Source: an uncultured Pseudomonadales bacterium
Lineage (GTDB): Bacteria; Pseudomonadota; Gammaproteobacteria; Pseudomonadales; Azotimanducaceae
DNA: 64,000 nucleotides
Reading direction: 5' to 3'
NCBI GenBank assembly: GCA_958296025.1
Contig: OY282430.1
Location: forward strand, 682,001-746,000
Shown: positions 1 to 64,000 of the stretch, one piece after another
Numbering within the stretch: the first letter of the stretch is position 1
Layout: every line of letters starts with the position of its first letter
The notes under the pieces: model-generated
The model's database searches: none
What the model was told of the DNA's origin: nothing
The model's input: only the letters and a program-made list of their open reading frames with translations
Position numbers and translations under genes: made by a program

Positions 1-258
1 GACGGCCTCGGAAACCCGATTGGGGCCGGCGACGACGATGACCGGCGGGCAGATCCTGCGGCCCCTCGGGGCCTTCAAGAGAGGCTCCCGGTCGATGGCC
101 TCGGGGTCGGCAAGGATGGCGTCGAAGGCGGTGAAGTCCCGCGCCGCCTTGCCGTTGGCTGGACTGCGGCCAGTTACTCGGTGGCCGCTTTTCCGCAAAG
201 ACCGGGAAAGCTCCGCCCGGTGGGCGGGGTCAGACCGGATGACTAACAGATGCGGCAT
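1..258 (-). CDS. Response-regulator receiver-like protein, N-terminal fragment
   Basis: An open frame of 86 codons runs off the left edge of the window. It starts at an ATG at 258. The N-terminus has the layout of a receiver domain: a hydrophobic first strand (MPHLLVIRSD) ending in an acidic residue at D10, and a second hydrophobic stretch ending at D51 (AFDAILAD), where the phospho-acceptor would lie. It follows dksA and gluQ on the same strand, a place where many gammaproteobacteria carry a two-component pair such as CbrAB; that comparison is inference. Only the receiver part is visible, so the output domain is unknown. The acidic pocket is not fully canonical and the call is tentative. Confidence 0.45.
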   Translation of the reverse strand, partial: MPHLLVIRSDPAHRAELSRSLRKSGHRVTGRSPANGKAARDFTAFDAILADPEAIDREPLLKAPRGRRICPPVIVVAGPNRVSEAV

Positions 259-371
259 GGCCGGCAGTGTAACAAAAAGCGCCGATGCGACTAGCGAAAA
301 AATGCCGGTGCGAATGGAAAAGGGACGGTGCGCTTTCCGCTAAGGCAACCAGCCCGCATCGGCCAAGCACC

Positions 372-1229
372 TTAGCGGATGGCGAAGACCCGGTCACGAT
401 GGCCTATGCGGCGGAGACCCCAATGCGCCACCGCCCAGCGGATCAAGCCCTCCAAATCAAGCTCTGGCGGTGACAGGCCGAGCAGGGCGAGGCTGGTGCG
501 TAAATTGGCCGACGGCTTGCGATCGTCGATGGCCGGTGCCTGGGTCTGCTTGGACCACTTCTCCTTGGCCGGATTCAGCAGCACGGGAATGTGCGCGTAG
601 GCCGGCGCTTTTTGGCCCAGCAGGCGCATGAGGAAAAGCTGTCGAGGGGTGTTTCCCAGCAGGTCCCGCCCGCGCAACACCCGCACGATGTCGGCGTCAC
701 CGTCGTCCACCGCGGTGGCCAGTTGATAGGCGAAGGGGCCGTCCCGGCGTTTTACCACGAAGTCTCCCGTCGTCTCGCCGAGTGGAAACCTTTGCTGGCC
801 TTGCGCCAAATCCGTGAACTCGCAAACCGCCTCATCCACCCGTACGCGCACGGCGGCTTCGGCAATGGACTTCCGGCGATGGCGGCAGCGCCCAGGATAG
901 ATCGAGTGGCCGCGCAGTTGCTTGCGCGAGCAAGTGCAGAAGAACACCGAGCCGGTCATGTGCAGCGTCGCCAAGGCGGCTGCGTAGCGTTCAAGGTGCT
1001 CGCTCTGCCGCTGCACGGCCCCGTCCCAGTGCAGGCCGTGTGCTTCAAGGGTGCGCAGTATGCTGTCCAGGGCGGCGGGATCGTTGCGCGGCTGGTCCAG
1101 GTCGTCCAAGCGCAGCCGCCATGCCAGCCCGTGGGCGCGGGCGTCCAGGAAGCTGGCTAGGGCGGTGTACAGGGAGCCGATGTGCAGCGGCCCTGTTGGG
1201 GACGGCGCGAAGCGCCCGGCGCCGGCCAC
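372..1229 (-). CDS. gluQ: Glutamyl-queuosine tRNA(Asp) synthetase
   Basis: GluQ-RS is a GluRS paralogue without an anticodon-binding domain. It loads glutamate onto the queuosine base of tRNA-Asp in the cytoplasm. The HIGH-type motif is PLHIGS near residues 14-19, the zinc-binding Cys cluster includes FCTCSRKQL and YPGRC, and the KMSKS-like motif is EKWSKQ near residue 220. The GTG at 1229 was chosen because it lies just after the dksA stop and gives the usual short lead into GRFAPSPTG. An in-frame ATG at 1289 would overlap dksA by 55 bp and has no close ribosome site. Length (285 aa) is normal for the family, and dksA-gluQ is a conserved pair. Confidence 0.93.
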   Translation of the reverse strand: MAGAGRFAPSPTGPLHIGSLYTALASFLDARAHGLAWRLRLDDLDQPRNDPAALDSILRTLEAHGLHWDGAVQRQSEHLERYAAALATLHMTGSVFFCTCSRKQLRGHSIYPGRCRHRRKSIAEAAVRVRVDEAVCEFTDLAQGQQRFPLGETTGDFVVKRRDGPFAYQLATAVDDGDADIVRVLRGRDLLGNTPRQLFLMRLLGQKAPAYAHIPVLLNPAKEKWSKQTQAPAIDDRKPSANLRTSLALLGLSPPELDLEGLIRWAVAHWGLRRIGHRDRVFAIR

Positions 1230-1234
1230 GGCTG

Positions 1235-1693
1235 TCAGCCGCGCAGTTGCCGCTCCTTGATTTCCGCCAAGGACTTGCAATCCACGCATTGGGTGGCGGT
1301 GGGCCGCGCCTCCAAGCGACGCAGGCCGATCTCCATGCCACAGGTTTCGCAGTAGCCGTAGTCCTGTTGGTCCAACTTTTCGATGGTCTGGTCGATCTTG
1401 CGGATCAGCTTGCGCTCCCGGTCCCGGGTGCGCAGCTCGATGGTGAACTCCTCCTCTTGAGTGGCGCGGTCGACCTGATCCGGGAAGTTGGTGGCCTCAT
1501 CCTGCATGTGATGCACGGTGCGGTCCACCTCCTCCATGAGATCGGTGCGCCACCGGGTCAGGATGGTGCGGAAGTGCTTGAGCTGCCCGGCGCTCATGTA
1601 GGCTTCGTTTTCCGCCGGCTGGTAAGCCGTGAAGCTGGTGAAAGGGGAATCCAACGATCCCGTGCCAAGGTGCCTTTGTGCTGTCTCCGCCAT
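1235..1693 (-). CDS. dksA: RNA polymerase-binding transcription factor DksA
   Basis: DksA binds in the secondary channel of RNA polymerase and works with ppGpp to repress rRNA promoters and activate amino acid genes. The 152-residue protein has the expected helical coiled-coil region, then a four-cysteine zinc finger (YCETCGMEIG and TQCVDCK) and the C-terminal helix ending RQLRG. Length and architecture match the canonical family, not the short DksA2 type lacking zinc ligands. gluQ follows directly on the same strand. Confidence 0.96.
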   Translation of the reverse strand: MAETAQRHLGTGSLDSPFTSFTAYQPAENEAYMSAGQLKHFRTILTRWRTDLMEEVDRTVHHMQDEATNFPDQVDRATQEEEFTIELRTRDRERKLIRKIDQTIEKLDQQDYGYCETCGMEIGLRRLEARPTATQCVDCKSLAEIKERQLRG

Positions 1694-1927
1694 TTTCCTT
1701 CATTCCGTATCGCTGCCGTTGCGCGACGCTTCGCATCGCCGTCCAACCGTCCCTTATACGATGGGGGGCGGCCAATCGAAGGGCGCGTAAACTACCAAAA
1801 CAAAAGTGGATTGACCATAAATGTTTGCCGGCAAAATGCGAACCAACCTCAGCCGCCAAAAAGCGGGTGAACCGGCTGCCGCGACCGGCTTGGATGCGGT
1901 CGGGGCGGTGGCCCTGCAGCGGCTGCC
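1694..1927. promoter_or_regulatory. Divergent promoter region between dksA and sfsA
   Basis: This 234-bp stretch separates the divergent dksA and sfsA starts and must carry promoters for both. It is more AT-rich around 1795-1830 than its flanks. No clear -35/-10 pair or operator was recognised and no further gene is apparent. Confidence 0.3.
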
Positions 1928-2716
1928 GTGATCTACGATCCACCCCTTGTGGAGGGGCGCTTGGTGCGCCGACATCAGCGCTTTCTGGCGGATGTGGAGT
2001 TGGCCGACGGCGCCTTGCTGCGGACGCATTGCCCCAACACCGGCGCCATGACCGGCTGTTCCGAGCCGGGCAGCCAAGTGTGGCTGTGGGATTCCGGCAA
2101 TCCGCAGCGCAAGTACCGGCACACCTTGGAATTGGTCGCCTCCGAGGAGCATCTCGTCTGCGTCAACACGGCCCGGGCCAACCAGGTGTTCGCCGCCGCA
2201 CTGCGGGAAGGCGGGGTGCCGCCTCTCGCCGGCTATGCGCAGCTGCGGCGGGAGCCGGGGATTCCGGGCGGCAAGGGACGCTTCGACTTCCTGCTGTCGG
2301 ACCCGGTGCGCGGCGACTGCTACGTTGAATTGAAGTGCCTCACCCTGAGCTTGGGCGGTGGCTGCGGCGCCTTCCCGGACGCCAACAGCGAACGCGCCCT
2401 CGCCCACGCACTGGCGTTGCGGCGGGTGCTGACCTTTCCCGAGGGAGCGCCAGCGAAGATGTCCGCCGGGCGAGACCCAGAAGCGGCCTCGGGGCGGAGG
2501 CGGGCTCTTCCTCGCCGCCGGGCGGTGCTGGTCTTCTGCGTGATGCACAACGGCGTTCGCGTCGCCACCACCGCCGATGGCGTTCAACCGGCCTACGGGC
2601 GGCAGGTTCGCGCCGCCATGGCGGACGGCGTGGAGGTTTTGGCTTGGCGCTGCGCGGTCAGTCCACGGGGCCTGTGCTTGAACGGCCCCTTGCCCTTCGT
2701 CAGCCCTTGGGCTTAG
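1928..2716 (+). CDS. sfsA: SfsA family DNA-binding/nuclease-like protein
   Basis: SfsA was first described as a sugar fermentation stimulation protein. It has an OB-like N-terminal domain and a PD-(D/E)XK-like C-terminal domain. Here the N-terminus (LVEGRLVRRHQRFLADVEL), the CPNTGAM segment, GRFDFLL and the YVELKCLTL core are all present. The usual G-FPDA-SER motif appears as GAFPDANSER. The start is a GTG at 1928. At 262 aa it is longer than the usual ~235: an Arg/Gly/Pro-rich segment of roughly 25 residues (about 2440-2520) sits between the helix after FPDA-SER and the strand RRAVLVFCV. The gene is divergent from dksA and convergent with the kinase at 2738. Confidence 0.9.
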   Translation: MIYDPPLVEGRLVRRHQRFLADVELADGALLRTHCPNTGAMTGCSEPGSQVWLWDSGNPQRKYRHTLELVASEEHLVCVNTARANQVFAAALREGGVPPLAGYAQLRREPGIPGGKGRFDFLLSDPVRGDCYVELKCLTLSLGGGCGAFPDANSERALAHALALRRVLTFPEGAPAKMSAGRDPEAASGRRRALPRRRAVLVFCVMHNGVRVATTADGVQPAYGRQVRAAMADGVEVLAWRCAVSPRGLCLNGPLPFVSPWA

Positions 2717-2737
2717 CCGGCCATCGCTTGCGCCTGT

Positions 2738-3760
2738 CTAACGGCCCTTGAAGTCCGTGAGCACTCGGAGGTAGTCCTCCGCCCGGCGCAAGCGGGCACC
2801 GTAGTGCCGCACGAGGGCGGCGGCGGCGTAGTTGCCGAAGCGGGCGGCTTCCAGCTCCGCCATGCCGGTGCCCAAGCCGTATAGGCAGGCGCCGGCGTAC
2901 ATGTCCCCGGCGCCGGTGGTGTCCACCGCCTTCGCTGGAAACCCAGCCACTTCCTTGGCCTTGCCCTTGACTACGCTCAGGCTTCCGCGCTTCCCCAACG
3001 TCAGGTAGCAGACCCGGCCGATGTCCTTCAATTCGGCAATGGCCACATCCAGCCGATCCGTCTTCGCCCACGTCAGGGCCTCCTCCTCGTTGCAGAACAG
3101 CCAGTGTACGCCGTTGCCAAGCGTTCGCGCCAAGCCCTCACGAAAGGACTCCACCATGCTCGGGTCGGACAGGCTGACTGCTGTGGCCACGCCCTGTTGT
3201 TCAGCCAGTTGCCGGGCGCTGACGGCGGCTTCAAGGCTTGCCGGTGACGAGCTTAAGTAACCTTCAACGTACAGTGTGCGGGCGTTGGCCAAGGCACTTT
3301 CGTCGATTGCGTCGCCAGCCAGTTGGCTGGACACGCCGAGAAAGGTGTTCATGGAGCGTTCGGCGTCCTTGGTGATCAGCACCAGCGAGACGCCGGATCG
3401 CCCCTTCGGGACGGCGGCGTTGCTGTTGGTGGCAATGCCGGCGGCGGCCAGATCGTCCAGGAAATGCCGGCCCACCGCGTCGTCCGCCACCCGGCAGGCG
3501 TAGCAGGCCCTTCCGCCGAAGCCCTGCACCGCCATCATCGTGTTGGCGGCGGAGCCGCCGCTCATGCGTCGTGGGCGCAGCCCTTGCAAGTCCGCTTCCA
3601 AGGCGCTCAGGCGGTCCTCATCCACCAAGGTCATGTGCCCCTTGGCGATGTCGTGCCTACGCAAAAAACCTTCGTCCACCCGGTACTCCGTATCCACCAA
3701 GGCGTTGCCGAGGCCATAGACGTCGTAGGTCGGGTGGACTGCAGGCGTCGATCTGCTCAT
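2738..3760 (-). CDS. PfkB-family carbohydrate/nucleoside kinase (adenosine kinase-like)
   Basis: A 340-aa ribokinase/PfkB-family kinase that transfers phosphate from ATP to a sugar or nucleoside hydroxyl. Visible signatures are the N-terminal YGLGNALVD strand, the glycine-rich GGSAANTM motif, and the C-terminal DTTGAGDMYAGA motif with the catalytic Asp and anion hole. The pattern resembles the proteobacterial adenosine kinase-like branch, but the substrate cannot be assigned from motifs alone. The ATG at 3760 starts the conserved domain after a short leader; the open frame upstream overlaps hemL and looks spurious. It lies 43 bp downstream of hemL on the same strand. Confidence 0.85.
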   Translation of the reverse strand: MSRSTPAVHPTYDVYGLGNALVDTEYRVDEGFLRRHDIAKGHMTLVDEDRLSALEADLQGLRPRRMSGGSAANTMMAVQGFGGRACYACRVADDAVGRHFLDDLAAAGIATNSNAAVPKGRSGVSLVLITKDAERSMNTFLGVSSQLAGDAIDESALANARTLYVEGYLSSSPASLEAAVSARQLAEQQGVATAVSLSDPSMVESFREGLARTLGNGVHWLFCNEEEALTWAKTDRLDVAIAELKDIGRVCYLTLGKRGSLSVVKGKAKEVAGFPAKAVDTTGAGDMYAGACLYGLGTGMAELEAARFGNYAAAALVRHYGARLRRAEDYLRVLTDFKGR

Positions 3761-3803
3761 GGGCTGCCGGTCTGCCGAGGGCCTGATAACAGGATTCCGC
3801 CAA

Positions 3804-5084
3804 CTAGATGGCGGCCAAGGCGCCATCGGCGGCGGCCAGGGTGGCGTCCAGCACGTCTTGGCTGTGTTGGGCGCCGAGGAATCCCACCTCGAAGGCGCTC
3901 GGCGCCAAGTACACCCCCCGCTCCAGCATGGCGTGGAAGAAGCGGGCGAAGGCGTCGCTGTTGGCGTTGGCGACATGCTCGAAGGCGGTGACCCGCTCCG
4001 GCGCATCAAAGAAAATGCTGAACATGCCGCAGACTTGATTTACCGTAGCCCGCCGCCCGTGCCGTACGCACAACGCCCGCAACTCCGCAGCGAAGGTGTC
4101 CGTGCGCTCCTCCAAGGCGACGTAGAAATCGTCGTTCAGGGCATCCAGCATGGCGATGCCGGCGGCGGCGGTCAAGGGATTGCCGGACAGGGTGCCGGCC
4201 TGATAGACGCCCCCGTCCGGGGCCAGATGGTCCATGATGTCCCGCCGCCCGCCCAAGGCGCCCACGGGCAAGCCGCCGCCGATGACCTTGCCCAGAGTGG
4301 TGAGGTCCGGCATCACCCCATAGCGGGCTTGGGCGCCGCCTAGGGCGACTCGGAAGCCGGTCATCACCTCGTCGAAAATCAGTAGGCTGCCGTCTTCTTG
4401 GGTGGATTGGCGGATGCTTTCCAAGAAGCCCGGCAGGGGTGGCACACAGCCCATGTTGCCGGCTACCGGCTCCAGGATGAGACAGGCGATGCGCCCCGCA
4501 TAGGCGGCGTAGGCCCGCCGCACCGCCCCGGCGTCATTGAACGGCAGGGTCAAGGTTTGCGAGGCGATGGCTTCCGGCACCCCAGGAGAATTGGGGATGC
4601 CTAGGGTCAGCACTCCGGAGCCGGCCTTCGCCAGCAGGGAATCCGAATGGCCGTGGTAGCAGCCTTGGAACTTGACGATGAGGTCCCGGCCGGTGAAGCC
4701 CCGGGCGAGACGAATGGCCGTCATGGTGGCTTCCGTGCCGGAGTTGACTAGGCGCACCTTCTCCACGCCGGGCACTGCGGCGACAATGCGCTCGGCGAGC
4801 TCGATCTCCAATTCCGTCGGGGCGCCGAACCCCAAGGCCAATTGGGCCTGCTTGCGAATGGCCGCCACCACATCGGGATGCCGGTGGCCGAGAATCATCG
4901 GCCCCCAGGAAGAAACGTAGTCGATGTAGCGGTTGCCATCCACATCCTCAAGCCAGGCGCCTTCGCCGGAGCGGAGGAATACCGGCTCTCCGCCGACGCC
5001 CTTGAAGGCCCGCACGGGGGAGTTGACGCCGCCCGGAATGAAGCGTCGCGCCCGCTCGATCAATTGCTCGGACTTAGCCCGCAT
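3804..5084 (-). CDS. hemL: Glutamate-1-semialdehyde 2,1-aminomutase
   Basis: A PLP enzyme that converts glutamate-1-semialdehyde to 5-aminolevulinate, the second step of the C5 route to heme. The N-terminus (IPGGVNSPVRAFKGVGG) is diagnostic for HemL. The PLP lysine sits in TLGKVIGGGLPVG, preceded by the LIFDEVMTGFR Asp motif. The 426-aa length is typical. It lies 90 bp downstream of the hemJ-like gene, so two heme-biosynthesis genes are adjacent. Confidence 0.97.
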   Translation of the reverse strand: MRAKSEQLIERARRFIPGGVNSPVRAFKGVGGEPVFLRSGEGAWLEDVDGNRYIDYVSSWGPMILGHRHPDVVAAIRKQAQLALGFGAPTELEIELAERIVAAVPGVEKVRLVNSGTEATMTAIRLARGFTGRDLIVKFQGCYHGHSDSLLAKAGSGVLTLGIPNSPGVPEAIASQTLTLPFNDAGAVRRAYAAYAGRIACLILEPVAGNMGCVPPLPGFLESIRQSTQEDGSLLIFDEVMTGFRVALGGAQARYGVMPDLTTLGKVIGGGLPVGALGGRRDIMDHLAPDGGVYQAGTLSGNPLTAAAGIAMLDALNDDFYVALEERTDTFAAELRALCVRHGRRATVNQVCGMFSIFFDAPERVTAFEHVANANSDAFARFFHAMLERGVYLAPSAFEVGFLGAQHSQDVLDATLAAADGALAAI

Positions 5085-5174
5085 AGTTCACCAAGCGGCT
5101 GAGTGATTCGTGGAACGCCTGCAATGGCGGCCAACCTGCAAACACAACGCGATGACCGCCCCCGCAACGCCCCC

Positions 5175-5606
5175 TCAAAAGGGTTTGACGACCGCCAGCA
5201 CGACGATCAACACCAAGGCCAGAGTGGGTGCCTCGTTGAACAGGCGCAGGAAGCGTTCGCTTTTTGGGCTCTCGCCCGCCGCCAGCCCGCGCATGATGCG
5301 CCGACAGTAGTGCTGATAGCCGACCAAGCCGATGACCAACGCGACCTTGAGCCACAGCCAAGGGCTGCGTCCATAGGCGTCCCAAGTCAAGGCCAGGCTG
5401 CACAGGCCGAACAGCAACGTGGCCAGCATGGCCGGGGTCATGATGATGCGGTACAGCTTCGCCTCCATGACGGCGAAGCGGTCCCGACCGATCTTGTCGT
5501 CTGCCCCGGCGTGGTAAACGAACAGGCGGGGCAGGTAGAACAGGCCGGCAAACCAGCACACCGCGGCGATGATGTGGATGGCCTTGATCCAGAGAATTCC
5601 GTTCAT
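5175..5606 (-). CDS. hemJ: Protoporphyrinogen oxidase HemJ-like membrane protein
   Basis: HemJ oxidises protoporphyrinogen IX to protoporphyrin IX in the inner membrane. This 143-aa protein has four predicted membrane segments. It carries the family N-terminus (LWIKAIHIIAAVCWFAGLFY) with the conserved His, the motif EAKLYRIIMTPAM, and the C-terminal FNEAPTLALVLIVVLAVVKPF region. The ATG at 5606 gives the usual start. A longer frame to 5663 would overlap hflX. It sits between hflX (10 bp upstream) and hemL, supporting a heme role. Confidence 0.88.
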   Translation of the reverse strand: MNGILWIKAIHIIAAVCWFAGLFYLPRLFVYHAGADDKIGRDRFAVMEAKLYRIIMTPAMLATLLFGLCSLALTWDAYGRSPWLWLKVALVIGLVGYQHYCRRIMRGLAAGESPKSERFLRLFNEAPTLALVLIVVLAVVKPF

Positions 5607-5616
5607 TCGCCATTCT

Positions 5617-6969
5617 CTAGTTGATGCCCGCGGCACTGCGCTGTTGGTCCGCCGCCATGCCAACGAACGGCGGCGTTTTGCCTTCCGCGGCGCGGCGTGC
5701 GGGCTGCGGCGCGGCGTCCAGGTCGCAGCGCAGCCGGGCCATCAGGCGTTTGTCGCCGCGCACCGTTAGGCGCAGTTCGCCGTCGCCGTCGCTGGTTTCG
5801 TCAACAACGGCGCCGGCGGCGTAGAGCCAAGCGCGGGTGCTGCCCGCCCAAGCCGGAAGCCGAACCTCAAAGGGCGTATGGACGCCGAGCATTTGTCCGA
5901 TTTGGGTGCGCAGTTGATCCAAGCCGATGCCTTTGACGGCGCTGATGGGCAAGAGGTTTGGCGTCGCTGCAGGTGCTGGCGGATTCGCCAGGTCGCACTT
6001 GTTCAGCACGTTGAGGCGCGGGATGGCTTGTGCGCCGATCTCCTTCAGCACCCCTTCGACATCCTCGATGCGCCGCTCCAGGTCTGCAGCGGCGGCGTCT
6101 AGGACATGGATCAACAGGTCCGCTTCGATCACCTCCTCCAAGGTCGCCTTGAAGGCGTCGATGAGGGTGTGGGGCAGGCGGCTGACGAAGCCCACGGTGT
6201 CGGCCAACACCAATTCGCCGGCGCCCGGCACCAGCAGCCGCCGCAAGGTGGGGTCCAAGGTGGCGAACAGTTTGTCCTCGGCCCCGACCGCGGCGTTGGT
6301 CAGCGCATTGAACAGGGTGGATTTGCCAGCGTTGGTGTAGCCCACCAGAGCGACCGTGGTGATGCCTGAACGGTCGCGCCGCCAGCGGCCCCGTTGCCGC
6401 CGCCGCACCACTTGCCGCAGCCGGGCTTGCACCGTCTTGATGCGCCCCTCCAGCATTCGCTGGTCTAGTTCAAGCTGCTTCTCGCCGCCGCCGCGCAGGC
6501 CGATGCCGCCCTTTTGCCGGTCCAGGTGGCTCCAGCCGCGCACCAGCCTGGTGTGGGCGTGCTTGAGTTGGGCGAGCTCCACCTGCAACTGCCCCTCAAA
6601 GGTGCGGGCGCGGGCGGCGAAGATGTGGATGATGAGTTCGGCGCGGCTCATCACCCGGCAGTGCAAAGCCTCTTCCAGATTGCGCTGCTGAGCGGCGGAC
6701 AGGTCGTTGTTGACCAAAAGCAAGTCGGCTTCGCACTGGCGTAACGCCCGCCGCAGCTCATCCACCTTGCCTGGCCCCACCAACCAACGCGGATGTTGAC
6801 TGCGGCGCTTGGCCACCAGCACATCGACGACTTGAACGTCGGCGGAGCGGGCCAGCTCGCCGGCCTCCGCCAAGTCGAAGCCCGCCGCGTCGCCGAACTC
6901 CACATGCAGCAGGAGGGCGCAACGCCCGGTTGGCCGCCGATCAATGAAGAGCTTGACGTCTGTGTTCAT
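5617..6969 (-). CDS. hflX: Ribosome-associated GTPase HflX
   Basis: HflX binds the 50S subunit and splits stalled ribosomes in stress. The 450-aa protein has the N-terminal HflX domain, the glycine-rich GGIGLRGGGEKQLE linker, then the G domain with G1 GYTNAGKST, G3 ADTVGF, and G4 NKCD. The start ATG at 6969 gives MNTDVKLF. hfq lies 176 bp upstream on the same strand, the usual hfq-hflX order. hemJ follows after 10 bp. Confidence 0.96.
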   Translation of the reverse strand: MNTDVKLFIDRRPTGRCALLLHVEFGDAAGFDLAEAGELARSADVQVVDVLVAKRRSQHPRWLVGPGKVDELRRALRQCEADLLLVNNDLSAAQQRNLEEALHCRVMSRAELIIHIFAARARTFEGQLQVELAQLKHAHTRLVRGWSHLDRQKGGIGLRGGGEKQLELDQRMLEGRIKTVQARLRQVVRRRQRGRWRRDRSGITTVALVGYTNAGKSTLFNALTNAAVGAEDKLFATLDPTLRRLLVPGAGELVLADTVGFVSRLPHTLIDAFKATLEEVIEADLLIHVLDAAAADLERRIEDVEGVLKEIGAQAIPRLNVLNKCDLANPPAPAATPNLLPISAVKGIGLDQLRTQIGQMLGVHTPFEVRLPAWAGSTRAWLYAAGAVVDETSDGDGELRLTVRGDKRLMARLRCDLDAAPQPARRAAEGKTPPFVGMAADQQRSAAGIN

Positions 6970-7145
6970 GCATGCATCTAGGCTAGTCGGCGGCGAAGCC
7001 CCGAGCGGGCGACAAGCCCGGCCTCAAGCCCAATCCATTTGCCGCCGGCGCCCCCCGCTTCGGCAATCCGACAGGTGCCAGCTGGTTTTCAATCCGCATC
7101 CGGCGCCAAGTTGTGCTTCCGCCCCCGCACGGCTATTTTCGTTGC

Positions 7146-7373
7146 CTAACCTTCACGGGTGGCGATCTGAACGGAGCGGGATGGCACCACCGTGGAAATG
7201 GCGTGCTTGTACACCATTTGGTTGACCGAGTTGCGCAGCACGATGACGTACTGGTCAAAGGACTCGATGCGCCCCTGCAACTTGATGCCGCTGGTCAAGT
7301 AAACGGAAACGGGCACCCGCTCGCTACGCAGCTTATTGAGATAGGCGTCTTGCACGGTGACTCCTTTTGCCAT
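7146..7373 (-). CDS. hfq: RNA chaperone Hfq
   Basis: Hfq forms a hexameric Sm-fold ring that pairs small RNAs with mRNAs. The 75-aa product has Sm1 ([19 protein letters not shown]) and the Sm2 signature MVYKHAIST with the conserved YKHA. The ATG at 7373 was chosen because AAGGAGG lies five bases upstream; an in-frame ATG at 7397 has no such site. The C-terminal tail is short, ending SVQIATREG. Confidence 0.97.
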
Positions 7374-7484
7374 GATCGCCTCCTTGTCGCCGGCCATACG
7401 ATACCAGTTTTCCGCCGCACTGGAACAGGCGAATCTTGCGGCCGGCGATGGCGTGGCCGAAGTGGAAGAGGGCCGGGAAATGGG

Positions 7485-7512
7485 TTGACATCGCGCCGCC
7501 GAGGACTAAACT
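7485..7512 (+). promoter_or_regulatory. Sigma-70 type promoter for the tRNA-Val/tRNA-Asp pair
   Basis: TTGACA at 7485-7490 and TAAACT at 7507-7512 are separated by 16 bp and end 19 bp before the tRNA-Val gene. This is a near-consensus promoter in the right place and orientation. Confidence 0.7.
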
Positions 7513-7531
7513 GGCCCTTCCTGCAAACAAG

Positions 7532-7607
7532 GGGTGTTTAGCTCAGTTGGGAGAGCGACGGCCTTACAAGCCGTAGGTCGCAGGTTCGACCCCTGCAACA
7601 CCCACCA
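7532..7607 (+). tRNA. tRNA-Val (TAC)
   Basis: The acceptor stem GGGTGTT pairs with AACACCC. The D arm contains TAGCTCAGTTGGGAGAGC, the anticodon loop is CTTACAA with anticodon TAC (reads GUA), and the T loop is GTTCGAC. The CCA end is encoded at 7605-7607. It is cotranscribed with the tRNA-Asp gene 20 bp downstream. Confidence 0.96.
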
Positions 7608-7627
7608 GCTCGCCTTTGCGGGAACAC

Positions 7628-7704
7628 GGAGCGGTAGTTCAGCTGGTTAGAATATCGGCCTGTCACGCCGGAGGTCGCGGGTTCGAATCCCGTCCGCTCC
7701 GCCA
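7628..7704 (+). tRNA. tRNA-Asp (GTC)
   Basis: The acceptor stem GGAGCGG pairs with CCGCTCC. The anticodon loop CTGTCAC carries anticodon GTC, and the T arm holds GGTTCGAATCC. CCA is encoded at 7702-7704. The last 10 nt begin a direct repeat that recurs at 13450, so this gene appears to be the insertion site of a genomic island. The substrate of the gluQ product in this window is tRNA-Asp. Confidence 0.97.
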
Positions 7705-7789
7705 TAGCCATTCTGGATTTTTGGGCTTTTTTGCCCGGAATTCGCCGCTTTCCCGATGCGCTAAAATCCAGGAACTCCATTAAAATCAA
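7695..7789 (+). repeat. Direct repeat, left copy (attL-like) of the tRNA-Asp island
   Basis: This 95-bp segment starts in the last 10 nt of tRNA-Asp and aligns without gaps to 13450-13544 with 7 mismatches by eye. It contains GGGCTTTTTTGCCC, a short hairpin that could also act as the tRNA terminator. The two copies bracket 5.8 kb of accessory genes, as expected for an element integrated at a tRNA 3' end. Confidence 0.8.
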
Positions 7790-8053
7790 TACGCTGACGA
7801 TTCGCCCGCCTGTTGGTTAGGTTTCGCATTTTGAATGGGCGGCGCACGGCGATGCGCCCCATTTTAGGTTAGAATCCCTCCCTCCTCTCCGCCCAACCGC
7901 AGCGTTGCCGAAAGAAGCAGGGGCCGAATGTTGATTTGGAACTGAAGGTCGGTCGCACTTGAACGGCGTCGGTGGGCAGACGGTGGAAAACGCGGGGCCG
8001 GCATTCGGGCCGCTTAAGCGGAAAAGGGCAAATTCAAGCAGGGCCATACTGAC
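7790..8053. other. Non-coding stretch at island left end
   Basis: No convincing gene is visible between the left repeat and the methyltransferase. Open frames on the minus strand here overlap the methyltransferase and look like shadows. A GC-rich palindromic stretch occurs near 7842-7860. Confidence 0.3.
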
Positions 8054-9409
8054 ATGAACCGGCCAATGGCTATACTGCGGCCCATGCAAGCCGCTGCCTT
8101 GACCAACAGCGCCGCCCAAAACAGCCGCAACAAGCTGCGGCCCGAAGACCGGGCCGTGCATGATTGGTATCGCTTCGTCCTGTCGTTCCCGCCGCACATG
8201 GTTCAGGATTACTTGGGCAGGTTCGGCGTTGACCCTTCCTGCACGGTTCTCGATCCGTTCTGCGGCACTGGCACCACCTTGGTCGAGTGCAAGAAGCTCG
8301 GCATCGCCAGCCTTGGCGTCGAGTCCAACCCAATGGCGCATTTCGCCAGCGCAGTGAAAGTCGATTGGTCCGCCGAAAGCGCCAAGCTCTCGGCCTATGC
8401 CGAAAATGTCCGGTCATCGGCAGGGAAAACGCTCAAGCGGCAGGGCATGGACGAATGCGGCGGCCTGCCCCTGTTTGCCGTGAATGGCGCCAAGCGGCCA
8501 CCGCTGCGCAGCCTTCCTCCCGAACGGTCCTGCCTGCTCCTGAAGGATTCCATCAGTCCCCTTCCCCTCCACAAGACGCTGGTGCTTCTCGACGCAATCG
8601 ACCGCTTCGGCACCGCTCAGCAACAGCGATACGGACGGCTCGCGCTTGCCAACGCATTGGTGCATGGCATCGGCAACCTAAAGTTCGGCCCGGAAGTGGG
8701 CGTCGGCAAACGCAAGGAGGACGCCCCCGTATTGGAGGTTTGGTGCCGCAATGTCCAGACGATCGCACGGGATCTGGACATGAACGTCGGCCGCCACCAG
8801 GTCCCCGCCGAGGTATTAAAGGCGGATTCCCGCAACGTCGGCGAAGTGTTGAAGCCCCAATCCGTCGATGTCGTGATCACATCTCCCCCCTATCCCAACG
8901 AAAAGGACTACACCCGCACCACCCGGCTTGAATCGGTCATTTTGGGCTTGATTCTCAACAAACAGAAATTGCGGTCATTGAAGCAGGGCTTGGTCCGTTC
9001 CAACACCAGAGGCGTCTATAAATCCGACAAGGACGACCTTGAGATTGCGCACAACGATGAGATACAGGAAATCGCCAGCGCGATCGAAAGTCGCCGAATA
9101 AAACTAGGCAAAACATCCGGCTTCGAGCGACTTTACCCCCGAGTAACCCAACTGTACTTCGGTGGAATGCTCCGCCACCTAGCATCTCTGCGCCCAGCCC
9201 TTAAACCAGGTGCGAAGCTCGCCTACGTCGTGGGCGACCAGGCATCCTACCTCAGAGTGATGATCCGAACCGGAAAATTGCTTGCCAACTTGGCCCAGTC
9301 CTTGAATTACAGGGTCATGGGCATTGACTTGTTCAGAACAAGACCGTCCACCGTCACCGGCGAACAACTCCGCGAAGAAGTCGTCCTGCTGGAATGGCCG
9401 AAGCATTGA
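8054..9409 (+). CDS. Site-specific DNA methyltransferase (N4-cytosine/N6-adenine type)
   Basis: A SAM-dependent amino-methyltransferase of the N6_N4_Mtase group that would modify the target of a type II system. The SAM motif I DPFCGTGTTLVE lies near residue 65, and the catalytic motif IV TSPPY lies near residue 275. The ~200 residues between them probably carry the target-recognition region. This order (I, recognition, IV) fits the alpha class. The 451-aa frame starts at 8054, but methionines at residues 5 and 11 are also possible. The downstream nuclease frame overlaps its end, so the two form a restriction-modification unit inside the tRNA-Asp island. Confidence 0.85.
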   Translation: MNRPMAILRPMQAAALTNSAAQNSRNKLRPEDRAVHDWYRFVLSFPPHMVQDYLGRFGVDPSCTVLDPFCGTGTTLVECKKLGIASLGVESNPMAHFASAVKVDWSAESAKLSAYAENVRSSAGKTLKRQGMDECGGLPLFAVNGAKRPPLRSLPPERSCLLLKDSISPLPLHKTLVLLDAIDRFGTAQQQRYGRLALANALVHGIGNLKFGPEVGVGKRKEDAPVLEVWCRNVQTIARDLDMNVGRHQVPAEVLKADSRNVGEVLKPQSVDVVITSPPYPNEKDYTRTTRLESVILGLILNKQKLRSLKQGLVRSNTRGVYKSDKDDLEIAHNDEIQEIASAIESRRIKLGKTSGFERLYPRVTQLYFGGMLRHLASLRPALKPGAKLAYVVGDQASYLRVMIRTGKLLANLAQSLNYRVMGIDLFRTRPSTVTGEQLREEVVLLEWPKH

Positions 9410-10229
9410 TGCGGAGGGCAGGCCCATTTCCACCCAAAACCGCTACGCTGCCATAATCGAAGCGATTTTTCTTGCCAAGTACAAGCAGGGCCAACGCGAA
9501 GTTGCTTTTGCACGGCAGGACATCGCTAATTTCGCGTCTGAGTTGGGCATCAGCCTGCCCAAGAATTTGGGAGATGTGATTTACAGTTTTCGCTATCGAA
9601 CAATCCTTCCAGAAAGCATCTTGGTGCAGGCACCAAAAGGAGAAACTTGGATTATTCGGCCAGCAGGGCGAAGTAAATATCGATTTGTTCTAGTCTCGGA
9701 AGTGGAAATCAGCCCCAACCCAAATCTTGCGGTGACAAAAATACCCGATGCAACGCCCGGAATTATCGCAAAGTATGCTTTCGGTGATGAACAGGCCGTG
9801 TTGGCCCGTGTCCGTTACAACAGGCTGATTGACATTTTCCTTGGCATAACCTGCTACTCACTCCAAAACCACTTCCGAACTACCGTTAAAGACATGGGCC
9901 AGGTTGAGACGGATGAAGTATATGTGGGTGTGGACAAGGGCGGCTCGCATTACGTTGTGCCCATCCAAGCTAAAGGCGGCAACGACAAACTCAACCGGGT
10001 CCAAATAGAGCAAGACATCGCGCTGTGCGCTGACAAGCTGCCATCGCTAGTCTGCCGCCCGGTGGGCACCCAATTGATGCAGAGTGACCAAATTGCACTT
10101 TTCGAGTTCGTGCAGGACGACGATGACATCAGGATTGCGTCAGAGAAGCACTATCGGTTAGTCCCGCCAGATGCCGTAACCGCGGAGGACTTAGCCAAGT
10201 ACGCCCAGCGGCGGCAAGAAAACGTTTGA
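9324..10229 (+). CDS. Probable type II restriction endonuclease paired with the upstream methyltransferase
   Basis: No family name can be given with certainty. A PD-(D/E)XK-like core is visible: an ETDEVYVGVDKGG segment near residue 195, then VVPIQAKGG near residue 212, matching a D-x(n)-(E/Q)xK nuclease site with Q in place of E. The position directly behind a methyltransferase supports a restriction role. The frame overlaps the methyltransferase by 86 bp. After the ATG at 9324 there is no ATG, GTG or TTG until well into the conserved region, so the start is either this ATG or a rarer codon such as the ATT near 9404. Confidence 0.7.
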   Translation: MTCSEQDRPPSPANNSAKKSSCWNGRSIDAEGRPISTQNRYAAIIEAIFLAKYKQGQREVAFARQDIANFASELGISLPKNLGDVIYSFRYRTILPESILVQAPKGETWIIRPAGRSKYRFVLVSEVEISPNPNLAVTKIPDATPGIIAKYAFGDEQAVLARVRYNRLIDIFLGITCYSLQNHFRTTVKDMGQVETDEVYVGVDKGGSHYVVPIQAKGGNDKLNRVQIEQDIALCADKLPSLVCRPVGTQLMQSDQIALFEFVQDDDDIRIASEKHYRLVPPDAVTAEDLAKYAQRRQENV

Positions 10230-10392
10230 TAGGTGACAGCCAATTTGCCATCTAGTTTAGCGGATGCCGCCTATGCATGATTCGCAGCCGTAAACCGCCG
10301 CATGAGTGGCTTGAGCAGCCCTGTTCAGTCCATCGCCGCCAAGCGCTCCATGGTGCGGATGCCTGGGGTGGCGGGCACCGGCCGGCACTCCG
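10230..10392. other. Short spacer without recognised gene
   Basis: Nothing recognisable is seen between the endonuclease stop and the C-terminal end of the DUF2779 fragment. Confidence 0.3.
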
Positions 10393-10749
10393 TCAAACGG
10401 CGGACCGGGCCAGCGCGGCCAGCGCCTTGCGCAACTCCAGCGTCGCCAAGGTGTCGCGTTGGCAGTAGGCGCGGAGGGCTGCGAAGGTTTGTTGACGCTC
10501 CACTACGTTGTCGTTGGCGAGGGCGCGCTGGTGTAGGGCGGCGGCTAGGTTGCCGTCGGCTACGGCCAGGTCGTCGTAGCCTAGGCCCGGCGCGAGGGCC
10601 GGCAGCACGCTCTTGATGGAGAAGGAGCCGCGGAAGTCCGGGTGGTAGCAGCAGTTGCGCACCACCGGCAGCAAGTCAAACAGCCGTGCTTCAATTGCGG
10701 CAAGCGCCGTCGCCCGCTGCGGAACCGCCGCCGCCAATTCCCGCAGCAT
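10393..10749 (-). pseudogene. Truncated DUF2779 family protein (C-terminal remnant)
   Basis: The 118-residue frame matches the C-terminal part of the DUF2779 family, whose members have a RecB-like nuclease region upstream. Recognised elements are LFDLLPVVRNCCYHPDF, GSFSIKSVLPALAP, YDDLAVADGN and AYCQRDTLATLEL. Full members are several hundred residues long, and everything N-terminal to this segment is missing. The frame ends near 10750 in AT-rich, unrelated sequence, so a deletion or insertion removed the front of the gene. It is unlikely to be functional. Confidence 0.7.
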
Positions 10750-11097
10750 CCGCCGCTCATAATTTGAATAGCCGTTCGCAATTTTTCGTCATTTTTGCCC
10801 GTTTCCCTCCTAGTCCGAAAACCTGAATTTCCTTAAAAAACAACCTATTGGCGCGATGGCACTGTGGGGGTTAGAACACCAACTTTCCACCGAAGGGCCG
10901 CTCCGCGTGGCTGACTTGGCGTTGGATCCGCGCTCCGGCGAGGACGTTCTGCTGCTTGCCCAGCGCATTTGTCGGGGTTCGACCAGTCGGTCAGGTGGCT
11001 GATGTGGCGGCAATCCGATATGCAGCGGTGCCTAGGGCATCCAAAGCTAGCGATTAAAATGCAGCAAATTCAGATTCAATCCACCAGAGCAACAATC
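10750..11097. other. Spacer with a possible 48-codon ORF
   Basis: An ATG at 10856 opens a 48-codon plus-strand frame to 11002 (starting MALWGLEHQL, containing DPRSGEDVLLLAQR). It has no recognised homologue and could be a gene remnant. The rest holds the truncation point of the DUF2779 remnant and the upstream region of the HEPN-type gene. Confidence 0.25.
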
Positions 11098-12537
11098 ATG
11101 TCCAAATGCAAAACTGAATCAACACCCGCACGCATGGCGGCCAGCAATCCGTTCCTAGGCCCGCATGACAAACCGTTCATAGATGTGGTCGCTGGCACCG
11201 TCAGTGGTGACGAGGCAAGCCGCATCGATTTTCACGGGCGACTGCGTTATTCATTGCGCGAGCCAGGCGGGAAGATCGAAATTGTGTTGGACGAGGATGA
11301 AGGCATCGAAGCGGCGCTTGACTGCATTGGCAACGAGGGTAAGCGTAAGCTCGCCTTTCAAGTGCAGGGTGGAGCCACCATCAACATCAACGCATTCCTG
11401 TCCGTTCATGTAGCTGGGTCTGTTGATGCCGACGGTCACAGAGGCGGCTGGATTCGATGCGTCCCCGAAAGGGGCGGCATCGAACACGGCCGCAACATCC
11501 CTATTGACAGAGCGGTCTTTCCCGTTGTCAACGGCCCCAAGTTAGGCAGGGGAGGCCCTGTTGCGTATGGCACACCCGCTGAAATCATTCTGTGCGACAG
11601 CAAGCCGCCCGACTGTAATTTCTCAACGATTGAATGCACTGCATGGGAATGGCGTGAATGGCGCATTCAAATTGTCGAAGTGCGCCAGCCCAAAAAACGA
11701 GGAGCATCATGGAACGAGCGGCAGGGGCTGGCCGTGACTCATTGCGGGGAAATTCATAGGTCTGACGGGGCGCTGTTCACCATGCAGGATGTGGAGGACG
11801 CGCACCTGCAAACCAGTTTGCACCTGTTCCTGTCCTTCCTGAAGGGCACCAAGGTTGGTGTGCCGATCATCAGTGGGATGGGCTACGGATCTCCGTTTTG
11901 CGTGTCCCAACACTCCGTTAGCCAGACACCAGGGCACTGGGGCTGGTTCCACGGGAAGATGGACAAACGCCTCGCCGCCGACATCTTTCCAGCCTTTTGC
12001 AACGAGCTTCTGCACAACCACAGACTCTTCCTCGTCAAGATGCAAATGTACTTGGATGCCATGGATTCATCGGCAGCCTTGCAAATCAAGGTGTTGGCCG
12101 CCCACGGCGTCCTTGAGTTGGCGTTGAAGGATCAGGAGAAGGATCCGGGTGGACCGGCCGACTTGATGCAGCAGGCTGTGGATCGCGCGGGGTTTTGCAA
12201 CACAGACATCCCCGCCTATTGGAAGGTCGGCTTGTCTCACGCCGATCCGAAAACGCTGAGTGTTCCTAGGGGAAGGGAAGAGTTGCAAGGCACCCTGTCG
12301 GAAAGGCTGCGGCACCTTCGCAACCAATTGACGCACATGGATTTCTACAGGTGCGAAGAAAAGCGGAGGATGTGGGGCGATGACTGCGTCATTACTGCGT
12401 GGCGGTGCTACACGCAGTTGGCGGAATTACTCTTGCTGCGCGACTTGGACTACGAAGGCCAGTACCTCGTCAAGGAAGGCGGCACTGAACCACGCATTGG
12501 GGCCGTGCCGTGGGCGGCAGAGGGTGCCGCGCAGTAA
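11098..12537 (+). CDS. HEPN-type putative defence protein, ApeA-like layout
   Basis: A 479-aa protein with no name that can be assigned securely. The N-terminal ~250 residues look beta-rich, with repeated short strands. The C-terminal ~180 residues are helical and carry LRNQLTH near residue 408, fitting the R-x4-6-H ribonuclease motif of HEPN domains. A beta-rich N-terminal domain joined to a C-terminal HEPN domain is the layout of ApeA-type abortive-infection proteins; this is inference from motif and order. The ATG at 11098 was chosen because upstream sequence in frame is low-quality; MAAS at 11134 is an alternative. It lies in the tRNA-Asp island beside a restriction-modification pair, which fits an anti-phage role. 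Confidence 0.6.
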   Translation: MSKCKTESTPARMAASNPFLGPHDKPFIDVVAGTVSGDEASRIDFHGRLRYSLREPGGKIEIVLDEDEGIEAALDCIGNEGKRKLAFQVQGGATININAFLSVHVAGSVDADGHRGGWIRCVPERGGIEHGRNIPIDRAVFPVVNGPKLGRGGPVAYGTPAEIILCDSKPPDCNFSTIECTAWEWREWRIQIVEVRQPKKRGASWNERQGLAVTHCGEIHRSDGALFTMQDVEDAHLQTSLHLFLSFLKGTKVGVPIISGMGYGSPFCVSQHSVSQTPGHWGWFHGKMDKRLAADIFPAFCNELLHNHRLFLVKMQMYLDAMDSSAALQIKVLAAHGVLELALKDQEKDPGGPADLMQQAVDRAGFCNTDIPAYWKVGLSHADPKTLSVPRGREELQGTLSERLRHLRNQLTHMDFYRCEEKRRMWGDDCVITAWRCYTQLAELLLLRDLDYEGQYLVKEGGTEPRIGAVPWAAEGAAQ

Positions 12538-12858
12538 CGAAGGCACATCTCTGTGGCATGGCGCCGCACACGCCACGAAGCCGCCCATCCACCCACTGGG
12601 CGGCCCTACTCATTGATTTGGTGACTACGGGGGCGGCATCCCGGCCTGCGGTTCAAGCCCGACATGATGTCGAACGCCTTCAATTGGCTGTTCGATGGAC
12701 GGCGGCCGCCATCGCCGCCTTGGCGGGCTGGCGGACCTGCTGATGCGCCAAGCGCATCTGGCGTCCGGCCTGCACGAAACAAACTCGCCATTGGAGGTGT
12801 CGGCCATCCGCCGGGTTGCCCTTGTGTTAGGATCAGTATCCACAACGGGAGAGCGGCC
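12538..12858. other. Non-coding or decayed spacer
   Basis: No frame here has a recognisable product. The region is GC-rich, and open frames on both strands look like composition artefacts. Confidence 0.3.
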
Positions 12859-13179
12859 ATGCTGGAAGTCATCTCAGGCATCGCAAGTCTAGCGGGCATT
12901 GCAGGCTTTGCAATCCTAGTATGGCCTAGAGCTTCCGCCCTACGCACCCGATGGATGGGCAAATGGATGCACCAACGGCTCCTGCGTAAACGAGAGAAGT
13001 GCGCCCAAGCTAAGCACTGCGACAGCAGCGGCAAATCCTACTTTGTGCGAGTCAAGCGCGGGCGCTTGGTGCCTACGGGCGAAAGGTGGGCTGGCCTTGT
13101 CTTTGCCGGGGCAAAAGTGGCCTACCAAATGCCCAGCGTGTACCGCTGCAGCAACTGCGGATTGAAGGTTCGGCGGTAG
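12859..13179 (+). CDS. Small membrane-anchored protein with C-terminal Cys motif
   Basis: A 106-aa protein of unknown function. Residues 3-24 form one hydrophobic membrane segment (SGIASLAGIAGFAILVW). A basic, helical region follows, and the C-terminus reads YRCSNCGLKVRR, half of a zinc-ribbon. Another CAQAKHC cluster lies mid-protein, so four Cys could bind one metal. The ATG at 12859 has GGGAG nine bases upstream; the open frame extends further 5' without a better start. Confidence 0.5.
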   Translation: MLEVISGIASLAGIAGFAILVWPRASALRTRWMGKWMHQRLLRKREKCAQAKHCDSSGKSYFVRVKRGRLVPTGERWAGLVFAGAKVAYQMPSVYRCSNCGLKVRR

Positions 13180-13449
13180 CCATGCGAATGCGCCCTAAAT
13201 GGGGCACCGCTCTAGGAGCAGCAACCCGCCAGCGGGCAACGGGACGCGGGGCTTGTCGGTCATCGGCGCCTCCTGGTTGGGCCGCCGCGTCGCCCTTATG
13301 TTGCGCGATGGCGGGACGGCAAGGGCGGGCGTTGGGGTACGCCTTCATGATGGCACGAAACCCAAGGCGGAAAACGCCACTTTAGGAAAGGGAAATTCCT
13401 TTTTTTCAATGGGTTAGGTTGGATATACCTAAAAATTCGGAACGGCTAA

Positions 13450-13544
13450 CGCTCCGCCATAGCCGTTCGGGCTTTTTGGGCTTTTTTGCCCGGAATTCGC
13501 CGCTTTCCCGATGCGCTAAAATTCAGAAAATCCATCAAAATCAA
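13450..13544 (+). repeat. Direct repeat, right copy (attR-like) of the tRNA-Asp island
   Basis: Second copy of the 95-bp repeat that begins at the tRNA-Asp 3' end (7695-7789); 88 of 95 positions agree. It starts with the CGCTCCGCCATAGCC core. Only the last 10 nt of the tRNA are duplicated here. The preceding 270 bp (13180-13449) have no recognisable gene. Confidence 0.8.
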
Positions 13545-13786
13545 ATAGCTGGCTGACATGGGCAATGATCTGCGTTGTCACACCGCTTCTTCAGTATTAG
13601 TTTTGGCGGCCAGGAAAATTCAATTTCTTCGTAGTCTTTCCAGACAGCAAGTAACAGTGAAAGTCCGACGAAAGTCGTCGCAATAACGAGAACGGTTCCT
13701 ACGCCAGTCGAAACTGCTATGGGAGCGGCCACAGCTAGTGAAAGTCCACGAGTGAATGGCAGCGCACCAATTGCCGTGCCTAACAC
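13541..13786 (-). CDS. Small two-TM membrane protein of a two-gene module
   Basis: An 81-aa protein starting at a GTG at 13786 with GGGAGG six bases upstream. A hydrophobic N-terminal half (about residues 1-46, two possible membrane segments) is followed by an acidic/aromatic tail WKDYEEIEFSWPPKLILKKR and a Cys-containing end. It begins 17 bp after the stop of the 42-aa gene upstream. The C-terminal codons touch the right direct repeat, so the end may have been reshaped by island insertion. Function unknown. Confidence 0.55.
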   Translation of the reverse strand: MLGTAIGALPFTRGLSLAVAAPIAVSTGVGTVLVIATTFVGLSLLLAVWKDYEEIEFSWPPKLILKKRCDNADHCPCQPAI

Positions 13787-13803
13787 TGCTAACCTCCCGG
13801 CGC

Positions 13804-13932
13804 CTACGCTGCGTATTTTTTCCCGTCTTTGAGCCGCTCGGCTAGCTTCCCTAACACCACTATTTCTTTCACGCCCGACTCATATGCCGCTTGAAGCTCA
13901 TCTTTAGTCTGGACCGTAACGGATTTGCTCAT
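13804..13932 (-). CDS. 42-aa acidic/basic small protein, partner of the membrane protein downstream
   Basis: A short frame from ATG 13932 with the sequence pattern SVTVQTKDELQAAYESG followed by VKEIVVLGKLAERLKDGKK. The regular amphipathic pattern, a beta strand then two helices, and tight coupling to the 81-aa membrane protein argue that it is real. I believe similar small proteins with a V-x-T-x-[DE]-E-L...I-V-G-x-L-A-E-x-L pattern exist in diverse bacteria beside small membrane proteins, but the function is unknown to me. Confidence 0.55.
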   Translation of the reverse strand: MSKSVTVQTKDELQAAYESGVKEIVVLGKLAERLKDGKKYAA

Positions 13933-14045
13933 AGATGCCCTCTTGGTGTACTCGTGAATGCCATGCGTTTTGGAAACCCAACAAGGAATCCCTAGTGCCT
14001 AGGCGCAAACTGGATCCCTTTCACTAACAAAGGAGACCCAAGCTA

Positions 14046-14160
14046 ATGGCGCACCATAGCAAAGTCGTCGCGCAGTTGCTCAAGTTGGTGCCGAGACATG
14101 AGTTCGAGCCGTTTTGGCCAAGCGGCACCACAAGAGGCGCAGGCCGTACAGCATGACCCG
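14046..14160 (+). pseudogene. IS4-type transposase, N-terminal remnant
   Basis: From ATG 14046 the frame reads MAHHSKVVAQLLKLVPRHEFE, matching the N-terminus of IS4-group transposases, which continue with a [KR]-H-H basic stretch. Here that continuation is found only after a one-base frame change (LAKRHHKRRRPYSM). Coding similarity stops where the MITE-like element begins at 14164. The rest of the transposase is absent, so this is a broken and frameshifted remnant. Confidence 0.6.
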
Positions 14161-14163
14161 CTA

Positions 14164-14324
14164 GTGTCCTGTCCCGCAAATAACCACACATCATCTGCGG
14201 GTCTTTTAGACTCCTGGCTGCGTTGCTCCGCCTTGTGTGGTGCCTGCCACACGGCGTTGTCGCGCCTTGCCAGGAGCCAAAAATCCCTCGCATCCAAAGC
14301 GCACTTATTTACGGGACAGGACAC
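14164..14324. mobile_element. MITE-like element with 20-bp terminal inverted repeats
   Basis: The ends read GTGTCCTGTCCCGCAAATAA at 14164 and, inverted, the same with one mismatch ending at 14324. Each end is flanked by TA, the target duplication used by IS630/Tc1-type transposons. The 161-bp element encodes no transposase. It carries a second, inner inverted repeat around CTCCTGGC/GCCAGGAG. It lies in or beside the IS4-type remnant. Confidence 0.7.
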
Positions 14325-14398
14325 TAGGTGCCGACACATGGCGAGCTTAGGGCCGGCAATGGCTTTATCCATATCTCACCCGGATGCTCTTGGTGCTC
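14325..14398. other. Spacer after the MITE
   Basis: The first bases, GGTGCCGACACATG, resemble GGTGCCGAGACATG in the IS4 remnant before the MITE (14089-14102), so this may be a duplicated or second transposase fragment. No gene is seen. Confidence 0.25.
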
Positions 14399-15802
14399 CT
14401 AGATGTTCGGTATTGCGGCGTCTGCAGGCGGTTGGGTGCTTGGCGGCGCCGCTTCAAGCACATAACCCGTCAAGCTGGGAATGCCGGCTTGGAAACTATC
14501 CCCGGCACCGCCTTCGGGGCTCCATAGGAAGCCGAGATGCAGAAGGGCGGTCGCCATGCCGCTTTTTGCGGACCACAGGCCGTCAATCCAACCCTCCTCG
14601 CGGACGATTTTACCGGCCCGCTCCAAGGCGCTCCTGGCCTGCAGGCCTTGAACTAGGCATTGCTCAAGCACGGTTGGCGTGATGTCCCTTCGCTCCTGCA
14701 GCGCAAAGGCGATGTTTCGGGCGCACTCCACTGCGCCAATTTCCCTAAGCTCCAGAAAACGTTTTTGGTAGTGTTTCCTGCGTTCCACTTCGAACGCCTC
14801 CACGGCTTGCGCCAAGTGTTCTTGGCTGATGACGTTGGGCTGCCCGTCGCCCGCCCAGGCGTGCAGCAGCGCATCGCCCAGCAGTTGGGTGTAGTAGGGG
14901 TAGCCGCAGCATGCCTCGGCAACCCCTTTGAAGATGCCGCCCGGCGAGTGGGGCTCCGCGCCTTCTGGAAGCACCCCGCGCTCCGCAAAAGGCGCGAGCA
15001 CCGCCATGGCGGCGTTGGCGTCGGATATCGGCCCCAACGGCGTCTGCCCATGCCGGCCCGGGCGCTCGATGAAGGTGACGCCCATTTGGGCAAGATGCCC
15101 CGGAAGGTCCGGGGTGCCGGCGAAGGCGAAGCCCAGCGCGACGCCCGTGGTGCCGCACACTTGATAGGCGTTGAACAGTGCTTGGGCAGCGTCCTTGTGC
15201 AAGGTGTGCGCCTCGTCGAGGACGAGAAAAATCTTGTCGCCTTGGGCCAGTCGATGCTCCAAGGCCGCGTCTATCGACATGCGGGTGGCTCGGGTCTCGG
15301 ATACCCGCCGCGTTCTAGTGGTCCGCCCCTGTGCCTTAAGGACCGCATTGACGCCGACGGCACCCTCCTGGGCTGCCGCATCGCTGGTGGTGGCGGTGAG
15401 GCTTTCCGCGTCCATGATGGCTTGCGCGAAATCCGCAGTGGTGCCGGATGCCCCCAAGGTTACGACATGGATCCCCGCCTGAAGCGCCATGTCCCCCAGA
15501 AGCCTGATGAGGGCGGTTTTGCCTTGCCCTCGGATGCCGTGCAGCCCCAGCAGGCATTGGTCGCCTTTGTGGTTTTGGACGCCGTTGACCATGCTCCGCA
15601 GGATCGCCATTTCCTTCGCCCTGCCGGCCAAGACGGGTGGAACGAGGCCATATCGCAAAGCGAACTCCAACGGCGGCAGGCTCTTAGCCCGCCGATACTG
15701 CCGGGCCAAGGATTGAAGCTCCAAGACGGCACTGTGCATGGAGTCCACGTCCACCGTTCGCGTGGAGCCCGTTGTGCGCAAGGTTTTGCTCATATCCGTC
15801 AT
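14399..15802 (-). CDS. Orphan AAA-family ATPase (ORC/STAND-like)
   Basis: A 467-aa P-loop ATPase. Before the P-loop stands the VLAGRAKEM segment that in ORC/STAND ATPases precedes the nucleotide site. Walker A is GIRGQGKT near residue 94 and Walker B IFLVLDEAH near residue 195. An FAGTPDL sensor-1-like strand follows, then a GYPYYTQLLGDAL segment at the helical lid. The C-terminal ~130 residues are probably a winged-helix or helical domain. It is related in layout to the ATPases at 40042 and 41634. No effector is fused; the upstream neighbour is a ychF fragment and the downstream one IS debris. Function unknown; defence or mobile-element regulation is inference. Confidence 0.75.
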   Translation of the reverse strand: MTDMSKTLRTTGSTRTVDVDSMHSAVLELQSLARQYRRAKSLPPLEFALRYGLVPPVLAGRAKEMAILRSMVNGVQNHKGDQCLLGLHGIRGQGKTALIRLLGDMALQAGIHVVTLGASGTTADFAQAIMDAESLTATTSDAAAQEGAVGVNAVLKAQGRTTRTRRVSETRATRMSIDAALEHRLAQGDKIFLVLDEAHTLHKDAAQALFNAYQVCGTTGVALGFAFAGTPDLPGHLAQMGVTFIERPGRHGQTPLGPISDANAAMAVLAPFAERGVLPEGAEPHSPGGIFKGVAEACCGYPYYTQLLGDALLHAWAGDGQPNVISQEHLAQAVEAFEVERRKHYQKRFLELREIGAVECARNIAFALQERRDITPTVLEQCLVQGLQARSALERAGKIVREEGWIDGLWSAKSGMATALLHLGFLWSPEGGAGDSFQAGIPSLTGYVLEAAPPSTQPPADAAIPNI

Positions 15803-15860
15803 TATGCGCTAGGGCGCGGGATGCAGCAATTTTCAGCCACGGCAGGAAGGCAGGGGGCTT

Positions 15861-16013
15861 GAAGGGTTCCAACCCTTGCTGACGGAGGCCGAGTTTACCG
15901 ATGCCAAGGGCCTCCAGAAACTCGGCCCGCTCCGCTTCATCGAGCTCGGTGACCTCCGCTTCAATGTGGTTGCAGATGGGCACCACCGGAGCGCCTTCTG
16001 GGCGTTCCTTTAG
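15861..16013 (-). pseudogene. ychF fragment (internal segment)
   Basis: About 50 codons match the middle of the universal GTPase YchF/EngD: EGAPVVPICNHIEAEV, then TELDEAERAEFLEALG, up to GLRQQGL. In intact YchF this region joins the G domain to the TGS domain. Neither the G domain nor the TGS domain is present, and flanking codons are unrelated. It is therefore a transposed or duplicated piece. It lies 58 bp upstream of the AAA ATPase start. Confidence 0.65.
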
Positions 16014-16042
16014 GGTACAAGGGGCTTGGTGCGATATCCGGG

Positions 16043-16936
16043 CTAGCGCCTCGCCTCGCCCGTCCAAGCCTCAATTTCCTCGCGAATGATGCGGATGACC
16101 TCATCGGGGATCTGCATGGGGATGAAATGAGTGATGTCCGGGCGGTGAATTTCCCGTCCATTGCGGAATTTGTTGACTAGGTTTGGCCAAGTGGGCGAGG
16201 AGATGAAGTCCATGACGCCGCGTTCCCCGACCGGTTCCTTGGCGCGGACGATCAGAACCGGTGCGTCAATGGCGGCAATTCTGTCGAATATGCGGGCGTT
16301 GCTTCTGGTGGCCATGTAAACGGACGCCTCGATTTCCGGCGGGCAGGCCAGTTGCAGGCCGCCGCCCGGCGCCTCGAGAAGCCCGTGTTGGCAGTAGTCC
16401 CGGAACGTTTGCCGGTCGAACAGCGGGAAGGCGCTCTTGGTGGCGAGGCGCTGCATCATTTCCTCAACGGAGGCGAAGGCGTTGCGGCGTCGGGCCGCCG
16501 GATGCACGTTGCCCTCAAACTCGAAGCGCTTGGGGTCGATGTAGGCGTCCGGGTCCGTGATGGTTGGGTCGAGCAGCACCATGCGGGCGAAGGCGCCGGT
16601 GGTTGCGGCGGCATCGACGATGGCGTGGCCGCCCATGGAGTGGCCGATGCCGATCAGGTCGGTCAGCCCTAAGGCGCGGACGATGCCGGCCACATCGTCG
16701 CCGACCACTTTCCAGTGCTCCACCTTCAAGTTTTCGCTGCGTCCGTGGCCGCGCTGCTCCAAGGCAATGCTATGGTAGCCCTCGAACGGCGCGATCACCC
16801 GATCCCATATTCGCCCGTGGAAGCCGGTTGCGTGGGCGAACAGCAGGGTCGGCTTGGCCGGATCCCGTTGGTTGCGTTCAAAATAGGCCAGTTTCGCGCC
16901 GTTGACGCGGATTTTGCGGAGCTCGGGTTCAGACAT
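16043..16936 (-). CDS. Alpha/beta hydrolase
   Basis: A 297-aa alpha/beta-fold hydrolase acting on an ester, epoxide or C-C bond; the substrate is not deducible. The oxyanion strand is LLFAHATGFHG, the nucleophile elbow is GHSMGG, and the likely catalytic His is in DITHFIPMQ near the C-terminus. LEQRGHGRS is the typical strand after the oxyanion loop. The ATG at 16936 gives MSEPELRKI. It is divergent from the SDR gene at 17036, and the two may share a pathway. Confidence 0.88.
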   Translation of the reverse strand: MSEPELRKIRVNGAKLAYFERNQRDPAKPTLLFAHATGFHGRIWDRVIAPFEGYHSIALEQRGHGRSENLKVEHWKVVGDDVAGIVRALGLTDLIGIGHSMGGHAIVDAAATTGAFARMVLLDPTITDPDAYIDPKRFEFEGNVHPAARRRNAFASVEEMMQRLATKSAFPLFDRQTFRDYCQHGLLEAPGGGLQLACPPEIEASVYMATRSNARIFDRIAAIDAPVLIVRAKEPVGERGVMDFISSPTWPNLVNKFRNGREIHRPDITHFIPMQIPDEVIRIIREEIEAWTGEARR

Positions 16937-17035
16937 GGGCTAAAACTTCCGAAAGGCGGCGCATGTTAGCAAATGTGTCATCGGGCGCGACCTCGGGTGG
17001 GGCGCCGGTCGGCTGGCAGATGCAGGGAGGCATTT

Positions 17036-17743
17036 ATGGAGCAAGAAGTCTGCTTGATTACGGGCGTGGGCCCCGGCACCGGCAGGGCCTTGGCGGAGCG
17101 CTTCGCCCAAGGCTATCGAGTGGCCATGCTGGCGCGTAATGCGGAGCGCATGAAGACGGTCGAACAGGCCGTGCCCAACGCCAAGGGCTTTCCCTGCGAC
17201 ATGGCGGATGCAGACCAGCTACAGGCCACGTTGGCGACCGTAAGGGCAGAGCTTGGCGCTCCCTCCGTGGTCATCCACAACGCCGTGGGCGGTGTCTTCG
17301 GTCATTTTCTGGACATTGACCCACAAGTTCTGCAGCGCAACTTCCAAGTCAACGTCCTGTCCCTGTTGGCCTTGGCCCAAGCCACTGCGCCAGCCATGAT
17401 CGAAGCCGGACGCGGCGCCATCCTCTGCACCGGCAACACCGCCGCCTACCGCGGCGTGGAGACCTTCGCCGGCTTCGCCCCCACCAAGGCCGCCCAACGC
17501 ATCCTCTGCGAGTCCATGGCCCGCCACTTGGGGCCGAAGGGTGTGCATGTGGCCTACGTCGCCATCGACGCGATCATCGACGTGCCTTGGACCCGCCGAC
17601 GCTTCGCCGACAAGCCCGCCGACTTCTTTTGCCAGCCTAAGGACATCGCCGCCGAATGCTGGCACGTCGCCCACCAACCCCGCTCCGCCTGGAGCTTCAA
17701 CGTGCTGATCCGCCCCTATCGGGAGCCTTGGTCCATCTCCTAG
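17036..17743 (+). CDS. Short-chain dehydrogenase/reductase family protein with Phe at the Tyr position
   Basis: A 235-aa Rossmann-fold SDR. The cofactor motif near the N-terminus is TGVGPGTGRALAE, a variant of TGxxxGxG, and the HNAVGG segment replaces NNAG. The usual YxxxK active site reads FAPTK, so the catalytic Tyr is replaced by Phe, while the Lys is kept. I recall this FAPxK form in a subfamily of uncharacterised SDRs. The ATG at 17036 has GGGAGG eight bases upstream. The last domain ends in VLIRPYREPWS. Activity and substrate are uncertain. Confidence 0.85.
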   Translation: MEQEVCLITGVGPGTGRALAERFAQGYRVAMLARNAERMKTVEQAVPNAKGFPCDMADADQLQATLATVRAELGAPSVVIHNAVGGVFGHFLDIDPQVLQRNFQVNVLSLLALAQATAPAMIEAGRGAILCTGNTAAYRGVETFAGFAPTKAAQRILCESMARHLGPKGVHVAYVAIDAIIDVPWTRRRFADKPADFFCQPKDIAAECWHVAHQPRSAWSFNVLIRPYREPWSIS

Positions 17744-17996
17744 GCAATTCCGCCCACTGCCCCGTAACCGCGGCGACTGCTGGGTGTTCCAAGACCCGTT
17801 GACGCGCCAAGCGCCACCGCGTTATCTTGACAACCCGCAAACATTAGGGAATCCCCATGCCCGTGGACACCCACGACGCCTTCTTAGGCGCAAGGCACGA
17901 TGGTCGCGCCCGCCGACCGGCATCCACCTCGCCGGCCTTCGCTCTAAGCCTCGGTCTTAACTGTGTTTAGTTCAGATCACAAGACGCCGCTGCCAG
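17744..17996. other. Spacer before the AccI-like system
   Basis: Nothing recognised. GC content drops towards the restriction genes that follow, consistent with a junction between native and acquired DNA. Confidence 0.3.
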
Positions 17997-19061
17997 ATGA
18001 ACTACGCTGAAACTATAGCATCCCTAATCAAACGTATCCCGCTTGAAATTGACACGGAAGTGCAGATAAGCGGGAAACCGCCAACCATGGCGAATTCGGA
18101 ATTTCTCACCAACAAGGAGCAAGGGGACTGGGCTGAACAAATAGTGCTTAACGCAATAAACAGCAACTCAGACCAATACTGCGCCGTTCCATACGGCCGC
18201 AGGGATGACATTGCCGCAGGCGACCCGGAATTCGCAGAATTCTATGCAAACTATCAGGATGAGCTAAACAACGTCGGGAAGAAACCTGACCTCCTCGTCT
18301 TCCACCGCTCAGAACTCAAACATATCCAAAAAGGCGGCATGGATGAAGCCATAATTGGAAAAGCAGTGGCAGCTATTGAGGTTCGATCCAGCAGTTTTTT
18401 AGCAGAGAAGTACTCTGCATTTATGGCGAACCGAGCGAGGGAGGCGGAGGCTGGATGTGCTAGAATTCAGGGCATTCTGATGCAGGAACCGTTTTCTACG
18501 CTACTCTCGGAGAAAAACCCGGAGGTTTATGAATTGGTTAGGCGAGCTACGGTTAGCACTTTTAGGGAGATTAGTTTTCGCGGAAGATATTGGTCCTCAT
18601 CAGAGGAGCTTAGGCGACTAAGTGAACATCTTAAACACCTCAAGAAGGAAATCAGGGTATTGCAAAAGAGAGACTATTTGAGCATTACGCCAAAGCTCGA
18701 GGACATCGCACTTGTGAACCGATGGATCCAAAAATTCGGAGTAAAGCACTACTACTTACAAGTATTTTTTGACAAAGCATATTTAATATCGTTCGAGGGC
18801 ATACTAAATCTTATCTCTGATTCCAGAAATGAAGGGTCCGTGTTTTCAATTGAGAAAGATGTAAAGAATCAAGGGAAGACCACAATAAAGGTCAATGTTC
18901 GGGTGGGTAGAGAGTTGCTTGGGCGAATTGACATGCCTGAACACCGGTCCGCTCTGAAGAAGCTGGAACGTGGAAGGCTGCTATTCTACGTTACCTTCCA
19001 CGGAGGGCAAGGCTACCTTGATCCAGTGGTTTTTTCTCAGGAAATTCTTGGTCATGAGTAG
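17997..19061 (+). CDS. AccI-like type II restriction endonuclease
   Basis: A 354-aa protein whose sequence pattern fits the AccI restriction endonuclease family, whose prototype cuts GTMKAC. Visible features are YGRRDDIAAGDPEF, the KKPDLLVF strand near residue 95 and AIEVRSSSF near residue 127, which together form a PD-(D/E)XK-like site with S in place of the usual K. The family call is from recall of the pattern and should be tested by a profile search. The gene overlaps the methyltransferase start by 8 bp. Codon use is visibly more AT-rich than the neighbours, suggesting acquisition. Confidence 0.65.
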   Translation: MNYAETIASLIKRIPLEIDTEVQISGKPPTMANSEFLTNKEQGDWAEQIVLNAINSNSDQYCAVPYGRRDDIAAGDPEFAEFYANYQDELNNVGKKPDLLVFHRSELKHIQKGGMDEAIIGKAVAAIEVRSSSFLAEKYSAFMANRAREAEAGCARIQGILMQEPFSTLLSEKNPEVYELVRRATVSTFREISFRGRYWSSSEELRRLSEHLKHLKKEIRVLQKRDYLSITPKLEDIALVNRWIQKFGVKHYYLQVFFDKAYLISFEGILNLISDSRNEGSVFSIEKDVKNQGKTTIKVNVRVGRELLGRIDMPEHRSALKKLERGRLLFYVTFHGGQGYLDPVVFSQEILGHE

Positions 19062-20586
19062 GTGTGTCGAAGGCCCTGATGAAAACCGTCGCAGAGCCTT
19101 GGGGCAGTATTTCACGCACCCCAAAGTTGCGGATTTCATGGTGCGATGGGTGCTTGGTTCCGGACAGAAGGCTCTTTTCGATCCGGCATTTGGGCTTGGG
19201 GCTTTTTGGGAGGCTTTGCCCAAGCGGTCTAGGATTGTATTCTCGGCTTCCGAAATCGACCCCGACATCATCCAGGTCTGGAAGCGGAAGACCGGTGAAA
19301 GTGCGTCATTTGTGGCCGCGGAAGACTACCTACTTTCTTGGGGCAAAGGGCATCCCAACATTGTCTGCAACCCGCCCTATATGCGCTTTCAGAAATTTTT
19401 GAATCGCAAGGCTGTATGCAGAGATTTCGAGAGAAAGCTAGGAATCAGGCTTTCTGGATACACCAATACGGCGTCCGCCTTCTTGGTTAAATCAATCTCC
19501 GAACTTGCCCCGTCGGGGCGCTTAGCTTACATTATGCCCTTGGAGTTCCTAAACACGGGGTACGGGGCGATAGTTAAGCAGCAGCTTATTGAGTCCCGGC
19601 ACCTGTTTGCAATTCTACGTTTAGACTGTGAGAAGGATGTATTTCCCGACGTGACCACATCGATAGGCATCGTTCTGTTTGATAAAGCAGTTCGCCATGC
19701 CTCAGTGAAATTCTACTCGTTGAAGTCAGTCGAGGATTTGGCGGGGTTTCGTCAGACTAGTCCTGTATCAGAGGTGTCCTTTGGTAGCTTGGATGCAAAG
19801 CATAAGTGGCTTCCTTTGTTTCAGAAAAGCGAATTTGCAGTGGACTCAAGGGGAAGCACCCTTCTTAGCTCGTTTGGGAGGTTTAGCCGCGGCATTGCTA
19901 CTGGCGCCAATGATTTTTTTGTTCTTCGTCCGTCTTCCGCAAGGAAATTCGCCATAGAGGAAGGCAGTGAATGCGTTCCCTGCATTACGAAAAGTTCGCA
20001 AATCCGCAAACCTGTGTTCGAGGCGCCGGATTACGCTGCGTTGTACGAGGCGGATAGGCCAATTCTGTTGTTTTCGCCGAATAGGGATCGGTCAGTTGGG
20101 GCGGGGGAGTACATCAAATACGGGGAGTCGGCGGGTTTCAACGCGAGATTCCTGACAAGAAATCGGAAGCCTTGGTACAAAACGGAGAGCCGGCGTCCAG
20201 CGCCTTTGTTGTTGGGCGTGTTTTCAAGGGGAGGGTACAAAGTTGTTTTGAACCGGAGTAATGCGCTGAGCCTGACCTGCTTTCATGGCTTTCAGCCCAA
20301 TTTGTTTGGGGAGCAATACCTTGAGCATCTCTTTCTTTATCTCTGGTCAAACGTCGGCAGGGAGATCGTTTCCCTTTCGATGCGTAAGTACGGGGACTCT
20401 CTGGACAAGTTCGAGCCCAACGACCTGAACGCCGCCTTGACGCCTTCTGCGGATTTCCTTGCCGCAATGCCTAAGGACAAGTTGCCGGCCGCGATTCAGA
20501 AGATTGGGGAAACGGGTCGGGCACCGCGTTGGGTGGAGAACTTTTTTGCGCCGCTAAAAGTTGCTCCGAAGGCAGAGGCGGTTTGA
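19054..20586 (+). CDS. N6-adenine DNA methyltransferase, partner of the AccI-like nuclease
   Basis: A 510-aa Eco57I/TaqI-type adenine methyltransferase protecting host DNA. The start region RRALGQYFTHPKVADFM is typical. Motif I is FDPAFGLGAFWE and catalytic motif IV is CNPPYMRF near residue 106. A large C-terminal target-recognition region follows, with LSLTCFHGF and LEHLFLYLWSN elements. The ATG at 19054 overlaps the nuclease stop (ATGAGTAG), implying coupled translation. Confidence 0.85.
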   Translation: MSRCVEGPDENRRRALGQYFTHPKVADFMVRWVLGSGQKALFDPAFGLGAFWEALPKRSRIVFSASEIDPDIIQVWKRKTGESASFVAAEDYLLSWGKGHPNIVCNPPYMRFQKFLNRKAVCRDFERKLGIRLSGYTNTASAFLVKSISELAPSGRLAYIMPLEFLNTGYGAIVKQQLIESRHLFAILRLDCEKDVFPDVTTSIGIVLFDKAVRHASVKFYSLKSVEDLAGFRQTSPVSEVSFGSLDAKHKWLPLFQKSEFAVDSRGSTLLSSFGRFSRGIATGANDFFVLRPSSARKFAIEEGSECVPCITKSSQIRKPVFEAPDYAALYEADRPILLFSPNRDRSVGAGEYIKYGESAGFNARFLTRNRKPWYKTESRRPAPLLLGVFSRGGYKVVLNRSNALSLTCFHGFQPNLFGEQYLEHLFLYLWSNVGREIVSLSMRKYGDSLDKFEPNDLNAALTPSADFLAAMPKDKLPAAIQKIGETGRAPRWVENFFAPLKVAPKAEAV

Positions 20587-20696
20587 TCGAGTGTGCTGCC
20601 GTCGCTTTTGGTGACGAAGGGGCGGTCGTCCCCGCAGGGCGGTTGAGCGGCGGATAGCCGACCGCGGGGCGCGACGGCAAATACTGTGCCCGGATG

Positions 20697-21956
20697 CTAA
20701 GCCGAACCTCCGTACTTGCGCAGTTCGGCGCGCCCCACCACCAAGTGATGCACTTCGTCGGGCCCGTCCGCCAGACGCAGGGTGCGCTGGCCGGTGTACA
20801 TGCCGGCTAGGGGCGTCCATTGGGAGACGCCGGTGGCGCCGTGGATTTGGATGGCTTGGTCGATGATTTGGCAGACCCGCTCCGGCACCATGGCCTTGAC
20901 CATGTGGACCCAGACCCGGGCTTCCTGATTGCCCAGCACATCCATGGCCTTGGCCGCCTGCAGCACCATCAGACGCATGGCTTCGATCTCGATGCGGGCG
21001 CGGGAGATCACCTCCAGGTTCTTGCCCAGCTGGGCGATGGGGCGGCCAAAGGCTTCCCGGCTTAGGCCGCGGCGCACCATCAGGTCAAGGGCCTTCTCCG
21101 CTTGGCCGATGGAGCGCATGCAGTGGTGGATGCGGCCAGGGCCTAGGCGCACTTGGGAGATCTCGAAGCCGCGGCCCTCGCCGAGCAGGATGTTCTCCTT
21201 GGGTACCCGCACGTTGTCCAGCTTCAGATGCATGTGGCCGTGAGGCGCATCGTCCTGGCCGAATACATGCATGGGGCCAAGGATGGTCAGGCCGGGGGTG
21301 TCCATGGGCACCAGAATTTGCGACTGCTGCTTATGCGGCGGTGCGTCCGGGCTGGTCTTGACCATGCAGATCATGATCTTGCAGCGTGGATCTCCGGCGC
21401 CCGAGATGTAGTATTTCTCGCCGTTGATGACCCAATCGTCGCCGTCCAATTCCGCCCGGGTGCCGATGTTCTTGGCGTCCGAGGAGGCTAGGTTCGGCTC
21501 CGTCATGGCATAGGCGGACCGGATCTCCCCGTTCAGCAGCGGCTCCAGCCACCGCTTTTTCTGCTCTGGGGTGCCCACCCGCTCCAACACTTCCATGTTG
21601 CCGGTGTCCGGGGCGCTGCAATTGAGGGTTTCGGAAGCCAGCGGGTTCTTGCCGAGTTCCGCGGCGATGTAAGCGTAGTCCAGGTTCTTCAGCCCTTCGC
21701 CGGTCTCCGCGTCCGGCAGGAAGAAGTTCCACAGCCCGGAGGCCTTGGCCTTGTTCTTGGCCCCCTCGAGCAGCTCCAATTGGCCGGGTGCCCAGTTCCA
21801 GCGGTCCTCCCGCCCTTCGCCCAAGGCGAAGAACTCCTCGGTGATGGGCGCCACGTTCTCGGCGATGTGCTTTTTCACCGCCGCCAGCAGCGGCTCCGCC
21901 TCGGCGGACATGGTCAGGTCGTAGAGGCCGGCGTTTCGGCCATTGTCGCTAGGCAT
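20697..21956 (-). CDS. Acyl-CoA dehydrogenase family protein
   Basis: A 419-aa FAD-dependent acyl-CoA dehydrogenase catalysing alpha-beta desaturation of an acyl-CoA. Key motifs are YAMTEPNLASSDA for FAD/substrate binding, WVINGEKYYISGA, and the C-terminal QIHGATGVSQ, then LADGPDEVH. The layout resembles the ACAD10/11-like branch. The ATG at 21956 gives MPSDNGRN with GGGGAA upstream; longer frames lack a site. Chain length preference is unknown. Confidence 0.92.
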   Translation of the reverse strand: MPSDNGRNAGLYDLTMSAEAEPLLAAVKKHIAENVAPITEEFFALGEGREDRWNWAPGQLELLEGAKNKAKASGLWNFFLPDAETGEGLKNLDYAYIAAELGKNPLASETLNCSAPDTGNMEVLERVGTPEQKKRWLEPLLNGEIRSAYAMTEPNLASSDAKNIGTRAELDGDDWVINGEKYYISGAGDPRCKIMICMVKTSPDAPPHKQQSQILVPMDTPGLTILGPMHVFGQDDAPHGHMHLKLDNVRVPKENILLGEGRGFEISQVRLGPGRIHHCMRSIGQAEKALDLMVRRGLSREAFGRPIAQLGKNLEVISRARIEIEAMRLMVLQAAKAMDVLGNQEARVWVHMVKAMVPERVCQIIDQAIQIHGATGVSQWTPLAGMYTGQRTLRLADGPDEVHHLVVGRAELRKYGGSA

Positions 21957-22127
21957 CAGTTCCCCCGTTGCAGTTCGGACTGGAAAGGGCGACCATTCTA
22001 CCTTTGTCCAGTGCAGAAGGCATCGGCAAGGCGCTGAGGGTCCTGTCCCCGTTTGCATCGCAAAGAGGTCAGCGGTGCGGGTCAGCGGGCTGAACCGAGG
22101 CGCTGCCGAACTGACAGGAGAAAACGC

Positions 22128-23360
22128 ATGAGAGGGATCAGGGTAGTCGCTTCGGCTTGGACATTCATGAGTGGGACCAAGACGATAGTGGCTTCCGCTC
22201 GGGCGTTCAAGGAAGGGATCGGGATGGTTGCCGCTTCGGCTTGGGCATTGGGATTGGCGTCCAATCCCGGCTGGGCGGCGCAGGTTGACCTGCACGGCGG
22301 CGCCGGCATCCTGTTCTGGTCGCCGGAGCAGCAGCTCATCGGCTACCGCGCCATCGACAGCTTCTACCCCACCCGGGAGATCAAGGCCGGGGCGCATCCG
22401 TACCCGTTGGTTCCCGCACCCAAGGACTTTGCCGATTTCCGCTACCGTTACGACGGGATGCGCTTAAGCTTGGACGACTACATGCAAGGCCAGCGCATCG
22501 CCGGCCTGATCGCCGTGCAGGACGGCCGGGTGCGCTTGGAGCGCTATGGGCTGGGCAATGACGCCGCCAGCCGTTGGATATCCTTCTCCGTGGCCAAGTC
22601 CGTGGTCAGCATGTTGATGGGCGCGGCCATTCAGGATGGCTACATCAATAGCGTAGATGATCCGGTGGTGGACTACCTGCCGCGGCTCAAGGGCGGCGCC
22701 TACGATCCGGTGACTATCAAGCACATTTTGCAGATGGCCTCCGGCGTGGCTTGGAACGAGGACTACGCGGACCCGAACTCAGACACCGCCCGTGCCCCCG
22801 GCAGCGGCATGCCGTTGATCGATTACATGCGCGTTCTGCCCAGGGTGGCGGCGCCCGGTGCCAAGTTCAACTACAACACGGGGGAAACCAGCATCGCCGG
22901 GGCGGTTCTGCGGGCGGCCATCGGCAACAACCTGGCCACCTACCTCACCCACAAAATCTGGCAACCCTTTGGCATGGAGGCCGACGCCAGTTGGCTGACC
23001 GACCAGCCCGGCGGCGCGGAGTACGGCGGTTGCTGCATCAACGCCACTCTGCGGGACTACGCCCGCATCGGCCTGTTCGCCCTGAAGGATGGCGTCACCC
23101 CCTTGGGGGAGCGGGTGCTGCCAGAGGGTTGGATGCGGGAATCCATCGCGCCCTCTCCGGCCTATGCCGGCTACGGCTACTATTGGTGGCTGTTTGGGAA
23201 TGGCCGGTACGGCGGCTTGGGCATCTTTGGCCAGGAGATCTGGATCGACCCGGCCCGCAACATCGTCATTGCTCAGCATGCGGCTTGGCCGAACGCCGGC
23301 GATGAGCTGCTGGACGCCCACCGCAGCGCCTTCCTGTCGGCGCTGGCGGATGCGCTTTAG
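22128..23360 (+). CDS. Beta-lactamase-fold serine hydrolase (NylB/EstB-like), secreted
   Basis: A 410-aa PF00144-type serine hydrolase. The SxxK nucleophile motif is SVAK (FSVAKSVVSML), the YxN motif is YNT in KFNYNTGE, and the C-terminal part WWLFGNGRYGGLGIFGQ matches 6-aminohexanoate-dimer-hydrolase relatives. The ATG at 22128 has AGGAG upstream. The N-terminus is unusual: residues 2-42 are three imperfect copies of a 13-14 residue unit (VVASAWTF, IVASARAF, MVAASAWAL), ending in GWAAQ, a plausible signal-peptidase site. The substrate, an amide or ester, is unknown. Confidence 0.88.
   Translation: MRGIRVVASAWTFMSGTKTIVASARAFKEGIGMVAASAWALGLASNPGWAAQVDLHGGAGILFWSPEQQLIGYRAIDSFYPTREIKAGAHPYPLVPAPKDFADFRYRYDGMRLSLDDYMQGQRIAGLIAVQDGRVRLERYGLGNDAASRWISFSVAKSVVSMLMGAAIQDGYINSVDDPVVDYLPRLKGGAYDPVTIKHILQMASGVAWNEDYADPNSDTARAPGSGMPLIDYMRVLPRVAAPGAKFNYNTGETSIAGAVLRAAIGNNLATYLTHKIWQPFGMEADASWLTDQPGGAEYGGCCINATLRDYARIGLFALKDGVTPLGERVLPEGWMRESIAPSPAYAGYGYYWWLFGNGRYGGLGIFGQEIWIDPARNIVIAQHAAWPNAGDELLDAHRSAFLSALADAL
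22134..22253 (+). repeat. Three tandem imperfect ~40-bp repeats inside a signal-peptide region
   Basis: Units begin with GGGATC/GGGACC at 22134, 22173 and 22215 (spacing 39 and 42 bp). They share GCTTC(G/C)GCT(T/C)GG cores, and both spacings are multiples of three, so the frame is kept. The units lengthen the hydrophobic leader of the serine hydrolase. Confidence 0.65.
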
Positions 23361-23368
23361 CCTTTGCG

Positions 23369-23400
23369 AAAAAAAGGCGGGCGTCGCATGGGCGACGCCC
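23369..23400 (-). terminator. Rho-independent terminator reading leftward
   Basis: A perfect 9-bp stem (GGGCGTCGC with GCGACGCCC, loop of 4) is followed on the minus strand by GCC and seven T. It would end transcripts from the RND operon about 390 bp beyond its last codon. The convergent serine hydrolase ends 9 bp before it, so read-through from that side is also limited. Confidence 0.7.
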
Positions 23401-23787
23401 GATAGGACCAAGCAACGAGCCCCTTTAGGCGTTTTGCAGCCGTCTAGGGTGCGCGGCGGTGCGGTACGCGCCACCCGAAGTACCTGGCGGGGCCTGTCAC
23501 GCTTCCGCCAGCCCTAGCGTCGAGCGCAGCTACCCGAATGCCCCCAAAGTAACGCCCCAAAATGCCGCCGTTGGCTTGGTTCATGTCTGCATGAGTGAGT
23601 ACACGCATTTTGCGCCTCCAAAAGTTGAAAGGACCGCCACGCTCGCAAGCGGCTGCATGGAACGCAACTGCGCAGTGCGAAGTTCCCTAGCTGCTCCACA
23701 GTTTGATATCGGGCTGATGGCTGGCCGGCGTCAATGTCTGCATCATTGACCGGAAATGTGGGCGATCGCCTGCGGTCGCGCAGGGCT
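23401..23787. other. Long 3' region of the RND operon, no gene seen
   Basis: About 390 bp between the terminator and the efflux-pump stop. No frame has a recognisable product on either strand, and I see no RNA gene. Confidence 0.3.
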
Positions 23788-26700
23788 TCATTCGTAAACC
23801 AAAGAAGGGCGTTCTCCGCTGGCATCGCCCGAATCCGCAGCGGATGCGTCAAAATCCTGCGCACCCTGGGTGGCAGCATCCCAGCCGAAGAGGTCATCAA
23901 CGATGCGGTACAGCACCGGGACGTAAAACAGGGTGATGAAGGTGGCGAACAGGACGCCGTAGGCTAGGGAAATGGCCATGGGGATGAACGGCATGGTGTT
24001 GGGGGTCTGGTTGCTCATCAACGGGATGAGGCCGACGAAGGTGGTCACCGACGTCAGGATGATGGCCCGGAAGCGTACGCCGCAACTGGTGACCAAGGCT
24101 TCGTCCACCGACATGCCTGCGCGGCGGCGGCGGTTGACGTAATCCACCAGCACTAGGCTGGCGTTCACCACCACCCCAGATAGCGCCACCATGCCGAGGG
24201 CGGAGAAGAACATCAGCTGCACGCCCATCAACCAATGGCCGAAGATTGCGCCCACTGCACCGAAGGGGATCACGCTCATGATGACCAGCGGCTGCACATA
24301 GCTTCTGAGCGGCACCGCCAGCAGGGCGTAAATCATCACCAGGGAAAGCAGGGCGCCTTGGAGCAAAGCCAGCACGCTCTCATTCCGTTCCTCCTGCTCC
24401 CCCGCCTTGCCGATGCGGATGCCCGGGAACTTTTTCGCCAGCTCCGGCAGCACGGTGCCGTCGATGCTGCTCAGCACCTCCTCCGGCCGGATTCTTGACC
24501 GGTCAACATCGGCCGTGACATTGACCACCCGTCGCCGGTCGGTGCGGCGAATGGTGGAGTAGCCTCGCCCCAACTCGAACTTGGCGACGCTGTAGAAGGG
24601 TACTTCCTTGCCGTCCGGGGTGCGGATGTACATGTCCTCCAGATTGCCGATGGACTTACGCTCCGCCTCCGGGAAGCGCACCATCACCCGCACGTCGTCT
24701 TGGCCACGCTGCACTCGCTGCGCCTCGGCGCCGTAGAAGGCGTTGCGCACTTGACGGGCCAAGTCGCCCAGGGTGAGGCCCAGATTGCGAGCTTCCGGCA
24801 GCAGGCTCAGCTTGATCTCCTGCTTGCCGGCGCGGAATGAGTCGGCGATGTCGAACACCCCAGCGTAGCGGCTGAGCTCGGCCCGCAGCTCGGCCGCGGC
24901 GGTGCGCAACTGATCCACGTCGTCACCGCTGATTTCGTAGTTGATCGGCTCCCCGACGGAGAATTGGTTGGCGTTGAAGGCCAGCTTTACGGCATCGGGA
25001 ATGGGGCCGGCCAGCTCGCGCCAGCGCTTGGCGATTGCCTTGGTGCTCAGATCGCCCCGGTCCCCGGAGGGCGGCAGTTCAATGACGATTTCGGCGAAGT
25101 GGCTGCGCCCAGGTCGTTCCCGCCCACCCGGTCCGTTTCGATGCACGGCTGCGCCGATGCTGGTCAGTTGATTGATGATGGGGCCGCGCTCCAGCCCGAG
25201 GGTTTCCGCGAGCTCCTCGTTCAGCGCCACGGCGGCCTGCTCGATTTGGCGGGCGGCGCGAATGGTCTGGCTGGTGGGGACCCCTTCCGGCAACTCCAGT
25301 TCGGCGTAGATGCGGTCCCCCTCCATGGATGGGAAGAAGCTGAACACCACCCGCCCGCTGGCGATGAGCGCCAAGGCCAAGATCAGCCCCCCCACGCCGA
25401 TGGCGGCGGTGACGTAACGGTTGGCGATGGCTCGCCGCACCAAGGGCAGGTAGTGCTGGTCGGCCAAGCCTTGCAGAGCCGTCGCCATGCCTCCCTGAAT
25501 CCGGTTCCAGCGTTTGGTGAAGCCGTGGTCCGCCCCGCCGCGCTTGCGGTGCGCCAAGTGAGCCGGCAGGATCAATTGGGATTCGACGATGCTGAAGACG
25601 AGGGCGATGATGACCACGTAACCGATGGTGCCGAAAAAGTCCGTTAGCCGCCCTTCCACCAACACGAGGGGCAAAAAGGCCGCCATGGTGGTCAACACCC
25701 CGAAGATGACCGGAATCGACACCTCCCAGGTGCCGTCGATGGCCGCCTGCACCCGTTTCTTGCCCAGCTGTTCGTGGGCATAGACCCGCTCCCCCACGAC
25801 AATGGCGTCATCCACCAGAATGCCCAGCACCAGAATGAAGGCGATGACCGTCAGGGTGCTGATGTTGATGTCAACGTAGGAAAAGGTGGCGATGCAGCCC
25901 AATAGGGCGATGGGAATTCCGGCGGCCACCCACATGGCCAAGCGGAAGCGCAAAAACAGCGCCAATATGATCAGCACCAACAGCAAGCCGCCGCCGGCCG
26001 TACTGTTCAATGCGTTTAAGCGGTCGGTTAGCTCCAAGGAGCTGTCCGTCCAGATGGTGAAGATCAGTCCCTCGGGTGCCCTGCGTTGCGCCTCGGCCAC
26101 ATAGGCCTTCACGTCTTCCGCGATCTGCAGGAGGTCCTCGTTGCCGACTTGCGCCACATCGACCACCACCGCCGGATTGCCGTTGAAGCGGGCGTATAGA
26201 TCGCCCTCCTCGAAGCTGTCGCGGATGTCGGCAATCTCCGCTAGAGTCACTTTGTGGCCGTCGGTGCGGGTCAGCACCACCACGTCCTCGAATTCCTCGC
26301 CGTAATAGGCTTGACCCTTGGAGCGGATGAGTATCTCGCCCCCGTCGGACTTGATGGTGCCGCCGGGCATGTCCAGGGAACTGTTGCGGACGACGTTGGT
26401 GACATGATTCAAGGTGATGCCGTGGCGCCGCAAGGCCTGCTCGGCAACTTCGATGGAGATCTCATAAGGGCGAACGTACTTCAGGCTGACTTGGGAGACG
26501 CCTTCCAAGGCGGCGATGTCGTCACGCAGCTTTTGCCCCACCCCCTTGAGCACATGTTCGCTGGCGTCTCCGGAAACGGCCACCTGCACCACCTTGCGGT
26601 TGATGGAGAGCTTGGAGACGATGGGCTTCTCGGTCTCCATTGGGAAGCTGTTGATGCCATCGACGAAACTCTTGATTTCGTTCAAAGCCACCACGGGGTC

Positions 26701-27000
26701 GGCGTCCAGCTCCAACTCCACCAAGATGGAGCAGGCCCCTTCGCTGGCGGTGGTGTGCATCTTGTCTATGCCCTCTATGCCGTTGATGGCCTCCTCGACG
26801 CGAATGCACACGCCTTGCTCCACTTCGGCCGGGGCGGCGCCCAAGTAGGGCACGGTGATGGACACCACCTGCGGGTCTATGTTGGGGAATTCCTCTTGGT
26901 TGACAACCATCAGCGACAGGATGCCGCCGCTGCACAGGACGCACATCAGCAGGTTGGCGGCGACGGGATTCCTGATAAACCAAGCGATGGCGGTGTGCAT
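23788..27000 (-). CDS. RND-family efflux pump, inner-membrane subunit
   Basis: A 1070-aa AcrB/MexB-superfamily transporter that would export drugs, lipids or other small molecules using the proton gradient. It starts at an ATG at 27000 with a classic cytoplasmic start and first helix (AIAWFIRNPVAANLL). The TM4 Asp pair lies in VLGILVDDAIVVGERV, and the two porter domains and second TM bundle (ALVTSCGVRFRAIILT) are complete. The AcrB/CzcA-like branch cannot be resolved further. The periplasmic adaptor gene lies 13 bp upstream, and no outer-membrane factor is in the window. Confidence 0.94.
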   Translation of the reverse strand: MHTAIAWFIRNPVAANLLMCVLCSGGILSLMVVNQEEFPNIDPQVVSITVPYLGAAPAEVEQGVCIRVEEAINGIEGIDKMHTTASEGACSILVELELDADPVVALNEIKSFVDGINSFPMETEKPIVSKLSINRKVVQVAVSGDASEHVLKGVGQKLRDDIAALEGVSQVSLKYVRPYEISIEVAEQALRRHGITLNHVTNVVRNSSLDMPGGTIKSDGGEILIRSKGQAYYGEEFEDVVVLTRTDGHKVTLAEIADIRDSFEEGDLYARFNGNPAVVVDVAQVGNEDLLQIAEDVKAYVAEAQRRAPEGLIFTIWTDSSLELTDRLNALNSTAGGGLLLVLIILALFLRFRLAMWVAAGIPIALLGCIATFSYVDINISTLTVIAFILVLGILVDDAIVVGERVYAHEQLGKKRVQAAIDGTWEVSIPVIFGVLTTMAAFLPLVLVEGRLTDFFGTIGYVVIIALVFSIVESQLILPAHLAHRKRGGADHGFTKRWNRIQGGMATALQGLADQHYLPLVRRAIANRYVTAAIGVGGLILALALIASGRVVFSFFPSMEGDRIYAELELPEGVPTSQTIRAARQIEQAAVALNEELAETLGLERGPIINQLTSIGAAVHRNGPGGRERPGRSHFAEIVIELPPSGDRGDLSTKAIAKRWRELAGPIPDAVKLAFNANQFSVGEPINYEISGDDVDQLRTAAAELRAELSRYAGVFDIADSFRAGKQEIKLSLLPEARNLGLTLGDLARQVRNAFYGAEAQRVQRGQDDVRVMVRFPEAERKSIGNLEDMYIRTPDGKEVPFYSVAKFELGRGYSTIRRTDRRRVVNVTADVDRSRIRPEEVLSSIDGTVLPELAKKFPGIRIGKAGEQEERNESVLALLQGALLSLVMIYALLAVPLRSYVQPLVIMSVIPFGAVGAIFGHWLMGVQLMFFSALGMVALSGVVVNASLVLVDYVNRRRRAGMSVDEALVTSCGVRFRAIILTSVTTFVGLIPLMSNQTPNTMPFIPMAISLAYGVLFATFITLFYVPVLYRIVDDLFGWDAATQGAQDFDASAADSGDASGERPSLVYE

Positions 27001-27013
27001 GGGCGCGGTCCGC

Positions 27014-28162
27014 TCAGCCGGCGGTGGTTTCGCTAATCGGCAGGACGCGCATCCCGTCGATGGGGGTCTGCAAGGGGGAGACGCAGACCCGCTCTCCGCC
27101 GGCTAGCCCGTTGCGGATGAACACGTCGTCCCGGTACAGGCGCAGCGGTTCGATGTCGCGGAAGCGTAGGCGGTTGTCCTCATCCACGATCAGCACCCGG
27201 TTGCCGTTGCGCAGCGCGGTGCGCGGCATGACCACGATGTCCTCCACCACCAGCCCTTCGATTTCGGCTTCCACGAACAGGCCCACGGCGGGAGGTTCGG
27301 CGTGGCTGTCGGCTTCCACTTGGGCGACCACGTTCACCATGCGGCTGGCCAAGTCTATTTCCGCTTCGGTGCGTACGACGCGGCCCGACCACTGCAAAAT
27401 GCGCCCGGCGTAGTCCGCGGAGAGGGTCACGGCCGGCTGCCGGCCTTCGGGTAGGGCGCCGCGCTGGCCGACCGGAAGATTCAAAAAGGCCAGTTGCCGG
27501 TCCGCAATGGGCAGGCGCACCTCCACTTGGTCAACGGCGTACAAGGTGGCGACCGCCGAGTTGCGCCCGACCAACTGGCCGACATCGACCGATTCGCTTT
27601 GCACCAGCCCGTTGAACGGCGCTTCGACCTCGGTGCGCGCCAGATCGCGCTCGGCTTGGTCCAAGTTGGCGCGGGCGTCCTGCAGGGCCGCCTCCTTGAC
27701 CCGAGCTTCCTTCAAGGCGTTCTCCATCTGCGAGCGGCTGGCCAACTTGCGCTGCTCCAGGCTGTGCATTCGCTGATGCTCGTAGTGGGCGTGGTCACGT
27801 TCCGCTTCCGCCCGGGCCAAGGCCGCCTTGGCTCGCTGCAGGGTGGAGCGGTGGTCCTTGTCGTCCAACCGCAACAGAACGTCGCCCTGCTCAAAATAGC
27901 CGCCGTTGACCAGCGACGGAGATATCCAGACCACCCGCCCGGCCACCTCCGGGATCAGCGCGGTCACTTGGTTCGGGGCCACCGTGCCCTGTGAATGCAC
28001 ATGCAGCTGCACCGCTTGCGGCGCCGCCTCCCGCACCCGCACCGTGGGCGCCAAGGGCTCCGGACTGTTCGGCTCCACTTGCGGGCTGGTCACGATCAGC
28101 ACCGCAGCGCCGCCCAGCGCGGCGAGGATGACGAGGCTGGGGATGAGTAGTTTGCGCTTCAT
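27014..28162 (-). CDS. RND efflux periplasmic adaptor (membrane fusion protein)
   Basis: A 382-aa HlyD/AcrA-type adaptor with a single N-terminal membrane anchor (MKRKLLIPSLVILAALGGAA). Residues follow the usual barrel-lipoyl-hairpin order: the lipoyl half GTVAPNQVTALIPEVAGRV, a coiled-coil hairpin of about 90 residues (LQRAKAALARAEAERDHA), then LARTEVEAPFNGLVQS. The ATG at 28162 is preferred because the longer frame from 28210 adds no recognisable sequence. It is transcribed with the pump gene and probably with the korAB-like pair upstream. Confidence 0.93.
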   Translation of the reverse strand: MKRKLLIPSLVILAALGGAAVLIVTSPQVEPNSPEPLAPTVRVREAAPQAVQLHVHSQGTVAPNQVTALIPEVAGRVVWISPSLVNGGYFEQGDVLLRLDDKDHRSTLQRAKAALARAEAERDHAHYEHQRMHSLEQRKLASRSQMENALKEARVKEAALQDARANLDQAERDLARTEVEAPFNGLVQSESVDVGQLVGRNSAVATLYAVDQVEVRLPIADRQLAFLNLPVGQRGALPEGRQPAVTLSADYAGRILQWSGRVVRTEAEIDLASRMVNVVAQVEADSHAEPPAVGLFVEAEIEGLVVEDIVVMPRTALRNGNRVLIVDEDNRLRFRDIEPLRLYRDDVFIRNGLAGGERVCVSPLQTPIDGMRVLPISETTAG

Positions 28163-28213
28163 AAAACAGCCATAGTGGGCGAGGGGTGGGAGATTCCTAA
28201 ACCGCGCCAAGCC

Positions 28214-29206
28214 TCAGCGGTGGTCCAGAATGTTGCCTTGGCGCAGCAGGCTTTCCACTTTGCGCCTGCGGGCACGGGACTTGCCGTTCCAGAAGGCGCG
28301 GTTGAAGCTCAAGGCGGGGCGGCGATGGATGACGCCGATGGCTGTGGGCAGGGGCGGCGTCATGGTGACCAGCATCTGCGCCATGTGGGGATTGGTCTCG
28401 TCGTGGACCAACAGCGCATCGGCGCCGTGGTCGTCGATCAGCACACCTTCCAGGCACAGCTTGTCCGGGTTCAGCCGCAGGCCGCGGTGCCGGTCCTTGC
28501 CGTAGATGAGCGGCGCCCCGTGCCGCACGGGGATCTGATGGTCGGCGGCGGTCTTCTTGTTGACTACGCCGTCGAACACGTCCTTGTTATAGACGATGCA
28601 GTTCTGCAGGATTTCGACGAAGGCGGCGCCCCGATGGGCGCGGGCCTGGGCGAAGATTTGCGGCAAGCCCTTCTGGTCGATGTCGATGCCGCGGGCGATG
28701 AAGGTGGCCCCGGCGCCGATGGCGAAGGCGCAGGGATGCACTGGCGCGCCCACGGAGCCGCCGGGGCTGGACGGGCTGGTGGTGCCGATGCGGGAGGTGG
28801 GCGAGTATTGCCCCTTGGTCAGCCCGTAGATCTCGTTGTTGAACAGCAGGATGTTGAGGTCGATGTTGCGGCGCAGGGCATGCAGCAGGTGGTTGCCGCC
28901 GATGGACAGGCCGTCCCCGTCGCCGGTGATGACCCACACGTCCAAGGCGGGGTTGGCCAGCTTGACGCCGGTAGCGATGGCCGGCGCCCGCCCGTGAATG
29001 GTGTGAAAGCCGTAGGACTCGACGTAGTGAGGCAGACGGGCGGCGCAGCCGATGCCGGAAACTAACACCGTGTTCTCCGGCTTGGCGCCGACCTCGGCCA
29101 AGGTGCGCTGCATCGCTTTGAGGATGGCGTAGTCGCCGCAGCCAGGGCACCAGCGCACCTCCTGGTCCGTGGCGAAGTCCTTGAAGGAAAGGGTGCGCTC
29201 AGCCAT
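28214..29206 (-). CDS. korB: 2-oxoacid:ferredoxin oxidoreductase, beta subunit
   Basis: The TPP-binding beta subunit of an enzyme that oxidatively decarboxylates 2-oxoglutarate (or pyruvate) to the acyl-CoA with ferredoxin as acceptor. It has CPGCGDYAILKAMQ with the metal-related CxxC start, and the TPP motif GDGDGLSIGGNHLLH...NNEIYGLTKGQYSPTS. The 330-aa length and layout fit KorB. It overlaps the alpha gene by 8 bp. The symbol is given because the pattern resembles KorB, but pyruvate as substrate is not excluded. Confidence 0.88.
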   Translation of the reverse strand: MAERTLSFKDFATDQEVRWCPGCGDYAILKAMQRTLAEVGAKPENTVLVSGIGCAARLPHYVESYGFHTIHGRAPAIATGVKLANPALDVWVITGDGDGLSIGGNHLLHALRRNIDLNILLFNNEIYGLTKGQYSPTSRIGTTSPSSPGGSVGAPVHPCAFAIGAGATFIARGIDIDQKGLPQIFAQARAHRGAAFVEILQNCIVYNKDVFDGVVNKKTAADHQIPVRHGAPLIYGKDRHRGLRLNPDKLCLEGVLIDDHGADALLVHDETNPHMAQMLVTMTPPLPTAIGVIHRRPALSFNRAFWNGKSRARRRKVESLLRQGNILDHR

Positions 29207-31061
29207 GGGCGGCCTCCTGCAGGCGTGGCGGCGCCTGTTCGGCGATGGCGGCCTTGATCTCGGCCACCTTCAAGGGCTGGCCGGACACCTTGTTCAGCTG
29301 CGCCGGGTTGAGCAGCAGCCGATCGCGCAGGAGGGTGGCCAGTTGGCCGTTGTTCAGTTCCGGCACCAGCACGGCGCCGAAGCCGGCCAGCAGTTCGGCT
29401 AGGTTCGGAGGCAACGGATTGAGATGGCGCAGATGAATGTGGGCCACGGTCAGCCCCTCGCGCAACGCCTCCTTCACCGCTTGACGGACCGCGCCGTAGG
29501 TCGATCCCCAAGCGACCACCGCCAAACCCCCTAGGATGCCCTGATCGATGCCTTGGTCAGGCAGGTGGTCGGCCACCTTGGCCACCTTGGCGGTGCGCAG
29601 GTCGGTCATGGCCTGATGGTTGGCGGCGTCATAGGAGATGTGGCCGGTTTCGATGTCCCTTTCCAGACCGCTCACCCGATGCAGGTGGCGAGGATCCCCA
29701 GGCGTGGCCCAAAGCCGCGCCAAAGTTGCCGGGTCCCGCTGCCAAATACTCCTGCTCGTGGCGGCGGTGGGCTTATGGTTGGCGATGGGCGCGAAGTCGT
29801 CGATGTTGGGAATGGGCCAGAGCTCGGAGGCGTTGGCGATGTAGCCGTCGGTGAGCAGAATCACCGGCGTCATGTGGCGCAGGGCGATGCGCACGGCCTC
29901 AATGGCGGTTTCGAAGCAATCCGCCGGGGAGTGCGCCGCCAGCACCGCGAGGGGCGTGTCCGCGTTGCGCCCATAAACCGCTTGGTAAAGATCGCTTTGC
30001 TCGGTTTTGGTGGGCATGCCGGTGGAGGGGCCGGCCCGTTGCGAATTCACCACCACCAAGGGCAGTTCGACGGCCACCGCCAGCCCGAGGGCCTCGGTCT
30101 TCAAGGCGATGCCTGGGCCGGAACTCGAGGTCACCCCTAGCTTGCCGGCGTAGGAGGCGCCGATGGCGGCGCCGATGGCGGCGATCTCGTCCTCCGCCTG
30201 AAACGTGGCGACGCCGGCTTCGTCCAGGCCGGACAGGTGGTGCAACAGGGCGGACGCCGGGGTGATGGGGTAGGAGCAGAACAGAATCTCCAAGTCCGCC
30301 AACTCTCCGGCGGCCACCAGCCCAAGGGCCAAGGCCTCCGCGCCGGCGACGGTGCGGTACTCCACTGAAGCCAAGGGCGCCTCCGGGATGGGATGCTGGG
30401 CCAGTATGTGCTGCAGTTCGGCGATCTCCCCGTAGGCATGGCCGGCGTTCAGCGCCGCCAAGTTGGCGTTGCGCACCGCTTCGTTGTTGGCGAACTTGGC
30501 CTGAATCCAATGGGCGCTGGCGTGCCGAGGCTGGTCGAACATCCACAGCACCAGCCCCAGCGTCCAAAAGTTCTTGCAACGGGCGGAATCCTTGGCGCCT
30601 AGGCCGAAGGGCTTGACCGCCTCCAAGGTGAGATGAGCGATGTCGATGCGGCAAACTTGGTAGGCATCCAAACTGCCGTCCTCGAGGGGATTGGCGGCCA
30701 GCGCCGCCCGCTTCAGGCGTTGCGCGGTGAAGGCGCTTTCGTCAACGATGATCAGTGCGCCCGGCGTCAGATGCGGCAGGTTCACCGCCAAGGCCGCCGG
30801 GTTGAAGGCCAGCAGCACATCCGGCGCATCACCTGGCGTCGTGATCCGCTCTCCGCCGAACTGGATCTGAAAGGCGGAAACCCCGTAGCGGGTGCCGGCC
30901 GGGGCGCGTATCTCCGCCGGAAAGTCCGGCAGGGTGGCCAAGTCATGCCCAGCCAAGGCCGAGGCAATGGTGAATTGGAGCCCCTGCAGTTGCACCCCGT
31001 CACCGGAATCCCCAGCGAAGCGCACGACGTGGCTAGTCTTGTCGGCAAATTGTTGTGACAC
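29199..31061 (-). CDS. korA: 2-oxoacid:ferredoxin oxidoreductase, fused gamma-alpha subunit
   Basis: A 620-aa chain with the gamma domain first ([16 protein letters not shown]) and then the alpha, pyrimidine-binding domain ([16 protein letters not shown]). [16 protein letters not shown] and [15 protein letters not shown] are the usual active-site segments. The GTG at 31061 was chosen because it starts [11 protein letters not shown] next to the conserved domain and has a G-rich site upstream. It is paired with korB by an 8-bp overlap. It lies divergent from uvrB. Confidence 0.88.
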
Positions 31062-31264
31062 AAAGCCCCCCGCAAACCTTGGCGGACAGGACAAAAACAA
31101 TCATTTTACTGGAAATGAGGCCGCCCGCTCGGCGCCATTGGCATATCCTTAGCCGGCCGTTCGGCGCCGGTCCGATAGCGGGCCAAGTTGCGCATGGCCG
31201 CAGAGCGGCTTGGCAGCGGTTACGGTGGCGGACGGGATGCTTTGCTCCTGCATGGATGGGCTGC
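31062..31264. promoter_or_regulatory. Divergent region between korA and uvrB
   Basis: 203 bp with no gene. An AT-rich patch at 31092-31115 is the best candidate for the promoters. No LexA box (CTGT-N8-ACAG) was found by eye. Confidence 0.3.
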
Positions 31265-33280
31265 ATGACCCAAGCGGTAGCGGATTTCAAGGTTGTTGCG
31301 GGCTATGCGCCGGCCGGGGACCAACCCTCGGCCATCGCCGGCTTGGTGGAGGGACTGAAGGCCGGCTTAAGCCAGCAAACCCTATTGGGGGTCACCGGCT
31401 CCGGCAAGACCTTCGCCATCGCCAACGTGGTGCAGGCGGTGAACCGGCCCACCTTGGTGCTGGCCCCGAACAAGACCTTGGCGGCGCAGCTGTACGGGGA
31501 GTTCCGCACGTTCTTTCCGCACAACGCGGTGGAATACTTCGTGTCCTATTACGACTACTACCAGCCGGAGGCCTATGTGCCGGCCTCCGACACCTACATC
31601 GAAAAGGACGCCTCCATCAACGCCCACATCGAACAGATGCGCCTGTCCGCCACCAAGGCGCTGCTGGAGCGGCGCGACACCCTGATCGTCGCCTCGGTGT
31701 CCGCCATCTACGGCTTGGGGGATCCGCAGTCCTACCTACGCATGGTGCTGCATCTGGATCGCGGCGACCGGGTGGACCAACGCTACATCCTGCAGCGCCT
31801 CGCGGAGCTTCAATACACCCGCAACGACACCGTCTTGGAGCGGGGTGCCTACCGGGTGCGCGGCGACGTGGTGGATGTCTTCCCAGCGGAATCCGAAGCG
31901 GAGGCGCTGCGCGTGGAGCTGTTCGACGACGAGATCGAAGGCCTCGCCACCTTCGACCCCTTGACCGGCGAGGTCATCAAACGGGTGCCGCGCTACACCG
32001 TTTTTCCCAAGACCCACTACGTCACCCCTCGGCAACGCATCTTGGCGGTGCTCGACGACATCAAGGAGGAGTTGCGCGACCGGCTTGCCTATCTGCAGGC
32101 ACGCAACAAGCTGGTGGAGGCGCAAAGGTTGGAGCAGCGCACCCGCTTCGACTTGGAGATGATCCAGGAGCTCGGCTATTGCTCCGGCATCGAAAACTAT
32201 TCCCGCTATTTGTCCGGCCGCAAGCCCGGCGAGCCGCCGCCCACCCTGTTCGACTACCTGCCCAAGGACGCCCTGTTGGTGATCGACGAGTCCCACGTCA
32301 CCGTGCCGCAGCTTGGCGGCATGTACAAGGGCGACCGCTCGCGCAAGGAAACCTTGGTGGAGTACGGCTTCCGCCTGCCCTCCGCCTTGGACAACCGGCC
32401 CCTGCGTTTTGATGAGTGGGAGCGCATGAGCCCGCAAACCATCTTCGTTTCCGCCACGCCCGGGGCTTATGAAGGGGAGTTCGCCGGACAGGTGGTGGAG
32501 CAGGTGGTGCGGCCCACCGGCTTGGTCGATCCGCAGGTGATGGTGCGCCCCGCCTCGACCCAGGTGGAGGACCTGCTTGGCGAAATCAACGCCACCGTCA
32601 GCAAGGGGGAGCGGGTGTTGGTGACCACGCTGACCAAGCGCATGGCTGAGGATCTGACCGACTATCTGGACGACCACGGCGTTCGGGTGCGCTACCTGCA
32701 CTCCGACATCGACACCGTGGAGCGCATGGAGATCATCCGCGACCTGCGCATGAATCAGTTCGACGTGTTGGTGGGCATCAACCTGCTGCGCGAGGGCTTG
32801 GACATCCCGGAGGTCTCCCTAGTGGCTGTCTTGGACGCCGACAAGGAAGGCTTCCTGCGCGCCGAGCGCTCCCTGATCCAAACCATTGGCCGCACCGCCC
32901 GCAACATCAACGGCCGCGCCGTCCTCTACGCCGACCACACCACCGGGTCCATGGCAAGGGCCATCGCCGAAACCGAACGGCGCCGCAGCAAGCAGATCGC
33001 TTTCAACCAAGCCCACGGCATCACCCCGCAAACCATCCGCAAGCAGGTGGCGGACATCATGGACGGCGCCCGCTCCGCCGGTGCCGCCCGCAAAGGCGGC
33101 AAACGCCGTGATCGCCGTCGCGCCGCCTTGGACATGCCCGATGATCCCAAGGTCCTAGGCAAGTTGGTGAAGAAGCTGGAAGGTCAAATGCTGGAGCACG
33201 CCAAAAACCTGGAGTTCGAGGAGGCGGCGGCGGTGCGCGACCAGATCCAGGCTATCCGGGAGCAGCGGCTGTTGGCTTAA
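31265..33280 (+). CDS. uvrB: Excinuclease ABC subunit B
   Basis: UvrB is the damage-verifying DNA helicase-like subunit of nucleotide excision repair. The 671-aa protein has Walker [10 protein letters not shown], the beta-hairpin region [12 protein letters not shown], the helicase motifs LLVIDESHV and [15 protein letters not shown], and the C-terminal UVR domain [18 protein letters not shown]. The ATG at 31265 ([11 protein letters not shown]) starts right at the conserved domain. No SOS operator was seen. Confidence 0.97.
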
Positions 33281-33435
33281 CCCCGAAGCGTCGGCGGAGA
33301 TTTTCCCCGCTCAGCGGCACCTCCCGATTTCTTGAACTGCAACGGTTCCCCAAGGCAATCCACAACGGCTGCACGGCGCGGTTTAGGTTTGTCCATTTGC
33401 CCTCGTCACTGCCGGCTAGTGCATACTTGGGGCTT

Positions 33436-34086
33436 ATGGAGGCGGAATTCGACCAGCGCAGCCAACGGCGCGAGTACCAAGGGGCCGCCCTTAATCGTAC
33501 GAGTTTGGCCGCGGACCCCGTGGCGCAATTCGCTTTGTGGTTGGACGCCGCCGTAGCCAGCGGCATCAAGGACCCAACGGCGATGGCCTTGGCCACCACC
33601 GGCCCTGCCGGCATGCCATCGGTGCGCTCCGTCCTGCTCAAGCACTTCGATGCGGGCGGCTTCTGCTGGTACACGGACTACCGCAGCCGCAAGGGCTTGG
33701 AACTGGCCGCAAACCCCCATGCCGCCCTTCTGTTCCATTGGCGGGAGTGGGACCGGCAAGTGCGCATCAGCGGCCCGGTGGAGCGGCTGTCGGCAGCGCA
33801 GTCGGAAGCCTACTTTCAATCCCGCCCGGTCGATGCCCGCTTCGCTGCCGCCGCTTCGCTGCAATCCGCCCCCGTCGCAGACCGCAAAACCTTGGAGAAA
33901 GCCTTGCAGGCGCTACGCCGCCGCCATCCAAACGACGGCCCTCCCCGCCCCTCGGAGTGGGGCGGCTACCGCCTGCACCCGGTGGAGTTCGAGTTTTGGC
34001 AAGGCCGGGAAGGCCGTCTGCACGACCGTCTCGTCTTTCAGAAAGGCGGCCCAAGCGGGTGGAGGGTGAGCCGGTTGCAGCCCTAA
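33436..34086 (+). CDS. pdxH: Pyridoxamine/pyridoxine 5'-phosphate oxidase
   Basis: An FMN enzyme that oxidises pyridoxine- or pyridoxamine-phosphate to pyridoxal phosphate. Signature segments are MALATTGPAGMPSVRSVLLK, FCWYTDYRSRKG, ALLFHWREWDRQVRISG, and the C-terminal WGGYRLHPVEFEFWQGREGR...RLVFQ. The ATG at 33436 gives a 216-aa protein of normal size; an upstream ATG at 33397 has no better site. It supplies the PLP used by HemL in this window. Confidence 0.95.
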   Translation: MEAEFDQRSQRREYQGAALNRTSLAADPVAQFALWLDAAVASGIKDPTAMALATTGPAGMPSVRSVLLKHFDAGGFCWYTDYRSRKGLELAANPHAALLFHWREWDRQVRISGPVERLSAAQSEAYFQSRPVDARFAAAASLQSAPVADRKTLEKALQALRRRHPNDGPPRPSEWGGYRLHPVEFEFWQGREGRLHDRLVFQKGGPSGWRVSRLQP

Positions 34087-34138
34087 CATTTGCCGACTGC
34101 AAGCCTTGTCGAGGAAGGTGCTGGTGCCGTCCCTTGGC

Positions 34139-34612
34139 TCAGCGCGGCCGCACCCGGAAGTACCAGATGCCTTCGGGCGGATTTTCAGCCGCGCCTTCGG
34201 CGATGCTGGGGTATTTCGCCATGAGCGCCGGCATGATGTCGGCCGTCGTCAAGTCCAGGGCCCGTTCGGCCCGGGCCGGATAGACGCCATCGCCTAATTT
34301 AAGGCGAATGTTTGGGTCGCGGACGATGTTGGCGGCCCATTCCTGGGTGCTGCCCGCCGTCGCCGCAAATATGATCGTGCCCTCATGCAGGAGGCAGGAG
34401 ACCGTGACGGAGTAGGGATCCTCCGGGCGCGTCTCCACCGCCATGGTGAGGTGGTCGTTGCAGACTGACCAGTCCGGCGGATAGGGCAGTTCCTCGCCAC
34501 TTAGGCGCTTGCCGGGAATGATGACCAGAGGGTCGGTGCGCAGCAAGTAGAGGGTGCCGAGCACAATAACCACTGCGCCCAGCACGGCCCCAATCCACTT
34601 CAGAATCTTCAT
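34139..34612 (-). CDS. Membrane-anchored protein of unknown function, possible flavin split-barrel type
   Basis: A 157-aa protein with one N-terminal membrane helix (ILKWIGAVLGAVVIVLGTLYL) and a soluble domain outside. The soluble part (MAVETRPEDPYSVTV, TIIFAATAGSTQEW) resembles the strand pattern of flavin-reductase/PNPOx-like split barrels, but this is weak. The ATG at 34612 gives the shortest leader before the helix. The gene converges on pdxH. Confidence 0.6.
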   Translation of the reverse strand: MKILKWIGAVLGAVVIVLGTLYLLRTDPLVIIPGKRLSGEELPYPPDWSVCNDHLTMAVETRPEDPYSVTVSCLLHEGTIIFAATAGSTQEWAANIVRDPNIRLKLGDGVYPARAERALDLTTADIMPALMAKYPSIAEGAAENPPEGIWYFRVRPR

Positions 34613-34801
34613 CTTCAGAACTCCACCTCTGTTGAGCCGAGAGCGGAAACTTAACATACTCATCCTCATCATGCGGGTACGCCTTTCAAAGCACTTCAAC
34701 GATTTCTTAAGCGGGGGTCAGGGCTAACACTTTGGATTGACGCCCTTGGGACGGCCGCGTAGCCTCAAGTTCTCCCTGTTTTGTGCGAGTCAACGCTACT
34801 G

Positions 34802-35122
34802 GTGAAGAGCCTCAGCAAGCAGCAACGGGCCGATGCGGTGCAGGCGCGGTTGCGCGGTCGTTCGGCGCTGCGCGGGAAGCCTAGCCAAAGGCGGTTGACC
34901 CGCACGATCCTGCTCGGCAGCGTGGCGGTGGCCTTGGCCGTCTATTGGTTGGCGGACGCCTACGGGGTGGATGGGGGCGCCCTTTTGCAGGCGCTTTGGG
35001 TGAGCATCGGCTTTGTCGCCCTGCTGGCCGGATTGGCGGCCTTGGGCGGGTTTTTGCTCAGCTTGGTCGGGCGGCGGCACCGTGGCGGGCCGGCGCAACG
35101 GCCGCCAAAACGAGGGCCTTGA
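34802..35122 (+). CDS. Small two-helix membrane protein
   Basis: A 106-aa protein with a basic N-terminus (SLSKQQRADAVQARLRGRS) and two membrane segments (about residues 38-55 and 63-88) ending in a basic tail. The function is unknown. A GTG at 34802 was taken as start because the longer frame begins at a TTG. It converges with the DUF1244 gene. Confidence 0.5.
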   Translation: MKSLSKQQRADAVQARLRGRSALRGKPSQRRLTRTILLGSVAVALAVYWLADAYGVDGGALLQALWVSIGFVALLAGLAALGGFLLSLVGRRHRGGPAQRPPKRGP

Positions 35123-35128
35123 CCCGCC

Positions 35129-35413
35129 TTACTGCTGCTGTTGGAACTGCTTGAGTTGCTCTGCCGAGGCCTCGCGTTGGTAGCGGGCCTTCCATTCGCT
35201 GTAGGGCATGCCGTAAACCCGCTGCCGGGCCGCCTCCAGGTCCATTTCGATGCCCCGCTCCTCGGCTTCGGCGCGATACCACTTGGACAGGCAGTTGCGG
35301 CAAAACCCGGCCAAGTTCATCAGGTCGATGTTCTGCACCTCCTTGTGCGCGTCCAGGTGCTTGAGCAGGCGGCGCAAGACCGCGGCCTCGATTTCGATGT
35401 TTGCCTCGGACAT
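35129..35413 (-). CDS. DUF1244 family protein
   Basis: A 94-aa protein of the DUF1244 family, common in marine proteobacteria. The pattern HLDAHKEVQNIDLMNLAGFCRNCLSKWY is characteristic, with the conserved FCRNC pair and the YGMPYSEWKA motif after it. The ATG at 35413 has the expected start MSEANIEIE. No function has been established that I know of. Confidence 0.9.
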   Translation of the reverse strand: MSEANIEIEAAVLRRLLKHLDAHKEVQNIDLMNLAGFCRNCLSKWYRAEAEERGIEMDLEAARQRVYGMPYSEWKARYQREASAEQLKQFQQQQ

Positions 35414-35618
35414 TTGGCGTTGCTCCCAGTGTTCGCTTGACGTCCGCCCATGTTTGCCGACGCTTGCACCCTAACACACTCCAAGGCCCGACCAGTTCCC
35501 AAACCGCCGCCCCGCATGGCAGGGCGACGGCTCGGGTTCCTTACGGCGCCCATAGAGGGTGCCGAGACACCGCATTGGTGCGGTCTCGTTGCCGATTGCG
35601 AAGGACACTAGAAGGACA

Positions 35619-36542
35619 CTAGGCGTCGCGCACGTCCTCGGTGCCCCGCAAGAAGGCGGTGATGGCCGCCCAGACGGCCGGCGTCTCCAGCGGGATGCCG
35701 TGCGCCCCCTGAAACTCGACGATTTGAGGCGCTGTCTTGAGCAGGCTCAGGAAGGCTTGGGACTCTTGGGTTGGCACCACCCGGTCACCCAATGCGTACA
35801 GCGCCAGCACCCGCTGCGGCAGGGCGTCCAGCGCCAAGGTGGCGTCAATGTTGTGGCGCAGCAGCCAACGCACCGGCATGAAGGAAAACCGTTGCGCGGC
35901 GATGTCGGCGATGCTTCGGTAGGGGCTTAGGAGAATGAGGCCATCGACTGCGGGGTTTCTGGCCGCCAGCGCGGCGATGCCGCTGCCGAGGCTGCGCCCG
36001 AACAGAATGACCGGACGGGCTTTTGCCTGTGCGGGCTGCCCGCTCCCTCTGTCCAGTTCAAGGCCCTGCTCCCCTGATGGCGGCGCCTGCGCATTTTCGG
36101 ACGGAAGTTCAACGCCTTGCGCGGATTTGGTGGCCTCGAGCCCCAGCCCGCCGAACCGGCCGGCCATCGCTTCAACCACGGCGGCGGCGTCCTCGATCAG
36201 ATCTGCGGCGGCCGGCTTGCCGTCGCTTGCGCCGTAGCCCCGGTAGTTCATCAGCACCGTCACGGCCTCCAGCTTGGCGAAGGTGCTGACGAGGCCCGAC
36301 AGCTCCTCGGCGTTGCCGCCGAAGTAGATCAGCAAGGGGCCGCCGGAATCTCCATTGACGATCCAGCCGCGTAGCGTCATCTCGCCCCGCTGCACATTCG
36401 CCGGCCGCACATGCGGCCCCTCCGGGTTTCCCGCCAAGGGGCGGGGAAAGAAGATCATCCGCTCTTGCAGTAGGTAAAGCAGCAAACAAAGGCCGGCGTA
36501 AGCGGCGGCGATGGTGATGGCGAGGCGAAGCAGTGTTTCCAT
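35619..36542 (-). CDS. Membrane-anchored alpha/beta hydrolase (BEM46-like)
   Basis: A 307-aa protein with an N-terminal membrane helix (LAITIAAAYAGLCLLLYLL), followed by the FFPRPLAGNPEG start of BEM46/YfhR-type hydrolases. The oxyanion segment is LLIYFGGNAEE, the MNYRGYGASDG strand follows, the nucleophile elbow is GRSLGSG, and the His is in FQGAHGIPLE. A Pro/Glu/Gln-rich insert of about 40 residues lies between helix VEAMAGRFG and strand PVILFGRSLG (about 36015-36145). The ATG at 36542 is chosen over 36605 because it starts at the anchor. Confidence 0.85.
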   Translation of the reverse strand: METLLRLAITIAAAYAGLCLLLYLLQERMIFFPRPLAGNPEGPHVRPANVQRGEMTLRGWIVNGDSGGPLLIYFGGNAEELSGLVSTFAKLEAVTVLMNYRGYGASDGKPAAADLIEDAAAVVEAMAGRFGGLGLEATKSAQGVELPSENAQAPPSGEQGLELDRGSGQPAQAKARPVILFGRSLGSGIAALAARNPAVDGLILLSPYRSIADIAAQRFSFMPVRWLLRHNIDATLALDALPQRVLALYALGDRVVPTQESQAFLSLLKTAPQIVEFQGAHGIPLETPAVWAAITAFLRGTEDVRDA

Positions 36543-36836
36543 GCTGGTTCCGTTGGCGGCCCTAACCCAGGGTTCATTTTGTTCATTGTTGTCGCCTGAA
36601 AGCAATGCGTTCCTTGACGGCTTGTCCGTCAGGCAACCTGCCTTGCCCCAGCGTCACGGCTTTGCCTTGGGGGAAGAGGAGCGCAAGCTCCCCAAAGAAA
36701 CCCGCTCAAAGCGCGGGGAACGATGGGCCGCTCCCTTCAGCCTGCCTAACCTCAAGGAAGAACATTCCCGTGAAGTCCGTTCAGAAAATGCACGGGAAGA
36801 CTCTGCGCAGCGGTTGCATGGGATAGAATCAAGAAA
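36543..36836. other. Spacer upstream of the P450 gene
   Basis: About 290 bp between the divergent hydrolase and P450 genes. An open plus-strand frame (36605-36826) has low complexity and no recognisable product. No promoter was assigned. Confidence 0.3.
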
Positions 36837-38189
36837 ATGACGGTCCAATCAGGAGAGCTGGACATGGCCGAACCATCCCCCGTCGCGGACGCCGTTGAGC
36901 CCTTCGAGCTGTCGAATGCCGAAGTCGAGGCGGAATGGGCCATCGACCCCTACCGTGACCCCTACGACATCCCTCTGACTGAATTGAACCCGGCCCACCA
37001 GGCTAGGTTTGAGGCGGACACCATGCTGCCCTGCTTCGAGCGGTTGCGCCGGGAGGCGCCGGTCCACTACACGGCGGACAGCCAGTTCGGGCCCTATTGG
37101 TCGGTCTGCACCTATGCCCCCATCAAGTATGTGGACACCCACGAAAAGCTGTTTTCCTCAGACCTCGCCAAGGGCGGCATCCGCTTGGGCGGGCAGATCC
37201 TCCAGGCTGCGGACTCGACCTACCACCTGCCGATGTTCATTCAGCAGGACCCGCCCAAACACGGGGCGCAGCGCAAGGTGGTGGCGCCCATGTTCACTCC
37301 CCGCCATCTGGCCGAACTGGAGGCTGTGATCCGGCAGCGGGCCTGCGTCATTCTGGACGGGCTGCCGGTGGGCGAGACCTTCGATTGGGTGCGCGGGGTA
37401 TCCGTGGAGTTGACCGGGCAGATGCTCGCCACGCTGTTCGATGTGCCCCAGGATGACCGCCATCTGTTGATCCATTGGTCGGACACCGTGGAGCGCATCG
37501 GCGACCCTGCGTATTTCGAGACGCTCCACGACGGCTTCGCCGAACTCTGGAAGTGTTGGGAATACTTCGACGCGGTGTGGAAGGACCGCGTTGCCGCCGA
37601 AGCCCCTGGCAACGACCTCATCTCCATGCTGGCGCAGGGGGAATCCACCCGCAACATGCCGCCCAACGAGTACTTGGGCAACATCCTGCTGCTGATCGTG
37701 GGCGGCAACGACACCACCCGCAACTCCATCTCCGGCGGGGTGCTGGCTTTGAACCGGCATCCCGCCGAATACGACAAGCTGCTGGCCAACCCCGGCCTGA
37801 TTCCCAACATGGTCTCGGAGATCATCCGCTGGCAGTCGCCCGTGGCGCACATGGTGCGCACCGCCAACGTCGATGTGCAGCTTGGCGGCGAACAGATCCG
37901 CACGGGGGATCGGGTGTGCATGTGGTACATCTCCGGCAACCGGGACGAGGCCGCCTTCCCGGAAGCCGAACGTTTGCTGATCGATCGGCAGAACGTGCGC
38001 AAGCACCTGTCCTTCGGCTTCGGCATTCACCGCTGCCTAGGCAACCGTTTGGCGGAGATGCAGCTGAGGATCGTCTGGGAGGAAATCCTCAAACGCTTCA
38101 AGCGCATTGAGGTGGTGGGCGAGCCGGTTTACCTGAGGTCCAGCTTCATCCACGGCATCCGCGAATTGCCGGTGCAGGTGCGGGTTTAG
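36837..38189 (+). CDS. Cytochrome P450 of the CYP153 (alkane hydroxylase) type
   Basis: A 450-aa bacterial P450. The I-helix motif GGNDTTRNS near residue 288 and the heme-binding segment FGFGIHRCLGNRLAEMQL, with the axial Cys near residue 398, match CYP153. This family hydroxylates terminal carbons of medium-chain alkanes and related substrates. The N-terminus and the ALNRHPAEYDKL and SFIHGIRELPV regions are also in place. The ATG at 36837 was used; an in-frame methionine lies 9 codons on. No ferredoxin or ferredoxin reductase gene is adjacent, so electron partners must be elsewhere. Confidence 0.88.
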   Translation: MTVQSGELDMAEPSPVADAVEPFELSNAEVEAEWAIDPYRDPYDIPLTELNPAHQARFEADTMLPCFERLRREAPVHYTADSQFGPYWSVCTYAPIKYVDTHEKLFSSDLAKGGIRLGGQILQAADSTYHLPMFIQQDPPKHGAQRKVVAPMFTPRHLAELEAVIRQRACVILDGLPVGETFDWVRGVSVELTGQMLATLFDVPQDDRHLLIHWSDTVERIGDPAYFETLHDGFAELWKCWEYFDAVWKDRVAAEAPGNDLISMLAQGESTRNMPPNEYLGNILLLIVGGNDTTRNSISGGVLALNRHPAEYDKLLANPGLIPNMVSEIIRWQSPVAHMVRTANVDVQLGGEQIRTGDRVCMWYISGNRDEAAFPEAERLLIDRQNVRKHLSFGFGIHRCLGNRLAEMQLRIVWEEILKRFKRIEVVGEPVYLRSSFIHGIRELPVQVRV

Positions 38190-38363
38190 CGCCGCTATGA
38201 GCACTCGCACCGGCTTGGCGTCCCAAGGGGATTGCTCCTCACGCCGGGTCAGTCCATTGGCCACCACCTGAAAGCGTTGTAAGATTTCTCCCACAAAAAG
38301 GCGCTTTAGCGCTGTTGGGGGAAAGGAAATGCTGCTGACCGCCCGGCCAAAGCCGAAGGCGCG

Positions 38364-38834
38364 GTGATCGCTTTTGCGCCGGATGGCGCCGTGCCCCGGG
38401 TCGGCCTGCTCGCCACCGTCCGCAACCGCCACGGCGTGGTGGCCGCGGTGCAGCCTTTCGACGGCGACAGCGGCCGCCTGCACCTCGTCCTCGTTGAATA
38501 TAAGGACGCCCGCCAGCCCGCCGACGAACGTCTGCTGTGGGAACTCGAAACCGGCGCCCGGCTGATCGAACCCACCGCGCTGCCGGACCCGATGCGCGAC
38601 GCCATGCCGCCGGCCGACTTCGACGCACTGCTGCGCGCCGCCCGCTGGAGCGCCCTCGTTCCCTATCTCAACCCCGACGACGAAGGCCCATTGAACCGCG
38701 AACCCCTGGCCAGCCCGTTCCACGGCGCCGTACGGGTGGAGAACTACCAACTCCTACCCCTGCTGAAGGCGCTCCGCATGCCGCGCGTCAGCCTGCTCAT
38801 CGCCGATGACGTGGGCCTTGGCAAGACGTTAGAC
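38364..38834 (+). pseudogene. SNF2-type helicase, N-terminal remnant (DISARM DrmD-like)
   Basis: The frame from a GTG at 38364 encodes about 155 residues that lead into SPFHGAVRVENYQLLPLL, then RVSLLIADDVGLGKT, the start of motif I of a SNF2/DEAD helicase. This N-terminal pattern resembles helicases of the DrmD type in DISARM and related defence loci. Immediately after GLGKT the sequence no longer matches the family, so the other ~800 residues are missing. It is a truncated remnant. Confidence 0.65.
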
Positions 38835-38889
38835 GATGCACAGCGCTTTTCGCCGTATCCTCTGCGTCAATTCTTGTTGGACGAGGCGA

Positions 38890-39003
38890 TTCCTTTACCC
38901 CGACCGTCTAGATGTGTATAGTCCCGGCGAGCTTCCCAACACACTGACCCTCGCCGACATGCCCTACCGCACCTTCACCCGCAGCCAACTGTTGGTGAGC
39001 TTC
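38890..39003 (+). pseudogene. Fragment of an AlbA_2/HATPase_c_4-type regulator
   Basis: A stretch of ~38 codons reads DRLDVYSPGELPNTLTLADM followed by YRTFTRSQLLVSF. This is the conserved RLEVYSPGGLP...RN-LL segment of putative AlbA/HATPase_c_4 transcriptional regulators. Nothing before or after it matches. With the helicase remnant just upstream it shows that this region has collected pieces of broken accessory genes. Confidence 0.6.
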
Positions 39004-39194
39004 CCCTTTTGGGCGGGTAGCAAGTGCATCGAGGCAAGTATTCCTTGAGTCGCGTGACGAGGGTGTGCGGAGGATCTTGCAGCATGGGGAGGCACACTCA
39101 TGCATGTGCGCCGGAGTATCGGCTGTTTAGTGAGGAGTTGCGGGTGACTATCTCGTGTGCTCCGATTGGCGAATCTTAGGTACGGTACAAGCAA

Positions 39195-40022
39195 GTGTTC
39201 AACCTGATTGTTCGATTCGACGGCACGAGTAGCGCTTGGGAACAGGACACGAAGTCCTCTCTCGAACGTAAACGTATCTTCGAATATACCGAAAGTGAGG
39301 TTAGATCAAAATTTAGCAACCTAGAGGCATTGAAGGAACTACCATGTTTCTTTTCCTACGAAGGTCTCTTCGGTGATGGCCGAGCTGGGAACATTACGTC
39401 CATCAGTTCTTCTGGCGGGCTTATAACGTTTAGATATGTGCTAAATCCCCAAATTCCTCCAATACCAATACACGATAAAGATACCTACGCGTTATTTGGA
39501 TGCCGTGCCGGGGAACTTAATAGAACGCATTGGGCCGTAAAGGACATGGATCTCTACGAGGTCATTGCTGGAATTCTCGCTCGTAAAATCATCGTCCAGC
39601 AGCGGGTAAATGGCGTAGATCTGGAACGCATATGGGGAGATCCCAGAGCGGATCGTCGTGTGTTCCTCAGTCACAAGGCGGATCGCCGTAAGGAAGTATC
39701 TAGCATGGCTGAGGCTCTAAAGCGTTTCGGATTTAAGACGTTTGTTGCTCACGATGACATATCACCGACGCACGAGTGGCGTGACGAGATTCTATTGGCA
39801 CTTCGCAGCATGACGCATTTCGTTGGGCTCATTACGGACGATTTCCACAGCGGTAGTTGGACTGATCAGGAAATCGGCTATGCGTTCTCTAGGAGTGAAG
39901 TCCGAAGGATTTTTGTGCGGCTCTCAGACGTGGACCCGTGCGGGCTTGCAGGTTTCGAGCAGGCTGTGAGCTCGAATTGGGAGCAAGCCGCTGAATGCAT
40001 TCGCGAGATAATTGCAACCTGA
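39195..40022 (+). CDS. TIR-domain protein with a novel N-terminal domain
   Basis: A 275-aa protein starting at a GTG at 39195. Residues ~155-275 form a TIR domain: strand A VFLSHKADRR, FGFKTFVAHDDISPTHEW, and SMTHFVGLITDDFHSGSWTDQEIGYAF. The Glu in DQE sits where the NADase catalytic Glu is found in bacterial TIR proteins. The first ~150 residues (LIVRFDGTSSAW..., YEGLFGDGRAGN) match nothing I recognise. The AAA ATPase follows after 19 bp, so the two are probably cotranscribed. Codon use is more AT-rich than the neighbours. A defence NADase is inference from TIR architecture and context. Confidence 0.8.
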   Translation: MFNLIVRFDGTSSAWEQDTKSSLERKRIFEYTESEVRSKFSNLEALKELPCFFSYEGLFGDGRAGNITSISSSGGLITFRYVLNPQIPPIPIHDKDTYALFGCRAGELNRTHWAVKDMDLYEVIAGILARKIIVQQRVNGVDLERIWGDPRADRRVFLSHKADRRKEVSSMAEALKRFGFKTFVAHDDISPTHEWRDEILLALRSMTHFVGLITDDFHSGSWTDQEIGYAFSRSEVRRIFVRLSDVDPCGLAGFEQAVSSNWEQAAECIREIIAT

Positions 40023-40041
40023 CAGTTGGTATGGTTCAACC

Positions 40042-41223
40042 ATGAACGGTTCCGAACGACATGTCGAACTCGGCACCTCCCGAGACGCACCACCTCACTT
40101 CGCCGGTCGGGTCGCGGAACTGGCGTCTTTGAACAGGCGGATAGACGCCGTGTGCGCGAGCGCGAACCCGGAAGCGGGCATGTCCCTGATCACTGGCGTA
40201 CAGGGCGTTGGCAAGACGCATTTGGGCCTGAAGTTCGCCCGCGAAGCGACGAAGCGCGAAGGCCCGCGCCGCATTCTGTGGAAGAGCATGCTGCCAGACA
40301 CGCTGGCGGCGGATGACGCCATCGTCTTCATGGCGATCATGCGGGCGTTGGGCAGCGAATCCAGTGGGCGGAAGGTGGCCGATCTCGAAGCAAGGACTAC
40401 CGCGGTAGGCGGAGGAATCGGTCCCATCGAGGGCAATGTGACCGTGGATCGCGTTCGTAAGGCGCACGACCTCGGCGAACTGCTGAGCGACTCCGTGGCG
40501 GCTGGCGCTTGGGAGGGCAAGGCGCTCGTCATTACTATCGACGAGCTGCAAACCGTGGCGCCGGCTGGAATGAAAACGCTGCGCGTGTTGCATCAAGGTG
40601 TGCAGAACTGCCCGATGATGGTGCTTGGCATCGGTTTACAGCACACGCCGGAGGTGCTGTCCAACCCTGGTGGTGGGGCGGCCGGCATCTCACGGGTAGC
40701 CGAAGAGTTCAATCTCGGCCCGCTGTCGCATTCAGAGACGCTGGAGGCCATCGACCAGGGCATGTTGGCGCTGGGCCATGACATTCCGCAGCCCGGTGTG
40801 CAAGCTCTGGCCGAGGCGTCTATGGGATTCCCGCAGCACATCCATGGATACCTTGCAGGCGCTTGCGAAGCCATTTCGCGTCATGGAAGCCTCATGGATG
40901 GCCCGCCGTTGTCGGCAGCACTTGCCGTAGGCGACAAGGCGAGAGTCGCTTACTACGAAGGGCGCCTTCGTCTCATGTCCAACAGCAGGGCCATGTTGGC
41001 TGTGATCGGTGCCATGAACCAACGCCGCGAGCACTTCCTGGACATAGACGCCGCAACCCAGGCATTGGACGAGGCGTCGTTCGACGGTGCCGCCGTGGTC
41101 CGAGAAGCCATCGAGCACGGTGTACTTGCCAGAAACGCTCGTTCGGAATTGTCCTTCGGCATCCCGTCGTTCCACAACTACATGCAAGACTGGCTGGACG
41201 GCCAACATCCGCGGATAACCTGA
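40042..41223 (+). CDS. AAA-family (ORC/STAND-like) ATPase downstream of the TIR gene
   Basis: A 393-aa ATPase. The HFAGRVAEL lead-in is followed by Walker A GVQGVGKT near residue 52, Walker B LVITIDELQ near residue 163, and sensor-1-like VLGIGLQHTPEV. The lid segment GFPQHIHGYLAGAC is followed by a C-terminal winged-helix-like region (ARNARSELSFGIPSFHNYM). The ATG at 40042 lies 19 bp after the TIR stop; an upstream TTG is unlikely. It resembles the ATPases at 14399 and 41634. It may serve as sensor or switch for the TIR effector; this is inference. Confidence 0.78.
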   Translation: MNGSERHVELGTSRDAPPHFAGRVAELASLNRRIDAVCASANPEAGMSLITGVQGVGKTHLGLKFAREATKREGPRRILWKSMLPDTLAADDAIVFMAIMRALGSESSGRKVADLEARTTAVGGGIGPIEGNVTVDRVRKAHDLGELLSDSVAAGAWEGKALVITIDELQTVAPAGMKTLRVLHQGVQNCPMMVLGIGLQHTPEVLSNPGGGAAGISRVAEEFNLGPLSHSETLEAIDQGMLALGHDIPQPGVQALAEASMGFPQHIHGYLAGACEAISRHGSLMDGPPLSAALAVGDKARVAYYEGRLRLMSNSRAMLAVIGAMNQRREHFLDIDAATQALDEASFDGAAVVREAIEHGVLARNARSELSFGIPSFHNYMQDWLDGQHPRIT

Positions 41224-41459
41224 GAGGGTGGGCGTGGATCGGCCCGCGCCGACGGACGGCTAAGAAGATCGGATGTCGGCTTCTGGCGTGTGTCAGGGTC
41301 GGGACAACATGGCAGACATCCAAGCCTGCGTTCAAGATGTGCGCAAAGTGCTGCGGGACAAAGTGCAGATGGGGCGGCTACCGCGCTTCGGCCAGATTTG
41401 GCCGAACCGCCGCATGGTATAGCGCCCATCGCTCCTTCTACCCTCGGGCCAATCGAAAA
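41224..41459. other. Spacer with a possible 37-codon ORF
   Basis: An ATG at 41309 opens a 37-codon frame to 41422 (MADIQACVQDVRKVLRDKVQ). It is basic and helical and could be a small real gene or a remnant. Nothing else is seen. Confidence 0.25.
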
Positions 41460-41600
41460 ATGGGTCTCAACATCAAGAACGAGGCGACGTGCCGCTTGGC
41501 CAGCGAACTCGCACGGCTCACCGGCGAAACCAAGACGGGTGCCATCATCCAGGCACTGCGCGAACGCCTGGCACGCGAGTCGTCGGTGCCTAGGCTGTGA
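41460..41600 (+). CDS. VapB-type antitoxin, short or truncated
   Basis: A 46-aa product starting at an ATG at 41460. LNIKNEATCRLASELARLTG followed by ETKTGAIIQALRERLARE matches the ribbon-helix-helix N-terminus of VapB antitoxins of the Rv0623/PF07704 type, which run to about 80 residues. The toxin-binding C-terminus is missing and no PIN toxin follows, so it is a solitary or decayed antitoxin. It lies between two AAA ATPases. Confidence 0.65.
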   Translation: MGLNIKNEATCRLASELARLTGETKTGAIIQALRERLARESSVPRL

Positions 41601-41633
41601 TATCCTGCCGGCAGCGATTGGTTGGTGCGTCAC

Positions 41634-42662
41634 ATGCCAAAAGCACCGCAGGTCCAAGATGCCTTCGACCGGATGACGGACTACGCCGCCAAGCGGGAGC
41701 GCTCCGCTCCGCTGGTTTTCGTTGGGCGAAGGTTCGAGTTGAACGAGCTTACGTCCGACGTCCAACAAGCGGCAACTGACAACCCCCAAGGCATGCTCCG
41801 CGTCGTCCAAGGTGTCCCCGGCGCAGGGAAGAGCGCCCTGTGCGGGGCGTTCATGGCGTCAGTGCATGGAAAGATGTTCGGCGGGCACCGGGTGCTATGC
41901 GCCCAAATGCCCCTCGGCACCCTGAACTCATCTCCCTTGAGCTTCGTCTCGGCTTTGAACGATGAACTGCTGCGGACGCAGGCTGCCCTATCGGGGATGA
42001 CCGGCGCGATTGGCGCAGGGCGGCTGCACACCAAGCAGATGGCCAACATGGCCATGATGCTCGGCTTCAAGGGGCGGTCGGAGTACAAGCTCAACAACGA
42101 GGCGCATGGATTGACGGAAAGCTCGCCCTTGAACGTCTGCATCAACGCCTACGCGGACCACATGTGGCCGGACGACGCCGTGGTCGCGCTGACCTTTGAC
42201 GAAATGCAAAAGTGCCCTGTCACGAACAGAAGCCAAGAGGCCCTCATGGTTCTGCACGAGCGGTGGCACAGCGCCCGCATCGCTGTCGCGTGCTTCGGAC
42301 TAAGCAACACCGAGGCGGTGCTCCGAGAGGACCTCGGCCTGTCCAGGCTCTCCGTTGGCTCCGTTATGGAGATCGGGACGCTGCTCCCGGGCGAGGGCCG
42401 GAAAGTGCTGGAAGGAACGCTCGACCATCTTGGCATGACGACGAAGAACAAGGAATGGCGCCAATACGTCAAGGCGGCCGGCTTCGAACCCGGGGCTTGG
42501 GAGGCTTGGCGCAGGACGCTAATCAGCGACTTGGACCGGCGCTCCGGTGACTTCCCCCAGCACCTGACCGCCGCGCTGATCTCCGTCGGCCATATCCTAA
42601 GCGGTTGGGCCGAATCCGCACGGTCTCAGGACACCGAAGTCCTGAGAGAAATCGGCAACTGA
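41634..42662 (+). CDS. Second AAA-family (ORC/STAND-like) ATPase
   Basis: A 342-aa ATPase. VFVGRRFEL leads to Walker A GVPGAGKS near residue 60, Walker B VALTFDEMQ near residue 187, and sensor-1-like CFGLSNTEAVL. FPQHLTAALISVGHI corresponds to the lid segment of its relatives. It lacks the longer C-terminal domain of the 40042 protein. The ATG at 41634 was chosen; GTG and TTG lie 9 and 12 bases upstream and no ribosome site favours any. The function is unknown. Confidence 0.7.
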   Translation: MPKAPQVQDAFDRMTDYAAKRERSAPLVFVGRRFELNELTSDVQQAATDNPQGMLRVVQGVPGAGKSALCGAFMASVHGKMFGGHRVLCAQMPLGTLNSSPLSFVSALNDELLRTQAALSGMTGAIGAGRLHTKQMANMAMMLGFKGRSEYKLNNEAHGLTESSPLNVCINAYADHMWPDDAVVALTFDEMQKCPVTNRSQEALMVLHERWHSARIAVACFGLSNTEAVLREDLGLSRLSVGSVMEIGTLLPGEGRKVLEGTLDHLGMTTKNKEWRQYVKAAGFEPGAWEAWRRTLISDLDRRSGDFPQHLTAALISVGHILSGWAESARSQDTEVLREIGN

Positions 42663-42767
42663 TTGGCTGTGCGGGAAAAAGCAATAATGGCCAAGGACTT
42701 TCCAGGAAACCGTGTGGCCCATGCGAATCCTAAACTAGGTTCTGCGCACAGTGCTAGACTGCGTGCT

Positions 42768-43691
42768 GTGATTGGCCGCATCCTACTAACCGGTGCCAAT
42801 GGTCACCTTGGACGCTTGGTGATCCGCGCTCTGGCCGACGATCCCAGCGCCGCGCCCGTACGCGCCGTCGTCCGCTCGGAACGGGCCGCGAACAGCCTGG
42901 ACGACCTGCCGTCCCCCGAGCGGCGCGAAGTCCGCATCATCGACTACAGGGACCGTGCGGGCCTTGAAGATGTGGCGCACGGCTGCAACGCCGCCATTCA
43001 CTTGGTGGGCATCCTGAAGCAGACCCGCGCCAACCGTTACGAGGATGCGCACGAGCGGCCGGCGGAGGCGCTCTCACTCGCTTGCGCGGCGGCGGGAGTG
43101 TCGCGCATCGTGCATACGAGCATCCACGGCGCCAACGCCGCCTCGCGCAATGGCTGCCTCGCGTCGCGTGGGCGGGCCGACGACATCCTGCTCGCGGCAC
43201 CGGTACCCGCCGTGATCCTGCGCGTTCCGATGGTGCTCGGTCCCAGCGACGCCGCTACGGACGCGCTGCGGCGCCAAGCGACGTCCGGCCGCACGTCGTT
43301 GGTGCGCGGCGGTGCCACGACCGAGCAGCCGATCGCCGCCGCCGATGTGGTGGCGGCGCTGCTCGCCGCGATCCGCCCTTCCGTTCCCGGCGACACCCTG
43401 ATCGAGCTCGGCGGCCCGGAGGCGCTGACGCACCGGGCACTCGTCGAGCGTGCGGCCGCCATCCTGGGCCGGGGGGTCACCTTCGGCAACACGCCGCTCC
43501 TTGCGGCGCGCGCGTTCGCCTGGCTGGCCGAGACGTTCTCAGCGAATCCACCGCTCACCCGTGACATGCTCGGAGTGCTCGAGCAGGACGACCTGATCGA
43601 TTCCCAGCCGGCGTGCCAGATGCTCGGCATCGAGCTCACGCCGCTCGACGACGCCCTGCGCACCGCCTTTGAGGAGGAATTCGCCCCATGA
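42768..43691 (+). CDS. NAD(P)-binding atypical/extended SDR protein (NDUFA9-like)
   Basis: A 307-aa Rossmann protein. It starts with GRILLTGANGHLGRLVIRAL, the TGAxGxxG motif of atypical SDRs, and has HLVGILKQTR like the NDUFA9/YfcH group. The usual YxxxK is not apparent, so it may bind but not turn over a dinucleotide. The GTG at 42768 starts at the domain. It is very GC-rich compared with the ATPases upstream. It overlaps the next gene by 4 bp. Confidence 0.8.
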   Translation: MIGRILLTGANGHLGRLVIRALADDPSAAPVRAVVRSERAANSLDDLPSPERREVRIIDYRDRAGLEDVAHGCNAAIHLVGILKQTRANRYEDAHERPAEALSLACAAAGVSRIVHTSIHGANAASRNGCLASRGRADDILLAAPVPAVILRVPMVLGPSDAATDALRRQATSGRTSLVRGGATTEQPIAAADVVAALLAAIRPSVPGDTLIELGGPEALTHRALVERAAAILGRGVTFGNTPLLAARAFAWLAETFSANPPLTRDMLGVLEQDDLIDSQPACQMLGIELTPLDDALRTAFEEEFAP

Positions 43692-44656
43692 CGGCCGCCG
43701 ACCCCACCACCCCCCGGCCCACGCCGCCCCTCTGGCAGCGGGCGCTGCCTTGGCTCGTCACGCTCCTGTGCTTCGCGTGGCTGTACACCCGCATCGAGGG
43801 CGCGGCGGCGCGTCAAGGGGAGACGGCGGCGAGCTACCTGCTGCAGGTCTTCGCCAGCGTGTCCTGGGGGAACTGGCTGGCGCTGATGATCCCCTACTCC
43901 GCCTTCTTCTTCCTCGTCGATTCCACGGTGGTGTGGCGCGTGGTCACCTGGTTCAACGCGCATGTGCCCTGGACGGGCATCCTGCCCATCCGCGCCAGCG
44001 CGTACATCATCTCGATTGTGAACGAGCAGGTGGGCAAGGGCGCGATGGCGCTCTACCTGAATCGCCGAGACGGCGTTCCCGGCTGGGAGGTGGGCTCGTC
44101 GATGCTCTTCATCATGTTCTGCGAGCTGCTCTATCTCACGTTCTGGGCGAACATCGGCTACTGGATCGCGGCGGACACGCTGCCGGCTCAGTTCGGGCTG
44201 GTGCCCTGGATCGGGGTGGGGGTCCTCGTTCTCTTCCTCCTTTGGGTCGCCTACTTCCGCGGCGCCATCACGACGGGCGCAGCGCTCCGGGAGCGGCCGA
44301 TCCTGAAGGCGTTCCGCGAGGCGTCACCGCTTCGCTACGTCATCGTCGCCGCGATCCGCTCGCCCGCCCTGCTCGGCGCGGTCGTGGTCTATACGCTGGC
44401 GCTGCGCCTGTTCGGCGTCGAAGCCTCGTTCTTCGACATGCTGGGCGTGTTGCCGGTGATCTTCTTCGCGGCTGCGATTCCGACCCCGATGCGCGCCGCG
44501 GCCATCACCATCTGGGTGGTGCTGTTCCCCGACAACGAGGCCCAGCTCTCGGCCTTCGGACTGGTGATGCACAACTTCTTCATCTTCTTCAACGCGGCGA
44601 TCGGCCTGCTGTTCCTGCGCCGCGCCAATCGGGAACTATTCGGACAGACCCGTTGA
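43688..44656 (+). CDS. Polytopic membrane protein, unknown function
   Basis: A 322-aa integral membrane protein with about seven or eight hydrophobic segments, several of them clear (WLALMIPYSAFFFLVDSTVV, LFIMFCELLYLTFWANIGYW, LVMHNFFIFFNAAIGLLFL). INEQ-type and GKGAMALYL segments are reminiscent of lysylphosphatidylglycerol synthetase-like membrane domains, but the match is weak. The start overlaps the stop of the upstream gene (ATGA), implying a two-gene operon. Confidence 0.7.
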   Translation: MTAADPTTPRPTPPLWQRALPWLVTLLCFAWLYTRIEGAAARQGETAASYLLQVFASVSWGNWLALMIPYSAFFFLVDSTVVWRVVTWFNAHVPWTGILPIRASAYIISIVNEQVGKGAMALYLNRRDGVPGWEVGSSMLFIMFCELLYLTFWANIGYWIAADTLPAQFGLVPWIGVGVLVLFLLWVAYFRGAITTGAALRERPILKAFREASPLRYVIVAAIRSPALLGAVVVYTLALRLFGVEASFFDMLGVLPVIFFAAAIPTPMRAAAITIWVVLFPDNEAQLSAFGLVMHNFFIFFNAAIGLLFLRRANRELFGQTR

Positions 44657-44711
44657 GAAACAGAGAGGACTGTCTATGGCAACCAGCGCTTTCGCAATCT
44701 GCTCTGCCGCC

Positions 44712-46244
44712 TTAGTCCCTTTCCGGCATCCGCAGCCATCGCCCTTCCTGTTCGGCGCTCTCGGATTCCAAAAATGCGTTGCAGGCCGCCAACTCCCGTG
44801 CTGTGCCCTCTACGGAACGCCATTCCACTGCGGCCGTCCAGCGTTGTGCGTAGTCCAGTGTTCGGATCAACGGCGTTGCAACGCCGTTGTGGGTCAAGGC
44901 CCGCTGCGCCGCGACGTAGTTGCCGTGATAGACCGTGGGAATAAGGATGCGCTCCTCGTCGCCGCCGGCAAGTTCCGCGTTCATCATGATGCGGGCGATG
45001 CGGCCGTTGCCGTCCGCGAATGGATGCACCTCCGCGATTAGGAAGTGCATGAACACCGCTCTTTGGAAAGGCGTCTCCAAGCTCCGGCCTAAGGCAAAGC
45101 CGCGCTCCAGGGTGCCGGGAACGTCGTCGGGCAGAACGAACAGCGTCGCGCCGGCTTGGTTGGGAACGCGCTTGAATTCGCCGGGCCGCACCTCGGGGCG
45201 ATTGGCCAGCACGGCGGCGTGGCGTTGCCGCAGCAGATCTAGCAGCGCGGCGGCGTCCCTTGGCGTTCGGCGCATTTCGGCATTGTTGGAGACGATGCGC
45301 CACACGCCCATGATGTCGTGGGCGTCGGCGGGGCGCTCGGCGGGTATGCGGCCTTGGAATACGATGTCGGCGGCTTCGTCAACGGCGAATTCGGTGCCTT
45401 CGATGAAGTTGGAGAAGTAGGCGTCGTAGAACGCCAGCGTCGCCGCTGCTTCGGGTGCCCGTTGTCGGGCCGGCCGAAACGATGGCGGCATGTCGCGCAG
45501 CGCTCCGTGGAGGATCTGAAACAGTCGGAGCCTCTCTGCGTCATAGGGTCGGCCGCGGTGTCGCGCTTGGGCTCTTGGCGACGTCAAGAGCGCCGCATGG
45601 CCTGCATGGGCGCCAAGGACATTGCCGACCAACGCGTCAAGGCGCTCCGCTTCCGCCGTCCTGTCGATCATCGGGGCCAAGGCCCGTGCCTCGTCCCGCA
45701 GCCGGTTGGCGGCGTCAACGCCCGCCAACCGGATCAGATTGTCCAGCCGGTCCTCCAGTTCGGGCCGGGGAAGGGTGCGCGGCAGCCGACCGCCGCGGGC
45801 GCGGGAGGGGCGCAGATTGTCGAGCCATGCCCTTGCCGTGGAGCTCAGAAACAGGGTGTTCAGGAACGGGCGGTCCGAGTCCTGAGGGCCTTTGCCCCGC
45901 CGCGGCCGTAGCGTAACGCCAGGCACAGTCAGTGTGCTGCCGCTTTCGGTGACTAGGCAGACCGAGCCATCCGCTGCGGGCGCGTTCTCCAAAGCCGTGC
46001 GGTCGGCGACCAGAGCGCCGGGGAAGTAGCCGGCGACTATGTCCCAAAGATTGCGGCGGACGATGGCTTCCGGCGCATCGACCAGATTGGAGGTGTACAA
46101 CCGCGACCCCAACTTGCGCAATTGGCCGGCCTTGAGCCGCCGCGACACCTCGCGGCTAAGCGAGGAGCTGGACACAAACGCTTCCGGCATGGCGTCCAGC
46201 AGTTGGGCGGCGCTTGGGGAATTATTCGGTGATAAGGCTTCCAC
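44712..46244 (-). CDS. Fic-domain protein with AbiEi-like N-terminal domain
   Basis: A 510-aa protein. The C-terminal half is a Fic domain with the complete active-site motif HPFADGNGRIAR near residue 406, which usually transfers AMP to a Tyr, Ser or Thr of a target protein. An inhibitory helix motif SNFIEG (S-x3-E-G) near residue 280 places it in class II, with the inhibitor inside the same chain. The first ~120 residues (SLSREVSRRLKAGQLRKLGS, then LVADRTALENAPAAD) resemble an AbiEi-type winged-helix antitoxin. Combining the two in one chain would let it repress itself; this is inference. Confidence 0.85.
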   Translation of the reverse strand: MEALSPNNSPSAAQLLDAMPEAFVSSSSLSREVSRRLKAGQLRKLGSRLYTSNLVDAPEAIVRRNLWDIVAGYFPGALVADRTALENAPAADGSVCLVTESGSTLTVPGVTLRPRRGKGPQDSDRPFLNTLFLSSTARAWLDNLRPSRARGGRLPRTLPRPELEDRLDNLIRLAGVDAANRLRDEARALAPMIDRTAEAERLDALVGNVLGAHAGHAALLTSPRAQARHRGRPYDAERLRLFQILHGALRDMPPSFRPARQRAPEAAATLAFYDAYFSNFIEGTEFAVDEAADIVFQGRIPAERPADAHDIMGVWRIVSNNAEMRRTPRDAAALLDLLRQRHAAVLANRPEVRPGEFKRVPNQAGATLFVLPDDVPGTLERGFALGRSLETPFQRAVFMHFLIAEVHPFADGNGRIARIMMNAELAGGDEERILIPTVYHGNYVAAQRALTHNGVATPLIRTLDYAQRWTAAVEWRSVEGTARELAACNAFLESESAEQEGRWLRMPERD

Positions 46245-46507
46245 TGGGAAAAACCCGCCTTTAACGCGGTGGTTTTGGGAATTATGCGCCTTTAAGGAAG
46301 AAATTTCGCGTCATCCTCCAAGCTGTGGCTTAGCGGATGCAGGGGGTTGAGCAGCCTCTCTGCCGACACCCTCGGCCGCACGGCGAAATTTTTCCCAAAT
46401 TTTCCCCTTCGCCCTCTTGACCCACCTTGAAAAATAAATTGAAATGTAAACGATAATTATTATTATTACTTTTAATAGATACTTTTGAGCAGAAGGAGTC
46501 CAGTCCC
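46245..46507 (+). promoter_or_regulatory. Promoter region of the heme-uptake operon
   Basis: About 260 bp upstream of the receptor, markedly AT-rich from 46380. It contains TTGACC at 46417 as a possible -35 and the Fur-like site described separately. The receptor start has AAGGAG 10 bases upstream. Confidence 0.4.
46452..46470 (+). promoter_or_regulatory. Fur-box-like operator
   Basis: GATAATTATTATTATTACT agrees with the 19-bp consensus GATAATGATAATCATTATC at 14 positions by eye. It lies 38 bp before the TonB-dependent heme receptor start, so iron-replete Fur would repress the operon. Confidence 0.65.
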
Positions 46508-48832
46508 ATGCAGCCAACAATCCCGCTAGCCGTCAAGGCATCCAATCCCTCTCCTGCAAAGCGGCTTCAGTTCCATGCCGCCGGCCGGCGAACGGACGTT
46601 GCCATCGCAGCTCCCGCGTCTGGCGTTCCCTTTGCAAGGGTCGCCATCCTGCTCTTGGCGTCATTCGCCGCCTTTGCCGGTGCCGCCGAAGAAGGCGGGG
46701 CGTTGGCGGAAGAGACCATCACGGTGGTCGCCACCCGCACCGAGCGGCCTGTGGACGAAATTGCGGCCACCGTCTCGGTGAAGACCGCCAAACAGATAGA
46801 AGAGGAACTGGCGCGGAACATCGCCGAGTTGGTGCGCTTCGAGCCGGGTGTCACGGTGGCGGGCGCCGGCAGCCGGTTCGGCCTAACCGGGTTCAGCATC
46901 CGCGGCATTGGCGGCAACCGGGTGCTGACGTTAATCGACGGCGTGCGGGTGCCCGATGAATTCTCCTTCGGCCCCTTTCTGAGCGCCCGACGGGATTTTG
47001 TGGATATCGACAGCTTGAATCGCGTGGAAATCGTCCGTGGGCCGATTTCGGCACTACACGGCAGCGACGCCTTGGGCGGCGCGGTGGCGTTCACAACCAA
47101 GGACCCGCGGGATCTGCTCGATGGCGGCAGGCGGTTTTCCGCCTTGGTCAAGACCGGCTACTCCAGCGTTGATGACAGCTTGGTTGGCACCCTGAACGCC
47201 GCCATCGGCAATGGTCCCTTGGTCGGCATGCTGATCTACACCCGCAGATCGGGCCATGCAACGGACAATCAAGGAAAGTTGGACGCCAAGGGCGCGGACC
47301 GGGAACGGCCGGACCCGCAATCCACGGACCTGGACAATCTGATGGCCAAGGTGGTTTACACGCCCTCGGATGCCCAGGAACTCACCTTCGGCGTTGATCA
47401 CTACGGCAACGACACCAGCACCCGGATCCTTTCCGACTACGACAGCCTCAGCCGCGGTACCCAAATAGATCGACGGGACGCGGACGACTCCCGCCGCCGC
47501 ACCCGCGGATGGCTCAACTATCGGCTCCGCGCCGACCTTCCTGTCGCCGAATCCCTGCAAGCCACCTTGTACCGTCAGACCTCGAAAACCAAGCAACTGA
47601 CGGAGGAAGACCACACCACCCCAAGGCGCACCATGCAGACCCGCTGGAGGGATTCCCGCTATCGGCAGCGGGTCGATGGCTTGGCCGTGCAGCTTGGCAA
47701 GACCTTCGCCACCAACAGCATCAACCACCACCTGAGCTACGGCGTTGAGTACAACGTCACGCGCAACGTCTCGATCCGGGACGGCACCACCTTTGACGCC
47801 TCCGGACAGCCGGTGCGAGAATTCTTCCCCTTCCCGACCCGGGATTTCCCACGCACCAAGGTTACCCAACTGGGGGTTTTCCTGCAGGACGAGATCACCC
47901 TGCTGGACGACGCCCTAAGACTGTCTCCCGGCGTCCGCTTTGACAGTTTCAAAGCCGACGTCGAGGCCGACGAAATTTATCTTGGCGGTAATCCGGGCGC
48001 ACCGACCCCAGAGGAGTACCAAGACTCGGACCTGACGTTGAAGATCGGCGCACTCTATCGCCTGACCGATGCGCTGTCGGCCTACGCCAGCTACAGCCAA
48101 GGCTTCCGGGCGCCGCCCTACGACGACGTCAACGTCGGCTTCACCAACTTCATTGGCGGCTACAAGACCATCGCCAGCCCCAATCTTAAATCCGAGCGCA
48201 GCCGCGGAACGGAACTGGGCCTGCGCTTGGGCGACGGCGCCCGCAACGCGCACTTGGCCTTGTTCCGCAACGACTACGAAAACTTCATCGAAGCCCTGGC
48301 CATTGCGCCCCAGTTCCTCGCCAGCGGAGGCATCGACCCAGCGGACCGCCTGCTCACCTTCCAATCCGTCAACCGCCACGACGTCCGAATCCAAGGCGTG
48401 GAGTTTGGCGGATCTCTACTGTGGGGCGCGGGCCTTTCGGCACGGGTTGCTCTTGCTTACGCGGAAGGGGAGAACCGCCGTAGCGGTGCCCCCCTGAACA
48501 GCGTTGAACCGCTGAGCGCCACCCTTGGCTTAGGCTATGACGCGGCGGACGGGCGTTGGGGCGTGCAACTGCTTTGGACGTTGGCGCAAGGCAAGGCCAA
48601 AGGCGACATCGACCCGGCGGACCCGCGCCCGGAAACGGGCGGCTACGGCGTCATCGACCTGCTGGCCCATGCGCAGCTCGGCCGGCGGATTCGCGTAAAC
48701 GCCGGGCTGTTCAACATCGCCAACAAGACTTACCTGCGTTGGGCGGACACCGTCGGCATCGGTGCTGATGCAGCCATGCGCTTCACGCAGCCTGGGTTCA
48801 ACGCCTGCGTTTCCTTACGGGTGGAGCTGTAG
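46508..48832 (+). CDS. TonB-dependent heme/hemoglobin receptor
   Basis: A 774-aa outer-membrane receptor of the TonB-dependent heme/hemoglobin family. The TonB box ETITVVATRTE is followed by a plug with RGIGGNRVLTLIDGVR and SLNRVEIVRGPISALHGSDALGG. The barrel carries GFRAPPYDDVN and ASPNLKSE, the FRAP and NPNL motifs of heme receptors. The signal region (AILLLASFAAFAGAAE) lies after a long basic leader of ~45 residues, so the true start may be internal, but AAGGAG precedes 46508. It heads the hmuTUV-like operon. Confidence 0.93.
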   Translation: MQPTIPLAVKASNPSPAKRLQFHAAGRRTDVAIAAPASGVPFARVAILLLASFAAFAGAAEEGGALAEETITVVATRTERPVDEIAATVSVKTAKQIEEELARNIAELVRFEPGVTVAGAGSRFGLTGFSIRGIGGNRVLTLIDGVRVPDEFSFGPFLSARRDFVDIDSLNRVEIVRGPISALHGSDALGGAVAFTTKDPRDLLDGGRRFSALVKTGYSSVDDSLVGTLNAAIGNGPLVGMLIYTRRSGHATDNQGKLDAKGADRERPDPQSTDLDNLMAKVVYTPSDAQELTFGVDHYGNDTSTRILSDYDSLSRGTQIDRRDADDSRRRTRGWLNYRLRADLPVAESLQATLYRQTSKTKQLTEEDHTTPRRTMQTRWRDSRYRQRVDGLAVQLGKTFATNSINHHLSYGVEYNVTRNVSIRDGTTFDASGQPVREFFPFPTRDFPRTKVTQLGVFLQDEITLLDDALRLSPGVRFDSFKADVEADEIYLGGNPGAPTPEEYQDSDLTLKIGALYRLTDALSAYASYSQGFRAPPYDDVNVGFTNFIGGYKTIASPNLKSERSRGTELGLRLGDGARNAHLALFRNDYENFIEALAIAPQFLASGGIDPADRLLTFQSVNRHDVRIQGVEFGGSLLWGAGLSARVALAYAEGENRRSGAPLNSVEPLSATLGLGYDAADGRWGVQLLWTLAQGKAKGDIDPADPRPETGGYGVIDLLAHAQLGRRIRVNAGLFNIANKTYLRWADTVGIGADAAMRFTQPGFNACVSLRVEL

Positions 48833-48834
48833 GC

Positions 48835-49746
48835 ATGAGGCCGCGCCTTGATGCCGCCACGGTCTTGCTTGCGGCCTGCCCCCTTATGCCTGCCGCCGCC
48901 TGTGAAACCGCCATGGACAGTTCCCGGATTGCCGTCGCTGGCGGCTCCCTTACGGAAATCATCTACTTTCTCGGTGCTGAAGAGCGCATTGTCGCCGTGG
49001 ACACCACGTCGGACTTTCCCGACCCGAAGCGGTTTCCCTCCATCGGCTATGTGCGGGCGCTGAGCGCGGAAGGGCTGCTGTCCATGCACCCAACGTTGGT
49101 TCTTGGCGAGGATGACATGGGGCCGCCGGAAGCGGTTGCAGCGATGCGGCGCTTGGGTGTCCCTGTGGTGCGGGTGCCGGAGGTCCATAGCGCCTTAGGC
49201 ATCCTCGCCAAGGTGCGGTGCGTGGCGACGGTGCTGAATCTGGCCGCGGAGGCCGATGCCTTGATCGAAGCGAAACTGTCGCCGATGGTGAAGCATCTCG
49301 CCCGTTTGCGCACTGCGCGGTCCGGCCGGCCCAAGGCCGCCTTCCTGCTGGGCCTGCGCGACGGCGCACCCATTGGCGCGGGGCGGGGCACTTCAGCCCA
49401 CGGCTTGCTCAGCATGGCTCTTGCGGAGAATGTGCTCGACAGCTTTAAGGGTTGGAAGCCAGTGTCAACGGAGGCAATGGCGGTCGCTGCCCCAGACTAC
49501 ATCGTCGTGGTGGAGCGCGGCGTTGACGCCGCCGGCGGCGCACAGCGGATCTTGGCCCATCCGGCGTTGCGAACCACCCCGGCCGGCCGATTGCCGGAGC
49601 GCCGGCTGATCGTCATGAACGGCATGGCGACACTGGGCTTCGGCCCGCGCACGTTGCAGTCCGCACTGCGGCTCGCCTCCCTGTTGCGGGCTGTGGCACC
49701 GGCTGCGGCTACCGTTGCAGTTGGCAAAGAAGACGACCGTGAATAG
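48835..49746 (+). CDS. hmuT: Heme ABC transporter periplasmic binding protein
   Basis: A 303-aa heme-binding protein of the HmuT/FhuD-like type. It has a signal peptide with an AAACE cleavage region and the pattern RIAVAGGSLTEIIYFLGAEE, then VLGEDDMGPPEAV and GLRDGAPIGAGRGTSAHGLL. It starts 2 bp after the receptor stop, so the two are co-translated. It delivers heme to HmuUV. Confidence 0.92.
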   Translation: MRPRLDAATVLLAACPLMPAAACETAMDSSRIAVAGGSLTEIIYFLGAEERIVAVDTTSDFPDPKRFPSIGYVRALSAEGLLSMHPTLVLGEDDMGPPEAVAAMRRLGVPVVRVPEVHSALGILAKVRCVATVLNLAAEADALIEAKLSPMVKHLARLRTARSGRPKAAFLLGLRDGAPIGAGRGTSAHGLLSMALAENVLDSFKGWKPVSTEAMAVAAPDYIVVVERGVDAAGGAQRILAHPALRTTPAGRLPERRLIVMNGMATLGFGPRTLQSALRLASLLRAVAPAAATVAVGKEDDRE

Positions 49747-50773
49747 CAACCCAGCCTTGGCGCCCGAGGTCGCTGTCGGCAGGCTCCTGCCGGCCCGCGC
49801 CATGGCGTTGGCGCTGTTGGCGGCGGCGCTTTTGGGCACTCTGACCTTGGCGTTGGCGGTTGGCGCCATGCCGATGCCTTTCGCGGACATCCTTGGCGAC
49901 GAGGCTGCACTGCAACGCAGGGTGTTCACGGGCATACGGGCGCCGCGGGTGGCCCTTGCCGGCCTCGTGGGCGCGGTGTTGGCGGTATCCGGTGCCGCCT
50001 TGCAGGGGCTGTTCCGCAATCCGTTGGCGGACCCTGGCTTGATTGGCGTCTCCAGCGGTGCCGCCCTCGGCGCCGTGGCGATGATTGTGTTGGGCCGGGG
50101 GCTGTTGGGCGGTCCGCTGGCGGTTTACGCCCTGCCGCTTGCGGCGATGCTTGGCGCCGTGCTCGTAACCCTTTTTCTATGGGCCTTTGCGTCGCGTTAC
50201 GGGCAATTCAGCATCGTCACCATCCTGTTGGTGGGAATCGCCCTGAACGCCTTGGCGGCGGTGGGGGTCGGTGCCTTCCAATACTTGAGCGACGACGGGC
50301 AACTGCGGACCCTGACCTTTTGGATGCTGGGCAGCTTTGGCCGCGCGAGTTGGCCGACGGTCTGGCCAGCAGCCTTGGCGATGGCGGCCGCCGCGGCACC
50401 CCTGTTTTTTGTTGCCCGAGCGCTGGACCTACTGCAGCTTGGCGAGTCCGAGGCCTTTCACCTAGGCGTGGCGGTGAAGCGCCTGAAGCGGCGCGTCATT
50501 CTGTGCGCCGCAGCCGCAGTGGGGGCCGGCGTGGCCCTGTCCGGCATCATCGGCTTTGTTGGTTTGGTGGTGCCGCACTTGGTGCGCCTGCTCCTTGGCG
50601 CCAGCCATCGCTGGGTGCTGCCTGGGGCGGCACTCTTAGGCGGGGCCTTGACGGTTGGGGCCGACCTGTTGGCGCGCACCATCGCCGTACCGGCGGAAAT
50701 TCCAGTCAGCTTGGTCACCAGCGCTCTTGGCGCGCCCTTCTTTCTGTGGCTGATCGCACGGGTGCGTCCTTAG
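49739..50773 (+). CDS. hmuU: Heme ABC transporter permease
   Basis: A 344-aa FecCD/BtuC-type permease with about ten membrane helices. Characteristic segments are GIRAPRVALAGLVGAVLAVSGAALQGLFRNPLADPGLIGVSSGAA (motif split here only by length), and GFVGLVVPHLVRLLLG, the coupling-helix signature. The GTG at 49739 was chosen because it overlaps the hmuT stop by 8 bp; the longer frame starts at a TTG. Confidence 0.92.
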   Translation: MNSNPALAPEVAVGRLLPARAMALALLAAALLGTLTLALAVGAMPMPFADILGDEAALQRRVFTGIRAPRVALAGLVGAVLAVSGAALQGLFRNPLADPGLIGVSSGAALGAVAMIVLGRGLLGGPLAVYALPLAAMLGAVLVTLFLWAFASRYGQFSIVTILLVGIALNALAAVGVGAFQYLSDDGQLRTLTFWMLGSFGRASWPTVWPAALAMAAAAAPLFFVARALDLLQLGESEAFHLGVAVKRLKRRVILCAAAAVGAGVALSGIIGFVGLVVPHLVRLLLGASHRWVLPGAALLGGALTVGADLLARTIAVPAEIPVSLVTSALGAPFFLWLIARVRP

Positions 50774-51601
50774 ATGAGCTTATGCGCCGAAAACGTCAGC
50801 CTTCGGTTCGGCCCATGCCCGGCGGTGGCCGCGGTGTCCTTGGAGGTCGCACCCGGGACCCTGACCGCGCTGGTCGGTCCCAACGGCGCCGGCAAGTCCA
50901 GCCTGCTGCGCATCTTAAGCGGCGAGGTTGCGCCAAGCGCCGGCAGGGTGACCTTGGAAGGTCAGCCGCTGCCTTTGTTTAAGGTCCATGAACTGGCGCG
51001 GCTGCGCAGCGTCATGGGCCAGTCGGCCCTCATCGCATTCGACTTTCTGGTTGAGGAGGTGCTGGCGATGGGCTGGCTTGGCCGGGCGGCTGATTTCCGG
51101 CCGGCGTTGGGCGATGTGGCCGCCCGTTGCGGTCTTGGCCAACTGCTTGGCCGCCGCTTCAACAGGCTGTCCGGAGGCGAGCGGCAGCGTGTGCAGTTCG
51201 CTCGTTCTTTGCTGCAAATCCGCCGGCACGGGGAGACGCCGCTTGGAAAACATTGCCTGTCGCACTGCCTCGGTGGGCAGCGCCACCCCAATGCACGGCA
51301 GGAGGCTCGCTACCTTCTGCTGGACGAGCCCACTTCCAATCTCGACCTCAACCACGAATTGCTGGTGTTGCGCCTAGTCCGTCACGTCTGTGAAGATGGT
51401 GTCGGCGTCTTGGTGGTGCTGCACGATCTCAACTTGGCGGCGCGGTTTGCGGACCGCGTGGCGCTTTTGGCCGATGGGGCGCTGATCTCTTCTGGTGCGC
51501 CGGAAAAAGTTTTCACAGGCGAGGCGTTGAGCCGCGTATATGGAACGGAGGTGTGCGTTGAACGGCACCGCCGCCTTGACCGGCTGGTCGTCCACACTTG
51601 A
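50774..51601 (+). CDS. hmuV: Heme ABC transporter ATP-binding protein
   Basis: A 275-aa HmuV-type ATPase with Walker A GPNGAGKS, signature LSGGERQRV and Walker B LLLDEPTSNLD. The ATG follows the hmuU stop directly. Between signature and Walker B there are about 30 residues (QIRRHGETPLGKHCLSHC...) where HmuV usually has about 12, a small in-frame insertion not expected to remove key residues. It completes the hmuTUV transporter. Confidence 0.92.
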   Translation: MSLCAENVSLRFGPCPAVAAVSLEVAPGTLTALVGPNGAGKSSLLRILSGEVAPSAGRVTLEGQPLPLFKVHELARLRSVMGQSALIAFDFLVEEVLAMGWLGRAADFRPALGDVAARCGLGQLLGRRFNRLSGGERQRVQFARSLLQIRRHGETPLGKHCLSHCLGGQRHPNARQEARYLLLDEPTSNLDLNHELLVLRLVRHVCEDGVGVLVVLHDLNLAARFADRVALLADGALISSGAPEKVFTGEALSRVYGTEVCVERHRRLDRLVVHT

Positions 51602-51620
51602 GCCAACGATGGAGGCAACT

Positions 51621-51923
51621 ATGTTCATTGCGATGAATCGATTCAAGATTGCGCTCGGCTTCGAGGCCGACTTTGAGAAGATTTGGCGGGAGCGGCAGTC
51701 CCACCTCGACGAAGTGCCCGGCTTTCGCTCCTTCGCCCTGCTCAAGGGGCCGCAGGGCGAAGACCACAGGCTGTACGCTTCGCACAGCGTTTGGGAATCC
51801 CGGGCCGCATTCGAGGCTTGGACAGAATCCGACAACTTCAGGAAGGCGCACGCCCAGCGCAGCGCACCCAAGGGAACCTATCTGGGCCACCCGCAACTGG
51901 AGTTGTTCGAGGCCGTTTTGTAA
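51621..51923 (+). CDS. Antibiotic-biosynthesis-monooxygenase-fold protein, probable heme monooxygenase (HmoA-like)
   Basis: A 100-aa ABM-domain protein. MFIAMNRFKIALGFEADFEKIW and FRSFALLKGP, then YASHSVWESRAAFEAW, match the ABM family. Its members in heme operons are heme-degrading monooxygenases. The ATG at 51621 has GGAGG seven bases upstream; ATG 51609 is weaker. It is the last gene of the heme operon, which supports release of iron from imported heme. Confidence 0.75.
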   Translation: MFIAMNRFKIALGFEADFEKIWRERQSHLDEVPGFRSFALLKGPQGEDHRLYASHSVWESRAAFEAWTESDNFRKAHAQRSAPKGTYLGHPQLELFEAVL

Positions 51924-52077
51924 CGCACCCTGAAGGCCGGCGCTTTGGCCCGGTAGGGCGCCGCAAAACATTCGCAAATTCCGCCCGGTAAATTCTCATC
52001 AGGGGAGATTAGGGCCATGACCCGGGTGGGCTGGACGTGATTCAATTCCTCCTTCAACTTTTGTTGGGGGCCATGCC
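51924..52077. other. Leader upstream of terC
   Basis: About 150 bp with GC-rich, partly palindromic sequence around 51934-51960. No conserved yybP-ykoY manganese-riboswitch elements were recognised, although the downstream gene is of a type often controlled by it. Confidence 0.25.
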
Positions 52078-52830
52078 ATGGAAATATTTCTGGACCCGTC
52101 GATTTGGGCGGCGTTTTTGACGCTGACCCTTTTGGAGATCGTGCTCGGCATCGACAACATCATCTTCATATCCATCCTGACCAACCGGCTGCCGCCGCAC
52201 CAACGGGTCAGGGGCCGCTACATCGGCTTGGGGGCGGCCATGTGTACCCGAATCCTGTTGTTGTTTTCCCTAACTTGGATGATGTCGCTCACCGAGAACC
52301 TGTTTTCCGTATTGGGCAACGACATCTCGGCGCGGGACCTGATCCTGCTTGCCGGCGGCGCCTTCTTGATGGGCAAGGCCACCCGGGAGGTCCACAACTC
52401 GCTGGAGGCGGACGACCCGGGCGGGCACGGCGGGGTTCTGCCCAGCTTTGCCGGAGTGATGGCGCAAATAGCGGTCATCGACATCGTCTTCTCTCTGGAC
52501 TCCGTCATCACCGCGGTGGGGCTGGTGCAGCACGTCGAGATCATGGTCGCCGCCATCGTCATCGCCGTGGCCATCATGATGTGGGCGGCCGGGCCGATCA
52601 GCGCCTTCGTTGAAGGGCACCCAACCGTAAAGATGCTGGCCTTGAGTTTCCTCATCCTGATCGGCCTGACCTTGGTGGGGGAGGGTTTGGACTTCCACAC
52701 GCCCAAAGGCTACCTCTACTTCGCCATGGCCTTCTCCTTCGGCGTTGAGCTGCTCAACCTGCGGATGCAAAGGGTCAAGGGCAAAACCCTGGTGCTGCGC
52801 AAGGCCCAGCTAGGGGACTTGATGCAGTGA
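52078..52830 (+). CDS. TerC family integral membrane protein
   Basis: A 250-aa membrane protein with about seven helices. The two conserved Asp-containing motifs are in helices EIVLGIDNIIF and IVFSLDSVIT, as in TerC/YkoY-type proteins linked to manganese export and envelope metal handling. The ATG at 52078 starts MEIFLDPSIW. It is monocistronic by position. Confidence 0.92.
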   Translation: MEIFLDPSIWAAFLTLTLLEIVLGIDNIIFISILTNRLPPHQRVRGRYIGLGAAMCTRILLLFSLTWMMSLTENLFSVLGNDISARDLILLAGGAFLMGKATREVHNSLEADDPGGHGGVLPSFAGVMAQIAVIDIVFSLDSVITAVGLVQHVEIMVAAIVIAVAIMMWAAGPISAFVEGHPTVKMLALSFLILIGLTLVGEGLDFHTPKGYLYFAMAFSFGVELLNLRMQRVKGKTLVLRKAQLGDLMQ

Positions 52831-52921
52831 AGCGCCGCCACGCCGTGCAGCCGCCGGATATTGGCTGCGGCCCCTGCCCAGGATTATGGCGACCGTCCGC
52901 TTCGCCCTGTTGACCGAGGCT

Positions 52922-53698
52922 TCAGTTTGGCTGGTCGCGCAGAAAGACCCAGTTGTTGGCGATGGATTCGGTGGCGGAGAAGCGGTAGCCGCCGTAGTCG
53001 AAGGCTTTGAGGGCCTTGAGGGTGGAGACCCGGTGCTTGATGAGGTAGGCGGCCATCAGGCCTCTGGCCCGCTTGGCGAAGAAGGAGATGAACTTGTAGC
53101 GGCCGTTCTTCAGGTCCTTGAAAACGGGGGTGATGATGCGCGCCTTGATGGCGGAGGCCTGCACCGCGTTGAAGTATTCGTTGGAGGCGATGTTGATGAG
53201 GATGGGCTGGCCTTGGGCGGCGATGGCCTCGTTCAACGCCTCGGTCGGCTGGCCACCCCAGAAATCGTATAGGTCCTTGCCGCGCTGGGTGACCAGCTGG
53301 GTGCCCATCTCCAGGCGGTGGGGCTGAATGAGGTCCAAGGGCTTTAAGAGGCCGTGCAGTCCGGAGAGGATGCGCAAGTGCCTCTGCGCCCAGGACAGAT
53401 CGCGCTCGCTGAAGGTCTGCGACTTCAGGCCCAGGTAGGCGTCCCCGTTGAACGCGAACATGGCCTGCTTGGCGTTCCTGCGGTCGAAGGGTGGCTGCCA
53501 GGCGGCGTAGCGGTCGTAGTTCAGGTAGGCCAAGTTGCTGCTGATGCCCATAAGCGCCGCGATGTCTTGGGGCGCCTTGGTGCGCAGCGTCTCGATCAAT
53601 TCGGCGGATTGGTCCAGAAACTCCGGCTTGGTGGCCTTGCGCGTGGGGGCGCGGCTGTCGAAATCCAAGGCTTTGGCTGGTGAGATGACGGCCAGCAT
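52922..53698 (-). CDS. yaaA: Peroxide stress protein YaaA
   Basis: YaaA lowers free iron and DNA damage under hydrogen peroxide stress. This 258-aa protein has the conserved start MLAVISPAKALDF, MFAFNGDAYLGL, LSGLHGLLKPLD, and the C-terminal FKDLKNGRYKFISFFAKRARGLMA. The ATG at 53698 has AGGAGG six bases upstream. The much longer frame to 54028 is spurious. Confidence 0.96.
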   Translation of the reverse strand: MLAVISPAKALDFDSRAPTRKATKPEFLDQSAELIETLRTKAPQDIAALMGISSNLAYLNYDRYAAWQPPFDRRNAKQAMFAFNGDAYLGLKSQTFSERDLSWAQRHLRILSGLHGLLKPLDLIQPHRLEMGTQLVTQRGKDLYDFWGGQPTEALNEAIAAQGQPILINIASNEYFNAVQASAIKARIITPVFKDLKNGRYKFISFFAKRARGLMAAYLIKHRVSTLKALKAFDYGGYRFSATESIANNWVFLRDQPN

Positions 53699-53840
53699 CG
53701 GCTTCCTCCTCGACTTGGGGGGCGCCAGCGATTCTAGCGGATTTTCCGCGAGTGGCGTTGCTTGCTTGGGGTTTGCCGACGATCGAGCGGTCGATGGCTG
53801 CACAAGCGTGAGAACCAACTTGTTTGCGGAACGACGCACT

Positions 53841-53854
53841 AGTGATACATTACA
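53841..53854 (+). promoter_or_regulatory. Possible GntR operator upstream of the DUF2848 gene
   Basis: AGTGATACATTACA, an imperfect palindrome 30 bp before the DUF2848 start. It resembles the palindrome at 54733 in the intergenic region before the GntR gene (pattern A-TGAT-C-T-A). Confidence 0.35.
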
Positions 53855-53884
53855 GAAATGTTTGGTAATTCCGGGAGTTGACCA

Positions 53885-54589
53885 ATGGCTGAAATTACGG
53901 TTGGCCGGGTACCCGCCGGCGCTCCGGTCTCGGGTGCCCAGATTGTGCTCAATGGTGCGCCCACGACGGTGCAGGACCTGATCATCGCCGGCTGGACCGG
54001 GCGCGACGCCGAAGCGGTGGAGGCGCACATTCGGGAGCTCGAAGCCATCGGTGTGCCGCGCCCGAAGTCAACGCCCACCTATTATCGGGTGGCGGCCTCC
54101 TTGCTCACCCAAGCCACGGCGATTCAGGTCGCTGGCCAGGCGTCCAGCGGCGAGGCGGAGCCAGTGCTCTTGGCAACGGAGGAGGGGCTTTGGGTGGGCG
54201 TCGGTTCCGACCATACGGATCGGCAGCTGGAAACCCAGGACGTCACGCTGTCCAAGCAGATCTGCGCAAAGCCCGTTGCGCCGGAGTTCTGGGCCTTCGA
54301 CGAAGTGGCCAATCATTGGGATTCGCTTACCTTGCGCTCCTTCGCCCACGAGGGCGGCGGCCGGGTTCTCTACCAAGAAGGGCGGCTGGCCAAGATCCGC
54401 CCGCCGCGGGACTTGATGGCGGGCTATGCGGCAGGGGGCTTGCGGCCCGGCAGCGCGATGTTCTGCGGCACCTTGGCGGTGCTGGGGGACGTGCGCTTCG
54501 CCGAGGCCTTTAGCTTCGAGTTGGAGGACCCAGTGAAGCATCGCCTGCTTAGCCACACCTACGAAGTGGCGCCGCTGCCTATGCAGTGA
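53885..54589 (+). CDS. DUF2848 family protein
   Basis: A 234-aa protein of the DUF2848 family, whose members lie in fumarylacetoacetate-hydrolase-like catabolic contexts. Conserved segments are GLWVGVGSDHTDR, LSKQICAKPVAPEFW, NHWDSLTLRS and GSAMFCGTLAVLG. The ATG at 53885 follows a region with possible operator sequences. A GntR/FCD regulator lies downstream. Enzyme activity is unproven. Confidence 0.85.
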   Translation: MAEITVGRVPAGAPVSGAQIVLNGAPTTVQDLIIAGWTGRDAEAVEAHIRELEAIGVPRPKSTPTYYRVAASLLTQATAIQVAGQASSGEAEPVLLATEEGLWVGVGSDHTDRQLETQDVTLSKQICAKPVAPEFWAFDEVANHWDSLTLRSFAHEGGGRVLYQEGRLAKIRPPRDLMAGYAAGGLRPGSAMFCGTLAVLGDVRFAEAFSFELEDPVKHRLLSHTYEVAPLPMQ

Positions 54590-54924
54590 GGGTTAGCGCC
54601 TACAAGTCGTCCTCGAGTTCGCCTTGATGCTTGGGGCGGTTGTGGGCGAAGTTCTTGGGGTTGTGCCGGGGCCTTCGGGTGGCGACTCCAATGGCTTGCT
54701 TCCCCAACCGCTTTTCTCCAAAATCGACTGCTAATGATGCGTCATTATAGTATCGCGTATGGATTCTAAGCGGCGGGACCTAGCACGGCTGTGGAGCCTC
54801 CCAGCCGCCCCATTGCGCGAGTGCGCAAAGCAGGGCGGGCCGCCATCGGAATGGCTATCTCTGGATGCCCAGCGTAGGGGGCTGACGGGCGGCGGAGACA
54901 TCGCTGCTTGCCGGGGCGGGCCTG
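54590..54924. other. Region between DUF2848 and the GntR gene
   Basis: 335 bp without a gene. It contains the palindrome at 54733, an AT-rich patch at 54715-54760, and otherwise GC-rich sequence. No terminator was recognised. Confidence 0.3.
54733..54746 (+). promoter_or_regulatory. Possible GntR operator upstream of the gntR-type gene
   Basis: AATGATGCGTCATT, with AATGA/TCATT arms around a four-base centre, inside the AT-rich patch before the regulator. It shares A-TGAT-C-T-A with the site at 53841, so both may be bound by the GntR-family product. Confidence 0.35.
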
Positions 54925-55602
54925 ATGGGGAGTGACAAAGCCCATGCGGGGGCCGCCTTGACCGACGGTGCCCGTCAATCCCTGGCTGAGGAAGCCTACG
55001 CGGCCATCAAGCAGAAGATCATCACCCTTGAGTTCACGCCGGGCGCCTACCTGAACGTTGCCGTCGTCATCAACGCCTTGGGCATTGGCCGCACCCCGGT
55101 CCACCAGGCGGTTCGGCGTCTCGCCCACGAGGGCATGATCGAGATCATGCCGCGCAAGGGGATGATCGTTAAGCCGGTGAGCCTGCAGGATGCGTTGGCC
55201 ATCGCCGAGGTGCGGCTGCTGAACGAAGCCTACTGCGCCCGCTTAGCAGCGCAGAACGCAGGGGCAAAGGACGTCGCCGCGTTGGAGCGCATTCTCGAGC
55301 GGGCCGGTCGCGCCGCCGAAGCCGGGGACACGGAAGCCATGATGTTGGCCGACCGGGACTTTCACTGCGCCATTTCCGGCATCGCCGGCAATCAGGTTTT
55401 GGCCGACATCCTGAGGAACCTGCATGAGCGCTCGTTGCGCTTTTGGTTCATTTCGCTGCATCAGCCCAAGCATCAGGCGGAGGTCACCAAAGAACACGCG
55501 GACATCCTGCAGGCGATCAAGGACCACGACGCCGACGGCGCGGACCGGGCCATGTGCCGGCACATCGAATCCTTCCGCAACACCATTAAGGGCAGCGTCT
55601 GA
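54925..55602 (+). CDS. GntR-family (FCD domain) transcriptional regulator
   Basis: A 225-aa regulator. The N-terminal winged helix-turn-helix contains LAEEAYAAIKQKIITLEFTP and LGIGRTPVHQAVRRLAHEGM, and an FCD ligand-binding domain with metal-binding His residues (LNEAYCARLAA, DFHCAI, EHADILQAI) follows. The ATG at 54925 gives MGSDKAHAG. It probably controls the DUF2848 gene and itself. Confidence 0.92.
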   Translation: MGSDKAHAGAALTDGARQSLAEEAYAAIKQKIITLEFTPGAYLNVAVVINALGIGRTPVHQAVRRLAHEGMIEIMPRKGMIVKPVSLQDALAIAEVRLLNEAYCARLAAQNAGAKDVAALERILERAGRAAEAGDTEAMMLADRDFHCAISGIAGNQVLADILRNLHERSLRFWFISLHQPKHQAEVTKEHADILQAIKDHDADGADRAMCRHIESFRNTIKGSV

Positions 55603-55726
55603 CCGCAAACGCAGTAGCCGCCCATGACCACCGCTGCGCCTCGCATGAATCCTGAACGCTTGGAGATGGCCGGCGGGCCGGCGGGTACAATGGCGCCTCG
55701 GATCTGAGTGCAGGCAAGGGGTCGGC

Positions 55727-55816
55727 ATGTCCGTCGCCGAACAAATTGAACCTAAGTTGGCTGACGGGCTGGGCTTGTTGCGCTTCCTCCCGGCCAAGAT
55801 AGCGAGGCGGCGCTGA
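55727..55816 (+). pseudogene. Possible BolA/IbaG N-terminal remnant before trhO
   Basis: A 29-codon frame MSVAEQIEPKLADGL resembles the start of BolA-type proteins (MSVxxxIEQKL), then diverges and stops at the TGA overlapping the trhO start (TGATG). BolA-type genes do occur near trhO. It may equally be a short leader ORF coupled to trhO. Confidence 0.3.
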
Positions 55817-56547
55817 TGGTGGTCGCTGCCTTTTATCGCTTTGTGGCCCTTGACCACTTGGAAGCGTTGTGCCGCCAATTGCGCACTTTGGCCGCCGACC
55901 TTGGCCTCAGAGGCACCGTCCTGTTGGCGGCGGAGGGCGTCAACGGCGCCCTGTGCGGCGGCCGGCGGCATCTCGAAGCCTGGTTGGATGCGCTACGCCG
56001 GGACGAGCGCTTTGACGCGCTGCCCGTCACCTACTCTTCGGCGGCGTCGGACCGTCCGGTCTTCGACCGGCTCAAGGTGCGGGTGAAACCGGAAATCGTC
56101 ACCTTCGGCCAGCCCAACTGCGATCCGTCCGAAAGGAGGGGAACGCCGGTTGACGCCGAGGTTTGGAATGCGCTGCTGGATGACCCGGAGGTGACGGTGA
56201 TCGATGTGCGCAACCACTATGAGACCCTCATCGGCGGCTTTCCCGGCAGTTTGCGTCCCCACACCGACGCCTTTAGCGGATTTCCCGCCTTCGTTCGGCA
56301 GGCGTTGGACCCCGGCAAGCATCGTCGGGTCGCCATGTGCTGCACCGGCGGCATCCGCTGCGAAAAGGCTTCCGCCTACCTCTTGGACCAAGGTTTCGAG
56401 TCCGTCCAGCAACTCGAAGGCGGCATCCTGCGCTATTTGGCCACCGTTGCGCAGGCGGAAAACCGCTGGCAAGGCGAATGCTTCGTCTTCGACCAGCGGC
56501 TGTCCGTGGACCGCCACCTGCGCCAGAGCCGCCGCCAGGGTGAGTAA
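55816..56547 (+). CDS. trhO: tRNA uridine(34) hydroxylase, rhodanese type
   Basis: TrhO (YceA) makes 5-hydroxyuridine at the wobble position of several tRNAs. The 243-aa protein has the N-terminal LRGTVLLAAEGVNGALCG domain and a rhodanese domain with DVRNHYET and the active loop CCTGGIRCEKA. The ATG at 55816 overlaps a short upstream ORF. Normal relatives are longer at the C-terminus, so this is a compact version. Confidence 0.93.
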   Translation: MVVAAFYRFVALDHLEALCRQLRTLAADLGLRGTVLLAAEGVNGALCGGRRHLEAWLDALRRDERFDALPVTYSSAASDRPVFDRLKVRVKPEIVTFGQPNCDPSERRGTPVDAEVWNALLDDPEVTVIDVRNHYETLIGGFPGSLRPHTDAFSGFPAFVRQALDPGKHRRVAMCCTGGIRCEKASAYLLDQGFESVQQLEGGILRYLATVAQAENRWQGECFVFDQRLSVDRHLRQSRRQGE

Positions 56548-56671
56548 AGCATCCGTCCCCATCGCCGGGTGGGGAGCGTGCTATAGTGCAAATAAACGTG
56601 TGCGCTTAAAGAGGGGTGGGCTTGAGCCGCGTTGCGCCCAAGTCGCCCAAGAGCCAAGCAGGAGGCGTCGA

Positions 56672-57148
56672 ATGGCCCAGAATCCCCCCGAAAACTGCCA
56701 GCACATCGTCCCCTATCTTTCCTACGCCGATGCGGCCGCCGCCATCGAGTTCATCTGCGACGCATTCGGGTTCGAGAAGGGGCTGCTTATCCCGATGGGG
56801 GACGACAAGATCGGTCATGCCGAACTCCATCACGCCGGCGAAACGCTCATGCTCGCCAGCGAGTACGCGCCGGCCAAGATGATGTCGCCCAAGAACGCCG
56901 GCCTCATCACTGCCGCGCTCTGTATCTATGTGGACGACGTGGACGCGCACTACCGGCGCGCCAAGGCCGCCGGTGCCGAAATCGTCGAAGAGCCGGCCGA
57001 GCAGTTCTACGGGGACCGGGTTTACACCGCGCTGGACCCCGAAGGCCACCGCTGGTCCTTTCACCAACACATCCGCGACGTTGACTTTGACGCCCTCCTG
57101 CGGGGCGGGGAGGAAACCGAGACTGAGGGCACGGCGGCAAGCGGCTAA
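56672..57148 (+). CDS. VOC (glyoxalase/bleomycin-resistance) superfamily protein
   Basis: A 158-aa two-domain beta-alpha-beta-beta-beta protein of the YkcA/PhnB-like sort. IVPYLSYADAAAAIEFICDAFGFE and HAELHHAGETLMLA form one half; ALCIYVDDVDAHYRRAKAAGA and GDRVYTALDPEGHRWSFHQH the other. The ATG at 56672 has GGAGG seven bases upstream. The substrate is unknown. Confidence 0.88.
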   Translation: MAQNPPENCQHIVPYLSYADAAAAIEFICDAFGFEKGLLIPMGDDKIGHAELHHAGETLMLASEYAPAKMMSPKNAGLITAALCIYVDDVDAHYRRAKAAGAEIVEEPAEQFYGDRVYTALDPEGHRWSFHQHIRDVDFDALLRGGEETETEGTAASG

Positions 57149-57418
57149 CCCTGGCCGGCCAACGACCCCAAGGCGACCGCCAAGGCATCCTCCGCCATCT
57201 CCAAGGCGTTTGTTTTCAGGGGATTCGATCTTCACACAGAAGCTGGACCGTTCTAGTACAGTCCGATTTGGCCGAATATCTTAGATTTGCGGTTTAAGGC
57301 ACGTTTTCCCCCAAAAAAATAAAAATTGTCAAATTGGAAGAAGATGTGGAGATGTCAATTTCTGGTATTATCGATGGACGCGCCAATATGTGTTATCAAT
57401 GCTAAGGAGGACTTTCCA
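57149..57418. promoter_or_regulatory. Spacer upstream of the AbrB/VapC pair
   Basis: About 270 bp, becoming AT-rich after 57285. The start of the antitoxin has AAGGAGG eight bases before a GTG. No distinct operator was seen. Confidence 0.3.
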
Positions 57419-57721
57419 GTGGATTTGGAAGCGCATTCCAATGCATCGGGGGCCGCACCGGCAGAGCGTCATCTTGTCCAGCGCGTTCGCATGGATCGGG
57501 CCGGGCGGGTGTTGGTTCCGGCTAGCTTCCGCACGGCGCTTGACATGCACGCCGGTCAGGAATTGACCCTTTCGCTTGAAGAAGGCGTCATCAGGCTGCA
57601 AACCATTGACGCCGCCTTGGAAAAGATTTGGGCCATTGCCAAGCGGCGGCGTACGATAGGGGGCGGCGTTGTTGATGACTTCATAGCCGAGCGCCGCGCC
57701 GAAGCCGCCAAGGACCTATGA
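57419..57721 (+). CDS. AbrB-fold antitoxin (VapB-type)
   Basis: A 100-aa SpoVT/AbrB-fold antitoxin. The DNA-binding element is QRVRMDRAGRVLVPASFRTA, then LDMHAGQELTLSLEEGVIRL, with a toxin-binding tail after it. The GTG at 57419 was chosen for its AAGGAGG site; an ATG at 57374 lacks one. It ends 1 bp before the PIN toxin start. The pair would autoregulate. Confidence 0.85.
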   Translation: MDLEAHSNASGAAPAERHLVQRVRMDRAGRVLVPASFRTALDMHAGQELTLSLEEGVIRLQTIDAALEKIWAIAKRRRTIGGGVVDDFIAERRAEAAKDL

Positions 57722-57722
57722 G

Positions 57723-58109
57723 GTGGACATCCTGCTTGATGCTTCCGCAATGCTTGCCTTGGTGTTCAAGGAACCCGGTGCGGACCTGGTCGTTGAGGCG
57801 CTGCGCTCTGGGGCCTCTATGTCTTCGGTGAATGCTGCGGAAGTGGCGGCGCGTTTGCATGAAGAAGGATGGGAGGAGTCAGAAGTCGCCCTGGTTTTCG
57901 ATGAGTTGGGCGTTCGAGTCTTGCCGTTTGCCGTTGATGTCGCTCTATTGAGTGGGCGCTACCGTGTCGCAACGCGGTCTCTAGGCTTGGGCTTGGGTGA
58001 CCGCGCCTGTTTAGCCACCGCTCGCATTCAAGGTTGCCCTTTGCTGACCGCTGACCATGCTTGGGCGGAACTCGATCTCGAAGGTGTAGAGGTGCGCTGC
58101 TTCAGATAG
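57723..58109 (+). CDS. PIN-domain toxin (VapC-type)
   Basis: A 128-aa PIN-domain ribonuclease. The acidic residues lie in LLDASAMLALVFKEPG, NAAEVAARL, GDRACLATA and LTADHAWAE, as in VapC. It begins at a GTG 1 bp after the antitoxin stop. Its target, probably tRNA or rRNA, is unknown. Confidence 0.88.
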   Translation: MDILLDASAMLALVFKEPGADLVVEALRSGASMSSVNAAEVAARLHEEGWEESEVALVFDELGVRVLPFAVDVALLSGRYRVATRSLGLGLGDRACLATARIQGCPLLTADHAWAELDLEGVEVRCFR

Positions 58110-58144
58110 TTGCTGGGCGCGTCCCATCAGCCGGCAAGACGAGT

Positions 58145-59053
58145 TCAACCCTTAAGCCCCTCCACATGCAAAACCGCGCAGCGGCTCAGTGCGTTCAGGT
58201 CGTAGCCCCCCTCCAGGGCGGAGACGATGCGCCCCTCGGCGTAGGTTTCCGCCAGATCCACGATGAAGTCCGTTGCCCAGCGGAAGTCTTCGTCGTGCAG
58301 CAGCAGGCCGGCCAAGGGATCTTCGCGGTGGGCGTCGAAGCCGGCGGAGATCAGGATGAGCTGCGGGCGGTGGGCCTTGAGGGCGGCGCTCCAGTCTCGC
58401 TCCAAGGCGTGGCGAAACGCCGGGCCTTGGGTGCCGGCCGGCAGGGGCGTGTTGACGATGTTGGGGCGGTCGATGTGGACGTAGCGGTTGGGGAAAAAGG
58501 GGTGCTGGAAGCTGGAGCAGACCAGGACTTCGGGGCGGTCCTTGAAGATATCGACGGTGCCGTTGCCGTGGTGGACGTCGAAGTCGAGGATGGCCACCCG
58601 CTCCACTTCGCGCAAGGCCCGCTGTGCGCCTAGGGCGATGCTGTTGTAGAAGCAGAAGCCCATGGCGGTGTCCGCTTCGGCGTGATGCCCCGGCGGGCGC
58701 ACGGCGCAGAAGGCGCGTTGGCCGCGCTCGGCCAGAACCTGGCCCACGGCGTCCGCCACCGCGCCGGCCGCCAGCGCCGCGGCCTGGAGGCTGTCGGGGC
58801 ACATGGGGGTATCCCCATCCACGAAGGCCAGCCCGGATTGCGGTTGCAGGGCGTTCAATGCAGCTAGATGGGAGGAGCCGTGAATCTTGCTGAGGTCGGC
58901 AGCGCTGATGGCCGCCGCCGAGCGGCGTTCGCAGGCGTCCGCCAAGCCGCTGGCCTCTAAGCCGGCGCAGATGGCCCGCAGCCGGTCGGGGCGCTCCGGG
59001 TGCTGCGGCTGCATCTCATGCAGCAGGCATTCTTCGGGGGCGTAGAGCAACAT
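58145..59053 (-). CDS. Histone deacetylase/acetoin-utilisation (AcuC/APAH-like) hydrolase
   Basis: A 302-aa arginase-fold deacetylase. The zinc-site motifs are HPERPDRL, AVRPPGHHAEADTAMGFCFYN, LDFDVHHGNGT and SAGFDAHREDPLAG, with the charge-relay His pair in GHHAE. The ATG at 59053 is only 5 bp from the carboxylase stop, so the two may be cotranscribed. It is likely to deacetylate a polyamine or protein lysine; the substrate is unknown. Confidence 0.93.
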   Translation of the reverse strand: MLLYAPEECLLHEMQPQHPERPDRLRAICAGLEASGLADACERRSAAAISAADLSKIHGSSHLAALNALQPQSGLAFVDGDTPMCPDSLQAAALAAGAVADAVGQVLAERGQRAFCAVRPPGHHAEADTAMGFCFYNSIALGAQRALREVERVAILDFDVHHGNGTVDIFKDRPEVLVCSSFQHPFFPNRYVHIDRPNIVNTPLPAGTQGPAFRHALERDWSAALKAHRPQLILISAGFDAHREDPLAGLLLHDEDFRWATDFIVDLAETYAEGRIVSALEGGYDLNALSRCAVLHVEGLKG

Positions 59054-59058
59054 TTCAG

Positions 59059-62000
59059 TCAGCCCGGACGAACGCTCGGCGCCGGCCTCACCACGAACAG
59101 CAGGTCGCCGGCGTTCACCTGCTGGCCGTTGCTCATGTTGATGCGGGTGATTTCGTAGTCCAGGTCGGGGTCGTAGAGCACGGCGTCGCCGTTGAAGTCC
59201 TTGAGGGCGAGGGGCGAGAAGATCTTCATCGCCTCCAGTTGGCACAGGGTGGTTTCCGCGGTCACCTTGTCGCCGACGGAGACGAACTCCGGTTCGGAGG
59301 GGGAAGGGGTGGTGTAGAAGATCGCCGCGGCCGGGGAGGGCACCTTCAGTTCGTGGCTGCCTTCAATGGCGATGCTTTCCCGGTCGAAGGCGGAGGCGGC
59401 GGGGCCGGCGTTGGCTTCGATTTCCGCAATCAGGCTGGCGGCGTCGGTGCGGCGCAGGAATTCCGGCAGGAAGTTGGTGTCGTATTCGCCCTTGCGGAAC
59501 ACCGGGTCGGCGAGCGCCCGCAGCAGCAGCGGAATGTTGGTGCAGATGCCGGTGATGCGCACTTGGCCCAAGTAGGACGCCAGCTTGTCGATGGCCGCTT
59601 GCCGGTTCTTGGCGTGGACGATGATCTGCGCCACCATGCTGTCGTAGTAGGGGGAGATGGACTTGCCGGAAGCGGCGATGGAGATCACCTCCACATCGTC
59701 CCGCTCCGGGAACTCCGCATCGACAATGGCGCCGGGGTTGGGACGGAAGCTCAGGTTGCCTTGGCCGTCCAGCTGCACCCGTTCGGCGTTCACCCGCGCC
59801 TCGATGGCGTAGCCCTTGCTCTTGCGCCGCAGCCGGCCGATGGACTCGCCGGAGGCGATGCGGAACTGCTCGCCCACGATATCGACGCCGGACACCCACT
59901 CGGTGACCGGATGCTCCACCTGCAGGCGGGTGTTCATCTCCATGAAGTAAACCGCTTGGGCGTTCAGGTCGAAGATGAACTCCACGGTGCCGGCCCCGAC
60001 GTAGCCCACCTCGTCGGCCAAGGCGGCGGCATGGCGCAGCACCTCTTTGCGCAGATGCTCCGGCAGCATGGTGGAGCCGGACTCCTCAAACACCTTCTGC
60101 TTGTCCCGCTGCACGCTGCAATCGCGCAGGCCCAAGGCGCGGGTGTTGCCGCGGGTGTCCCGCAGCAACTGCACTTCGATGTGGCGCAGGGAGGTGACGT
60201 ACTTCTCCAAATAAACATCCCCGTTGCCGAAGGCGCTCTGCGCTTCCGCCCGCACCCGGTGGAAAAGCTCGAAGAATTCGGCGGCGCTCCGCACCACCTG
60301 AATGCCCTTGCCGCCGCCGCCATGCACCGCCTTGATGAGCACCGGATAGCCGATTTCGGCGGCCACCTCAGCGGCCCGCTCGGCATCGGTGAGGATGCCG
60401 TGGCTGCCCGGCACCACCGGCACGCCGAGGCGCAGCGCCGTGTTGATGGCGTTGGACTTGTTGCCCATGGTCTCCATGCTGGCCACCGGCGGGCCGATGA
60501 AATTGACGCCCCGGCTGCGCGTCAGGCCGGCGAACTGCGCACTTTCGGAGAGGAAGCCGATGCCGGGATGCAGGGCGTCCGCCCGCTCCTGCTCGGCGAT
60601 GGTGAGTACGCTGCGGGCGTTGAGGTAGCTTTCGTCCGGAGTGTTGCCGCCGATGCAGATCAGCGCATCCCGTTCGTTCAGCTGATCCACCACGGCGGAC
60701 TCCATGTCCGGGTCGGACTGCACCAACACCACCTCCAGATCGTGTTTGTGGGCCACCCGAACCAGCTTGGCGGCGGTGCAGCCCCGGGCGTGGATCAGCA
60801 CCCGCCTGACCGGGCGGACCAGGTCGGCGTCCGTGTAGCGCCTCGGTGGGATGGCCACGGCTTGCCCTTGGTCCAAAACGCCGGACATCACTTGGCGGAT
60901 CACCTCGGCGACGGTCTCCTTGGGCACCGGGATGTCCGGGTCGATCTTGCGCAGCTCATCGTCGAGCCCTTCGTGGAAGGGGTGGCGCACCAAGCCCTGC
61001 ATGGAATCCTTGTTGGTGGAGAGGTAGTTGGCGAGGATGGAATTCAAGGGCAGGTTGCTAGGCACGACGATCTGCCCGGCGAAGGGCATGCTGGCGCCGG
61101 AGAAGTAGTAGGTCCGCACCAGCGGATGGGTGACGAAGCTGGCTTGGGCGCCGCCGGTGCAGTCCCCGTAGCCGAACACGATGACGGGCAGATCATGGTC
61201 GCGCACGAAGCGGGTGATGCGGTCGTTGACGGCGGCCATGGAGAACAGCGCCCCGGCCCCCTCCTTGGTCTGCATGCCGCCGGAGGAAACGAAGCAGACC
61301 ACCGGCAGGCGCCGCTCCGCGCACAGCACCAGCAGCTTGCAGAATTTCTCGGCGCTGGCCATGTCGAACGCGCCGGCTTGGAACGCCACGTTGGAGAGCA
61401 CCAGCCCGCATGGAACGCCCCCCGTTTCGTCGCGGAACTTGGCGGTGCCGGTGATGGCCCCGCAGGGGGTCAGTTTGCGGTTCAGGGCGGCCTCTATGGA
61501 GTGGCGGAAGCCGGGAAAGGCGCAGGGGTCGGAACTGATCAGGTCGCTGAAGCGCTCCTCCCAATCCGTGAAGAAGGCTTCCAGAATGTCCCTAGGGGTG
61601 AAGCGGTGCTCGGCCTTGGCTTGGCGCAACAGGTTCTGCATCAGCAAATCCCGGTAGGCCATGTTGAGGCGGTACCAGAAGTCCTTGCGCCGCCCGATGT
61701 TCTTGGGCGCGATGCGGCCTTGGTAGGTCTTGCCGGTGCGCTCGGACTGCACATAGGAGGCGAGCAACTGCTCGAACAGATAGGTGACGATGACGAACAG
61801 GGCGTCCGCCAAGTCTGGGAAGCTGGTGCGCTTCCATTCCTCCACGTTGCGGAAGAAGGCGGCGGTCTTGGGCAGGCCGACCGCCCGCAAGTACCAGTTC
61901 AACATCTGTGTGCGCAGCGCTGTACGGATGCTGTCGGTGGCCGCGCCGTCCGCTTTCTCCCCGTCGGCGGCCAGCCGTTGCGCCGCGGCGCTTAAGGCCG

Positions 62001-63948
62001 CCTCCAGCAGTTCGCCAAGGGCGCCCCGGGAAAGGGCTTGGCTGGATTGCGCCTCTTCGGCGATGCGGTCCAAGTTGGCGACGATTTGGTCATAGACGCC
62101 GTCGAACAGCAGCAGGTTTTGGCACTCCTGAATGAAGTCCTCACGCAGGTCGTCGTGGATGAGTACGTCGAGCACGGTGATTTGCCCATCCTCGTCCGCA
62201 ACGGCGGCGCGGCTGGCTGGGGCGATGAACTGCGCATAGCGCTCCTGCAGCAGTTCCCGGTTGATGCGGATTTGCGAGGCTTTGCGCCGCCGGTTGCCGT
62301 TGTCTTGGAGATGCCGGTCCAGGGCGGCGCCGGTGATGAGCAGATTCAATTCCGCCGTCAATTGACTGGCCAGATAAGCCTCGGACTTGTTTTGGGCGCC
62401 GCCCATCCGCAGCAGCCGTTTCCCATCATGGGTGAAGTGCGCATGCGCGACGTCGAGGATTTCCCGATCCCGGCGCAGGGCGCGGACGAGGCCCGCCGGG
62501 TTCCGCAGGTCGCTGACGCGCAGGATTTGCCGGGTGTCCTCATGGGCGCTGAGCAATTCCGCCAGCCCTTTCAGGTTGCCGGCCGCCTCCCCCTTCCAGC
62601 GGTTGTAGAGATAGGCGCCCACCGTGGTGATGAGGTTGGTCCGCGCCCGCCGATAGTTCCGCTTCGGCTCGCCGAGGATCATCTGCGCCAGCCGGCCGCG
62701 CTGTTCGTTGACCGCCTGCTTCCGCTCCCGGTAGTTGCGCCAAGCCTTGGCGAGCCCGTCGTCGTAGGCCACCAGGTCCGGGTCCTGCAGCCACTTGAGG
62801 AAGGTGCGCCGCCGCTCCCGGTCCGCCCGTTCGCTGAGTTCGCCCTTGGGCAGGTCCCGCAGCGCCAAGCGCCCGTACTTTTGGGTGCTGGTCGCCTTGA
62901 TGCGCTGCCGCACCTTCAGGTAGCGCAGGTAGCGGAAGGCCACGCCGAAGACGTTCAGATACTCGGTCGGGGTCTTGGTGCGGGTCAGAGCGGCGTTGTT
63001 CTGCATCAGCTGCAACTGACGGGAGGGCTTCAGGTAGCGCCCCAGGCTGCTCTGATAGTGCTGCATGATGTAGGGGTTTTCGGCGACGAACCGCTTGCTG
63101 CGCTCCTCCACGGAGGACAGGGTGGCGACGATGGCGGCGCTTAAGTTGGGCAGCTTCTCCGGCTCCGTGGGGGAGTAGTCGATCACCCCGTCGATGCTGC
63201 CCTGCATGTACAGCTCGAATGGCGACAAGCCGACGTACTTGGCGCACTCCTGCCAGGACAGGTTCAGGCGCCGGGCGATGTTGGCCAGGGAGCGGGGTTG
63301 GATGGTGCTGAACACCCCGTCCGCCACAGACAGGATCATGTTGCTGGCGGCTAGGGGAATGGCGCCGCCGGAGTAGCCCAAGCCGTAGATGACGCCTAGG
63401 TTGGGCACGTCCAGGTTGCTCGCCTCGGTGATGAGCCGGGAGATGCTGTGCGCTTGGTTGTTGCGGTTGGCGTCCTCCCGGGCGTCGGCGCCTGGCGTGT
63501 CCATGAAGGTGACGATGGGGATGCGACGCTTGGCCCAGCGCTCCATCTGTTGAGCAGCCTGCAGATGGTGATGCGGTCCCCAGACGCCATTGTTGGCGGA
63601 CCTGTCCTGGGCGATGAAGCCGATCAGCCGGGCGTCCCCGGCGAAATCCATTTCCAGGGTGGCGGCGTAGAAGGGGCCTGCGGAGGTTTCGCTTTGCACG
63701 GCGCCGAGTTGCCTTATGACCTCGGGCGCCGGAGTGCGGGTGCTGCTCTCCGCCGACGTCACGACAGCGTCGATGTAGGAGTCGATGTCCAGGCTCTTCA
63801 GCCGCTTGGTGCGCCGAAGGATCCGCGCCCGCTTGAACAAACCGGGCAGGGCGTCCTCTTGGGCCACGCTGGGAAACAGGGAGAATTCCTGGGCCAGGCT
63901 TTCGGCTATTTGGTAAAGCCGATCGCCCTCATGGTGTTGTTTTTCCAC
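59059..63948 (-). CDS. Single-chain biotin-dependent acyl-CoA carboxylase (CT-BC-BCCP)
   Basis: A 1629-residue protein. Residues ~90-280 form a carboxyltransferase half (GLGYSGGAIPL), and ~820-1010 a second half (FVSSGGMQTKEGAGALFS, YGDCTGGAQASF, YYFSGASMPFAGQ). Between them lies a ~500-residue helical region I do not recognise. Residues ~1045-1500 are biotin carboxylase with the ATP-grasp loop HGGGGKGIQ and EMNTRLQVEHPVTE, and ~1540-1625 a biotinyl domain whose biotin lysine is in EAMKIF. It should carboxylate an acyl-CoA such as acetyl- or propionyl-CoA. The order CT-BC-BCCP in one chain is unusual. The ATG at 63948 leaves a plausible promoter region before the window edge. Confidence 0.9.
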   Translation of the reverse strand: MEKQHHEGDRLYQIAESLAQEFSLFPSVAQEDALPGLFKRARILRRTKRLKSLDIDSYIDAVVTSAESSTRTPAPEVIRQLGAVQSETSAGPFYAATLEMDFAGDARLIGFIAQDRSANNGVWGPHHHLQAAQQMERWAKRRIPIVTFMDTPGADAREDANRNNQAHSISRLITEASNLDVPNLGVIYGLGYSGGAIPLAASNMILSVADGVFSTIQPRSLANIARRLNLSWQECAKYVGLSPFELYMQGSIDGVIDYSPTEPEKLPNLSAAIVATLSSVEERSKRFVAENPYIMQHYQSSLGRYLKPSRQLQLMQNNAALTRTKTPTEYLNVFGVAFRYLRYLKVRQRIKATSTQKYGRLALRDLPKGELSERADRERRRTFLKWLQDPDLVAYDDGLAKAWRNYRERKQAVNEQRGRLAQMILGEPKRNYRRARTNLITTVGAYLYNRWKGEAAGNLKGLAELLSAHEDTRQILRVSDLRNPAGLVRALRRDREILDVAHAHFTHDGKRLLRMGGAQNKSEAYLASQLTAELNLLITGAALDRHLQDNGNRRRKASQIRINRELLQERYAQFIAPASRAAVADEDGQITVLDVLIHDDLREDFIQECQNLLLFDGVYDQIVANLDRIAEEAQSSQALSRGALGELLEAALSAAAQRLAADGEKADGAATDSIRTALRTQMLNWYLRAVGLPKTAAFFRNVEEWKRTSFPDLADALFVIVTYLFEQLLASYVQSERTGKTYQGRIAPKNIGRRKDFWYRLNMAYRDLLMQNLLRQAKAEHRFTPRDILEAFFTDWEERFSDLISSDPCAFPGFRHSIEAALNRKLTPCGAITGTAKFRDETGGVPCGLVLSNVAFQAGAFDMASAEKFCKLLVLCAERRLPVVCFVSSGGMQTKEGAGALFSMAAVNDRITRFVRDHDLPVIVFGYGDCTGGAQASFVTHPLVRTYYFSGASMPFAGQIVVPSNLPLNSILANYLSTNKDSMQGLVRHPFHEGLDDELRKIDPDIPVPKETVAEVIRQVMSGVLDQGQAVAIPPRRYTDADLVRPVRRVLIHARGCTAAKLVRVAHKHDLEVVLVQSDPDMESAVVDQLNERDALICIGGNTPDESYLNARSVLTIAEQERADALHPGIGFLSESAQFAGLTRSRGVNFIGPPVASMETMGNKSNAINTALRLGVPVVPGSHGILTDAERAAEVAAEIGYPVLIKAVHGGGGKGIQVVRSAAEFFELFHRVRAEAQSAFGNGDVYLEKYVTSLRHIEVQLLRDTRGNTRALGLRDCSVQRDKQKVFEESGSTMLPEHLRKEVLRHAAALADEVGYVGAGTVEFIFDLNAQAVYFMEMNTRLQVEHPVTEWVSGVDIVGEQFRIASGESIGRLRRKSKGYAIEARVNAERVQLDGQGNLSFRPNPGAIVDAEFPERDDVEVISIAASGKSISPYYDSMVAQIIVHAKNRQAAIDKLASYLGQVRITGICTNIPLLLRALADPVFRKGEYDTNFLPEFLRRTDAASLIAEIEANAGPAASAFDRESIAIEGSHELKVPSPAAAIFYTTPSPSEPEFVSVGDKVTAETTLCQLEAMKIFSPLALKDFNGDAVLYDPDLDYEITRINMSNGQQVNAGDLLFVVRPAPSVRPG

Positions 63949-64000
63949 GCAGGAACGGGCGCAAGCAGTAAACTTGCGGGTACTCTAGCTACTTGCCGGA

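Follow-up and report, generated by a model that had tools for sequence, protein, structure and literature searches.

Does the TIR gene at positions 39195 to 40022 act together with the ATPase genes behind it, or does it encode a protein that works alone? The gene lies on the plus strand of the window, a 64,000-nucleotide stretch of DNA from an uncultured Pseudomonadales bacterium. An earlier note on this DNA described, in order, the TIR gene, a gap of 19 bp, an AAA ATPase, a VapB-like protein, and a second ATPase, and we found every one of these in its place.

A putative NADase TIR domain follows an N-terminal module

The TIR open reading frame (ORF) starts with GTG, encodes 275 amino acids, and has no internal stop codons. 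Its TIR domain spans residues 151 to 275 (39645 to 40019, plus strand), and Pfam TIR_2 matched residues 156 to 260 (E value, 3.7e-12; 47.2 bits against a curated cutoff of 28). We found that a predicted catalytic residue in the WxxxE region, E226 (39870 to 39872, plus strand), aligned with a Glu present in both BtTir and AbTir, which we take to be catalytic. Retention of this residue is consistent with the earlier note's mention of TIR NADases. Judged from its sequence, the gene encodes a TIR domain with an NADase-type Glu, and its product is a probable destroyer of the cell's NAD. When the full predicted model was compared by VIA-align, the rows covered residues 150 to 275, and several were other flavodoxin-like folds with similar Z values.

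The whole TIR protein, used as the query, had no match in phage records or in a scan of viral sequences. Among 274 genomes of the same class, 13 matched: 7 through the TIR domain, 5 through the N-terminal domain, and the window itself. The five N-terminal matches had different C-terminal domains or another type of TIR. Conversely, the window's TIR type was found with other N termini (L002/L173, by eye a type I restriction locus). It occurred twice among the neighbors of 113 loci carrying the N-terminal domain, at L047 and L090. In L090, it is a separate gene whose start directly follows the stop codon of a gene joining the N-terminal domain to an NDT-like one, and an AAA_15 ATPase lies behind it. 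The window TIR is weakly like the ThsB models of Thoeris (best E value, 5e-5) and ThcB4 (39.5 bits), but the ThcB4 cutoff is 220 bits and the match is confined to the TIR domain. We found no match to a Thoeris model among the other members of a set of five window proteins scanned with PADLOC and NCBIfam, four of them in the correct reading frame.

Residues 1 to 135 (39195 to 39599, plus strand) hold a module, a domain of about 125 residues that is common to 126 collected proteins with differing C termini. We found no match to residues 1 to 150 in Pfam, PADLOC, or NCBIfam at E values up to 1, nor any Pfam match at the cutoff in the module region of scanned relatives. The earlier note could not place this domain, and the only match that we can add is to PHROG 4962, which covers the module (E values, 0.022 in the window and 9.1e-12 in L006) and matched seven of the eight proteins given. 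PHROG 4962 groups phage proteins of no known function; it has 467 positions and is not a named domain. Among the matches listed by a full-text literature search, we recognized no paper describing the module. A PDB sequence search with the module found no relative, its single match having an E value of 1.1, and a search with a longer alignment gave 42 chains at E values up to 1, where the ranges of the matches listed were in or near the TIR half.

In the predicted model of the TIR protein (mean pLDDT, 80.4; pTM, 0.62), block means of pLDDT were 86 to 98 over residues 1 to 130, below 50 at linker residues 142 to 144, and uneven (50 to 90) in the TIR domain. The module is confidently predicted to be a mixed alpha/beta domain with strands at residues 2 to 7, 20 to 24, 50 to 55, 61 to 73, 76 to 83, and 112 to 116 and helices between them. 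The idea of an EVE/PUA-like reader, taken from a look at the sequence, gained no support: hhalign gave a probability of 1%, in a comparison without power, where a CAP12-type TIR against a TIR scored no better.

The module occurs in at least ten phyla and precedes many effectors

To collect relatives, we scanned one genome per species (84,980 species) with an alignment of eight N-terminal domains, which gave 207 pattern matches, 187 relatives, and 80 kept loci, and we scanned IMG/VR, which gave 56 matches and 33 relatives. Both sets were seeded by a motif around HWA. The 126 module proteins include duplicates (117 sequences are distinct) and leave out 5 of the 10 loci L131 to L140, which did not fit the motif used. 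On a tree, the modules came from at least 10 bacterial phyla (Pseudomonadota, Bacillota, Myxococcota, Calditrichota, Thermodesulfobacteriota, Chlorobiota, Chloroflexota, Verrucomicrobiota, Cyanobacteriota, and Actinomycetota), several of them represented by single metagenome bins. Within the window's own lineage, the module was present in 12 of 398 sampled genomes of the phylum, including 2 weak partial matches (E values, 1.1e-7 and 1.3e-5), and in 6 of 194 of the order.

Across the 126 rows, R27 was conserved in 120, E30 in 125, E56 in 126, and G65 in 124; the positions of R27, E30, and E56 lie outside the demands of the search motif. R110, H112, W113, A114, and K116 were present in all 126 rows, though the search and extraction motif required most of them. 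The conservation of charged residues would fit a bound ligand or an active site.

We found that the C termini were NDT/TIR-like in 46 proteins, FRG in 43, a TIR of the SFPGE type in 11, a CAP12-type TIR in 9, and SEFIR in 2, with one each of the window TIR, another TIR (L069), Abi_C, and McrB-like AAA_5, and that the other 11 proteins were short, cut, or standalone; these classes are BLAST clusters, each labeled from family scans of a small number of its members. Family matches were found for the CAP12-type TIR in L047 (PF10137; E value, 4.4e-36), Abi_C (PF14355; 5.5e-22), and AAA_5 (6.3e-17), the last of which matched the McrB model at an E value of 2.3e-9 with 36.5 bits against a cutoff of 637. 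The NDT-like class, the largest, matched Pfam NDT weakly (E values, 0.06 to 0.09) and a PADLOC TIR effector model at 1.8e-9 and 4.9e-12. The effectors scanned match known or candidate defense families (FRG/PDC-S15, bSEFIR, CAP12-type TIR/PDC-S35, and Abi_C/AbiJ), as named by PADLOC, which also called the AAA_13 protein of L113 PDC-S06. In the relatives, the PDC-S15, PDC-S35, and bSEFIR models cover only the effector half, and none of these models matches the window protein. According to PMC9503650, Frg belongs to the ART superfamily and is a possible NADase, and TIR and DrHyd are named among NAD+-processing enzymes. We would place the NDT-like class in DrHyd.

The AAA_13 proteins recur in several settings. 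In L213, a locus of the same order as the window but not one of the 126, the module is fused to AAA_13 (E value, 6.3e-16). Seven standalone modules are on viral contigs (L113, L121, and L124 to L128), and an ORF of one BLAST cluster lies near six of the seven and also near six module-FRG loci (five Pseudomonas genomes and one viral contig), directly upstream in the latter; it was AAA_13 in both members scanned (L113 and L033). At the level of sequence, at least eight effector types accompany the module (NDT-like, FRG, several TIR types, SEFIR, Abi_C, AAA_13, and McrB-like AAA).

A quick tree of the 117 distinct modules, which has few columns and leaves 49 of 114 inner branches open, gave at least 11 changes of effector label (least possible, 8; shuffled mean, 51.8). 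Module-effector pairings are mostly stable, and some swaps occur, most clearly in an otherwise FRG clade (SH-aLRT, 97) that includes six TIRs. The window module sits on a long unresolved branch, and its pairing with the window's TIR type was seen only once in the collection.

PMC7159879 describes EADs, which resemble the module in being small domains placed ahead of varied effectors. The module might likewise be an EAD-type adaptor that pairs with another copy of itself and so brings the effector to a distinct sensor, with no sensing role of its own, and the standalone modules beside AAA_13 proteins would suit this. However, that paper gives EADs at least two copies, one of them on a core component. 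In contrast, all 16 distinct genomes that gave a match in the phylum and order samples had a single module match (very divergent copies could escape) and hence no second copy on a core component, and the window module also lacks a Pfam match at E values up to 1. We rejected assignment to the EAD type and consider such an adaptor role unlikely. Hidden partners of the module, which would speak against a self-contained protein, are possible, because an ORF on the same strand lies at most 60 bases away, on one or both sides, in 37 of the 80 genome loci, as counted by crude ORF picking.

The TIR gene lies among remnants and probably unrelated neighbors

Upstream of the TIR gene, 38364 to 38921 (plus strand) holds an N-terminal remnant of DrmD (DISARM), matched by PADLOC at an E value of 1.4e-30 over positions 11 to 153 of 1,040 and by NCBIfam at 1e-29. 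It is followed by a tentative HATPase_c_4/RecG-like fragment at 38836 to 39048 (plus strand; Pfam E value, 1e-4; 22.7 bits, with a cutoff of 26). The broken genes reported for the flanks are therefore real on the upstream side. We rejected DISARM itself, since about 150 of the roughly 1,000 positions of a complete DrmD are present. In an empty-site comparison for the island, the P450 and epimerase matches were on different contigs in six genomes of the same family.

Downstream, a 46-amino-acid ORF from the ATG at 41460 (41460 to 41600, plus strand) matched PF07704 (PSK_trans_fac) at an E value of 4.2e-16. The match covers only profile positions 1 to 41 of 82, and we therefore read the ORF as the remnant of half a VapB-type antitoxin; the VapB likeness seen earlier stands, but only half of the ribbon-helix-helix protein's domain is there. 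VapC is not directly downstream, because ATPase 2 (41634 to 42662, plus strand; AAA_16 E value, 9.7e-10) begins 33 bases on. ATPase 2 has four paralogues in the same genome, all more than 100 residues longer at the C terminus. With DrmD, the RecG-like fragment, VapB, and ATPase 2 all truncated, the TIR gene, too, could be a relic, silent within a decayed island. However, its ORF is uninterrupted, and the window protein keeps the TIR Glu and all 17 of the conserved module residues checked after the start, which makes a relic quite unlikely.

ATPase 1 (40042 to 41223, plus strand; AAA_16 E value, 3.4e-12) has a possible start at the ATG at 40042, 19 bases past the TIR stop. We surveyed the neighbors of the 113 module loci, taking up to five ORFs per side, and fewer near contig ends, by simple ORF picking instead of a gene caller. 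None of the 950 neighbor ORFs was a relative of ATPase 1 or ATPase 2 at E values up to 0.01. We found no TIR within the 3 to 10 kb examined around relatives of ATPase 1 (L142 to L145, L151, and a copy in the same genome, L165), and neither ATPase was found in a search of a plasmid collection. The TIR gene has 49.5% GC (GC3, 50%), while the ATPase genes have 62.4 and 62.7% (GC3, 72 and 80%) and the P450 flank has 63.4% (GC3, 86%). Because its composition is unlike that of the ATPases and the P450 flank, the TIR gene appears to have arrived separately.

These results, together with the truncation of ATPase 2 and VapB, speak against the conserved TIR-ATPase pair that the earlier note suggested. 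It is very unlikely that the TIR effector and the AAA ATPase form one defense operon, with the ATPase as the phage sensor and the TIR as the killer of the cell: shared transcription is possible in this genome given the common strand and the 19-base gap, the AAA_16 family includes signaling NTPases, and L090 has an ATPase, though of another family, behind a window-type TIR, but the neighbor survey, the ATPase 1 relatives without an adjoining TIR, the differing base composition, and the truncated ATPase 2 all argue against it. We conclude that both ATPases are probably unrelated neighbors of the TIR gene, outside its system. Most likely, the ATPases, the half VapB, and the DrmD and RecG pieces are unrelated neighbors or remnants in a worn defense island. 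The proposed TIR/ATPase/VapB module thus keeps its defense-gene surroundings, but its core is reduced to one gene, 39195 to 40022.

A model for the TIR protein and its module

SpbK of Bacillus subtilis is a single protein proven to act as a TIR NADase, and its sensing N-terminal domain is a four-helix bundle that binds a phage portal and thereby leads to TIR clustering, according to PMC12847820. The window protein is like SpbK in having an N-terminal domain, a linker, and a C-terminal TIR, a similar size, and the NADase-type Glu. Its module, in contrast, is predicted to be mixed alpha/beta. We conclude that it is akin to single-protein TIR defenses such as SpbK, with a different N-terminal module.

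We favor, with some confidence, a self-contained defense protein composed of a sensor or switch module, a flexible linker, and a TIR NADase. By analogy with SpbK, the module would hold the TIR inactive until a phage-derived trigger arrives, and binding of the trigger would bring TIR domains together. The clustered TIRs would then cleave NAD+, and the loss of NAD+ would arrest growth of the infected cell. The NADase activity, trigger sensing, clustering, and defense of the window protein are thus what we infer. In other bacteria, the same module is fused to other effectors, and most likely it is a switch of suicide effectors, mostly of NAD-consuming superfamilies.

More tentatively, the module may be an undescribed infection sensor, an interchangeable effector switch that recognizes a nucleic acid or nucleotide produced in the course of infection and not a phage protein; we think this possible but doubtful. 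It is suggested by the module's place ahead of the McrB-like ATPase, a position typical of specificity domains, and by its conserved Arg, Glu, His, Trp, and Lys residues. The McrB-like and AAA_13 partners also lend plausibility to such a nucleic acid or nucleotide cue.

Suicide enzymes such as TIR and FRG have established or proposed roles as defense effectors, but in many single-gene cases their triggers are obscure. One small domain ahead of many effectors offers a handle on their activation. Once the trigger of the module is found, the activation rule would become testable for the candidate groups PDC-S15, PDC-S35, and plasmid bSEFIR, and the module can serve as a search profile for further effectors.

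Module fusions in plasmids and other loci

The N-terminal module of the window's TIR protein (39195-40022) is fused to varied effectors in its relatives. We found the module-SEFIR gene (L015 and relatives) at ≥99% identity in 46 of 5,426 complete E. coli genomes, with at least 80% of the gene present in 23 of those 46; all 57 of its sites in these genomes are plasmid-borne. At another locus, the module lies N-terminal to a McrB-like AAA_5 ATPase (L039:8001-11440). The gene directly after it, at the position expected for McrC, encodes a 413-aa protein that had no match in Pfam or PADLOC. We also found the module and a CAP12-type TIR domain as two abutting ORFs rather than one (L106:8001-8911), which is either a split gene or a frameshift.

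Other genes of the window and a cluster in viral contigs

The second AAA_16 ATPase downstream of the TIR gene (41634-42662) belongs to a single family with five paralogues in this genome. The other four (L161 to L164; G000:C1:972548, 1763490, 2520930, and 3355451) are scattered over the genome and share 35 to 40% identity with the window copy, the shortest of the five. A cytochrome P450 gene (36837-38189), with up to nine matches per same-family genome, adjoins the island around the TIR gene, and by eye we spotted a Fic-type motif (HPFADGNGRIARI) in a minus-strand ORF (44712-46244).

Separately, a small gene cluster recurs in viral contigs (L113, L121, and L124 to L127). It encodes an approximately 300-aa RLCGGxFF-motif protein (two members had no match in a Pfam scan), a standalone module, an AAA_13 protein (PDC-S06 in PADLOC), and frequently a 66- to 74-aa HTH_17 protein. 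This cluster may be a separate defence system.
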